From Alphaproteobacteria bacterium (GTDB taxonomy: Bacteria; Pseudomonadota; Alphaproteobacteria; Micropepsales; Micropepsaceae): DNA of 37,063 bases. Location of the stretch: assembly GCA_028292825.1 (NCBI GenBank), contig JAQGLO010000176.1, positions 1 to 37,063 on the forward strand, read 5' to 3'. The notes beneath the pieces were generated by a model. The model had not been told where the DNA came from. It did no database searches and saw only the letters and a list, made by a program, of their open reading frames with translations. A program made the translations under genes and the position numbers. This document shows positions 1-37,063 of this stretch, one piece after another. Numbering within the stretch: position 1 is the first letter of the stretch; each line of letters begins with the position of its first letter.

Positions 1-22
1 AATAGGTTCGCGCCTCCAAAAC

Positions 23-99
23 GCACCCGTAGCTCAGCTGGATAGAGCACCAGACTACGAATCTGGGGGTCAGGAGTTCGAATCTCTTCGGGTGCACCA
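23..99 (+). tRNA. tRNA-Arg (anticodon ACG)
   Basis: The sequence folds as a full cloverleaf. The seven-base acceptor stem GCACCCG (23-29) pairs with CGGGTGC (89-95), followed by discriminator A96 and an encoded CCA (97-99). The anticodon arm is CCAGA-CTACGAA-TCTGG, giving anticodon ACG, which is normally deaminated to ICG and reads CGU/CGC/CGA arginine codons. The T-loop TTCGAAT is present. The gene stands alone at the window edge. Confidence 0.97.
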
Positions 100-100
100 T

Positions 101-129
101 TTTCTTTCACGCGGCAGGCGTGAAAGAAA
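101..129. terminator. Perfect 12-bp hairpin after tRNA-Arg
   Basis: TTTCTTTCACGC (101-112) and GCGTGAAAGAAA (118-129) are exact reverse complements around the loop GGCAG. The hairpin starts one base after the tRNA CCA end, so it could end or shape the tRNA transcript. It has no U-tract on either strand, so a classical intrinsic terminator is not certain. It could also mark the end of the convergent gene at 250-1476. Confidence 0.5.
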
Positions 130-249
130 TGCCAGGCCGGCCGCGCGACAGCGCCTTGAGAGCCGGCGCGGCGTACATTCCTGGCGCGCGAAGCGAATTT
201 GGGAAAATTGGGCGCCACAAGATCGCGAAGCGACCCGGGCAGGCGCCCT

Positions 250-1476
250 TCACTCCGGGCTGAAGCCGAAGGCGCTGCCGAAGAAAATTCCCGCGACAAT
301 GTCATGTGTGCTGCTGGTCCAGCCGAGGCTGACGCCGCCGACCAGGTTTTTCTTCTCGTCCATGACGAACGAGAGCGGGACCTGGAAACCGTATTCCTTG
401 TTTTTCACGTCATAAGAGAATTTTGGGTCTATTCCGAGCGCGGTCATGCCGAGCCCGTTCAAGACCGGCGACTCCACGGCCCATTCCCGCCGCGCTTCCA
501 GCGCCAGTGCCAGCGCCTTGGTGTCCTTGGGCGCGCCGACGGCGCCGGTCACGCATGTCAGAACCGTCGCACCGGCCGGCAGCGGACACAGCGTGCCGGT
601 CTTGCCGGCCTTGAAGCTGTCACGGTACTCGACGCTGGCCAGGATCAGCAACGCATCGATGCTGGGCAGGATGCCGGCATAGGCTTTGACGGACCATGGG
701 ATGCTGGTGCTGTGGTTGGCAGCGGCGGATACGGCATCGAAATAGTCGAACTTGCCATAGCCGATACCGGCTTCGCCGCCATAGGCATACATCAGCGAAT
801 GCATCTGATTTTCCAGGGTGGCCTGCCCGTCCGGCAGGTATTCCGCCTCAAGTTTGCGGGCATTCACGCCGTCGCAGGCGGGAACGAGATGATCGACGGA
901 CGGTGGACCGGGCGCGATGGGCTTGTAATAGGTCGAAGCGCCGTTTGCGTCGTAGCAATTCTTGCGGGCCGCTTCGTGCAGCGAGACCATTTTCTTTGCG
1001 TTCAAACTGAAATGGCTGACGAAACGCGAGAAGCCGATCTTGGCCTGAAAGTCGCTTGGCAGGGCGTCGCTGGTCAGGATATCCGTCTGGTCCGCGGATT
1101 TGTCCAGCGGCGCGGAGATGGCGAGGGACCAACTCGTCTGTTGCGAACCCCAGCTGATGACATCGCCGATCTGGGGCACAAGGGCCTCGGTATAGGCATG
1201 GCCCAGCTTGAGCGTGGCCCGGCCATCCGCGCCGGAAGCGCTGATCTCGGCGACAGCGTTGTTCCTTGCGGTCTTGTCGGTGGCCTGGACGGCGGACCGG
1301 GAGTCGATGATCGTGTCGCCGGCCCTGGCGGGCCCGGTCGATTTGAGCGCCGCCCGCGTATCCAGATCCGCTTTGGCCTGAAGATTCGGCAGAAGCTGGC
1401 GAACGATGTCGCTTTGCTGCGCAGAGGCCGATTGCAGTGCCACCAGCAAAAACGCCGCGCCGTAAAGGTTTCGCAT
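250..1476 (-). CDS. Exported, possibly outer-membrane protein of unknown function
   Basis: This 408-residue protein begins MRNLYGAAFLLVALQSASAQ, a clear Sec signal peptide with a likely cleavage after SASA. That signal is why I start at 1476 rather than at an earlier in-frame ATG. The rest is rich in Gly, Ser and alternating hydrophobics. It ends in strand-like segments (around VGGVSLGW and DIVAGIFFGSAFGF), which suggests a beta-barrel or outer-membrane-associated protein. It contains several cysteines (for example NCYD, VPACD, TLCPL, LTCV) that could form periplasmic disulfides. It lies 8 bp after the stop of the upstream gene on the same strand, so the two are probably co-transcribed. I do not recognise the family; the barrel idea is an inference from composition. 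Confidence 0.7.
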   Translation of the reverse strand: MRNLYGAAFLLVALQSASAQQSDIVRQLLPNLQAKADLDTRAALKSTGPARAGDTIIDSRSAVQATDKTARNNAVAEISASGADGRATLKLGHAYTEALVPQIGDVISWGSQQTSWSLAISAPLDKSADQTDILTSDALPSDFQAKIGFSRFVSHFSLNAKKMVSLHEAARKNCYDANGASTYYKPIAPGPPSVDHLVPACDGVNARKLEAEYLPDGQATLENQMHSLMYAYGGEAGIGYGKFDYFDAVSAAANHSTSIPWSVKAYAGILPSIDALLILASVEYRDSFKAGKTGTLCPLPAGATVLTCVTGAVGAPKDTKALALALEARREWAVESPVLNGLGMTALGIDPKFSYDVKNKEYGFQVPLSFVMDEKKNLVGGVSLGWTSSTHDIVAGIFFGSAFGFSPE

Positions 1477-1484
1477 CGCGCGAC

Positions 1485-2378
1485 CTATGTCAGAAAGAAC
1501 GGCATGGAATCGTTTGACGCAATTTGGCCGACCGGCAGGCTGTCGGGGATTTCCGCCAGCACCGTGCCGTTGCTGTCGACCAAAGCGATGGAGATCGAGC
1601 CGCCGGGTCCCGCTGTGGGCGGCGAACTCCACCCATACACGCAGAAGTAGCTCCCGGGCGCGGGTTTCCAGGGCTGCTTCGCCGGGCTTTTGTCTGGTGG
1701 GGAAATGATGATGGTCGGCCCGCCATTCATCATGCTGACACTGCAACTGTCTGCGCCATTGTCCAGGGTCACGACGATGGCCGCGACGTCGGCCGCCTTG
1801 ACCACGATTGGCGCGTTGGCGGTGGCAGCATCCAGCCGCGCCAGGACACCCGCCGCAAGCGTCGGTCGGATGCTGGCAATTGTCGACATGAACTGCGCAT
1901 GACCTTCGGCGACATGCCGCAGATGGGCATCGACATCGGTTTTGCTGGCGTAAACCGTATTGAGCCTGCTTTGCAGCAGTGCGATCTGCCCGGTACTGCT
2001 TGCGCTCTGCGTGGCGGCCGCCTGTACCGCGGTCGCGGCGGCTTTCTGCGCAGCCGCGGCGATGTCTGTCGCGGTTTGTGCCACCTGGGTGGAGACATTG
2101 GCGGCGGCGTTGGAGACGTTCGCCGCGGCGGCCGTCTGGGTCACGCCCGCCTGGCCGGCGCGCACGCCGAAAAAGACACCGATTGCAGAACCCAGGAACG
2201 TCGTTATCGCGCCCAACAGCGCCAGCACCGGCGCCACATCAGGCTTGGGCGTTAGCGTGGCGAGCCCCAAGCCCTTATCAATGATGAAGCCGAGAAGAAT
2301 TATGCTCGCAACGACGATCACTGTTACGCATACGGTACGGACCCAGTCATTTTGACTGCCCATCACATGCCCCCGCAT
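1485..2378 (-). CDS. Membrane-anchored Ala-rich coiled-coil protein, unknown function
   Basis: This 297-residue protein has two N-terminal membrane segments (about 14-35 and 48-70). A long Ala/Thr/Gln-rich stretch follows (about 75-140) with repeats such as NVSNAAANVS and AAAAQKAAATAVQ, likely a helical coiled coil. A C-terminal domain (about 195-297) contains a Cys pair (DSCSVS and YFCVYGW) and looks beta-rich. Met1 (2378) and Met6 (2363) are both possible starts; the GGGGG just before Met6 slightly favours the shorter form. It is the first gene of a two-gene unit with the exported protein at 250-1476. A role as a membrane tether or sensor for that partner is a guess; no known family is recognised. 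Confidence 0.7.
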   Translation of the reverse strand: MRGHVMGSQNDWVRTVCVTVIVVASIILLGFIIDKGLGLATLTPKPDVAPVLALLGAITTFLGSAIGVFFGVRAGQAGVTQTAAAANVSNAAANVSTQVAQTATDIAAAAQKAAATAVQAAATQSASSTGQIALLQSRLNTVYASKTDVDAHLRHVAEGHAQFMSTIASIRPTLAAGVLARLDAATANAPIVVKAADVAAIVVTLDNGADSCSVSMMNGGPTIIISPPDKSPAKQPWKPAPGSYFCVYGWSSPPTAGPGGSISIALVDSNGTVLAEIPDSLPVGQIASNDSMPFFLT

Positions 2379-2477
2379 TCAGCCCGAGTTCCATGCTAGC
2401 ATGAACTCAGTGTAATCGCAACCTGCGGTGGCAGTAACTCAGGGCTAAAAATGAAAATCCGTGCGAAGCGGCGGACC

Positions 2478-3662
2478 CTAAAGCGCCGGCTCGCCCGTTG
2501 CGTCCACCAGCAACCGCACGAATTCCTTCATCTGGGCGCTGTCGATCCAGCGCACCACCGCGACGATGTCGTGCTGATAGTCCACGAAGATGATGTTGGC
2601 GCCGTCGCCGATGAAGGCGACGCTGTCGGCGCGGGCGGCCGGATACAGCTTGCGGTCGGTGTTGAGATACCAGTTGCAGAAACCATAGCCGGGATTGGGG
2701 CCGGTGGGCGTGGTCGCCATCGTCACCCATTTGTCCGACAGGATTGTCGCCCCATCCCACTTGCCGCGATTAAGGCCCAGCAATCCCAGCCGCGCCTGGT
2801 CGCGGGCCGAGATGAACATGCCGCCGCCCCAATGGCCGCCGCCGGTCACCACTTTCAACTTCTTGCCGTCCACCTCGGTGAAGCTGTTGTCATAGCCTTC
2901 CCAGTGCCAGGTATCCGAGAGACCGATGGGATCGCCGATATACTGTTTCATCACATCGGGAAGCGCGCGCTTCCACAGCTGGGTCAGGGCCAGCGCCAGC
3001 GCATTCACCCGCACGTCATTGTATTTCCATGCCTTGCCCACCGGCGGCGGCCCCTTGATCAGTTCGCTGGCGGCATTGCCGGGGTCGGGGCGGTCGGCCC
3101 ACCACGGCTTGCCCCACAGGGTGCCGATCCAGCCCGACTGCTGGCGCAGCATGTCGTTCCAGGTGATGGGCTGGTTGTGCGGCAGCAGGAAGTCCGGCGT
3201 GGGCTGCACATAATCGATCACGCGGTCGTTGATGTTCCGGATCATCCCCTTGTCGAAGGCGATGCCCGCCACCGACGAGACGAAAGTCTTGGTGACCGAG
3301 AAGGTCATGTCCACGTCGCGGGTCGCGCCCCATTCCGCCACGATATAGCCGTGGCGGATGATGATGCCGTTGGCGGGGGCATGGGGTTTGAGCGGCCCTA
3401 TCGGCGTGTTGAAGGCTTCCTTGGCATATTTCAGCGGCACCGAAATGCGCAGGTCGCGGATATCGGCGACCCTGGCCAGCTCGGGCGGATATTTCAGTTC
3501 GGCGGAAATGGCGAAAGCGATGGCGGCCTTCAGCTTGGCGGCATCCAGCTTTTCCTGCGCCGGGGTGTGGGTGCTCCAGGCATCGCCCTTGGGCGGGAAG
3601 TAGTCGCCGGCCGCGGCAGGCAGGCTGAGGGCGACGAGGCCCGCGATCAGGATGGCGCGCAT
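2478..3662 (-). CDS. Exported S12-family serine hydrolase (beta-lactamase / MlrB-like fold)
   Basis: This 394-residue protein starts MRAILIAGLVALSLPAAAG, a Sec signal peptide. The start at 3662 is set by GGGGAAAC a few bases upstream; an in-frame ATG at 3683 lies before that ribosome site. The active-site motifs of class C beta-lactamases, DD-peptidases and esterases are present: S122-V-T-K125 (SxxK), a YND (YxN-type) motif in WKYNDVRVN, and a third-motif region GGHWGGGMF in place of KTG. The product should be a periplasmic serine hydrolase acting on an ester, amide or peptide bond. The S12 family includes D-aminopeptidases, 6-aminohexanoate-dimer hydrolase and, from memory, MlrB, the linear-microcystin peptidase. 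Two M81 (MlrC-family) peptidases lie downstream, so a peptide substrate is plausible. The exact substrate cannot be read from sequence. Confidence 0.88.
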   Translation of the reverse strand: MRAILIAGLVALSLPAAAGDYFPPKGDAWSTHTPAQEKLDAAKLKAAIAFAISAELKYPPELARVADIRDLRISVPLKYAKEAFNTPIGPLKPHAPANGIIIRHGYIVAEWGATRDVDMTFSVTKTFVSSVAGIAFDKGMIRNINDRVIDYVQPTPDFLLPHNQPITWNDMLRQQSGWIGTLWGKPWWADRPDPGNAASELIKGPPPVGKAWKYNDVRVNALALALTQLWKRALPDVMKQYIGDPIGLSDTWHWEGYDNSFTEVDGKKLKVVTGGGHWGGGMFISARDQARLGLLGLNRGKWDGATILSDKWVTMATTPTGPNPGYGFCNWYLNTDRKLYPAARADSVAFIGDGANIIFVDYQHDIVAVVRWIDSAQMKEFVRLLVDATGEPAL

Positions 3663-3920
3663 GATGTTTCCCCGGTTTTCCAAAAAGCTTCGTCAATTTG
3701 CGGACCTTATCAACACCGCTTTGGGCAGTGCTAGGATCGTCGCCGCAGTGATCCGCGAGGCGTCCGCAATGGTGTTGGATAAAGGGGGAGGGGTACGATT
3801 TTTGTGCCGAATCCGACCGCGCTTTGGGCGGATTCACCCCTTCGCGGCTGTTGGATAGATGCGAAGGAATACAAGCCTGCCGCTTTGGGCTAGAACCGGA
3901 AAAAAAGAACCAGGGGTCTT

Positions 3921-5213
3921 ATGTCTTTATCCTTTGATCGCTCGGCCGCACTGATCGCGGCGAACGCCAGGTCCGTCGCCGGTGGGGTCAACAGCAATTT
4001 CCGCATCGGCATGGCCGGCGGGCCGCTGGTCTTTGCACGCGGCGACGGGCCGTATCTGATCGACGTCGATGGCAACCGGCTGATCGATTATTACTGCGGC
4101 ATGGGCGCCATGGTACTGGGGCATACCCCGCATCCGGTGCAGCAGGCGGTGAAGGACCAGGTGGAGAAGGGCATTCTCTATGCCGGCCAGTCCGAAATCG
4201 AATTCGAAGCCGCGAAGATCCTGTGCGAGCGCATTCCGAGCGCCGAACGCATCCGGTTTGGCTCCTCGGGCTCGGAAGTGGCGCAGGCCGCCTTCCGCCT
4301 GGCGCGCGCCGCCACCGGCAAGCGCATCATCCTGAAGTTCGAAGGCCATTATCACGGCTGGTTCGACAATATCCTGTGGTCCACCGCGCCGGGCGAGAAT
4401 GCCGCCGGGCCTGAGGATGCACCCGTGAAGGTCGCGGGCACACTTGGCCAGGACCCGATCGATGCCGCCGGTCTGGACGTGATCGGCTGGAACGACCTGG
4501 CCAGGCTGGAAGCGCGGCTGGCCAGGGGCGACATCGCCGGCGTCATCATGGAGCCCGCCATGTGCAACCAGGGCGCCATCGCGCCTGCGGCCGGCTACCT
4601 GGAGGGCGCGCAGGCCGCCTGCCGCAAACATGGCGCCATCCTGATCTTCGATGAAGTCATCACCGGCTTTCGGCTGGGCCGCGAAGGCGCGCAGAAGCGC
4701 TTCGGGGTGACGCCCGACCTGTCCATCTTCGCCAAGGCCATCGCCAACGGCTTTCCGGTGGCGGCCATTGTCGGCCGCGCCGACCTGCTTGATCTGTTTG
4801 TCACCGGCGGTGTGCTGCATGGCGGCACCTTCAACGCCCAGCCCGTCACCATGGCCGCCATGGTGGCGACACAGAAGGCGCTGACGCCGGAATTGTATGA
4901 AGCCTGGTCGAAGCGCGGCTTGCGGTTGCGCGACGGGGTTCGCGAGATCCTGAAAGATGCCGGCATCAAGGCGCAGGTAACCGGCTTTGAACTGATGTTC
5001 CATGTCGGCTTCGGGCTGGAGGCGCCGGCGCGCAACTACCGCGACCTGCTCAAGACCGACAAGGCGGGCTATGTGAAATTCGCCCATGCGCTGCTGATGC
5101 GCGGCGTGCGGGTACTGGAGCGGGGCGCCTGGTTTGTTTCCTCGGCGCATGACGAGGCGGTGATCGACGCTACGCTGGAAGCCGTGCGCGGTGCGGCGAA
5201 GGATGTGGCTTAG
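3921..5213 (+). CDS. Class III PLP aminotransferase, glutamate-1-semialdehyde mutase-like
   Basis: This 430-residue protein has the fold-type I class III aminotransferase layout: an N-terminal GGPLVFARGDGPYLIDVDGN strand, GSSGSE for PLP phosphate binding, HYHGW, FDEVITGFR with D244 for the PLP ring nitrogen, and Schiff-base lysine K272 in IFAKAIANG. The D-to-K spacing of 28 equals that of glutamate-1-semialdehyde aminomutase. AGGGG-TCTT precedes the ATG. True HemL proteins usually have GKIIGGG around the lysine; here it is AKAIANG. The neighbours are peptidases and a peptide importer, not haem genes. A transaminase of the GSAM-like group, which includes beta-phenylalanine aminotransferases, fits better than HemL. 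Its stop codon overlaps the stop of the convergent membrane gene (TTAG at 5210-5213). Substrate assignment is inference. Confidence 0.9.
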   Translation: MSLSFDRSAALIAANARSVAGGVNSNFRIGMAGGPLVFARGDGPYLIDVDGNRLIDYYCGMGAMVLGHTPHPVQQAVKDQVEKGILYAGQSEIEFEAAKILCERIPSAERIRFGSSGSEVAQAAFRLARAATGKRIILKFEGHYHGWFDNILWSTAPGENAAGPEDAPVKVAGTLGQDPIDAAGLDVIGWNDLARLEARLARGDIAGVIMEPAMCNQGAIAPAAGYLEGAQAACRKHGAILIFDEVITGFRLGREGAQKRFGVTPDLSIFAKAIANGFPVAAIVGRADLLDLFVTGGVLHGGTFNAQPVTMAAMVATQKALTPELYEAWSKRGLRLRDGVREILKDAGIKAQVTGFELMFHVGFGLEAPARNYRDLLKTDKAGYVKFAHALLMRGVRVLERGAWFVSSAHDEAVIDATLEAVRGAAKDVA

Positions 5214-5977
5214 GCTTTCGCAGGCTGGTTCTTGAACAGCAGCCAGGTCAGCGCATGGGCGGTGGAAGATGCCAGCAATGCCAGGGCAAATGCCGCCCAC
5301 AGGCTGGTCTGGCCCAGCAACGTATAGGCCGCGAAACAGAAGGCGCCGACCGAGGCCAGTCCCATCGACATGCCGGCCACCGCTTCCATCACGGCATGCC
5401 GGCCATATTGAATGTGATTGGAGATGGCGATGATCGAGCCCATCACCGGAAAGGTGGCGAAGATGCCCGACCAGTGCGTGCCCATCGCCGCGGCGAACCG
5501 GGTGATGACGATGGTCAACACCGCGCCCGCAATCATGCGCGCCGGCAAGCCCCACCAGACATGCTCGCGTTCCTCGTCCGATGCTTCACCGCGCGGATAG
5601 GCGGTGAGCGCGATGATGAAGGCGAACAGCGGCACGATCTCAACCCAGCGCGGCGCGTCTTCCAGCCGGACCGCGATGACGGCGACGATGGTCCAGACCG
5701 CAAAGCCGATGATCGTGCACCACAACCAGTTCAGGCGGCGGGCGCAGAAGGCATAGGTCATGGTGAAACCCACCCACGGCACCAGCCCGAACCAGGCGCC
5801 AAGCGCCGCCGCGCTGCCAAACGCGGCGCCGTGATCCAGGCTGTTGAACAGCAGCAGCGGCATCGCTACCACCGGAAAGCCCGACAGCCAGCCGGCCAGG
5901 CGCGGGCCGTGCAGGCGCTCGATGATGCCCAGCGCCAGCAGCGCCAGCGGCACGATGGTGAGTTTCAGGATCAGCAC
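5210..5977 (-). CDS. Polytopic membrane protein with internal duplication
   Basis: The chosen start is GTG at 5977, preceded by AGGGGAAC and giving VLILKLTIVPLALLALG as the first membrane segment. Longer in-frame extensions read through Arg-rich non-membrane sequence and overlap the promoter region of the divergent gene. The product is 255 residues with about 8-10 hydrophobic segments and one charged loop (YPRGEASDEEREHV). Two halves look alike: LSGFPVVAMPLLLF...GAAFGSAAALG and FATFPVMGSIIAI...RHAVMEAVAG, suggesting an inverted or tandem duplication as in small transporters. I looked for the glutamate and histidine motifs of CAAX/MlrA proteases and did not find a convincing set. The function is unknown; a small transporter is the likeliest reading. 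It sits between the aminotransferase and the M81 operon but on the opposite strand. Confidence 0.72.
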   Translation of the reverse strand: MLILKLTIVPLALLALGIIERLHGPRLAGWLSGFPVVAMPLLLFNSLDHGAAFGSAAALGAWFGLVPWVGFTMTYAFCARRLNWLWCTIIGFAVWTIVAVIAVRLEDAPRWVEIVPLFAFIIALTAYPRGEASDEEREHVWWGLPARMIAGAVLTIVITRFAAAMGTHWSGIFATFPVMGSIIAISNHIQYGRHAVMEAVAGMSMGLASVGAFCFAAYTLLGQTSLWAAFALALLASSTAHALTWLLFKNQPAKA

Positions 5978-6107
5978 GGCGTTCCCCTGATTCCTATGTA
6001 GGCTGGAAACCACACCAGCGACAATGCTGCGCCGCAGGTGTCGCGGGCGCTTGCGGGCGCGGGGAAAAACCGGGAGAGTTTGTACCGGGCACCAAGCGGC
6101 GTGGCGT

Positions 6108-7595
6108 ATGACCAGGGTATTCATCGCGGGCATTTTTCACGAAACCCATTCCTTCCTGGGCACCACCACCGGGCTCGAAGGTTTTGCCATTCACCGCGGC
6201 GCCCAGATTCCCGCGCGGCGCGGCGATGCCTCGCAGGTCGATGGCTTCCTGTCGGTGGCGGAGCGCGAGGGCTGGGAGGTGGTGCCGGGCGTGGTCTATA
6301 CCGGCGGCGCTGACGCCATGGTCGAGCATGCCGTGTTCGAGCAGTTCTGGGACGAAGTGAAACCGGCGCTGGAAAAGGCACTGGCAGGCGGCCTGGATGC
6401 CATTCATTTGTCGCTGCACGGCGCCATGGTGACGAGCGAATGCGATGACCCTGAAGGCGAGTTTATGGCGCGCATCCGCGCCATGCCCGGCGCCGCCGAT
6501 CTGCCGATGTATTGCGTCGGCGACCTGCACGGCACCCTGACGCCGAACATGGGTGCGCTGAGCGATTGCATGATCTTCTACAAGGAGTGCCCGCACACCG
6601 ATGCCTTTGACAGTGCGGTGCTGTCCACCGAACTGTTGGCGCGCTGCCTGAAGACCGGCGTGCGGCCCAAGCACCTGGTGCTGGTCACGCCCATCGTGTG
6701 GCCGCCCACCGGCACCGGCACCAAGGACGGCCCGATGCGGGCGCTGGAAGATGCGGCGCGGCGGATTGAGCGCGACGTGCCGGGCGTGCTGGCGGTGAAT
6801 GTGGTGGGCGGCTACGCCTTTTCCGATGTGCCCCATGCCGGTGTCGCCTTCAGCGTCATCACCGAAGGCAGCGTTACAGACGCGCAGGAAGCCTTACGCG
6901 AACTGGCCGGCATCGCCTGGGAGATGCGCCAGGGCGGCATCCCGCCGCAACACGATCTGGACGCCGTGGTGCGCGACTTCAAGCCGGGCGGCAAGGGGCC
7001 GGTGCTGCTGGTCGAACCGGCCGACAATATCGGCGGCGGCGCGCCGGGCGACGGTACTGATGTGATGCGGGCGCTGTTGAAATACGATGTGCAGGGCGCG
7101 GGCGTGGCGCTGGCCGATCCGGAGAGCGTCGCCGCGCTTCAGCGCATCACCATCGGGCAGACAATGACGCTGCCCATCGGCGGCAAGGGCAGCCCGCTCG
7201 ATCCCGGGCCTGTGACGCTGGACGTCGAGCTGATTTCGCGCAGTGACGGCGTGTTCGAACTGGAAGATCATCATTCCCATCTGGTGGGGTCGCTGGGCAA
7301 GATCATCAACATGGGCCCGTCTGCGGTGGTGAAGCATCGCGGCCTGACGATTTTGCTCACCAGCAAAAAGCTGCCGCCTTTCGACCTGGGCCAGTGGCGC
7401 AGCCAGGGCATCAATCCCGAAGACCTCACCATGGTCGGCATCAAGGCGGCGGTGGGCCACCGTGTGGCGTGGGAGCCGATCGCTTCGGCCAGTTTCACGG
7501 TTTCCACCAGCGGGCCCTGCACCTCCGACATCACGCGGCTGCCTTACAAAAATTTGCGGCGGCCGGTATTCCCGCTCGACGCGCTGGAGGCTTGA
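6108..7595 (+). CDS. M81 family metallopeptidase (MlrC-like), copy A
   Basis: This 495-residue protein has the two-part M81 structure: a DUF1485-type N-terminal domain and an MlrC C-terminal domain. Visible motifs are IFHETHSF (residues 9-16), LHGAM, D139-L-H141-G and YKECPH163TD. The D-x-H then H spacing (2 and 22 residues) equals the zinc ligands I recall for microcystinase C (D167, H169, H191). The start at 6108 gives MTRVFIAGIFHET, aligned with the second copy MRIAIAEFKQET, so longer starts are rejected. It is likely a cytoplasmic zinc amidohydrolase or peptidase cleaving unusual amide links. It is the first gene of a six-gene operon; its TGA overlaps the ATG of the binding-protein gene (TGATG at 7593-7597). 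The natural substrate is unknown. Confidence 0.93.
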   Translation: MTRVFIAGIFHETHSFLGTTTGLEGFAIHRGAQIPARRGDASQVDGFLSVAEREGWEVVPGVVYTGGADAMVEHAVFEQFWDEVKPALEKALAGGLDAIHLSLHGAMVTSECDDPEGEFMARIRAMPGAADLPMYCVGDLHGTLTPNMGALSDCMIFYKECPHTDAFDSAVLSTELLARCLKTGVRPKHLVLVTPIVWPPTGTGTKDGPMRALEDAARRIERDVPGVLAVNVVGGYAFSDVPHAGVAFSVITEGSVTDAQEALRELAGIAWEMRQGGIPPQHDLDAVVRDFKPGGKGPVLLVEPADNIGGGAPGDGTDVMRALLKYDVQGAGVALADPESVAALQRITIGQTMTLPIGGKGSPLDPGPVTLDVELISRSDGVFELEDHHSHLVGSLGKIINMGPSAVVKHRGLTILLTSKKLPPFDLGQWRSQGINPEDLTMVGIKAAVGHRVAWEPIASASFTVSTSGPCTSDITRLPYKNLRRPVFPLDALEA

Positions 7596-9163
7596 TGCTG
7601 GACCGGCGCAGCGTTCTTGGCGCCGCGCTGGTATTTCCCGCGCAGGCTTACGCCGCGCCGAACCAGCGCCGGATCATCAACGCCATGATGACGGACGAAC
7701 CGGCGACTCTGTGCTATCCGCTGTTCAATACCCGCCTGACGCAGGAAATCTGCGGCAACATCAACGAGTCGCTGCTGCTGTTCGACTGGCAGTTCAACCC
7801 GCACCCCAACCTGGCGCGGGCCTTTGAGATGTCGCCGGACGGCCTGACCTACACCTTCTATCTGCGGCCGGATGTGCAGTGGCATGACGGCGTGAAATTC
7901 ACCGCACGCGACGTGGCATTTTCCTGTGGCACCATGCTGCCCCAAGTCAATCCGCGCAGCCGCAACGCCTTCAGCCACATCGCCAGCATAACGGCGAAGG
8001 ACGCTTATACCGTGGTGTTCCGGTTGAAAGAGCCGTTCAACGCCTTCCTGATGTCGCTGATGGCATCCAGCGCGCCGATGATGCCGGCGCATATCTATGA
8101 AGGCACCGATTTCCGCGCCAATCCCTTCAATGTGAAGCCGATCGGCACCGGGCCGTTCAAGTTCGCGCAGTGGAAGCGCGGCCAGTTCATCCACCTGGCG
8201 CGCAACACGCATTACTGGCGCCCCGGCCAGCCGGGCATGGACGGCATCTATTACCGCGTCTGCGCCACACCCGAGCAGCGCATGGTGGCGATGGAGACCG
8301 GCGCGGTGGATTTGGCCATGGCCGACGATATCGACACGGTCGTGAATTCGCGCATGGCGGCCAACCCGAACATCGTGGCGCGCGCCGATGCCTATAACGG
8401 CACCGGCGAGATCACGGTGATGGAACTGAACCATCGCCGCTGGCCGTTTGGCGACCGCCGCTTCCGCGCCGCCTTCCTGCATGCGATTGACCGCGAATTC
8501 CTGGTGAAGGGGATAAACTTCGGGTTGGGCAAGGTGGCGCACAGCCCGATCCCGTCGACCGCGCCCTATCATGACGACAAGGTGCTGACGAAGTACGAAT
8601 ACAATCCTGCCAAGGCCCGCGCCCTGCTGGACGAGATGGGGCTGAAGCCCAGGCTGGGCGGCATACGCCACCGCTTCGGCATCATGCTGGCGCCGGATGG
8701 CGGCGGTTCCTGGACCCGCGGCGCGCAATATATAAAGCAGGCTCTGGCCGAAGTGGGACTGGCGGCGGAGCTGGAAGCCACCGATTGGCCGACGCAAAGC
8801 CGCCGCAGCGGCAACTGGGAATTCGACTGCGACTGCAACAGCTATGGCGAATATGGCGATCCCGCCATCGGCACGTCGCGCTTTTTCCTGACGTCCAATA
8901 TCCGCAAGGGCGTGCCGCTGACAAACCTGCAGGGCTACAGCAACCCCGAAGTGGACCGGCTGTTCGGCCAGGCGGCGGTCGCCATCACCCGCGAGGAGGC
9001 GCAGGCCCATTACAGCCGGCTGCAGCAGATTCTCACCCATGACGTCGCCATGCTGTGGCTGTATGAGCGCAAACCCATGCTGTTCCACAACAGGCGGCTG
9101 AAGAATATGGTGACGGGACCGAACGGCCCCGCTGACGGCTTCGGCGCGGCAACTTTGGCATGA
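7595..9163 (+). CDS. Peptide ABC transporter substrate-binding protein (SBP_bac_5)
   Basis: This 522-residue protein is translationally coupled to the peptidase gene before it (TGATG). The N-terminus MLDRRSVLGAALVFPAQAYA has a twin-arginine and a hydrophobic stretch, so Tat export to the periplasm is likely. The body matches the family 5 dipeptide/oligopeptide/nickel binding proteins: LTYTFYLRPDVQWHDGVKFT, a PIGTGPFKF motif and the C-terminal segment with YSRLQQILTHDVAMLWLYE. The length is typical for the family. It should capture a peptide-like ligand and deliver it to the permeases encoded next. The operon context with two M81 peptidases suggests the ligand is what those enzymes cut. The ORF extends upstream in frame, but those codons overlap the peptidase gene and lack a signal. 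Confidence 0.94.
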   Translation: MLDRRSVLGAALVFPAQAYAAPNQRRIINAMMTDEPATLCYPLFNTRLTQEICGNINESLLLFDWQFNPHPNLARAFEMSPDGLTYTFYLRPDVQWHDGVKFTARDVAFSCGTMLPQVNPRSRNAFSHIASITAKDAYTVVFRLKEPFNAFLMSLMASSAPMMPAHIYEGTDFRANPFNVKPIGTGPFKFAQWKRGQFIHLARNTHYWRPGQPGMDGIYYRVCATPEQRMVAMETGAVDLAMADDIDTVVNSRMAANPNIVARADAYNGTGEITVMELNHRRWPFGDRRFRAAFLHAIDREFLVKGINFGLGKVAHSPIPSTAPYHDDKVLTKYEYNPAKARALLDEMGLKPRLGGIRHRFGIMLAPDGGGSWTRGAQYIKQALAEVGLAAELEATDWPTQSRRSGNWEFDCDCNSYGEYGDPAIGTSRFFLTSNIRKGVPLTNLQGYSNPEVDRLFGQAAVAITREEAQAHYSRLQQILTHDVAMLWLYERKPMLFHNRRLKNMVTGPNGPADGFGAATLA

Positions 9164-10137
9164 ATCGGCTGCAGTTCATCGCCATGCGCCTGGTCAAGAC
9201 GGCGCTGGTCACCGTCGCGGTGGTGGTATTGAGCTTCTTCCTGATCCGGCTGGCGCCGGGCGATGCCGCGACCGTGATGGCAGGGCAGTCGGGCTATGCC
9301 GACGAAGCCTTCATGAAAAACCTGCGCGCCGAATATGGCCTGGATCAACCTTTGCCGGTGCAGCTGGCAAAATATCTGGGCGCGGTGGCGCATGGCGATC
9401 TGGGTACGTCTTATGTGCGGCGACAGCCGGTACTGGCGGTCATTCTCGAGCGATTGCCCAACACGCTGTTGCTGGATGCCTTTGCGCTGGTGGTGGCGAT
9501 CGCCGGCGGCGTCTGGCTGGGCGGGATAGCGGCGCGTAAGCCCGGGTCATGGGGCGATGCGGCGGTGACGGTGCTGGCCATGCTGTTCTATGCCGTGCCG
9601 CAATTCTGGCTGGGCATGATGGCAGTGCTGGTGTTCGCGGTATGGCTGGCCTGGCTGCCGCCCTTCGGCATCGAGACCATGGGCGCTGATTTCACCGGCA
9701 TGGCGCGTCTGGGCGACATTGCGCAGCACATGATCCTGCCTGGCATGACCCTGGCGCTGTATTTCCTGGCGAGCTATGCGCGGCTGACCCGCACCGCCAT
9801 GCTGGAGGTGGCGGATGCCGATTTCGTCAAGACTGCGCGCGCCAAGGGCATCAGCGAGCGGCAGGTGGCGCGGCGGCACATCCTGCGCAATGCGCTGATC
9901 CCGCTGGTCACCTATGCGGGCCTGCAGGCCTCGATCCTGGTCGGCGGCAGTGTGCTGGTGGAGAATGTCTTCAGCTGGCCGGGCATCGGCACCCTGGCCT
10001 ATGATGCGGTGACCGCGCGCGACAATCCGTTGCTGCTGGGCATCTTCATCATCACCGCCATCCTGGTCAGCCTGTTCAATTTGTTGACTGACATCGCCTA
10101 TTCCATCGCCGATCCGCGGGTGGAGCTGGGCCGATGA
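9160..10137 (+). CDS. Peptide ABC transporter permease, DppB type
   Basis: This 325-residue protein overlaps the binding-protein gene by four bases (ATGA). The features are those of DppB/OppB/GsiC permeases: a first membrane helix followed by VLSFFLIRLAPGDAA, then LRAEYGLDQPLPVQLAKYLG, about six membrane helices, and the EAA-like loop ARAKGISERQVARRHILRNALIP that contacts the ATPase. The C-terminus has SILVGGSVLVENVFSWPGIG, a strongly conserved segment of this family. It forms the inner-membrane channel together with the product of the next gene. Confidence 0.95.
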   Translation: MNRLQFIAMRLVKTALVTVAVVVLSFFLIRLAPGDAATVMAGQSGYADEAFMKNLRAEYGLDQPLPVQLAKYLGAVAHGDLGTSYVRRQPVLAVILERLPNTLLLDAFALVVAIAGGVWLGGIAARKPGSWGDAAVTVLAMLFYAVPQFWLGMMAVLVFAVWLAWLPPFGIETMGADFTGMARLGDIAQHMILPGMTLALYFLASYARLTRTAMLEVADADFVKTARAKGISERQVARRHILRNALIPLVTYAGLQASILVGGSVLVENVFSWPGIGTLAYDAVTARDNPLLLGIFIITAILVSLFNLLTDIAYSIADPRVELGR

Positions 10138-10958
10138 GATTCGCGCGCCGCTTCTTTTCCCGTCCCACCGCGCTGATCGGGTTCGCGCTGTTTGCGGCGA
10201 TTGCGCTGGTAGCGCTGCTGGCGCCGGTGATCTTTGCGCGCGGGCCGTTCAGTATTGTGGGCATGCCGCTACTACCGCCGGGCGCGCCGGGACTGCTGGC
10301 GGGCAGCGATGTGCTGGGGCGCGACATGGCGGTGGGGCTGGCCTATGGCGCGCGGATATCGCTGCTGGTGGGAATTGCCTCGACGCTCTTCGCGGTGGGT
10401 ATTGGCGTACTGCTGGGCGCTGTCGCCGGCTATTATGGTGGACTGGTTGACGACCTGCTGATGCGTGTGACGGAATTCTTCCAGATCATTCCCAGCTTCG
10501 TGCTGCTGATGGTGCTGGTGGCGTTCCTGCAGCCCAGCCTAGGCTCCACCGTGATCGGCATCGCGCTGGTGACCTGGCCGCAGGTGGCCCGTGTGGTGCG
10601 GGGTGAATTCCTGTCGTTGCGCAACCGCGAATTCGTTCAGGCGGCCCGCACCCTGGGCGAGAGCGACGCGCGCATCATCTTTACCCAGATACTGCCCAAC
10701 GCGCTGCCGCCCATCGTGGTGGTTAGCTCCATGATGGTGGGCAGCGCCATCCTGACGGAATCGGCGCTGAGCTTCCTGGGGCTTGGCGACCCCAATCTTT
10801 TAAGCTGGGGCAGCATGATCGGCGGCGCGCGTTCCGCCATGTGGGTGGCATGGTGGACGACGGTGTTGCCGGGCCTTTCCATCATGGTCACTGTGCTGGC
10901 GCTGAACTTCATCGGTGACGGATTGAACGATGCGCTGAATCCGCGGAGGCGTGGATGA
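10134..10958 (+). CDS. Peptide ABC transporter permease, DppC type
   Basis: This 274-residue protein overlaps the DppB-type gene by four bases (ATGA). It has an N-terminal membrane helix, then LLAGSDVLGRDMAVGLAYGARISLL, which is the standard DppC/OppC signature G-T/S-D-x-x-G-R-D. The EAA loop AARTLGESDARIIFTQILPN and the C-terminal SFLGLGDPNLLSWGSMI follow. It is somewhat shorter than many family members because the N-terminal cytoplasmic part is brief. It is the partner of the 9160-10137 permease in the importer. Confidence 0.95.
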   Translation: MRFARRFFSRPTALIGFALFAAIALVALLAPVIFARGPFSIVGMPLLPPGAPGLLAGSDVLGRDMAVGLAYGARISLLVGIASTLFAVGIGVLLGAVAGYYGGLVDDLLMRVTEFFQIIPSFVLLMVLVAFLQPSLGSTVIGIALVTWPQVARVVRGEFLSLRNREFVQAARTLGESDARIIFTQILPNALPPIVVVSSMMVGSAILTESALSFLGLGDPNLLSWGSMIGGARSAMWVAWWTTVLPGLSIMVTVLALNFIGDGLNDALNPRRRG

Positions 10959-12544
10959 GCCTCGTCTCAACTCGCGATCTCACCGTGACACTGCCGCCGG
11001 ACACCGACCGCGCCCATGCGGTGGATGGCGTGAGCCTTGAGATCGCAAAGAATGAAATCGTCTGCATCGTGGGTGAATCCGGTTCCGGAAAGTCGATCAC
11101 GGCGCATGCCGTCATGGGCCTGTTGCCGCGTGGCGTGCGCGCGACCGGCGGCGAGATTTTGTTCGACGGCGTCGATCTGCTGAAAGAGGCGCCCGACGCC
11201 ATGCGCAAGCGGCGCGGGCGCGACATCGCCATGATCTTCCAGGACCCGATGGCGGCGCTCAATCCGGTGGTTGCCATCGGCAAACAGGTGACCGAGCAGA
11301 TACGTGCCCATTGCGCAGTGACTGAACGGGTCGCACTGGCGCAGGCGGCCGATTTGCTGGGCCAGATGGGGCTGAAGGACGCCAGCGGCTTGTTGAAAGC
11401 CTATCCGCACCAGCTTTCCGGCGGCCAGCGCCAACGGGTGATGATCGCCATGGCGCTGTCTTTGTTGCCCCGCCTGCTGATCGCTGACGAACCGACCACG
11501 GCGCTGGACGTCACCACCCAGGCGCAGATCCTGAAGCTGATCAAGCGCATCCAGGCGGAGCGCGAAATGAGCGTGCTGTTCATCACCCATGATTTCGGCG
11601 TGGTGGCGGATATCGCCGACAGGGTTGCGGTGATGCGCCATGGCCGGGTACTGGAAAGCGGGGCTACGGCACAGGTGCTGCGCGAACCCGCCCATTCCTA
11701 TACCCGCGCGTTGATCGCCGCCGTGCCCAGTGGTGACAATCTGCTCGCGCCGTTGCCGGATGCCGCCCCTTTGATGGCGGTCACCGGCCTGACCAAGCGC
11801 TTCCGGCGCGGCGGGTTCTTCGCGCGCAACGCGGTGACGGCGGTGGACAATGTCTCGCTGACCCTGAAGCGCGGCGAGACCCTGGGGATCGTGGGCGAGT
11901 CCGGGTCAGGCAAGTCGACCCTGGCGCGCTGCGTGATCCGGCTGCTGGACCCGGAAGAGGGTGAAATTCTCTTCGATGGCGCCGATATCGCACATCTGTC
12001 CCCGCGCGGCCTCAAACCGTTGCGCCGCCGCATCCAGATGGTGTTCCAGGATCCTTTTTCCTCCCTCAATCCGCGCCAGACGGTAGCCGACATCATCACC
12101 GCCGGGCCGCGCGCCCATGGCGAAAGCGCAAAGGCGGCATTGGCGCGTGCCGCAGATATCCTGCGGCTGGTGGGCCTGAACCCTGAGACCATGCACCGAC
12201 TGCCGCATGAATTTTCCGGCGGGCAACGCCAGCGCATTGGACTGGCGCGTGCCCTTATGCTGAAACCCGATATCCTGATCGCCGACGAGCCGGTGTCGGC
12301 GCTGGATGTGACGGTACAGGCCCAGGTTCTGAAGCTGCTGGATGATGTGCGCCGCCAGATGAACCTGGCCATGCTGTTCATCACCCATGACATGCGGGTG
12401 GCGGCGCAGGTCTGTCACCGCGTTATGGTGATGCGCCACGGCCAGGTGGTGGAAGCCGGTCCTACCCGCGATGTCTTTGCCGCGCCGTCCAGCGACTATA
12501 CCCGCGCCCTGCTGGCCGCCATTCCCGGCCGTGGCACATTATAA
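10955..12544 (+). CDS. Fused double ATPase of peptide ABC transporter (DppD-DppF type)
   Basis: This 529-residue protein carries two complete ABC ATPase domains in one chain. The first has Walker A GESGSGKS (40-47), signature LSGGQRQRV and Walker [13 protein letters not shown]. The second has [24 protein letters not shown] and [12 protein letters not shown]. Each half ends with the oligopeptide-type C-terminal segment ([15 protein letters not shown] and [15 protein letters not shown]). It replaces the separate DppD and DppF subunits, as in YejF/GsiA-type systems, so the operon encodes a complete importer. It overlaps the upstream permease gene by ATGA; the next gene begins 12 bp downstream with its own AAGGAAA ribosome site. 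Confidence 0.95.
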
Positions 12545-12556
12545 AAAGGAAAGCGC

Positions 12557-14029
12557 ATGCGCATCGCCATTGCCGAATTCAAGCAGGAGACCAACAGCTT
12601 CGTGCCGTTCACCACCACGGTGAAGACGTTTGAAGACCAGTATCTCTATCGCGGCGATGACATCTTCACGGCCTTTGGCGTGGCGCGGCTGGAAGTGCCC
12701 GGTGCGCTGGATGCGCTGGAGGAAGCGGGCGCCCAGGCCGTGCCGCTGCTGGCCACCATGGCGATGGCGTCCGGCACGGTGGAGCGCGCCAGTTTCGATA
12801 TCCTGATGACCGAAATCCTGGAACGCCTGCGCGCCGCCTTGCCGGTGGATGGCGTCTATCTGGCGCTGCATGGCGCCATGATCATCGAGGATGAGCCAGA
12901 TGCCGAGGCCGAGATCGTGCGCCGTGTGCGCGCCGAACTTCCTGCCGGCACGCCCATCACCGTGTCCCTGGACCTGCACGGCCATATTACCAGCGCCATG
13001 CTGCAGCCTGACGTCGCCTATATCGGCTATCGCGAATTCCCGCATGTCGACATGTATGAGACCGGTCATCGCTGCGCCAAGCTGCTGGTGGACTGGGTCA
13101 AGGGCAGGGTGAAGCCGGTGATGGCGCTGTCCAAGCGCCACATGGTGTTCAGCCCGGATTCCGCCCGCACCACGGCGCCGCCATTGTCCGACATTGTCGC
13201 GGAAGGCCGCGCCATGGAGGAACGCGGCGAGGTGCTGCATGTCTCGCTGTTCCCGGTGCAGCCCTGGATCGATACGCCTGACCTGGGCTTTGCTGCGCTG
13301 GTGTGCGGCGAAGACGCGGCGAAGGCGCAGGCCGCTGCTGACAAGCTCGCCAAGATGGCCTGGGACCGCCGTCGGGAATTCGAGCCCGACGTCACGCCGC
13401 TGGAAGAGATCATCCGCATCGGGCTGTCAGAGCCCGGCCTCACCGTGGCCAGCGATTCCGGTGACACGCCATCGGGCGGCGCGGCGGCGGACTCGACTGC
13501 CGTGCTGGCGGCGCTGCTGCATGCAAGGGCCGACCAGTCCGACCGCATCTCGATATGCACCATCGTGGACGCCGAGGCAGCCACAGAAGCGGCAAGAGCA
13601 GGTGTCGGCAAGACCGTCACCTTGCAAATCGGCCACAAGCGTTCCGGCCTGGGCGATCCGCTGACTGTCACCGGCAAGGTAAGAACCATCAGCGATGGCA
13701 GCTATGTGCTGGAAGGCCAGGGCGCACACGGCATGGCAGGCGAGATGGGGCTGACGGTGGTGCTGGCGATCGGCAGCATCCGGGTGAATCTGCGCTCCAT
13801 CCCGCATTTCGAATGGGACCTGGGAATTCATCACAGCGTGGGGCTCAATCCCGCCGATGCCGCTTTGGTGTTTGTGCGCTCGCCGTCGCATTTCCGGGTG
13901 TCCTATGCGCCCATCGCCGCGCGCATTTTCCTGGCCGACACGCCGGGCCCCACCTGCGTGAACATGCGGCGCATCCCTTTCACCAAGGTGACGCGGCCTT
14001 TCTATCCGCTGGACCTGGCAAATGATTAG
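12557..14029 (+). CDS. M81 family metallopeptidase (MlrC-like), copy B
   Basis: This 490-residue protein is the second M81 peptidase of the operon, preceded by AAGGAAAGCGC. It carries EFKQETNSF (7-15), LHGAM, D139-L-H141-G and YREFPH163VD, so the three likely zinc ligands fall at the same residue numbers as in copy A. The rest is strongly diverged from copy A; this is not a recent duplication. The C-terminal domain contains DSGDTPSGGAAADST and the closing RIPFTKVTRPFYPLD, matching copy A's RLPYKNLRRPVFPLD. The expected role is cytoplasmic metal-dependent hydrolysis of an imported peptide or amide. The two copies may cut different bonds of one substrate; that is inference. Confidence 0.94.
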   Translation: MRIAIAEFKQETNSFVPFTTTVKTFEDQYLYRGDDIFTAFGVARLEVPGALDALEEAGAQAVPLLATMAMASGTVERASFDILMTEILERLRAALPVDGVYLALHGAMIIEDEPDAEAEIVRRVRAELPAGTPITVSLDLHGHITSAMLQPDVAYIGYREFPHVDMYETGHRCAKLLVDWVKGRVKPVMALSKRHMVFSPDSARTTAPPLSDIVAEGRAMEERGEVLHVSLFPVQPWIDTPDLGFAALVCGEDAAKAQAAADKLAKMAWDRRREFEPDVTPLEEIIRIGLSEPGLTVASDSGDTPSGGAAADSTAVLAALLHARADQSDRISICTIVDAEAATEAARAGVGKTVTLQIGHKRSGLGDPLTVTGKVRTISDGSYVLEGQGAHGMAGEMGLTVVLAIGSIRVNLRSIPHFEWDLGIHHSVGLNPADAALVFVRSPSHFRVSYAPIAARIFLADTPGPTCVNMRRIPFTKVTRPFYPLDLAND

Positions 14030-14039
14030 GGGGCGCCGG

Positions 14040-14489
14040 TCAGGCGTGGCGCCGCGCCCGCGGCAAATGCTTGCCGAAGTCGCACAGGATTTCACGCAGG
14101 CCGGGCTCGCCCACCTTGGCAGCCGCTTCGGCCAGCGGCAACCAGACCAGTTCGCGCGCGCCTTTCTCCGGCCAGTCGTCCAGTTCCTTGGTGATCTGCA
14201 GCGCGAAGACATCGACACTGCACGGCATCGCGCCGCCGTCCTTGCGGTCTTTCAGATAATGATAGGCACCCAGCGGCGCATGCGCGATCTCGCCGATAAC
14301 GCCGGCTTCTTCAAAGGCCTCGCGAGCCGCAGACTGGGCCGGCGTCAGGCCATCTTCAGGCCAGCCCTTGGGCAGGATCCAGCGCTTGCTGTTGAGGGAC
14401 GTGATGAGCAACACCTGCAGCACGGGCGCGACGCGCCAGCACAAGGCCGCGACCTGCTTTCCATGCTGACGAAAAAGTGGCTCTCCCAC
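14040..14489 (-). CDS. NUDIX hydrolase
   Basis: This 149-residue protein starts at GTG 14489, with AAGGGGAC just upstream. The NUDIX region reads LPKGWPEDGLTPAQSAAREA followed by FEEAG. The REAFEEAG half with metal-binding glutamates is intact. The first glutamate of the GX5E consensus is replaced: counting back from REAFEE, the position is Leu. This LPKGWP variant is familiar from alphaproteobacterial NUDIX proteins related to diphosphoinositol-polyphosphate or dinucleotide hydrolases. The likely reaction is hydrolysis of a nucleoside diphosphate linked to another moiety; the substrate is unknown. It is convergent with the M81 copy B gene and about 90 bp upstream of the phosphate transporter end. 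Confidence 0.92.
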   Translation of the reverse strand: MGEPLFRQHGKQVAALCWRVAPVLQVLLITSLNSKRWILPKGWPEDGLTPAQSAAREAFEEAGVIGEIAHAPLGAYHYLKDRKDGGAMPCSVDVFALQITKELDDWPEKGARELVWLPLAEAAAKVGEPGLREILCDFGKHLPRARRHA

Positions 14490-14529
14490 CGTGTCCCCTT
14501 CGGTGATTCGCCGTCCATCATAGGATCAT

Positions 14530-14552
14530 CCGCCTGCGGCCCAAACAGGCGG
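14530..14552 (-). terminator. Hairpin after the phosphate-transporter gene
   Basis: CCGCCTG (14530-14536) pairs with CAGGCGG (14546-14552) around a nine-base loop. It lies 25 bp downstream of the stop codon of the Pit gene on the minus strand. There is no U-tract, so it may be a Rho-assisted or stability hairpin rather than a true intrinsic terminator. Confidence 0.35.
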
Positions 14553-14576
14553 GCCGGATGTCAGATCGATGACAGA

Positions 14577-15569
14577 TCAGTGAATGCCGAAGGCGCCTGC
14601 CAGCAGATAGAACACCGCGCCGATCAGGCCTGCCGCCGGCATGGTAATGATCCAGGCCACAACGATGTCCTTGGCCACGTTCCAGCGCACGGCATTGAGG
14701 CGCCGCGCCGCGCCGACGCCGACAATGGCGCCGGTGATGGTATGGGTGGTGGAGACGGGAATGCCCAGCCAGTTGGCGGCAAACAGCGTGATCGAACCGG
14801 CAGTCTCGGCGCACACGCCCTGCTGCGGCGTCAGGTGGGTGATGCGCGAGCCCATGGTGCGCACGATGCGCCAGCCGCCGAGCAATGTGCCCAGCGCCAT
14901 TGCCGTCTGGCAGGCCATCACCACCCAGAAAGGGATATGGAATTCGCCACCCGACAGGCCATGGGCAAACAAAAGAGCGGCGATGATCCCCATGGTCTTC
15001 TGTGCGTCATTGCCGCCATGACCCAGGCTGTAGGCGCTGGCCGAGACGAACTGCACATGGCGAAAAATGCGGTCGGCCTTGAACGGCGCCACCCGCACAA
15101 AGGACCAGGACACGATCAGCACCATCATCAGCGCCAGCACGAAGCCGGTGGCCGGCGACAGCACGATGGCGCCCGCCGTCTTGCCCAGGCCCGACCAGAC
15201 CACCGCATTCCAGCCCGCCTTGGTGACGCCGGCGCCCACCAGGCCGCCGATCAAGGCATGGGAGGAGGAAGACGGAATGCCCGCCAGCCAGGTCACCACA
15301 TTCCAGATGATGGCGCCCATCAGCGCGCCGAAGATCACCTGGTCGGTGATGATGCTGGGCGCCACGATGCCGGTGCCGATGGTCTTGGCGACATGCAGGC
15401 CGAACACGGCAAAGGCGATGAAGTTGAAGAACGCCGCCCAGGCCACGGCATAGCGCGGCGACAGCACCCGGGTGGAGACGATGGTGGCAATGGAATTGGC
15501 GGCGTCGTGCAAGCCGTTGAGGAAGTCGAAGATCAGCGCGACGATGACCAGGACGATGATCAGGGTCAT
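14577..15569 (-). CDS. pit: Inorganic phosphate transporter, PiT family
   Basis: This 330-residue polytopic membrane protein carries the PiT signature twice, as expected for the internally duplicated family: FDFLNGLHDAANSIATIVST near the N-terminus and GIPVSTTHTITGAIVGVG near the C-terminus, with GIPSSSSHALIGGLVGAG in the middle. It should import inorganic phosphate, probably by proton or cation symport, across the inner membrane. Its ATG directly follows the stop of the DUF47 gene (TAGATG), so the two are one operon, an arrangement widespread for low-affinity phosphate uptake. Confidence 0.95.
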   Translation of the reverse strand: MTLIIVLVIVALIFDFLNGLHDAANSIATIVSTRVLSPRYAVAWAAFFNFIAFAVFGLHVAKTIGTGIVAPSIITDQVIFGALMGAIIWNVVTWLAGIPSSSSHALIGGLVGAGVTKAGWNAVVWSGLGKTAGAIVLSPATGFVLALMMVLIVSWSFVRVAPFKADRIFRHVQFVSASAYSLGHGGNDAQKTMGIIAALLFAHGLSGGEFHIPFWVVMACQTAMALGTLLGGWRIVRTMGSRITHLTPQQGVCAETAGSITLFAANWLGIPVSTTHTITGAIVGVGAARRLNAVRWNVAKDIVVAWIITMPAAGLIGAVFYLLAGAFGIH

Positions 15570-16211
15570 CTAGACCTGCTCGATGATGATGCCCGAGATG
15601 CGGTTCGCGACATCCTCGAAGCGGTCCACCACCTTTTCCAGATGATCATAGATCTCGTTGCCGACGATGAAATCCATGGCGTTGCCGGTGCGGTGCTTGA
15701 GGAACAGCGCCTTGATGCCCTGGTCGTTGAGATCGTCGGCCTGGTCTTCCAGCCGGGTGATCTCCTCAGCAATGGCGTTGATGCGGCCGGCATTCTCGCG
15801 CATCGAGCCCAGCAGGCTCACGGCGTCCACCGTCAGTTCGGCGCAGCGCAGGATGATATCGGCCATTTGGCGCATGTGCAGTTCAAAGTGCGAAACCTCG
15901 AACAGCGTGATGGCCTTGGCGGTCTTCTGCATCTGGTCGATGGCGTCATCCAGCTGGCCGATCAGTTCTTTGATGTCGCCGCGGTCGAAGGGTGTGATGA
16001 AAGAGCGGCGCACGCCCAGCAGCACTTCGCGGGCGATGGCGTCGGCGGCATTTTCATGCGCCACAATGCGGGCGCAGGCCTCGGTTACGCCGGGGCCGCC
16101 TTCCAGAAGGTCGCGCAGCGCCACGGCGCCATCCACCAGCGTGCGGGCATGGGCATTGAACTGGTCGAAGAACTTGTCTTCGCGCGGCATCAAGGCCTGG
16201 AAAAAACGCAC
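15570..16211 (-). CDS. DUF47 / PhoU-like phosphate transport accessory protein
   Basis: This protein is 213 residues from GTG 16211, which gives VRFFQALMPREDKFFDQFNA, the standard DUF47 N-terminus. A longer in-frame ORF up to 16271 adds residues unlike the family, so I reject it. GGGGGCCC lies just before the GTG. The protein is all-helical with acidic and hydrophobic heptads resembling PhoU, including RRSFITPFDRGDIKELI. DUF47 proteins pair with PiT transporters and are thought to modulate their activity. The stop codon abuts the Pit start with no gap. Confidence 0.93.
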   Translation of the reverse strand: MRFFQALMPREDKFFDQFNAHARTLVDGAVALRDLLEGGPGVTEACARIVAHENAADAIAREVLLGVRRSFITPFDRGDIKELIGQLDDAIDQMQKTAKAITLFEVSHFELHMRQMADIILRCAELTVDAVSLLGSMRENAGRINAIAEEITRLEDQADDLNDQGIKALFLKHRTGNAMDFIVGNEIYDHLEKVVDRFEDVANRISGIIIEQV

Positions 16212-16292
16212 GCGGGCCCCCCGGGGACTGTCTGGCGGCCACTGCTTGCTATGGCGGCAGAGCGGCGTCAACGGGGGCTAAAAATACAGTAT

Positions 16293-16329
16293 AATCAAAA
16301 AGATAGGGGCGCAGCTCGCGCCGCGCCCC
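16293..16329 (-). terminator. Intrinsic terminator of the PQQ dehydrogenase operon
   Basis: On the minus strand GGGGCGC pairs with GCGCCCC (16323-16329 with 16306-16312) around a ten-base loop and is followed by TATCTTTTT. It lies 25 bp after the stop codon of the PQQ dehydrogenase gene. The stem and U-rich tail together support Rho-independent termination. Confidence 0.7.
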
Positions 16330-16354
16330 CGGGACTTTCGATTGTCCTGGCTGC

Positions 16355-18505
16355 TTACTTGTCGTCCGGTAAGCCGAAGACGAACAGATTGTAGCCGTTC
16401 GGTGGCCGATGGACTTCGGTCAGCATGGTGCCGGGTTTGAGTTCCGGGCTGCCGCCGCCAAGCGCGGTGGTGACGGCGATATACTGCTTGCCGTCGACGC
16501 TGAAGGAGACCGGATAGCCCTGCACCGTGGTGCCGAGCCGCGTTTTCCACAGCGTCTTGCCGGTACGGGTATCCACCGCGCGGAAGGTGCGGTCGAAGTC
16601 GCCGATAAAGGCCACATTACCCGCCGTCGAGACCACCCCCGTCAGGAAAGGTGCGCGCTGCTGGAACGACCAGAGCGGCTTCATGTCGGCAGTGCGATAG
16701 GCCGACAGCCGCCCCAGATTGCCGTCCGAACCCGGCATCTCAAAGTAGGTCTGCGAGCCATTGCCCAGCATGAAGACGCAGCTTTGCGACAGCGGAATGA
16801 TCAGCGTGTCGCTGGGCTGGTGGTAGCTGGTGGACTGCCAGTCATGGCCGCCTTCCGGGCCGGGACAGGAGGACAGCCACTGATCCACCTTCTGGTTGAC
16901 GATATCCTTGCGGTAGCGCGGCGTGCCGGTCTTCCGATCGATACCCTCCCAGATGTTCTGGAACACGGTTTCTTTCGCATCCAGGAACTTGCCGGTCTGG
17001 CGATCCAGCTTCCACAGGATGCCGGCCTTGCCGATGGTCATCAGTGTCTTCTGGTCGCCATGGTCGATCAGCACGCGCTCGAACACTTCGTCGAGGTCGA
17101 GCGATTCACCCGGCGCATGCTGGAAGGCCCATTTCAATTTGCCGGTCTCCGGGTCCAGTGCGACGGTGGAGTTGGCATAGTCGGTGGCGCCGTCACCCGA
17201 GCCGCGCAGGTCGCGTCGCCACGGCTTGGCTTGGGCGGTGCCCCAGTAGGTGGTGTTGAGCTCGGGATCGTAAGTGCCTGCGATCCAGGTCTCGCCGCCC
17301 TTGCGTTCATTGTCGGGCAGCTTGCCCCAGCTGTTGCCGCCGGGCTGGCCGGTCAGGGCTACGGTGACAAACTTCCAATCGCGCTTGCCGGTCGCCGCGT
17401 CATAGGCGCTGATATAGCAGTGGTCATCGGTCTTGGGGCGGCCGCAATTGGTCATGCCGACCAGGACACGTCCCTTGATGATGATCAGGCCGCCGGTGGA
17501 GCCGCCGATGCCGGGCTTGTAGTCGACGATGTTGTTCTTCCACACCTCCTTGCCGGTGCGGGCGTCGAGCGCATAGACCATGCCGAAGGGCGTGTTGACA
17601 TAGACATTGTTGCCCCACAGGCCCATCGAGCGGGTTTCTTCCGTGGAAGGACCCGGGCCCGCGCGGCGCGGCGCCGGGCCCAGGCGGTTTTCCCACAGCA
17701 GCTCGCCGGTTTTGGCGTTCAGCGCCTGGATGGTGTTGCCAGTGCCCCAGATAAAGAGAATGCCGTTGTGGACGATAGGCGTGATCTCCATCGTGCCGTT
17801 CTCCGGCATGGACCACATCCACTTCAGCGACAGTGACTTGACATTGTCGGTGGTAATCTCCTTCAGCGGGCTATAGCTCCAGCCCTGGTAATTGCGCCGG
17901 TACATGAGCCAATCGCCATCGGGCGGGTTGGTCATCATGGCTTCGGTGACGGGCACGTAGTTCTGGATATTGCCTTCCAGGGTCAGGCCGAATTTGGCGG
18001 GCAGGCCAAAGCTGCCGGGATCGGGCACGCGGATGCCGGCGGCGGCGCGCTGAAAGGCGGTCAGCACCGGGGGATGCAGCACATCCTCGGGCACCTTGCC
18101 GCTTGCGACGGCACCGATATTGGCAGTTGCGGCGGGGGTGAAGGCGGTGGTGCCGGCCACGGCGCCATTGGCGTGCAGGACATAGGCGGTGATGGCGGTA
18201 TAGGTCGCCTCATCCAGGCTGCCGCCACGGCCCGCAGGCATGGTCTTGCTGATCTTGCTGTAGAGGGCCTGTGTGGTGCGGCCCTTCCAAGCGCCCATAA
18301 AGGCCGAGCCCGCCAGCTGCGGCGCATCGTTGGTGCCCGACAGATCGGGATTGTGGCACTGAGCACAGTTGGCGGCATAACCAACACTGCCGGCCGTGAC
18401 TTGGGCCTGGGTGAAGGGTCCGGCATTCTGCCCGACAGCCGCAGTGCCGATGGCGCCGGCGATGATCGCGGCAGCGCTCAGCAGCAGAATATTCCTGTTA
18501 CGCAT
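16355..18505 (-). CDS. PQQ-dependent dehydrogenase with N-terminal cytochrome c domain
   Basis: This 716-residue protein begins MRNRNILLLSAAAIIAGAIG, a signal peptide; GAGGACG precedes this ATG, so the longer ORF start is rejected. Residues about 35-115 form a class I cytochrome c domain with CAQCH at 47-51 (haem attachment). The remainder is a PQQ beta-propeller with repeats such as LNAKTGELLWENRLG, YDAATGKRDW and VDTRTGKTLWKTRLG. The segment VALDPETGKLKWAFQ aligns with the catalytic-Asp region of quinoprotein alcohol dehydrogenases. It is a periplasmic oxidoreductase passing electrons from PQQ to its own haem. Haem before propeller is the reverse of classical quinohaemoprotein ethanol dehydrogenases; from memory, polyvinyl alcohol dehydrogenase has a similar order. 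It is the last gene of the bicupin-CHRD operon. The substrate is unknown. Confidence 0.93.
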   Translation of the reverse strand: MRNRNILLLSAAAIIAGAIGTAAVGQNAGPFTQAQVTAGSVGYAANCAQCHNPDLSGTNDAPQLAGSAFMGAWKGRTTQALYSKISKTMPAGRGGSLDEATYTAITAYVLHANGAVAGTTAFTPAATANIGAVASGKVPEDVLHPPVLTAFQRAAAGIRVPDPGSFGLPAKFGLTLEGNIQNYVPVTEAMMTNPPDGDWLMYRRNYQGWSYSPLKEITTDNVKSLSLKWMWSMPENGTMEITPIVHNGILFIWGTGNTIQALNAKTGELLWENRLGPAPRRAGPGPSTEETRSMGLWGNNVYVNTPFGMVYALDARTGKEVWKNNIVDYKPGIGGSTGGLIIIKGRVLVGMTNCGRPKTDDHCYISAYDAATGKRDWKFVTVALTGQPGGNSWGKLPDNERKGGETWIAGTYDPELNTTYWGTAQAKPWRRDLRGSGDGATDYANSTVALDPETGKLKWAFQHAPGESLDLDEVFERVLIDHGDQKTLMTIGKAGILWKLDRQTGKFLDAKETVFQNIWEGIDRKTGTPRYRKDIVNQKVDQWLSSCPGPEGGHDWQSTSYHQPSDTLIIPLSQSCVFMLGNGSQTYFEMPGSDGNLGRLSAYRTADMKPLWSFQQRAPFLTGVVSTAGNVAFIGDFDRTFRAVDTRTGKTLWKTRLGTTVQGYPVSFSVDGKQYIAVTTALGGGSPELKPGTMLTEVHRPPNGYNLFVFGLPDDK

Positions 18506-18527
18506 TTTGTTCGTCCTCGAAATGGGA

Positions 18528-19040
18528 TTAGCGCGACGGCGTGTCGAGCTGGGGAATGAACCAATGGTCCTGCTGCGGTATGTTCGCGCCGACCGTCTCA
18601 TGCGCGGGGAACAACCAACCCCACAGTGTGCCCTTGGCCCCCCAAGGATATTGATCCGGCGCCTTCTCGCTATTGATCTGGATATAGAGCTTTCCGGTGC
18701 GCAGCATCGTGGCCTGCGCGGCGGTCAGCTTGTAGCTACCCGACAGAGTGCCGCTGGTGGACTTGGTGACTTCCAGGTCCAGGATCGTCTTGCCGGGTAC
18801 GCCCGCGATGGGACTTGTGAAGATATGTGCCTCGGTGACATTGGAAGGAACACCGTGGAAGCTTCCCTTCACGGTCAGCGTCTTTCCGTCATAGCTGGCG
18901 GTGGCTTCGCCGCGGCCGGCGATGACCGCCTTGGTCTCGTCGTCCAGCGGCATGGGGCCGAGATTGGTCTGATAGTCCGCCGCAAAGGCCGGCATGGCGA
19001 TCGCCATGAAAAGCGCGGGCGCAAAAAGCTTAAGCGTCAC
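18528..19040 (-). CDS. Exported CHRD-domain protein
   Basis: This 170-residue protein starts at GTG 19040 with AAGGAG seven bases upstream. The N-terminus MTLKLFAPALFMAIAMPAFA is a Sec signal peptide. The core (about 44-130) has the CHRD pattern: GEATASYDGKTLTVKGSFHG, then TEAHIF, then GSYKLTAAQATMLRTGKLYI. CHRD was first described in chordin and also occurs in bacterial exported proteins; its bacterial role is poorly defined. A C-terminal tail rich in Trp and Pro (GTLWGWLFPAHETVG) follows. It lies between the bicupin and the PQQ dehydrogenase with gaps of about 20 bp, so it is likely a periplasmic partner of that enzyme. This is inference. Confidence 0.85.
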   Translation of the reverse strand: MTLKLFAPALFMAIAMPAFAADYQTNLGPMPLDDETKAVIAGRGEATASYDGKTLTVKGSFHGVPSNVTEAHIFTSPIAGVPGKTILDLEVTKSTSGTLSGSYKLTAAQATMLRTGKLYIQINSEKAPDQYPWGAKGTLWGWLFPAHETVGANIPQQDHWFIPQLDTPSR

Positions 19041-19060
19041 GGGAAAACTCCTTCGGATGA

Positions 19061-20014
19061 TTAGTGGCCGTCGCTGCCAGCCTGTTCGGGCTGGTACCAG
19101 TGCAGATTGTCGGGACGGGGAATATAGGCAAGCCGCGTGGACGGGCCGTCGCCATAGGGCATGGCGCGGTGCCAGCGGCCGGTAGGGGCCGCGACCAGAT
19201 CACCGTCGGTGACGGTGACGAGCTTTTCGCCTTCCACCAGAAATTGCTGGGTGCCTTCGGTGATCAGCCAAACTTCCGGGAAGTTGGCGTGGAAGTGACC
19301 CCACACATTGTCCGCCGGCGTGGGCACACCCTTGGGCGAGCGCAGAATGGTGACAAAGGTGTGGTCGTCGCGAATCCACACCGGAATCTTCTCGGCGCCC
19401 TGCACGATCTGCTTATCGAAATCGATATAGGGCTTGTTCACGCTGTCATAGTCACCATGCCCGGTATAGGCGGCCTGGATGTACTGGACGCCTTTCACAG
19501 GCGTGGGTGTTTCCGAAAGCGGATAGTCGGGGGATTCGCCCGCAGGCTTCATCTGGAAGCGCAGCACGGGCTCTGTGCCCACCGTCTCCATACTGTATTG
19601 TAGCCGCTTGGGCACCTGCACCAGGAAATGCTTGCCGGCAATGAAGGGCTCCTGGCCTTCGATGGTGACTTTCATCTGGCCGGACTGCACCACCCAGAAG
19701 ACGCGATCATCGGCATAAAACTGGGTCTTGGTCTTTTCGCCCGGCGCCATGGAAATCCATTCGCCGGTAAAATCGCGGCTGTCGAACACGGTCTGCGACC
19801 AGTTCGCCTTGTTCTTGTGCGCGGCCAGCACATCGGCCAGCCGCCAGACAAGCCGGTTGGGTCCGGTATAGGGCGGCATGCTGGCGGGCTTGGCGGCCCA
19901 GGCGACGGTGGATTTGCTGGCGGGCTTGGTGGCCTGCGCTTGGGTCTGGGCATAAGCCTGGTGGGTTGCAACCACCGCCAACGCGCCTGCGAGTGCCCAC
20001 TTCAAGTGTCGCAT
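19061..20014 (-). CDS. Exported two-cupin protein
   Basis: This 317-residue protein starts MRHLKWALAGALAVVATHQA, a signal peptide, and has an excellent ribosome site GGGAGGAAAG before ATG 20014. The first cupin-like half is around residues 95-160 (FYADDRVFWVVQSGQMKVTI) and lacks the usual metal-binding histidines. The second half is around 230-300 (WGHFHANFPEVWLITEG ... GRWHRAMPYGDG) and has the H-x-H, E and H set expected for metal binding. It is therefore probably a periplasmic bicupin with one metal site. It is the first gene of the operon with CHRD and PQQ dehydrogenase. Possible roles are a metal-dependent enzyme acting on the same substrate or a binding protein. Confidence 0.85.
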   Translation of the reverse strand: MRHLKWALAGALAVVATHQAYAQTQAQATKPASKSTVAWAAKPASMPPYTGPNRLVWRLADVLAAHKNKANWSQTVFDSRDFTGEWISMAPGEKTKTQFYADDRVFWVVQSGQMKVTIEGQEPFIAGKHFLVQVPKRLQYSMETVGTEPVLRFQMKPAGESPDYPLSETPTPVKGVQYIQAAYTGHGDYDSVNKPYIDFDKQIVQGAEKIPVWIRDDHTFVTILRSPKGVPTPADNVWGHFHANFPEVWLITEGTQQFLVEGEKLVTVTDGDLVAAPTGRWHRAMPYGDGPSTRLAYIPRPDNLHWYQPEQAGSDGH

Positions 20015-20104
20015 CTTTCCTCCCGGAGCCCTTCTTAAGAAGGCATTTTTCGGGCGGGACACTAGCAGCCGACAGCCTGTCAGCGCCAGCGGGGTGACGC
20101 TGTT

Positions 20105-21103
20105 TCAGGACCCCTGAGGCGGGTGAATTTCAGCCAGGATTTCGTAAGAGCGTTGCCGTGCCGCCGGATCAAAAATCTGGGCCGTGACCATGATTTCATC
20201 GGGCTTGTGCGCCGCAATGAAGCTGTCCAACCCACGCTTGATGGTGGCTGGGCCGCCAACGATGGCGCAGCGCAGCACATGGGTCAGCAGCTCGGCGCGG
20301 CGGGGGTCCAACGTGTCGGGATAGCCGGCCAACGGCGGCGGCAGCTGCCCTGGCATGCCGGAGCGCAGATTGACGAAGGCCTGCTGCAGTGAGGTGAAAA
20401 GCAGCTGCGCTTCTTCATCGGTATCCGCGGCAAACACGTTCAGCCCGAGCATCACATAGGGCTTGTCGAGCCACGGCGAGGGACGGAAGTCGCGGCGGTA
20501 CAGCTGGGTGGCGAAGTCCAGGTCGTCAGGCGCGAAATGCGAGGCGAAGGCGTAGGGCAGTCCCAGCGCTGCAGCGAGTTGGGCGCCGTAATGGCTTGAG
20601 CCCAGAATCCAGACCGGTACATGGGTGCCTTCGCCGGGAATGGCCCGAACCGCCTGTCCCGGCACGCTGTCGCCGAAGTAATGCAACAGCTCCTGCACAT
20701 CCTGCGGAAACTGATCGACATCACCGCCCCCTAGGTGGCGGCGCAGTGCCAGGGCCGTGCGCGGATCGGTACCGGGCGCACGGCCAATACCCAGATCGAT
20801 GCGACCGGGATATAGCGATGCAAGCGTGCCGAATTGTTCGGCAATGATCAGCGGTGCATGGTTGGGCAACATGATGCCGCCGGCGCCGACACGGATGGTC
20901 TTGGTGTTGCCGGCGACATGGGCGATGGCGACAGCGGTGGCAGCGCTGGCGATGCCGGGCATGTTGTGATGCTCTGCCATCCAGTAGCGCCGGAAGCCCA
21001 GGTGTTCGGCGGCCAGCGCCAGCGCCAGGCTTTCATTCAGCGCGGCGCCGGCCGTACCGCCTTGCTTGATGGGCGAAAGATCGAGGACAGACAGCGGTAT
21101 CAT
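20105..21103 (-). CDS. LLM class flavin-dependent oxidoreductase (luciferase-like)
   Basis: This 332-residue protein matches the luciferase-like monooxygenase family, subgroup of E. coli YhbW: N-terminal [20 protein letters not shown], then [38 protein letters not shown] and [16 protein letters not shown]. The family uses FMNH2 or F420 for oxidation or monooxygenation; this subgroup usually uses flavin. No signal peptide is present, so it is cytoplasmic. It is on the same strand as the EF-hand gene, but a strong hairpin (21144-21167) separates them. The ribosome site is weak, and its substrate is unknown. Confidence 0.92.
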
Positions 21104-21143
21104 CGGTCAGACTTGGCGTGTCCGGCGCCGTGGTTCAAGAGGG

Positions 21144-21167
21144 CCCTCCGGCATCGCTGCCGGAGGG
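21144..21167 (-). terminator. Perfect 10-bp hairpin between EF-hand and LLM genes
   Basis: CCCTCCGGCA (21144-21153) and TGCCGGAGGG (21158-21167) are exact reverse complements around TCGC. It begins 7 bp after the stop of the EF-hand gene on the minus strand. The following minus-strand sequence is only weakly U-rich (CCCTCTT), so termination could be partial. Confidence 0.6.
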
Positions 21168-21173
21168 AAAGGG

Positions 21174-22013
21174 TCAGGCGGTGGCCATCTGGTTGCTGGC
21201 CGCAGACGCCATCAGGCCCAGGCTGGTGTTGTAGCTCTGGTTCGCCAGCTGCTGGAAGGCGTTGAGCGTGGTCTGGTCGCTGCCGGCCTGCTTCTGCAGA
21301 TTGTCCAGATAGGAACCCAGCTCGTTCTGCGACACCGAACCATCGGCGTTGCTGTCGATGGCCGAGAAGATCTCGGACGATGTGCCCGGCGTGCCGGACG
21401 CATCGGAGGTTCCGCCCAGCGCGGCTGACAATTCATCCGCCGAGACGCTGCCATCCTGGTTGGAATCCAGTGTCTGAAAGATGCTGGACGCCGACTCCGC
21501 GCCGCCCGAATGGTGATGGTGGTGATGGCCATGCGCACCGCCTGAACCGCCGGGCGGCGCGCCTGCTTGCGCCGCGCTGGTAAAGCTGGCCTGCGAAACG
21601 CCGCTCTGATCGGTGCCGCCCAGGGCGGTATAGACCGTGTCGGCTTCGGAGGCTGTGCCGCCGGCGCTGGTGATGGCGGTTTCCAGTTCCGATTGCGAGA
21701 TGCTGCCATCGCCGTTGCTGTCCAGGCCGGCAAAAGCCTGGCTGACCGGATCGTTGCCGGACGACGAGGTGGCAGCCTGGGACGGATCGCTGCCTTGCGC
21801 CTGCATCATCACCAGCGCACCGATCACCTGATCGCTCAGGGTCGTGGTGTCGGTGGTGGTTTGGGCGATTGGCTGGGTATCCGCCGTCGGGGACGGGGGC
21901 GCTGTGGTTGCGGTATCGCTGGTGGTGGCGGACTTTATGCGGGACAGCATGGATGCCAGAAGCTGGCTGAGATTGCCGGCACCTGTTGCTGCCCCCGTAC
22001 TGGATATGGACAT
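21174..22013 (-). CDS. EF-hand calcium-binding protein with polyhistidine linker
   Basis: This 279-residue protein has AAGGAGAG before ATG 22013. Three EF-hand loops are visible, DSNGDGSISQSE, DSNQDGSVSADE and DSNADGSVSQNE, each with Asp/Asn at positions 1, 3 and 5 and Glu at 12, as needed for calcium. A fourth degenerate unit, GGTDQSGVSQASF, may be a lost EF-hand. A Gly/His linker (GAHGHHHHHHSGG) sits between the first and second pairs and could bind transition metals. The N-terminal 80 residues are Ser/Thr/Ala-rich and low in complexity. There is no obvious signal peptide; similar Ser/Thr-rich starts occur in non-classically secreted proteins. The function is unknown; calcium buffering or sensing is inferred. 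Confidence 0.88.
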   Translation of the reverse strand: MSISSTGAATGAGNLSQLLASMLSRIKSATTSDTATTAPPSPTADTQPIAQTTTDTTTLSDQVIGALVMMQAQGSDPSQAATSSSGNDPVSQAFAGLDSNGDGSISQSELETAITSAGGTASEADTVYTALGGTDQSGVSQASFTSAAQAGAPPGGSGGAHGHHHHHHSGGAESASSIFQTLDSNQDGSVSADELSAALGGTSDASGTPGTSSEIFSAIDSNADGSVSQNELGSYLDNLQKQAGSDQTTLNAFQQLANQSYNTSLGLMASAASNQMATA

Positions 22014-22304
22014 GGGCCTCTCCTTTCATAGCGGCCGGGGAGAAGGCCGCACCGGAGAACGCGCAAGAATTGCGCCTTCGACAGGTTGCCGGGCGCGGGG
22101 GGAAAACATTGTTACGCCTTTCCTAAGCAGGACCGTTTCTTCCGCAAAGCTGTCACCGGCGCAACAAAAGCTGCAGAAACTGCAGGGATGCAGCCGAAAT
22201 GTTGCGGCCATGCGGCAGCCATAATTCCGACGGGCTGGCTGTCTATAAGATGGGCGAAGGGGCCATACAGGATCGCGCAAGCGGTCCGGGCATAAGGATT
22301 TTTC

Positions 22305-22901
22305 ATGCATCGCCGTTCTGTTTTGCTGGGCGCGGGCGCGTTTGCCGCCCTGCCTGTGCTTCCCGCTTTCGCGGCCAACGCGGCCGAGGCTTTCATCGCA
22401 GCCAACATCCAGGTCGGCTTCGACATTCTCAACGACAAGACGCTGGATGTGGCGGCGCGCAAGCAGCGTTTTGCGGCCTTTTTGCTGGGCCTTACCGATG
22501 TGAAGCGCGTGGCGCTGTTCCTGATCGGCAAGTATGCGGCAGGCGCATCGCAGGCCGACATGGACGCCTATCTGGCCGCCTATCAGGATTATGTCGCAGC
22601 GGTCTATCAATCCTATTTTGCGCAATATGCGGGACAGTCGTTGCGCGTGGCGTCGTCGCGCGAACGCGCCAAGGATGACTTTGTCGTTGCCACCAATCTC
22701 ACCGGCAGCAACACGCCGATGCAGATCGAATTTCGTGTGCGCACTGATGGCGCAAAGCCTGTCCTCGTGGATCTGAGCGTGGCGGGCGTGTGGCTGGCAG
22801 TGGCGCAGCGCGATGAGTTCACATCGGTGCTGTCGCAGAGCAATGGCGATATCAAAGCACTGACTGCGCATCTGCGCACGGCAGAAAAGCTTTATCGTTG
22901 A
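22305..22901 (+). CDS. MlaC/Ttg2D-family phospholipid-binding protein
   Basis: This 198-residue protein has AAGGAT before its ATG. The N-terminus MHRRSVLLGAGAFAALPVLP carries a twin-arginine and a hydrophobic core, so Tat export is likely. The mature part follows the MlaC pattern: an initial helix with DVAARKQRFAAFLLGLTDVK, a central YLAAYQDYVAAVYQSYFAQY and a C-terminal VDLSVAGVWLAVAQRDEFTSVL. MlaC shuttles phospholipids or hopanoids between membranes in the periplasm. No mlaFED genes are adjacent, so it is an orphan copy, as is common in alphaproteobacteria (for example near hopanoid genes). Confidence 0.88.
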   Translation: MHRRSVLLGAGAFAALPVLPAFAANAAEAFIAANIQVGFDILNDKTLDVAARKQRFAAFLLGLTDVKRVALFLIGKYAAGASQADMDAYLAAYQDYVAAVYQSYFAQYAGQSLRVASSRERAKDDFVVATNLTGSNTPMQIEFRVRTDGAKPVLVDLSVAGVWLAVAQRDEFTSVLSQSNGDIKALTAHLRTAEKLYR

Positions 22902-22964
22902 GACGTCTGGCGCGAAGCGCCGCGCAGGAACTTTTGTTCCGAAAGTTGCAGCTTGATTCTTGGT

Positions 22965-22982
22965 GGACATGAAGTTATGTCC
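22965..22982. promoter_or_regulatory. Inverted repeat GGACAT-N6-ATGTCC upstream of the transglycosylase
   Basis: A perfect 6-bp inverted repeat with a six-base spacer lies 118 bp before the lytic transglycosylase start, in a 198-bp intergenic region. TTGATT (22953-22958), 17 bases, then TATGTC (22976-22981) could be a weak promoter overlapping it. This would fit an operator; no regulator gene is nearby to name. Confidence 0.3.
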
Positions 22983-23099
22983 GCCTTGCTGGGACGCAAA
23001 CTCGCGTGAGACCGATTGGTTTCGCGCATCGACTGAAAAGTTTTGAGCGCCCGCCAAGTTCCCATGTTCCTTCCACGCTGACCCCATAAGGGAGCCACT

Positions 23100-23951
23100 G
23101 TGTCCGTATCCGATTGCGAATCTTTTTCTGATTTGGTGAAGCCGTCGCCGCGCGGCTTTGCGCGTACGCTTCTGCTGGGCGGCATGTTCGTCGTCGCCGC
23201 CATGACCGCACAGAATTTCAAATCCTGGCCGCATCATGGCGCGGATCAGCGCCGTCCCGCGCTGCTGAGTTTCATCGATGCCCGTCCTTCGGCGCCGTCG
23301 GCCTATGACGAGGAGCACCGGATGTCCTCGGCGGAGCTTCTGAACCGCTGGGACGTCTTCGTCACCGAAGCCTCGCAGCGTTTCCATGTTCCCAAGGCCT
23401 GGATACGCGCCGTGATGCGCCAGGAGTCGGGCGGTCGCACCATGCTGACGCAGAACAAGCCCATCATCAGCAGCGCCGGCGCCATCGGCTTGATGCAGGT
23501 GATGCCTGCCACATATGACCAGATGGCCCAGGCGCACAAGTTGGGCGAAGATCCCATGAACCCGCGCGACAACATCATGGCGGGCGCCGCCTATTTGCGC
23601 TGGCTGCACCAGCGTTACGGTTATCCCAGAATGTTCGCCGCCTATAATGCTGGCCCGGGCCGGCTGGAGCAGGGCGGTCGTCTACCGGCCGAGACTCGCG
23701 CCTATATCAGCGGCATTACCAGCACCCTGCGCACCGCCAAAGGCGGCGAGAGCCTGATGAATTTCACCCGTCCCGATGGCCAGACCGTCAAGCTGGATCC
23801 CGCCAAGGTAGCGGCCATCCGCGTGCCGCTGCCGGGCGAATATGCCCCCAGCGTCAAGGCGGTGCTGACCATCGGAGGCCGTCACCAGGCAGTCCGCGAG
23901 GATGTGCGGCTGGTAACTGCGGCCATTCGCGCCACGGGCGGGGCGATCTAG
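23100..23951 (+). CDS. Lytic transglycosylase, SLT domain, membrane-anchored
   Basis: This 283-residue protein starts at GTG 23100, five bases after AAGGGAG. A hydrophobic segment (about 22-38, TLLLGGMFVVAAMTA) anchors or exports it. The SLT (goose-lysozyme-like) domain spans about 85-205. E109 in MRQESGG is the catalytic acid, followed by GAIGLMQVMPATYDQMAQ, NIMAGAAYLRWLHQRYG and FAAYNAGPGRLEQG, all diagnostic. It should cleave peptidoglycan glycan strands with formation of 1,6-anhydro-MurNAc. The last 80 residues contain no recognised domain. No conjugation genes are near, so a cell-wall turnover role is more likely than a VirB1 role. Confidence 0.93.
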   Translation: MSVSDCESFSDLVKPSPRGFARTLLLGGMFVVAAMTAQNFKSWPHHGADQRRPALLSFIDARPSAPSAYDEEHRMSSAELLNRWDVFVTEASQRFHVPKAWIRAVMRQESGGRTMLTQNKPIISSAGAIGLMQVMPATYDQMAQAHKLGEDPMNPRDNIMAGAAYLRWLHQRYGYPRMFAAYNAGPGRLEQGGRLPAETRAYISGITSTLRTAKGGESLMNFTRPDGQTVKLDPAKVAAIRVPLPGEYAPSVKAVLTIGGRHQAVREDVRLVTAAIRATGGAI

Positions 23952-23978
23952 CTTCCCGGCCAAGCCCGGGTAGTATCT

Positions 23979-24001
23979 GTCCCGCCAAACAAATCCGGGA
24001 C
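23979..24001 (+). promoter_or_regulatory. Hairpin overlapping the ribosome site of the M3 peptidase gene
   Basis: GTCCCG (23979-23984) pairs with CGGGAC (23996-24001). The 3' arm is the only purine-rich, ribosome-site-like stretch before ATG 24006. Folding would therefore hide the ribosome site. Its use in control is a hypothesis. Confidence 0.3.
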
Positions 24002-24005
24002 GGAC

Positions 24006-26147
24006 ATGAACCTGAAGACCGCGCTCTATATAAGTGTGCTGCCGCTGCTGGCCGGCCCTGCCCTGGCCGCCCCTGCCAATCCCTTTGCGACGCCCAGCAC
24101 CCTGCCGCTGCAGGCGCCCCGTTTCGACATCATCAAGGACGGCGATTACCAGCCCGGCTTTATGGAGGCAATGAAGCAGCAGATCGTCGAGGTGGAGGCG
24201 ATCGCCAACAACCCGGCCCCGCCGACTTTTCAGAACACCATCGTGGCACTGGAGGTGTCTGGCCGGATGCTGGACCGGGTCGGCAACGCCTTCTATGGCG
24301 TGGTGCAAGCCAATACCAATCCCGTGCTGGACAAGGTGCAATCGACAGTAGCGCCGCTGCTGGCGGCGCACCAAGATGCCATCGCCCTCAATCCCAAGCT
24401 GTTTGCCCGGGTCAAGGCTGTCTATGACCAGCGCGCTTCACTGAAGCTGGACGCAGAATCGCAGCAGCTTCTCAAGATCGACTATTTCCAGTTCATCCAT
24501 GCCGGCGCCAATCTGTCCGACAAGGACAAGACGCGGCTCAAGCAGATCAACAAGCAGGACGCCTCGCTGGAAACCGATTTCCAGCAGAAGCTGGTGGCCG
24601 GCGCCAAGGCCGGCGCGCTGGTGGTCGATGACAAGAGTGCGCTGGCGGGATTGAGCGACGCGGAAATCACCAACGCCGCGAATGCGGCCAAGGAACGCGG
24701 CCTCAAAGGCAAGTTCGCCATCCCGCTGCAGAACACCACCCAGCAGCCTCTGCTGACCACGCTGGCCAATCGCGACACCCGCGAAAAGCTGTTTCACAAT
24801 AGCTGGATCCGCACCGAGAAGGGCGGCAAGAACGACACCCGCGCCATTATCGCCCAGTTGGCGGTGATCCGCGCGGAAAAAGCCAAGCTGCTCGGCTATC
24901 CCAACTATTCCGCCTATGTGCTGTACGACCAGATGGCCCAGACGCCGGAGGCGGTGGAGAAGTTCATCGGCCAGCTGGTGCCCGCCACCCGCAGCAAGGC
25001 GGCCGAGGAAGCCAGGCTGATCCAGGCCGCCATAGACAGGGACGCGGCGGCGCAAAAGACGGCGCGCTTCGATCTTAAGCCCTGGGACTGGCAGCGTTAT
25101 GCCGAACAGGTGCGCAAGGAACGCTATGACATTGATGACAATGTCCTGAAGCCCTATTTAGAAATCCATACCGTGCTGGAAAAGGGCGTGATGTACGCCG
25201 CCACCCAGCTTTACGGTATCACCTTCACGCGCCGCACCGACATTCCGGTCTATCAGCCCGACGTGATGGTCTATGACGTCTATGACAAGGACGGTTCCGT
25301 CCTGGGCATGATGTATTTCGATTACTTCAAGCGTGACAACAAATCTGGCGGCGCCTGGATGAGCAATTTCGTCGGCCAGTCGCACCTGCTGAAAACCAAG
25401 CCGGTGATCTACAATGTCGCCAACTTCCAGAAGCCCGCGCCGGGCCAGCCGGCGCTGATCAGCTTCGACGACGCAACCACCATGTTCCATGAATTCGGCC
25501 ATGCTCTGCATGGCCTGTTCGCCAACAGCCAGTATCCCAGCCTGTCGGGCGCCAACACCGCGCGCGACTTTGTTGAATTCCCCTCGCAGTTCAACGAGCA
25601 CTGGGCGCTGTATCCCGATGTGCTCAAGCATTACGCGCTGAATTATAAAACCGGCGCGGTGATTCCCGATGCGCTGGTGGACAAGATCAAGAAATCCCAG
25701 ACCTGGGGTCAGGGCTATGCGCTGGGCGAATTGCTGGCGGCGTCGCAACTGGACATGCAGTGGCACACACTGGCCCCGGGTGCGCCAAAGCCGGATGTCG
25801 ACGCCTTTGAAACCCAGGCGCTCAAGAACACCGGCACCGACTTCCCCAACGTGCCGACGCGCTATCGTTCCAGCTATTTCCTGCATATCTGGGGCAATGG
25901 CTATGCGAGCGGCTATTACGCCTATCAGTGGACCGTGATGCTGGATGATGACGCCTATTCCTGGTTCACCCAGAACGGCGGTCTGAGCCGCGCCAACGGT
26001 CAGCGTTTTCGGGACATGATCCTGTCCAAGGGCCACACCATGGATTACGGCCCCATGTTCAAGGCCTTTTACGGCAAGGATCCGGATATCGGCCCGATGC
26101 TGGAGCATCGTGGTCTGACCGTACCAACGACGACCTCTCCCAAATAG
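24006..26147 (+). CDS. M3 family zinc oligopeptidase (peptidyl-dipeptidase Dcp-like)
   Basis: This 713-residue protein has a signal peptide MNLKTALYISVLPLLAGPAL before AAP, so it is periplasmic. The zinc motif HEFGH is at 495-499 (MFHEFGHALHGLF), and the later conserved block DFVEFPSQFNEHWAL provides the third ligand region. RYRSSYFLHIWGNGYASGYY near the C-terminus matches the Dcp/oligopeptidase A substrate-binding Tyr region. The length is typical for Dcp. It should release dipeptides from the C-terminus of short peptides. It is monocistronic; the EcfG-type promoter of the next operon follows its stop. Confidence 0.95.
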   Translation: MNLKTALYISVLPLLAGPALAAPANPFATPSTLPLQAPRFDIIKDGDYQPGFMEAMKQQIVEVEAIANNPAPPTFQNTIVALEVSGRMLDRVGNAFYGVVQANTNPVLDKVQSTVAPLLAAHQDAIALNPKLFARVKAVYDQRASLKLDAESQQLLKIDYFQFIHAGANLSDKDKTRLKQINKQDASLETDFQQKLVAGAKAGALVVDDKSALAGLSDAEITNAANAAKERGLKGKFAIPLQNTTQQPLLTTLANRDTREKLFHNSWIRTEKGGKNDTRAIIAQLAVIRAEKAKLLGYPNYSAYVLYDQMAQTPEAVEKFIGQLVPATRSKAAEEARLIQAAIDRDAAAQKTARFDLKPWDWQRYAEQVRKERYDIDDNVLKPYLEIHTVLEKGVMYAATQLYGITFTRRTDIPVYQPDVMVYDVYDKDGSVLGMMYFDYFKRDNKSGGAWMSNFVGQSHLLKTKPVIYNVANFQKPAPGQPALISFDDATTMFHEFGHALHGLFANSQYPSLSGANTARDFVEFPSQFNEHWALYPDVLKHYALNYKTGAVIPDALVDKIKKSQTWGQGYALGELLAASQLDMQWHTLAPGAPKPDVDAFETQALKNTGTDFPNVPTRYRSSYFLHIWGNGYASGYYAYQWTVMLDDDAYSWFTQNGGLSRANGQRFRDMILSKGHTMDYGPMFKAFYGKDPDIGPMLEHRGLTVPTTTSPK

Positions 26148-26173
26148 CGATCCTAAGTGCAGGAACTTTTTCC

Positions 26174-26198
26174 GGAACTTTCCAGGATATCGTGCGTT
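26174..26198 (+). promoter_or_regulatory. EcfG-type (general stress sigma) promoter of the TonB-YfiR-kinase operon
   Basis: GGAAC (26174-26178), 16 bases, CGTT (26195-26198) is an exact match to the alphaproteobacterial EcfG/SigT promoter consensus GGAAC-N16/17-CGTT. It lies 67 bp before GTG 26265, giving a leader of about 55-60 bases. An extra GGAACTTT at 26162 precedes it but has no matched -10 element. Confidence 0.7.
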
Positions 26199-26264
26199 TT
26201 TGCTCAAATTGGGTGCGCAAAGGTACCCATCGGTGTCAGGGGACGCCGGCGTGAGGGGGCAGGC

Positions 26265-28178
26265 GTGGCTTTGTGCAAAATCCTTGGCGGGTTGCTGGCG
26301 GGCGCGACCTTGGTTGCGTCCCCGGCCCATGCCCAGCAAATGGCGGCCAACGCCGATCTGCAAAGCCTCTCGATTGAACAACTGGCCAATGTGGAGATCA
26401 CGTCGGTTTCCAAGGCGCCGCAGGCCCTTTCCGCCGCCGCCGCCGCTGTTTATGTCATCAGCCATGACGATGTAATCCGGTCCGGCGCTACCAGCCTGCC
26501 GGAAGTCCTGCGGCTGGCGCCCAACCTGCAGGTCGCACAGATGGGCGCCAGCGGCTATGCCATCACGGCGCGTGGTTTCAACGGCAATGCCGCCGACAAG
26601 CTTTTGGTGCTGATCGACGGCCGCAGTGTCTACACCTCTCTCTATGGGGGTGTGATGTGGGACGAAAAAGACGTTCTGCCGGAAAATATCGAGCGTATCG
26701 AAGTGATCAGCGGACCCGCGGGGACCCTGTGGGGTGCCAATGCCGTGAACGGCGTCATCAACATCATTACCCGCAAAGCTGCCGATACGCCGGGCGGAAT
26801 ACTGACGCTGGGCGTGGGCAACCGCGAGGCGCGGGCGAGTCTGCAGTATAGCGGCGCGATAACAGACGATCTCAATTACCGCATCTATGGCGAAACCTTC
26901 GCCATTCCCCACGCCAACACTTCGGCGGGCGTGTCGGCCAATGACGGCTGGAACAAGAGTCAGGGTGGTTTTCGCCTGGACTATACCCCCGGCATCGACA
27001 CCCTGAGTCTCCAGGGCGATTATTACCAGGGCAATGAAGGCAGCGGCGGTGTCACTGGCACCAACATCTGGGGTGGCAACATCCAGGGCACATGGCTGCA
27101 TCAGTTGGGCGATGCGGGCACGTTGCAGCTGCTGGGCTATTATGACGGCAACCGCCGCTATGGCGGCGGCCAAGGCTATGGCTTCGACACCTATGATCTG
27201 GAAGTGCAGCACAGCATCCAGCTGTTCGACGCGCATTCCTTTGTCTGGGGTGCTGGCGGACGCGTCTATAGCGACAGTTTCAATTTCACCGGTGCGGTCC
27301 AGTTCCTGCCTGCCAGCCGCACCCAGGCGGTGGGCAATATCTTCGCGCAGGACAGCTGGACCCTTTCCGATACGCTCACTTTGGTATTGGGCGCCAAGCT
27401 GGAGGCCGACGCCTATACCGGGCTGAAGGTGCTTCCCAATGCGCGCCTGTCGTGGAAGGCATTCGACAATGCGATGTTCTGGGCCTCCTATGCCCATTCG
27501 GTTCGCGCCCCCACGCGATTCGACGTGGACCTTTATGATGTGCTGGCGCCGGGCATCGTGACCCTGACCGGGGACCGGAATTTCAAAGCCGAAACGGTTC
27601 GCGCCTTCGAGGTCGGCAGCCGGATTGAGCTCAGCAGCAACTTTTCCTTCTCGGTTTCCGGCTTCTACAACCAGTACAACAATCTGCGCAGCGTCGAAGT
27701 GGTGCAGGGCGTCACGCTGCCCCTTCTGTGGAGCTGGGGCAACCTGCTGGAAGCCAATACCTATGGCGCGGAAGTATGGGGCAACTATGCCGTCAATGAC
27801 TGGTGGCGGCTCAGCGCAAGCTTCAACATCCTGCACCAGGATCGCAAGTTCAAACCGACCTCCAGCCAGCTGGGCGGTCTGGGGCAACTGGGCGACGACC
27901 CCAATCATCAGGCGATGTTGCGGTCTTCCATGAATCTCGGCGACGGCGTCAATCTGGATGCGGATCTGCGCTGGATCGGGAAGCTCCCAGATCCCAAAGT
28001 GGCGGCTTATGCTGATCTCAACCTGCGGCTGGGCTGGCAGATGACCGACGCGATAGAACTTTCGCTTGCCGGCGCGAATCTGCTGCAGCCACAGCACCTG
28101 GAATATGAACTGGCTGGCGCCACTACTGGCACCTATGTCTATCGCAGCGTCTTTCTTCAGACCCGATTGCATTTCTGA
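26265..28178 (+). CDS. TonB-dependent outer-membrane receptor
   Basis: This protein is 637 residues from GTG 26265, chosen because GAGGGGG precedes it and it opens directly into the signal peptide VALCKILGGLLAGATLVASP. The plug domain (about 40-165) has LSIEQLANVEITSVSKAPQA, GFNGNAADKLLVLIDGRSVY and VISGPAGTLWGANAVNGVIN, a strong TonB-receptor pattern. A 20-22-strand barrel follows and ends with YRSVFLQTRLHF, the terminal aromatic typical of outer-membrane barrels. It imports a large or scarce nutrient with TonB energy; the ligand is unknown. It is the first gene of a four-gene unit and is coupled to yfiR by TGATG at 28176-28180. Confidence 0.93.
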   Translation: MALCKILGGLLAGATLVASPAHAQQMAANADLQSLSIEQLANVEITSVSKAPQALSAAAAAVYVISHDDVIRSGATSLPEVLRLAPNLQVAQMGASGYAITARGFNGNAADKLLVLIDGRSVYTSLYGGVMWDEKDVLPENIERIEVISGPAGTLWGANAVNGVINIITRKAADTPGGILTLGVGNREARASLQYSGAITDDLNYRIYGETFAIPHANTSAGVSANDGWNKSQGGFRLDYTPGIDTLSLQGDYYQGNEGSGGVTGTNIWGGNIQGTWLHQLGDAGTLQLLGYYDGNRRYGGGQGYGFDTYDLEVQHSIQLFDAHSFVWGAGGRVYSDSFNFTGAVQFLPASRTQAVGNIFAQDSWTLSDTLTLVLGAKLEADAYTGLKVLPNARLSWKAFDNAMFWASYAHSVRAPTRFDVDLYDVLAPGIVTLTGDRNFKAETVRAFEVGSRIELSSNFSFSVSGFYNQYNNLRSVEVVQGVTLPLLWSWGNLLEANTYGAEVWGNYAVNDWWRLSASFNILHQDRKFKPTSSQLGGLGQLGDDPNHQAMLRSSMNLGDGVNLDADLRWIGKLPDPKVAAYADLNLRLGWQMTDAIELSLAGANLLQPQHLEYELAGATTGTYVYRSVFLQTRLHF

Positions 28179-28693
28179 TGCGCCCCCGCTCGCTCATTCC
28201 TGCCGTGATAGCGGGAAGCATGGCCGTGGCGGCGCCGGCCCATGCTGACGCGGCGCTGGAGTATGCAGTCAAGGCGGCTTATCTCACCAAGTTCATTCCC
28301 TTCATCACCTGGCCCGACGCGCCCGCTTTCAGCATCTGCGTGCTGGGCAATGATCCTTTCGCCGGCAAGCTGGAACAGGCGGCGAGCGGCGCCAGGAGCG
28401 GCGATCATGCCGTCACTGTGCGTCATGTCACGGCGCCCGATCCCACTTGCCAGATCGAGTTCCTGGGCGTGAATGACGCGGGTGCGGAAGCTGCCCTTGA
28501 AGCGTTGCGCGGCAAGCCGGTGGTGACGGTGACCGATTCCGACATCAAGGCGCGCGGCGTGATCGGCTTCGTGATCGTGGACAACCATGTGCGCTTTGAC
28601 ATCGATGATGCTGCCGCGGCGCAAGACGGGCTCTCCGTCAGTTCCAAGCTGCTGGGGCTGGCCCGCACGGTGAAACAGCGGGGCCAGCCATGA
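28178..28693 (+). CDS. YfiR family (DUF4154) periplasmic protein
   Basis: This 171-residue protein has a signal peptide MRPRSLIPAVIAGSMAVAAP before AHA. The mature part shows the DUF4154 pattern: EYAVKAAYLTKFIPFITWPD, FSICVLGNDPFAGKLE, then GKPVVTVTDSDIKARGVIGF and VRFDIDDAAAAQDGLSVSSK followed by LLGLARTV. There is one Cys in ICVLG and one in PTCQIEF, the likely disulfide of this family. In Pseudomonas YfiR holds the CHASE8-containing cyclase YfiN inactive. Here the next gene is a histidine kinase with a CHASE8-like sensor, overlapping by ATGA. That YfiR regulates this kinase is inference from pairing. Confidence 0.92.
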   Translation: MRPRSLIPAVIAGSMAVAAPAHADAALEYAVKAAYLTKFIPFITWPDAPAFSICVLGNDPFAGKLEQAASGARSGDHAVTVRHVTAPDPTCQIEFLGVNDAGAEAALEALRGKPVVTVTDSDIKARGVIGFVIVDNHVRFDIDDAAAAQDGLSVSSKLLGLARTVKQRGQP

Positions 28694-30030
28694 CGCGCTT
28701 CAGGATGCGCCAGGGATGGAGCCTGTCCGTTTTCGGAGCGCTGGTTGCGGCCGCCATGCTGCTGGCAGCGGGCGTGCTGATGGCGGTGTATGAGGAGCAG
28801 CTTTACAGCGCCCAGCAAGTCAAGAGCGTGCGCGAACAGGCCCAGATCCTGGCCGCCAGCGTCACCGCCGCCATCGTGTTCGATGACCGCCGCGCCGCCC
28901 AGGAATATGTCGATGCCCTGGCTGCCAATCCGGAGCTGCAGGCGGGCGGCGTGTACAATGGTGCCGGCCGTCTCCTGGCGGGCTTTTCGCGCGGCGGCGT
29001 GCGGCTGCCGCAGGCCAGTATGGACGGCACCCGTTTTGGCGACGGTTTTGTCGATATCACGGTGCCCGCCAGCCAGAACGGCGCCCGGGTGGGCAGCGTC
29101 ATGCTGCGGTCGGTCACCGAACCGGTCGAACGACGCTATGCCCGTTATGCCGGGTTGATTCTGCTGGTGACCATGGGCGCGCTGATGATTGCGGTGCTGA
29201 GTTTCAGCCAGGCCGCGCTGGGCCGCCGCGCCCAGCAGCTTGCCAGCGTCAACACCCGCCTGCACGAGGAGATGGAAGAGCGGCGCAAGACCGAGGAAGC
29301 GCTGCGCCAAAGCCACAAGATGGAGGCGGTAGGCCAACTGTCGGGCGGCATCGCACATGACTTCAACAACCTGATCATGATCGTGAAGGGCAATCTGCGC
29401 CTCCTGAAGCGCAAGCTGGGCCCTGAGGTCGAAGCTGCGGGCAATTACATCGCCAGCGCCGACGAGGCGCTGGACCGTGCCGCTCATCTCACCCAGCGCA
29501 TCCTGGCCTTTTCGCGCCGCCAGCCGCTGACGCCGCAGCGGGTCAATTTCTCCGCCTTGGCGCAAGGCCTTTCGGAACTCATCCGCCACTCGGTGGGCGA
29601 GCGGGTGGAAATCGTGATGCGTCTCAATGGCCGATGGTCTACGCTCTGTGACATCAACCAGATGGAAAATGTCATCCTGAACCTGGCAATCAATGCCCGC
29701 GATGCCATGCCCGATGGCGGCAGGCTCACCATCGAGAGCCGCGATGTGAGCCTGAAAGACGCGCCGCCGGAGGTGGAAGGCGAGTTCATTCCTGGCGATT
29801 ATGTGGCGCTGGCGGTGGCCAATACCGGCACCGGCATGCCCGAAGACGTCCGCCGCCGCGCCGTGGATCCGTTCTTCACCACCAAACCGCAGGGCAAGGG
29901 TACAGGCCTGGGGCTTTCCATGACCTTCGGTTTCGTGCGCCAGTCCGGCGGCTATCTGGTGATCGACAGCGCCCCTGGTCATGGCACCACCATCACCATA
30001 CTGATGCCCCGCGACGGGGGGACGGCATGA
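28690..30030 (+). CDS. Sensor histidine kinase with CHASE8-like periplasmic domain
   Basis: In this 446-residue protein TM1 is about 12-33. The periplasmic part (about 36-155) contains [40 protein letters not shown] and [10 protein letters not shown], a CHASE8-like pattern as in YfiN. TM2 is about 155-177. A coiled linker ([20 protein letters not shown]) leads to HisKA with phosphoacceptor H223 in [10 protein letters not shown]. The HATPase part has [14 protein letters not shown], the G1-box region VANTGTGMP, and [14 protein letters not shown]. The AHDFNN kinase type often carries a C-terminal receiver; here the receiver is encoded by the next gene, overlapping by ATGA. It is preceded by the yfiR gene with a four-base overlap. 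Confidence 0.94.
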
Positions 30031-30404
30031 GCATGGCGCCGGACACCAGACCAAACATCCTGCTGGCGGAAGATGAGGCCATGCTGCGGGTGCTCGCGGT
30101 GGAAATGCTGGAGGATGCCGGCTTCAAGGTGTTCGAGGCCGGCGATGGCGTCGAAGCCTTGGATCTGCTGAAAGCCAATCCGCAGATCGCGCTGCTGGTA
30201 TCCGACATTAAAATGCCGCGCATGGACGGCTATGCACTGGTTGAGGCCGGGCTGCTGGTCAAGCCGGATCTCAAGGTGCTGCTGATGACCGGCTATGCCC
30301 AGGAACCGCCGCCGCAGGTCTTGAAGGCCCGCGAAATCCAGATCCTGCACAAGCCCTTCAATCTGGAAAAACTCTGCGCCTTGGCGGCGGAGATGGTGGC
30401 CTAG
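30027..30404 (+). CDS. Single-domain response regulator (receiver only)
   Basis: This 125-residue protein has a complete receiver domain and no output domain: acidic pocket E15-D16-E17 in LLAEDEAML, phosphoacceptor D60 in VSDIKMPRMDG, a Thr in LLMTGYA and K109 in ILHKPF. It begins at ATGA overlapping the kinase stop. It could be a phosphate sink or an intermediate that passes the signal on, or the detached receiver of a former hybrid kinase. A six-G run (30016-30021) just before the kinase stop could allow a frameshift fusing the two. Its stop overlaps the convergent gene's stop in the palindrome CTAG (30401-30404). Confidence 0.93.
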   Translation: MSMAPDTRPNILLAEDEAMLRVLAVEMLEDAGFKVFEAGDGVEALDLLKANPQIALLVSDIKMPRMDGYALVEAGLLVKPDLKVLLMTGYAQEPPPQVLKAREIQILHKPFNLEKLCALAAEMVA

Positions 30405-30622
30405 CTTTTCTTTTTCTTGGCCGTCTTTTTCTTTGCGATCTTCTTCCTGGGCACCTTCTTGCCTTCGGCGCGGGCTTCCGACAGGCCGATGGCGATGGCC
30501 TGCTTGCGGCTCTTTACTTTGCCGCCCTTGCCGCCGGGTCCGCTCTTGAGTGTACCCTGCTTGCGCGCGTGCAACGCCGTGCCGACTTTTTTGGAAGCCG
30601 CCTTGGAATATTTCCGTACCAT
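30401..30622 (-). CDS. Small Lys-rich protein (DUF6496-like)
   Basis: This protein is 73 residues from ATG 30622, with AGGATGGAACC upstream. It opens MVRKYSKAASKKVGTALHAR, then GKVKSRKQAIAIGLSEARAE, and ends in a Lys-rich tail with AKKKTAKKKKS. The layout matches small alphaproteobacterial proteins annotated DUF6496 and recalls histone-H1-like tails. Its strong positive charge suggests nucleic-acid binding. A GGAAC-N16-TGTT promoter is 35 bp upstream, so stress induction is expected. The earlier in-frame start at 30658 is rejected because it overlaps the promoter. Confidence 0.85.
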   Translation of the reverse strand: MVRKYSKAASKKVGTALHARKQGTLKSGPGGKGGKVKSRKQAIAIGLSEARAEGKKVPRKKIAKKKTAKKKKS

Positions 30623-30656
30623 GGTTCCATCCTGTGCTGCTGTTAACAGCAGGAAC

Positions 30657-30681
30657 AACAGGCGGGATTAAAAAGGGTTCC
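30657..30681 (-). promoter_or_regulatory. EcfG-type promoter for the small Lys-rich protein
   Basis: On the minus strand GGAAC (30681-30677), 16 bases, TGTT (30660-30657) matches the EcfG consensus at eight of nine bases. The -10 element ends 35 bp before ATG 30622. A mirror-image promoter of identical spacing faces the other way at 30688-30712. Confidence 0.62.
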
Positions 30682-30687
30682 GCGCGA

Positions 30688-30712
30688 GGAACGGCAGGGT
30701 GCGGGAGGTGTT
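30688..30712 (+). promoter_or_regulatory. EcfG-type promoter for the glycine-rich stress protein
   Basis: GGAAC (30688-30692), 16 bases, TGTT (30709-30712), eight of nine bases to the EcfG consensus. It is 34 bp before ATG 30747, nearly the same distance as the divergent promoter has to its gene. The two -35 elements are 6 bp apart. Confidence 0.62.
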
Positions 30713-30746
30713 CCATCCCATCGGCCTTTTGCCCTGGAGCACCGCC

Positions 30747-31349
30747 ATGATGATTACCCTATCCCGACTGTATGCCGACGGCGCCCATGCCCGCGCCGTC
30801 GTGGATGAACTCAAGGCCGCCGGACTGCCGGAAGACGATATCGGCATCATCGCGCCATCGCGTGACAAAAGCATGCGGATGGAAAATGCCGACATGGAAA
30901 ATGGTGGCGACGTGATCGACCGCGACCGTGACGGCCGTGACGGCCGTGGCCAAGGGGTGAATCGCGGCGTGGGCATGGGCGCGGCGCTGGGCGGCGCGGC
31001 GGGCCTCTTGGCGGGGCTTGGCGCATTCGTGCTGCCGGGCATCGGCGCGGTGGTGGCGGCGGGCTGGCTGGTCAGCGCCCTGGCGGGCGCGGTGGCGGGC
31101 GGCGCGGCCGGCGGCGTGGTCGGCGCCCTGATTGGGGCGGGCATCAGCGAGGATGACGCGGCCCAGTATGCCGACGGCATCAGGCGCGGCGGCACCCTGG
31201 TCACGATCCGCGTGGTGGCACAGGACCGCGATTTCTATGAAAGCATCCTGGCCATGAAGGGCACCGGTCGCATGCGCGGGAATTATGATCCCGCCGGCAT
31301 GCCGGTGCAGCTGCGGGGTACCGGCCCGCTCAAGATCAGGCATCCGTAA
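30747..31349 (+). CDS. General stress protein-like, glycine-zipper membrane-associated
   Basis: This protein is 200 residues from ATG 30747, with GGAG upstream; an ORF start at 30699 lies inside the promoter and is rejected. The N-terminal part (MITLSRLYADGAHARAVVDE, then LKAAGLPEDDIGIIAP) matches the domain of general stress protein 17M. An acidic and basic linker (DVIDRDRDGRDGRG) follows. Then comes a Gly/Ala-rich glycine-zipper region (about 85-140) able to insert in membranes. The C-terminal part (YADGIRRGGTLVTIRV) resembles a second half of the stress domain. Its product is probably envelope-associated and stress-induced. It ends overlapping the convergent DUF72 gene by 14 bp. Confidence 0.85.
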   Translation: MMITLSRLYADGAHARAVVDELKAAGLPEDDIGIIAPSRDKSMRMENADMENGGDVIDRDRDGRDGRGQGVNRGVGMGAALGGAAGLLAGLGAFVLPGIGAVVAAGWLVSALAGAVAGGAAGGVVGALIGAGISEDDAAQYADGIRRGGTLVTIRVVAQDRDFYESILAMKGTGRMRGNYDPAGMPVQLRGTGPLKIRHP

Positions 31350-32058
31350 GCCCCGCGAGGGTCAGGGCATTGCCAAGAGCAGCGAAGGCGGCGGTGTTGT
31401 CGAAAATGCACCAGTCCCCTGATCGCAGCCTGGGCGCGATCGCCCGCAATGCGGCATCGGAATACTCCGAATAATAGATTTTGGGGCTGCCATGCAGCCG
31501 CCAATAGGCTGGCCCGATCCAGCCGCCGGGAGTGCCATCCGCCGCCGCGCGCGGCGGGTCGGCGGCGACGCGTGCGATATTGAGCTTTTTCAGGGCGGCA
31601 TCGGCGTCTGGCGCAAACCAGCTGGCATGGCGTGGTTCGCAGGCGATCGCCGCTTTGCTGCGCCGGCGCAGATCGTCAAAGAAGGCGGCTGCAGCTTCGG
31701 CGTCATAGCCCAGGCTAGGCGGCAGCTGCACCAGAAGAACGCCCAGTTTTTCGCCCAGTCCCGACACCTCTTCGGCGAACCGTTCCAACAGGTCGCCATA
31801 GTCTTTCAGGCGATGGTTCTGGGTGATGGTGCGCGGCAGCTTGACGGAAAAGCGGAAATTCCCCGGCACACTGGCGGCCCAGCGTTCATAGGTCTTGCGC
31901 TGATGCGGGCGGTAAAAGGAGGAATTGATCTCCACCCCGGGAAGACGCGCGGCATAGCGCTCCAGATGCGACCCGGTTTGCGGAAAGCTGTCCTTGTATT
32001 GGGCGGGTATGGTCCAGCCGGCCGTGCCGATGATCGAGGCTGTTTTTGTGTGCAGCAT
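31336..32058 (-). CDS. DUF72 family protein
   Basis: This protein is 240 residues from ATG 32058, the start that opens TASIIGTAGWTIPAQYKDSF; longer in-frame starts add low-quality sequence. Typical DUF72 motifs are present: IIGTAGWT, VEINSSFYRPHQRKTYERWA, FRFSVKLPRTITQNHRL, LLVQLPPSL, ACEPRHASWF and YWRLHGSPKIYYSEYSD. The family is TIM-barrel-like with unknown activity. There is no good ribosome site, but a possible EcfG-type promoter sits so close that the mRNA may be leaderless. It is convergent with the stress-protein gene. Confidence 0.92.
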   Translation of the reverse strand: MLHTKTASIIGTAGWTIPAQYKDSFPQTGSHLERYAARLPGVEINSSFYRPHQRKTYERWAASVPGNFRFSVKLPRTITQNHRLKDYGDLLERFAEEVSGLGEKLGVLLVQLPPSLGYDAEAAAAFFDDLRRRSKAAIACEPRHASWFAPDADAALKKLNIARVAADPPRAAADGTPGGWIGPAYWRLHGSPKIYYSEYSDAALRAIAPRLRSGDWCIFDNTAAFAALGNALTLAGLTDA

Positions 32059-32066
32059 GGGCAGAG

Positions 32067-32092
32067 AACCGCCGTCCGATGCATGCGGTTCC
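32067..32092 (-). promoter_or_regulatory. Possible EcfG-type promoter for the DUF72 gene
   Basis: On the minus strand GGAAC (32092-32088), 17 bases, GGTT (32070-32067). The -10 differs from CGTT at one base. Only eight bases separate it from ATG 32058, implying a leaderless transcript. It is weaker than the promoters at 26174 and 30657-30712. Confidence 0.35.
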
Positions 32093-32197
32093 CGCTGGCG
32101 CCTGTCCAACGCGATTGTCCCGGCTTTTCCCGGTTTCGCTGGCCGATTTCGGCGCAAAATCTGACCCCTCCCCCCTTTATCCACGCCTGCGATCACC

Positions 32198-32211
32198 ATG
32201 ATGGCCATCAT
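32198..32211. promoter_or_regulatory. 14-bp palindrome upstream of dgoK
   Basis: ATGATGGCCATCAT is a perfect palindrome 71 bp before the dgoK start, in the intergenic region between DUF72 and dgoK. It could be an operator for a sugar-acid regulator (GntR or LacI type). No regulator gene is in the window. Confidence 0.35.
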
Positions 32212-32281
32212 AACCGCAGGCCGAAGAGTGCGGATAAGTTGTAATCTTGCGGACATGCCAGAACCGGCTAGAAGAGCGCCC

Positions 32282-33175
32282 ATGACCAAACCCGCTTTCA
32301 TCGCCGGCGACTGGGGCACCAGCCGGCTCCGGCTTTATTTGTGCGATGCTTCGGGCGCCGTGCTGGCGCGGACCGAAGGCGAGGGCGCCGCGGTCGGCGG
32401 TCATGCGGACCGCTTTGCTGCCGCCGTTGCGGCCTGGGATGGCGAACATGGCGTGCTGCCGGCGGTGCTGGGCGGCATGGTCGGTTCCACCATCGGCTGG
32501 AAGGACGTGCCATACCTAGCCTGTCCGGCGCGGCCCGAGGCGATCGCGGGCGCGGCGCTGAAGTTCGAACAGGATGGTCGCGCCATCGCCATCGTGCCGG
32601 GGCTCAGATGCGCAGGCCCGGATGTCATGCGCGGCGAGGAAGTGCAGATCCTGGGGGCGCTGCGCCTGAACCCGGCGCTGGCACGGGGCCGTCATGTTTT
32701 CTGCATGCCCGGCACCCACGCCAAATGGGTGACGGTGCAGGACGGCGCGGTGCTGGATTTCAACACCGCGCTGTCGGGCGAACTGTTCGAACTGCTGCGC
32801 AAGCACAGCGTGCTGGCGCGCGACAGCGGCGCGGTCGATGTCACAAGCGCGGCTTTCGCCCTGGGGCTGAAGACCGTGCGAGAAGCCGGCCGCGACCTGC
32901 TGCATCTGCTGTTCGGCGCCCGCGCCCGGGTGGTCACCGGCGAGATGGCCAAGGCCGATGCCGCATCCTATCTGTCAGGGCTGATCGTGGGCGCCGATGT
33001 CGCGGGCGGCATCGCCCGGGCGGGCGGCGGCACCGTGCATCTGATCTGCACCCCGGCGCTGGCGGCGCTTTATGGCGCGGCGCTGGCGGATTATGGTGTC
33101 GCCCATACGGTGATCGACGGCGATGCGGCGGCGCTGGCCGGCCTGGTTCAACTTCATGCGGAACTGTTTTCATGA
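32282..33175 (+). CDS. dgoK: 2-dehydro-3-deoxygalactonokinase
   Basis: This protein is 297 residues from ATG 32282, which opens directly into the ATPase-fold strand TKPAFIAGDWGTSRLRLYLC. Further DgoK landmarks are GGMVGSTIGW, PGLRCAGPDVMRGEEVQILG, CMPGTHAKWV and DFNTALSGELFELLRKHSVL. It phosphorylates 2-keto-3-deoxygalactonate at O6 with ATP in the De Ley-Doudoroff galactonate pathway. It overlaps dgoA by ATGA (33172-33175), and the two enzymes are consecutive in the pathway. The length is normal. Starts at 32198 and 32255 are in frame, but the first overlaps the palindrome. Confidence 0.94.
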   Translation: MTKPAFIAGDWGTSRLRLYLCDASGAVLARTEGEGAAVGGHADRFAAAVAAWDGEHGVLPAVLGGMVGSTIGWKDVPYLACPARPEAIAGAALKFEQDGRAIAIVPGLRCAGPDVMRGEEVQILGALRLNPALARGRHVFCMPGTHAKWVTVQDGAVLDFNTALSGELFELLRKHSVLARDSGAVDVTSAAFALGLKTVREAGRDLLHLLFGARARVVTGEMAKADAASYLSGLIVGADVAGGIARAGGGTVHLICTPALAALYGAALADYGVAHTVIDGDAAALAGLVQLHAELFS

Positions 33176-33795
33176 GCGCGGATTCCCTTCTGGCCGAACT
33201 GCCCCTGGTGGCGATCCTGCGCGGCGTGACGCCGGACCGGGTCGAGGGCGTGGCAGGGGCGCTGTTCGCGGCGGGCATCCGCGCCATCGAAGTGCCGCTG
33301 AATTCGCCGGACCCCTTCAAGAGCATTGAACTGCTGGCGAAGCAGTTTGGGACAAGCTGCCTGACCGGCGCAGGCACCGTGCTGGACACCGCCAATGTGG
33401 ACCGCGTGGTGGACGCCGGCGGCAAGCTGCTGGTCACGCCCAACACCAATCCGGCGGTGATCGCACATGGCGTCGCCAGGGGCATGACGGTGATGCCGGG
33501 CTTCTACACGCCGTCCGAAGGCTTCGCCGCCGTGGCAGCGGGTGCGAGATATCTCAAGCTGTTTCCCGCCTCCACCGGCGGCATCGACCATCTGAAGGCG
33601 ATGCTGGCGGTGCTGCCCAAACACGTGCCGGTCTATGCCGTGGGCGGCGTCGGTGCCGGCAACATGAGCGAATGGCGCCAGGCTGGCGCCGCCGGCTTCG
33701 GCCTGGGCTCCGACCTGTTCAAGCCGGGCTTCACCGACGAAGAGATCAGCACCCGCGCGCAGAAGTGCGTGGCGGCGTTTAAAGCAGCAAGCTGA
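33172..33795 (+). CDS. dgoA: 2-dehydro-3-deoxy-6-phosphogalactonate aldolase
   Basis: This 207-residue protein is a class I KDPG/KDPGal aldolase: LPLVAILRGVTPDRVEGVAG, AIEVPLNSPDPFKSI with catalytic Glu, GAGTVLD, VTPNTNPAVI, and Schiff-base lysine K129 in YLKLFPAS. The LNSP rather than LRT after the catalytic Glu favours the DgoA (galacto) branch over Eda, as does its fusion in operon with dgoK. It splits 2-keto-3-deoxy-6-phosphogalactonate into pyruvate and glyceraldehyde 3-phosphate. It begins within the dgoK stop (ATGA). Confidence 0.94.
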   Translation: MSADSLLAELPLVAILRGVTPDRVEGVAGALFAAGIRAIEVPLNSPDPFKSIELLAKQFGTSCLTGAGTVLDTANVDRVVDAGGKLLVTPNTNPAVIAHGVARGMTVMPGFYTPSEGFAAVAAGARYLKLFPASTGGIDHLKAMLAVLPKHVPVYAVGGVGAGNMSEWRQAGAAGFGLGSDLFKPGFTDEEISTRAQKCVAAFKAAS

Positions 33796-33826
33796 AGGCG
33801 CGAGGGATTTTGGCCGATGGCCAGGA

Positions 33827-33870
33827 GCGTCGCGCGGATCGGGCTGGAAGCCCGTGAGCACGCGCGACGC
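33827..33870. terminator. Two-tier hairpin between convergent dgoA and dehydratase genes
   Basis: The outer stem GCGTCGCGCG (33827-33836) pairs perfectly with CGCGCGACGC (33861-33870). An inner stem GGGCT-GGA-AGCCC (33841-33853) sits inside. It lies between two converging genes, so it may stop transcription from both sides, although no U-tract is present. Confidence 0.45.
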
Positions 33871-33894
33871 CGCCAGCGGTCAAAAGACCCGCGC

Positions 33895-35130
33895 CTACCA
33901 ATTCGTATAGCTGCCGTCCGGGCGGCGGTTGATCTGGATGGGGGCATAATGCTCGGTCCAGTCGCCGACCTTTTCCAGCTTGCTTGCATCCAGCGTCACG
34001 CCCAGGCCGGGGCGTTCGTTGGGCCACAGTTTGCCGTCGTGGAAGTCATAGGCTTCCGGCAGATACGGCCAGGGCTTGCGGCCCGAGGCGGTCATTTCCA
34101 TCAGTGCCACAACGGACGTGGCCGTCAGGCAGTGCACCAAGGCGGTTTCGCCGATGGGGCCGGTGAAGTGCGGAATCATGCCGCAATAATGGGTTTCGCA
34201 CAGCGCGGCGATCTTCATGTATTCGGTGATGCCGCCGACATTGGGCACGGTGCAGCGGGCGAAATCGATCAGATTCTGTTCGATCAGGGGGCTGATCTCC
34301 CACTTCACACCATAGATTTCGCCCACCGCGATCGGCACCCGCAGGCGCGGCCGCAGGGTCTTGTAGATGTCGATATTCTCGCCGCGGATCAGGTCTTCGC
34401 AGAAGAAAGGCCGCAGCGGCTCCAGCGCCGTGGCCAGGGTGATGGCGTCTTCGGGATCCATGGTGCCGTGGAAGTCGATGGCCCAGGCGCCGTCCTTGCC
34501 GACGCCGCGGCGGATCGCCTGGCAGTCCTCGATGGTCTGCTCCACGGCGCGGAAGCGGTCGAACTGCTGGGTCTCGCGCACGCCGGTGCGATAGGCGCGG
34601 AAGCCTTCGGCGATGCAGGCGCGGGCTGCATCTTCCAGGGTGCCGCCCTTGGGGGTGGGATAGCTGGTGGCATAGCATTCGACATGCTCGCGGCTCTTGC
34701 CGCCCAGCAGCTGCCACACCGGCACACCCAGCGCCTTGCCTTTCAAATCCCACAGCGCGACGTCGAGCGCGCCCAGCGAGTGAGTCTTTTCCCGTCCCGC
34801 CGGATAGAAATAAGCCCGCTCCATCACCTGCCAGGCATCCTGGATGCGGAAGGGATCCTGGCCAATCAGGAGACCGGCGCATTGTTCCATGGTGGAGGGT
34901 TCGCCGCCTTCGCCGATGCCCATCAACCCGCTCTCGGTCTCGATGGTGACGATGTTGGTGGACTGGTTGAAGGTGGGCTGGTGGATATTGGCCCGTCCCG
35001 CCGCATCGGTGGGCGTCTTGTAATAACGGATGCGCTTGATCTTGTCTTTCGGCAGGCCAAGCGCGAAGGCCGAAGGCGGCGTCCACAGTGAAGCGGCGGC
35101 CATGCCCGTGATCAGTTTGCGGCGATCCAT
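33895..35130 (-). CDS. Exported D-galactonate dehydratase-like enolase-superfamily enzyme
   Basis: This 411-residue protein belongs to the mandelate racemase/muconate lactonizing enzyme family. The metal ligands D219 (DFHG), E245 (CEDLIRG) and E271 (VGEIYG) and the acid/base residues H221 and H321 (IPHFTGPIG) are visible. Their spacing equals that which I recall for E. coli DgoD (D183, E209, E235, H185, H285), with a constant offset of 36. The extra 36 residues are MDRRKLITGMAAASLWTPPS plus AFALG and a linker, a twin-arginine export signal, unusual for this normally cytoplasmic enzyme. It should dehydrate D-galactonate (or a related sugar acid) to 2-keto-3-deoxygalactonate. It is convergent to dgoK-dgoA and co-directional with the propeller gene upstream (19 bp gap). 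Confidence 0.92.
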   Translation of the reverse strand: MDRRKLITGMAAASLWTPPSAFALGLPKDKIKRIRYYKTPTDAAGRANIHQPTFNQSTNIVTIETESGLMGIGEGGEPSTMEQCAGLLIGQDPFRIQDAWQVMERAYFYPAGREKTHSLGALDVALWDLKGKALGVPVWQLLGGKSREHVECYATSYPTPKGGTLEDAARACIAEGFRAYRTGVRETQQFDRFRAVEQTIEDCQAIRRGVGKDGAWAIDFHGTMDPEDAITLATALEPLRPFFCEDLIRGENIDIYKTLRPRLRVPIAVGEIYGVKWEISPLIEQNLIDFARCTVPNVGGITEYMKIAALCETHYCGMIPHFTGPIGETALVHCLTATSVVALMEMTASGRKPWPYLPEAYDFHDGKLWPNERPGLGVTLDASKLEKVGDWTEHYAPIQINRRPDGSYTNW

Positions 35131-35149
35131 TCCATTTCCCCGTATTTTA

Positions 35150-36004
35150 TTATGTCAGGCTGCAGATCCAGCCCGTGTTGGCGTCGCAATACCACAGGAC
35201 GCCGTCCTTGATGTCCAGTCCATGGACGGACGGGTCGCTGTTTTTGTCCAGCACGATCCTGGCGACGATGCCGCCGTCGGACATGCGCAGCTTGTAGATT
35301 TCCGCCTCGTCGCTGCCGACGCACCAGATGTGATCGCTATCAAGCGCGATGCCGTGGGTGCGCACGGTGGGGGCGGGAATGCTGCGGGCCACGGTGCCGG
35401 CTTCGGCATTGATCAGGAACAGCTTGCCGCTGGCGGGCACGGCCATCCAGTACTGGCCCCCACTTGAACCATTGGAGCCGGCCCATTTCACGCCGTGTCC
35501 GCCCGAAGCCAGCGGCAGGTCGCCCGGCTTGGAGACGCGGGTGGTGTAGGCGCCATAGATGCCCCAGCCGGGCGTCTCCCACTTCTTGAGTGTCGCGCCA
35601 GTTTTCGGGTCCACCTTCAGGGTGGAGGGATTGCCGCTCAGCACCTTGGTGGAGGTGATGAACCAGGCGCCGTCGCCATAGGTGATGCCGCTGCCATGGA
35701 TGCTTTCGGTCTGCACGCTGCCCAGCACCGCGCCGGTCCTGGGATTGATGGTGAAGACCTTGTTGGGGTCTTTCTGGTCCAGTATCCACAGATCGCCATT
35801 GGCAGCGAACTGCATGTCGTTGGGCTGGTCGATCGCCGCTTTCAGGTTGTAGAGGCGATTTACCGTCTTCGGTATCACCGGCGCGGACTTGCGCGCCGCG
35901 ATGGTGGCAGCGGCAATTTGCGGATCGGTGGCAAAGGCGAAACCGGGAAGCAGCGTCGCGCCACCCGCCAGCAGCAAACCGCGTCGTGAGAGTGCATCCT
36001 GCAT
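35150..36004 (-). CDS. Tat-exported beta-propeller protein (possible lactonase)
   Basis: This 284-residue protein has an N-terminus MQDALSRRGLLLAGGATLLP that is a Tat signal (S-R-R-G-L-L-L) ending near AFA. The mature part is a chain of propeller blades: QPNDMQFAANGDLWILDQKD, VFTINPRTGAVLGSV, ALDSDHIWCVGSDEAEIYKL and HGLDIKDGVLWYCDANTGWI. This resembles NHL/SMP-30-type propellers and Vgb-like lyases. It is the first gene of an operon with the exported galactonate dehydratase-like enzyme. A periplasmic sugar lactonase that supplies galactonate would fit the pathway. That function is inferred from context; the metal ligands of SMP-30 lactonases could not be assigned. Confidence 0.8.
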   Translation of the reverse strand: MQDALSRRGLLLAGGATLLPGFAFATDPQIAAATIAARKSAPVIPKTVNRLYNLKAAIDQPNDMQFAANGDLWILDQKDPNKVFTINPRTGAVLGSVQTESIHGSGITYGDGAWFITSTKVLSGNPSTLKVDPKTGATLKKWETPGWGIYGAYTTRVSKPGDLPLASGGHGVKWAGSNGSSGGQYWMAVPASGKLFLINAEAGTVARSIPAPTVRTHGIALDSDHIWCVGSDEAEIYKLRMSDGGIVARIVLDKNSDPSVHGLDIKDGVLWYCDANTGWICSLT

Positions 36005-36277
36005 CGCGTGCCTCTTTTATGTTCTTGCAGTGCAAAATAATCGGCTGCGGGAAGCGTGGCAAAAGCGCCGCATCTTGGCGCCATCGCGCGTGAAACCATC
36101 ACGAATGTTTGTCTTGTCGGCGCGACTGACATAAAGTTTGTGCAACGAGCCTGGCAAACAGGCAAGGCGGCAAAGACCGCCGGCAGGGACTGAAGCGCGT
36201 ACCAGAAGAATAAAAGGCAGAAATCAACCATTTATCAGCGGACGGCGCGATCTTCGCGCAGCCGCGCATGGGGACAT

Positions 36278-36302
36278 AAAAAACAAAGCGGGATCAACCC
36301 GC
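36278..36302 (-). terminator. Minus-strand intrinsic terminator opposite the RNA candidate
   Basis: Read on the minus strand, GCGGG-TTGAT-CCCGC is followed by TTTGTTTTTT. This is a stem with a U-rich tail, so it could end a transcript coming from the right, though no minus-strand gene starts there. It shares its stem with hairpin four of the plus-strand RNA candidate. Confidence 0.45.
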
Positions 36303-36311
36303 GCATTTGGT

Positions 36312-36343
36312 GCCGCCTTCCAACCGGAAGGCGGCATTTTTTT
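36312..36343 (+). terminator. Strong intrinsic terminator upstream of the amidohydrolase
   Basis: GCCGCCTTCC (36312-36321) pairs exactly with GGAAGGCGGC (36326-36335) around AACC and is followed by A and seven T. It is the best intrinsic terminator in the window. No plus-strand protein gene lies upstream for it to end, since the nearest upstream gene is minus-strand. Confidence 0.85.
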
Positions 36344-36381
36344 ATGTTCGCGGCCGCGAAATTCATGCCGCAGTGCAGCGT

Positions 36382-36412
36382 AAGGCGCGCGTCGATTCGG
36401 GCGCTTTTTTTT
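36382..36412 (+). terminator. Second terminator-like stem with T8 tail
   Basis: GCGC (36385-36388) pairs with GCGC (36401-36404); after a G-G mismatch, CG (36390-36391) pairs with CG (36398-36399). Eight T follow (36405-36412). It lies 48 bp before the amidohydrolase start, so it would act as an attenuator if the promoter is further upstream. Confidence 0.4.
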
Positions 36413-36459
36413 CCGTCCCTCGTACCGTAAGACGGTGCCGCATCACGGGGACTTAGACC

Positions 36460-37063
36460 ATGCGTCGCTTGAAATTCACCACTGCCGCCGTTGCCCTGCT
36501 GGCGCTGTCCGCCCCCGCTATTGCCGAAACCACGGTGCTGAACAATGTCACGGTGATCGACGGCACCGGCGCCGCTGCGCTGGCCAACGCCGCCATCGTG
36601 ATCACCGACGGCAAGATCAGCTATGTCGGCCCGGCTGCCGGCGTGAAGGCCCCCAGGGATGCCAAGATCGAAGACATGTCCGGCAAGTTCGTGATGCCCG
36701 GCATCATCGACAGCCATGTCCATGTCGGCATGATGAAGGACGTCACCCAGGACGAAAAATTCGAAACCCCCGAGAATGTCGAAGCAGATCTCAAGACCTA
36801 TGCCGCCTATGGCGTCACCACCGTGCAGGTGCTGGGTACCGACAAGGATTTCGTGCTCGACATGCGCAACCGCCAGCGCAAGAGCCGTCCCAGCGTGGCG
36901 CGTCTGTTCAGCGCCGGCCAGGGCGCGGTAATGAAGGGCGGTTATGGCGGTCTTGTGGGGGTGACCCAGCCGATCGCCACGCCGGAAGAGGGGCGCAAGC
37001 TGGTCGACGAACAGGCCGCCAAGGGCGTTGATTTCAACAAGCTCTGGATGGATGACGAGCGCA
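36460..37063 (+). CDS. Exported amidohydrolase family protein (3' end beyond window)
   Basis: The reading frame stays open to the window end (201 codons seen). GGGGAC precedes ATG 36460. The signal peptide is MRRLKFTTAAVALLALSAPA followed by IA. The mature part starts with the amidohydrolase small beta-domain (VTVIDGTG, IVITDGKISYVG) and continues to GKFVMPGIIDSHVHVG, whose H-x-H is the first metal-ligand pair of the barrel. YGVTTVQVLG follows. Secreted members of this imidazolonepropionase-like branch include dipeptidases and prolidase-type enzymes. The substrate cannot be set from this half. It is preceded by two terminator-like structures. Confidence 0.9.
   Translation, partial: MRRLKFTTAAVALLALSAPAIAETTVLNNVTVIDGTGAAALANAAIVITDGKISYVGPAAGVKAPRDAKIEDMSGKFVMPGIIDSHVHVGMMKDVTQDEKFETPENVEADLKTYAAYGVTTVQVLGTDKDFVLDMRNRQRKSRPSVARLFSAGQGAVMKGGYGGLVGVTQPIATPEEGRKLVDEQAAKGVDFNKLWMDDER

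Follow-up and report, generated by a model that had tools for sequence, protein, structure and literature searches.

A contig of a Rhizomicrobium-like alphaproteobacterium (JAQGLO010000176.1, assembly GCA_028292825.1; hereafter the window, i.e., the whole 37,063-nt stretch analyzed) carries at 2478..14029 a class III aminotransferase gene (AT3) beside a six-gene operon for two M81 hydrolases (M81a and M81b) and an importer. This raises the question of whether these genes serve one pathway, and on what substrate it would act. We read the locus, with a probability of about 0.5, as a catabolic module that would take up a peptide or amide containing D- or other non-standard residues and break it down inside the cell.

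Organization of the locus

Gene assignments were checked against Pfam and NCBIfam profiles, which confirmed every gene named in a preliminary description of this DNA, i.e., an S12 hydrolase, an aminotransferase, and the set M81-SBP-DppB-DppC-DppDF-M81. That list had overlooked a minus-strand gene (5210..5977, GTG start) for a DUF3147-like membrane protein (23.4 bits, cut-off 23.6), which has relatives at 48–74% and stays with M81a in the loci of the genus. Because this gene separates AT3 (3921..5213, plus strand; PF00202, 201 bits) from M81a, AT3 is a separate transcription unit. A ceramidase-like neighboring gene was also seen.

The operon lies on the plus strand and comprises M81a (from the ATG at 6108 to 7595; PF07364, 236 bits; PF07171, 133 bits), a family 5 substrate-binding protein with a signal-peptide-like start (about 7595..9163; SBP_bac_5, PF00496, 291 bits), a DppB/OppB-type permease (9160..10137; PF00528, PF19300), a DppC/OppC-type permease (10134..10958; PF00528, PF12911), a fused DppD-DppF ATPase with a YejF/GsiA-like layout (10955..12544; two ABC_tran stretches), and M81b (12557..14029; PF07364, 287 bits; PF07171, 149 bits). 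Overlaps of 1–4 bases join the first five genes, so the six-gene overlapping operon described earlier holds at four of its five junctions, but a gap of 12 bases separates DppDF from M81b, and AAAAGGAAA precedes the M81b ATG. With SBP_bac_5, two BPD_transp_1 permeases, and D and F ATPases, the importer has Opp/Dpp-type composition. Among the matches listed, no NCBIfam equivalog (peptide, nickel, glutathione etc.) reached its cut-off for the binding protein, DppB, or DppC, and DppDF scored below cut-off on both YejF (576 bits) and GsiA (564 bits).

The S12 serine hydrolase (beta-lactamase fold; 2478..3662, minus strand; PF00144, 63 bits) contains SVTK and YND, as noted previously, and is probably exported, as predicted from a signal-peptide-like stretch behind an internal ATG that was set as the start by eye. 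It was found in 37 of the 69 genus genomes, 20 of which have no AT3; in the 11 of these 20 whose surroundings were read, neither AT3 nor M81 occurred in the stretch. Its membership in the module, proposed earlier, is therefore set aside as unproven, since its occurrence is not tied to AT3 or M81, and the gene is probably a facultative neighbor and a bystander.

The aminotransferase is distinct from HemL

AT3 has the class III PLP fold, and among solved structures it matches GSAMs most closely (up to 264 bits), in agreement with its earlier description as GSAM-like; a solved D-phenylglycine aminotransferase (179 bits) and beta-Phe aminotransferase (154 bits) both rank behind them. On the HemL model TIGR00713, AT3 scored 342 bits against a cut-off of 527.3. 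Three HemL genes formed a clade apart from AT3 in a tree of 39 rows, from which truncated, split, fused, and duplicate copies had been left out (e.g., L034, L040/L062, L042, L056, L084, L104-L107, and L111), and the genome encodes an ALA synthase (660 bits). On these grounds AT3 was rejected as HemL, and the grouping with HemL that would have counted against the preliminary reading was not borne out. Opposite the glutamate of the C-terminal YEA/FEA motif, which has a role in GSAM, AT3 has a gap or Gly. Two candidate orthologues, from Natrialba and P. phymatum, were rejected as members of other class III groups, the latter with 473 bits on PRK06917 and a long branch.

The M81 proteins keep the MlrC zinc site

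M81 proteins are often labelled as microcystin degradation proteins. M81a and M81b each scored above cut-off on both PF07364 and PF07171, placing them in the M81 family, which was represented in 137 of the 385 class genomes sampled. The MlrC zinc-site residues E39, D167, H169, H191, and H133 are kept in all 34 aligned rows, M81a and M81b included (roles from the available parts of PMC9982164 and PMC12474180; numbering from the former). The pocket residues W59, F67, and F96 of MlrC are missing from both proteins, and on the MlrC model NF041767 (cut-off 999) they reached 108 and 140 bits. We thus reject their identity as MlrC proper.

In the 34-row M81 tree, the proteins nearest MlrC are copies in richer clusters of Kaistia, Microvirga lotononidis, and genome G158. 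This was an unplanned lead from a small tree that includes part of the M81 proteins found, with 7YLQ and 3IUU filling 38% and 34% of columns; the tree was complemented by direct full-length comparison. Among the literature matches listed, MlrC is the only M81 member with measured activity.

AT3 and M81a co-occur within and beyond the genus

AT3 was found in 18 and M81a in 19 of the 69 genus genomes, and all 18 AT3 genomes have M81a. The two are adjacent in 15 of the 18, the window included, which together with a third-position GC of 0.79–0.86 across the nine chosen frames argues that the locus is not a product of chance. Unrelated Nudix-PHO4-PhoU genes are also kept on the other flank of the operon, so synteny within the genus is weak evidence, and one member (G006) has the operon without AT3.

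The last two observations, along with the position of AT3 outside the operon, are what would be expected if AT3 and the M81-Dpp operon were neighbors by descent of one chromosomal region, with separate pathways. The same is suggested by M81-Dpp sets lacking AT3 in Sulfitobacter, Halorussus, and Haladaptatus, and by binding-protein or DppB matches at 6 of 35 control M81 loci. We consider this explanation distinctly unlikely, however, given that AT3 and M81a co-occur across families. In a class sample without the genus (about 380 genomes, with four candidates per genome scored in each search), four genomes had AT3-clade and six M81a-type proteins, with an overlap of four (p 2e-8, or 1e-6 when each family was represented by a single genome), the AT3-clade line of 56% identity or more having been drawn after hits were seen. 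With a looser line (E 1e-90), AT3 relatives occurred in 12 non-genus genomes, 8 of which had no M81a-type match.

The finding of AT3 and M81 next to each other in G266, G158, and Microvirga likewise argues against separate pathways. M81 directly adjoins AT3 at loci L080, L081, and L083, and lies in the stretch read at 7 of 17 non-genus AT3 loci, with none at the other 10; locus L084, assigned to the AT3 clade by identity (57%), ends at a contig end and is without M81. When M81 copy numbers were set generously (one assumed), 4/13 loci near M81 gave p 0.015 and 3/13 adjoining gave p 0.0006. Viewed from M81a, AT3 was in the stretch read at only one of six non-genus class-sample loci. IclR was detected at 8 of the 17 non-genus AT3 loci vs none of the 35 control loci, with a single set of thresholds for all locus groups; the controls represent the high-scoring end of the M81 list rather than a random draw, and their flanks extended to about 10 kb at most and to less where a contig ended (under 1.2 kb in two cases). 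For plasmids, M81 was near two (H1 and H18) of nine non-HemL matches read among 40 aminotransferase records, and the annotated neighborhoods of eight M81 genes were read among the matches listed (60 of 481 records). The AT3-M81 tie recurs in other families.

Proposed function and its alternatives

The proposed module rests on the gene order, the kept zinc residues, an AT3 that is not HemL, the co-occurrence of AT3 and M81a, and recurrence in other lineages. The Opp/Dpp-type ABC importer (7595-12544) would carry an unusual peptide or amide into the cytosol, serving enzymes encoded beside it. M81a and M81b, with an MlrC-type catalytic site and other pocket residues, would then cut the amide bonds of the substrate, presumably peptide bonds. 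In a putative last step, AT3 would transfer the amino group of a freed non-standard residue, of the D-, beta-, or omega-type, onto a keto acid, which would make the carbon and nitrogen usable. This retains the importer, MlrC-family hydrolases, and aminotransferase of the preliminary interpretation as one catabolic unit, while S12 membership, MlrC identity, and a specificity for beta-amino acids are not supported; the AT3-M81 tie in other families speaks for such a unit, as do some related clusters that add RidA and a D-serine-dehydratase-like enzyme.

The substrate may instead be a small amide (a lactam, a hydantoin- or creatinine-like ring, or an N-acyl amino compound), with the M81 proteins as amidohydrolases and AT3 taking the freed amine. 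Creatininase-family genes lie beside AT3 and M81 in L071, L100, L101, and Halobaculum, the first three of which carry a sugar-type importer instead of Dpp; a hydantoinase A/B-type gene occurs in L080, and D-aminoacylases or a hydantoinase/carbamoylase amidase occur near other M81 genes. In the window, by contrast, two M81 genes accompany an Opp/Dpp importer and no creatininase or hydantoinase lies next to them, and the characterized relative MlrC cuts a peptide bond (PMC4810221, available part). We regard a small amide as possible, though rather unlikely.

For the module acting on peptides or amides with non-standard residues, the recurring partner set gives the M81 proteins a testable substrate class and a hint at the origin of MlrC. 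As the core enzyme pair recurs in some distant bacteria, a little-studied enzyme family becomes testable, and, if true, the proposal would describe one route by which bacteria of fresh water and soil gain nitrogen from refractory D- or beta-amino acids.

Comparison with known systems

No work on an M81-aminotransferase module as such was among the literature matches listed, and a search joining M81, MlrC, and ABC transporter gave no match. A table in the available part of PMC8305402 lists an ABC-M81-class III aminotransferase set on P. phymatum pBPHY02 as down in nifA mutant bacteroids. This set resembles the window in that importer, M81, and class III aminotransferase are adjacent, but its aminotransferase belongs, as mentioned above, to a different class III group and its M81 is of another type.

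Closer are M81-RidA-IclR-D-serine-dehydratase-like-Dpp clusters of Kaistia, Nitratireductor, and Microvirga lotononidis (L066, L067, L069, L070, L072, and L126), for which no published name was found in the literature. They share with the window an M81a orthologue (52–54% in five, 53% in L126), a Dpp importer, and further M81 genes. They add IclR, a D-serine-dehydratase-like enzyme, MlrC-type M81 copies, and RidA (except L070), whereas the window has a shorter set with neither RidA nor a D-amino-acid enzyme. On the M. lotononidis plasmid (L126), AT3, M81, IclR, RidA, and the D-serine-dehydratase-like gene stand in one cluster. The latter enzyme and RidA were each found at five of six named non-genus M81a loci (four of the six loci being from Kaistia) and at none of the six non-genus class-sample M81a-type loci in the stretch read. 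We tentatively suggest, as an unlikely possibility, that the locus represents one compact branch of a broader catabolic system for peptides containing D- or beta-amino acids. Microcystin breakdown would have taken MlrC from this system, as the M81 proteins nearest MlrC in the tree are copies in such clusters (Kaistia, G158, and M. lotononidis). Such a system might comprise an M81a-type hydrolase, a GSAM-like aminotransferase, and IclR, with RidA and the D-serine-dehydratase-like enzyme in some branches and importers of either the Opp/Dpp or the sugar type; a haloarchaeon has a look-alike.

With the mlr cluster, the window shares M81 domains and the five zinc-site residues of MlrC (PDB 7YLQ), and its S12 protein shares the SxxK class with MlrB (PMC4810221, available part). 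These common enzyme classes (M81, S12, importer) and the occurrence of the M81 proteins nearest MlrC in related clusters could be taken to indicate an mlr-like route for the degradation of microcystin or a closely related cyanobacterial peptide. We consider this highly improbable, as both M81 proteins are distant from MlrC and lack its pocket residues, S12 is untied to the module, and no MlrA was found in the 82%-complete genome, where the one Rce1-like protein detected has 259 aa and is without the HAIHNE motif (taken from the available part of PMC4810221). As far as tested, the preliminary description was right to set the locus apart from the classical mlr cluster. The locus has two M81 genes, an aminotransferase, and an ABC importer in place of MlrD, and the term "mlr-like" fits its chemistry loosely, not its membership.

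Organization of the locus

The window is one contig of an alphaproteobacterial assembly that is 82% complete in 219 contigs, and those homologues of its class III PLP aminotransferase (hereafter, AT3) at 86–90% identity that carry an organism name are labeled Rhizomicrobium sp. Domain searches and translations confirmed the presence and position of the genes named in the preliminary description. The S12 serine hydrolase gene (2478–3662, minus strand) is divergent from AT3 (3921–5213, plus strand), which lies upstream of plus-strand genes for an MlrC-family zinc hydrolase (M81a, 6108–7595), a family 5 binding protein (7595–9163), DppB (9160–10137), DppC (10134–10958), a fused DppDF ATPase (10955–12544) and a second MlrC-family hydrolase (M81b, 12557–14029). 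These six genes had been described as an overlapping operon; this holds from M81a through DppDF (1–4 bases), and M81b begins after a gap of 12 bases, with AAAAGGAAA preceding its ATG. AT3 is considered a separate unit, because a minus-strand DUF3147-like membrane gene with a GTG start (5210–5977) intervenes before M81a. Elsewhere in the window, a tRNA-Arg (acg; 23–99) lies close to the contig start, and 24006–28178 encodes an M3 peptidase of Dcp type, whose 903 bits fall below the cut-off of 944, then a TOL_0244-type TonB receptor (699 bits, cut-off 645).

AT3 is distinct from HemL

A grouping of AT3 with HemL, which the preliminary description had regarded as contrary to its reading, was not observed. 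In a 39-row aminotransferase tree, three HemL genes formed a separate starred clade and AT3 fell within a starred clade of 15 rows; on the HemL model AT3 scored 342 bits (cut-off 527). GSAM has a C-terminal YEA/FEA motif with a Glu that matters in this enzyme, and alignments to solved GSAMs placed a gap or Gly of AT3 opposite that residue. A model search detected no HemL above cut-off in the 82%-complete genome, which need not have one, as ALA synthase, the usual alphaproteobacterial route, is present (660 bits).

Conservation within the genus

Among the 69 genomes of the Rhizomicrobium-like set, AT3 was detected in 18 and M81a in 19; all 18 with AT3 also had M81a, and only G006 had M81a alone. 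The two genes are neighbors in 15 of the 18, contig ends cut the stretch in G441 and G448, and G015 is rearranged: one of its AT3 copies has no M81a nearby, and the second lies at a distance of 4 kb from an M81a-like gene. M81b is absent after DppDF in G006 and G444, and the contigs of G008 and G433 end where it would stand. Unrelated Nudix-PHO4-PhoU genes are also kept on the other side of the locus, so synteny within the genus is weak evidence by itself.

The AT3 gene of G017 (L042) and the M81a gene of G433 (L068) are each spread over two frames, and AT3 of G444 (C54) contains internal stops; these could be decay or assembly error. At three loci (L041, L049, L050), M81a paralogues at 65–70% adjoin genes 26–40% similar to the window's PQQ-dehydrogenase-like protein. 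Genes with a ceramidase-like start, judged by eye, occur near AT3 in L033, L103, L104 and L107, partly with an Lrp-like regulator gene; the one scanned had no Pfam match, and L103 had no M81 in the stretch read around its AT3 copy.

S12 was found in 37 of the 69 genomes (17/18 with AT3 and 20/51 without; Fisher p = 6e-5, confounded by kinship) and lies <4 kb from AT3 in 14 of the 18. In the remainder it is elsewhere (G016, G008), absent (G444) or not judgeable owing to contig ends (G001). Eleven S12 loci were read in the 20 genomes without AT3, and none of these stretches contained AT3 or M81. The S12 hydrolase is best taken as a neighbor of the module.

AT3 and M81 outside the genus

AT3 and M81a were each searched for in 385 genomes of the class, at least 5 of them listed as the genus, and each search scored only 4 candidates per genome. 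With the genus left out, 4 genomes had AT3-clade genes (≥56% identity, a line set after seeing the AT3 matches) and 6 had M81a-type genes, the 6 including all 4 (p = 2e-8; 1e-6 with one genome per family). At a looser line of E 1e-90, 12 non-genus genomes had AT3 relatives, 4 of them with M81a-type genes.

An M81 gene lay in the stretch read in 7 of 17 non-genus AT3 loci (L080, L081, L083, L085, L098, L100, L101), 13 of which came from the class-sample search and 4 from another; it directly adjoins AT3 in L080, L081 and L083, and IclR was present in 8 of the 17. For the 13, M81 nearby in 4 gave p = 0.015 and adjoining in 3 p = 0.0006, using generous M81 copy numbers and assuming one genome's copy number. 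The outcome was weaker from the M81a side: only one of six class-sample loci (L083) had AT3 in the stretch read, and none had RidA or a D-serine-dehydratase-like gene. Among 35 control M81 loci judged by identical thresholds, none showed AT3, RidA, a D-serine-dehydratase-like gene, IclR or creatininase, and 6 had a binding protein or DppB. Three genomes of family f56 (G213, G308, G385) had 41–46 first-look M81 candidates each when searched with a single protein or the family model, which suggests a large family expansion.

We propose a catabolic unit in which a peptide or peptide-like amide would be imported, M81a and M81b would hydrolyse its amide bonds, and AT3 would deaminate the unusual amino acid released. 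We put this at about one chance in two, because AT3 accompanies M81a in only 1/6 loci from that side. That the residue may be of D- or beta-type is suggested by partner enzymes in some relatives and by MlrC chemistry, not by the window locus.

Relationship of the M81 proteins to MlrC

Residues E39, D167, H169, H191 and H133 of MlrC, for which roles are given in PMC9982164, PMC12474180 and PMC4810221, are kept in M81a and M81b, as in 34/34 aligned M81 rows, two solved structures included. The pocket residues W59, F67 and F96 are kept in neither protein in this alignment, which is too poor around E70 for judging that residue; the position of N41 is His in 15/15 M81a-type rows. On the NCBIfam MlrC model, M81a and M81b scored 108 and 140 bits against a cut-off of 999, and both were rejected as MlrC proper. 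A microcystin route is unlikely for this locus.

In a tree of a small M81 sample chosen around the window locus, MlrC (7YLQ) grouped (100/98) with copies from Kaistia (L066, L072), G158 (L083, with AT3 and M81a) and a Microvirga lotononidis plasmid (L126). Against 7YLQ the Microvirga copy scored 376 bits along its length, and against 3IUU, another solved M81, 119 bits. On the MlrC model, three copies from these sources scored 380–408 bits; 340–384 bits were obtained for copies of L085 and L048 and for another copy of L126, none reaching the cut-off. The clusters holding the nearest copies contain M81a, IclR and Dpp genes, in some with RidA and the D-serine-dehydratase-like enzyme; these sequence comparisons give a lead that MlrC may have been recruited from clusters of this kind.

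Related clusters and known systems

In six named M81a loci outside the genus, of which Kaistia accounts for four, we found the D-serine-dehydratase-like gene in 5 (PF14031 in the one tested), RidA in 5, IclR in 6, Dpp-type genes in 5 and AT3 in 1. One arm of the Microvirga plasmid cluster carries Dpp genes, a binding protein, IclR, the D-serine-dehydratase-like gene and the MlrC-type M81, and the divergent arm M81a (53%), RidA (72%), AT3 (64%) and a further M81. A single stretch of G792 (L098) combines AT3 (76%) and the D-serine-dehydratase-like gene (63%) with Dpp genes, IclR and three M81 genes. In Pelagibacterium (L071), G748 (L100) and G738 (L101), AT3 relatives (42–48%), M81a and RidA are accompanied by a creatininase-family protein and an importer of the sugar type. 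The main rival to our proposal is that a small amide, instead of a peptide, is the substrate; the window itself has a Dpp-type importer.

The annotated plasmid of the haloarchaeon Halobaculum magnesiiphilum (L127, 402–14276) encodes in one cluster a Dpp-type importer, creatininase, a class III aminotransferase, M81, RidA and IclR, along with mandelate-racemase-like and aldehyde dehydrogenase genes, although the aminotransferase and M81 resemble those of the window at just 38% and 30%. In published tables on Arthrobacter sp. Helios, a D-serine ammonia-lyase has the locus tag next to an M81 gene, both up under PEG (PMC9608346). An ABC-M81-aminotransferase set of P. phymatum is listed as down in bacteroids of a nifA mutant (PMC8305402). 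On pBPHY02, which also carries nif genes, we read an ABC importer, M81, class III aminotransferase and binding protein (L139, 1–9424), but this aminotransferase belongs to another class III group than AT3. In gene content, a Rhizomicrobium-type set in G021 (L048, C24, 7377–13070) resembles mlrB-mlrC more than the window does: two S12 genes (PF00144, 150 and 185 bits) enclose two M81 genes on one strand, the first M81 scoring 340 bits on the MlrC model; we count this arrangement as one point in favor of a general link between S12 and M81.
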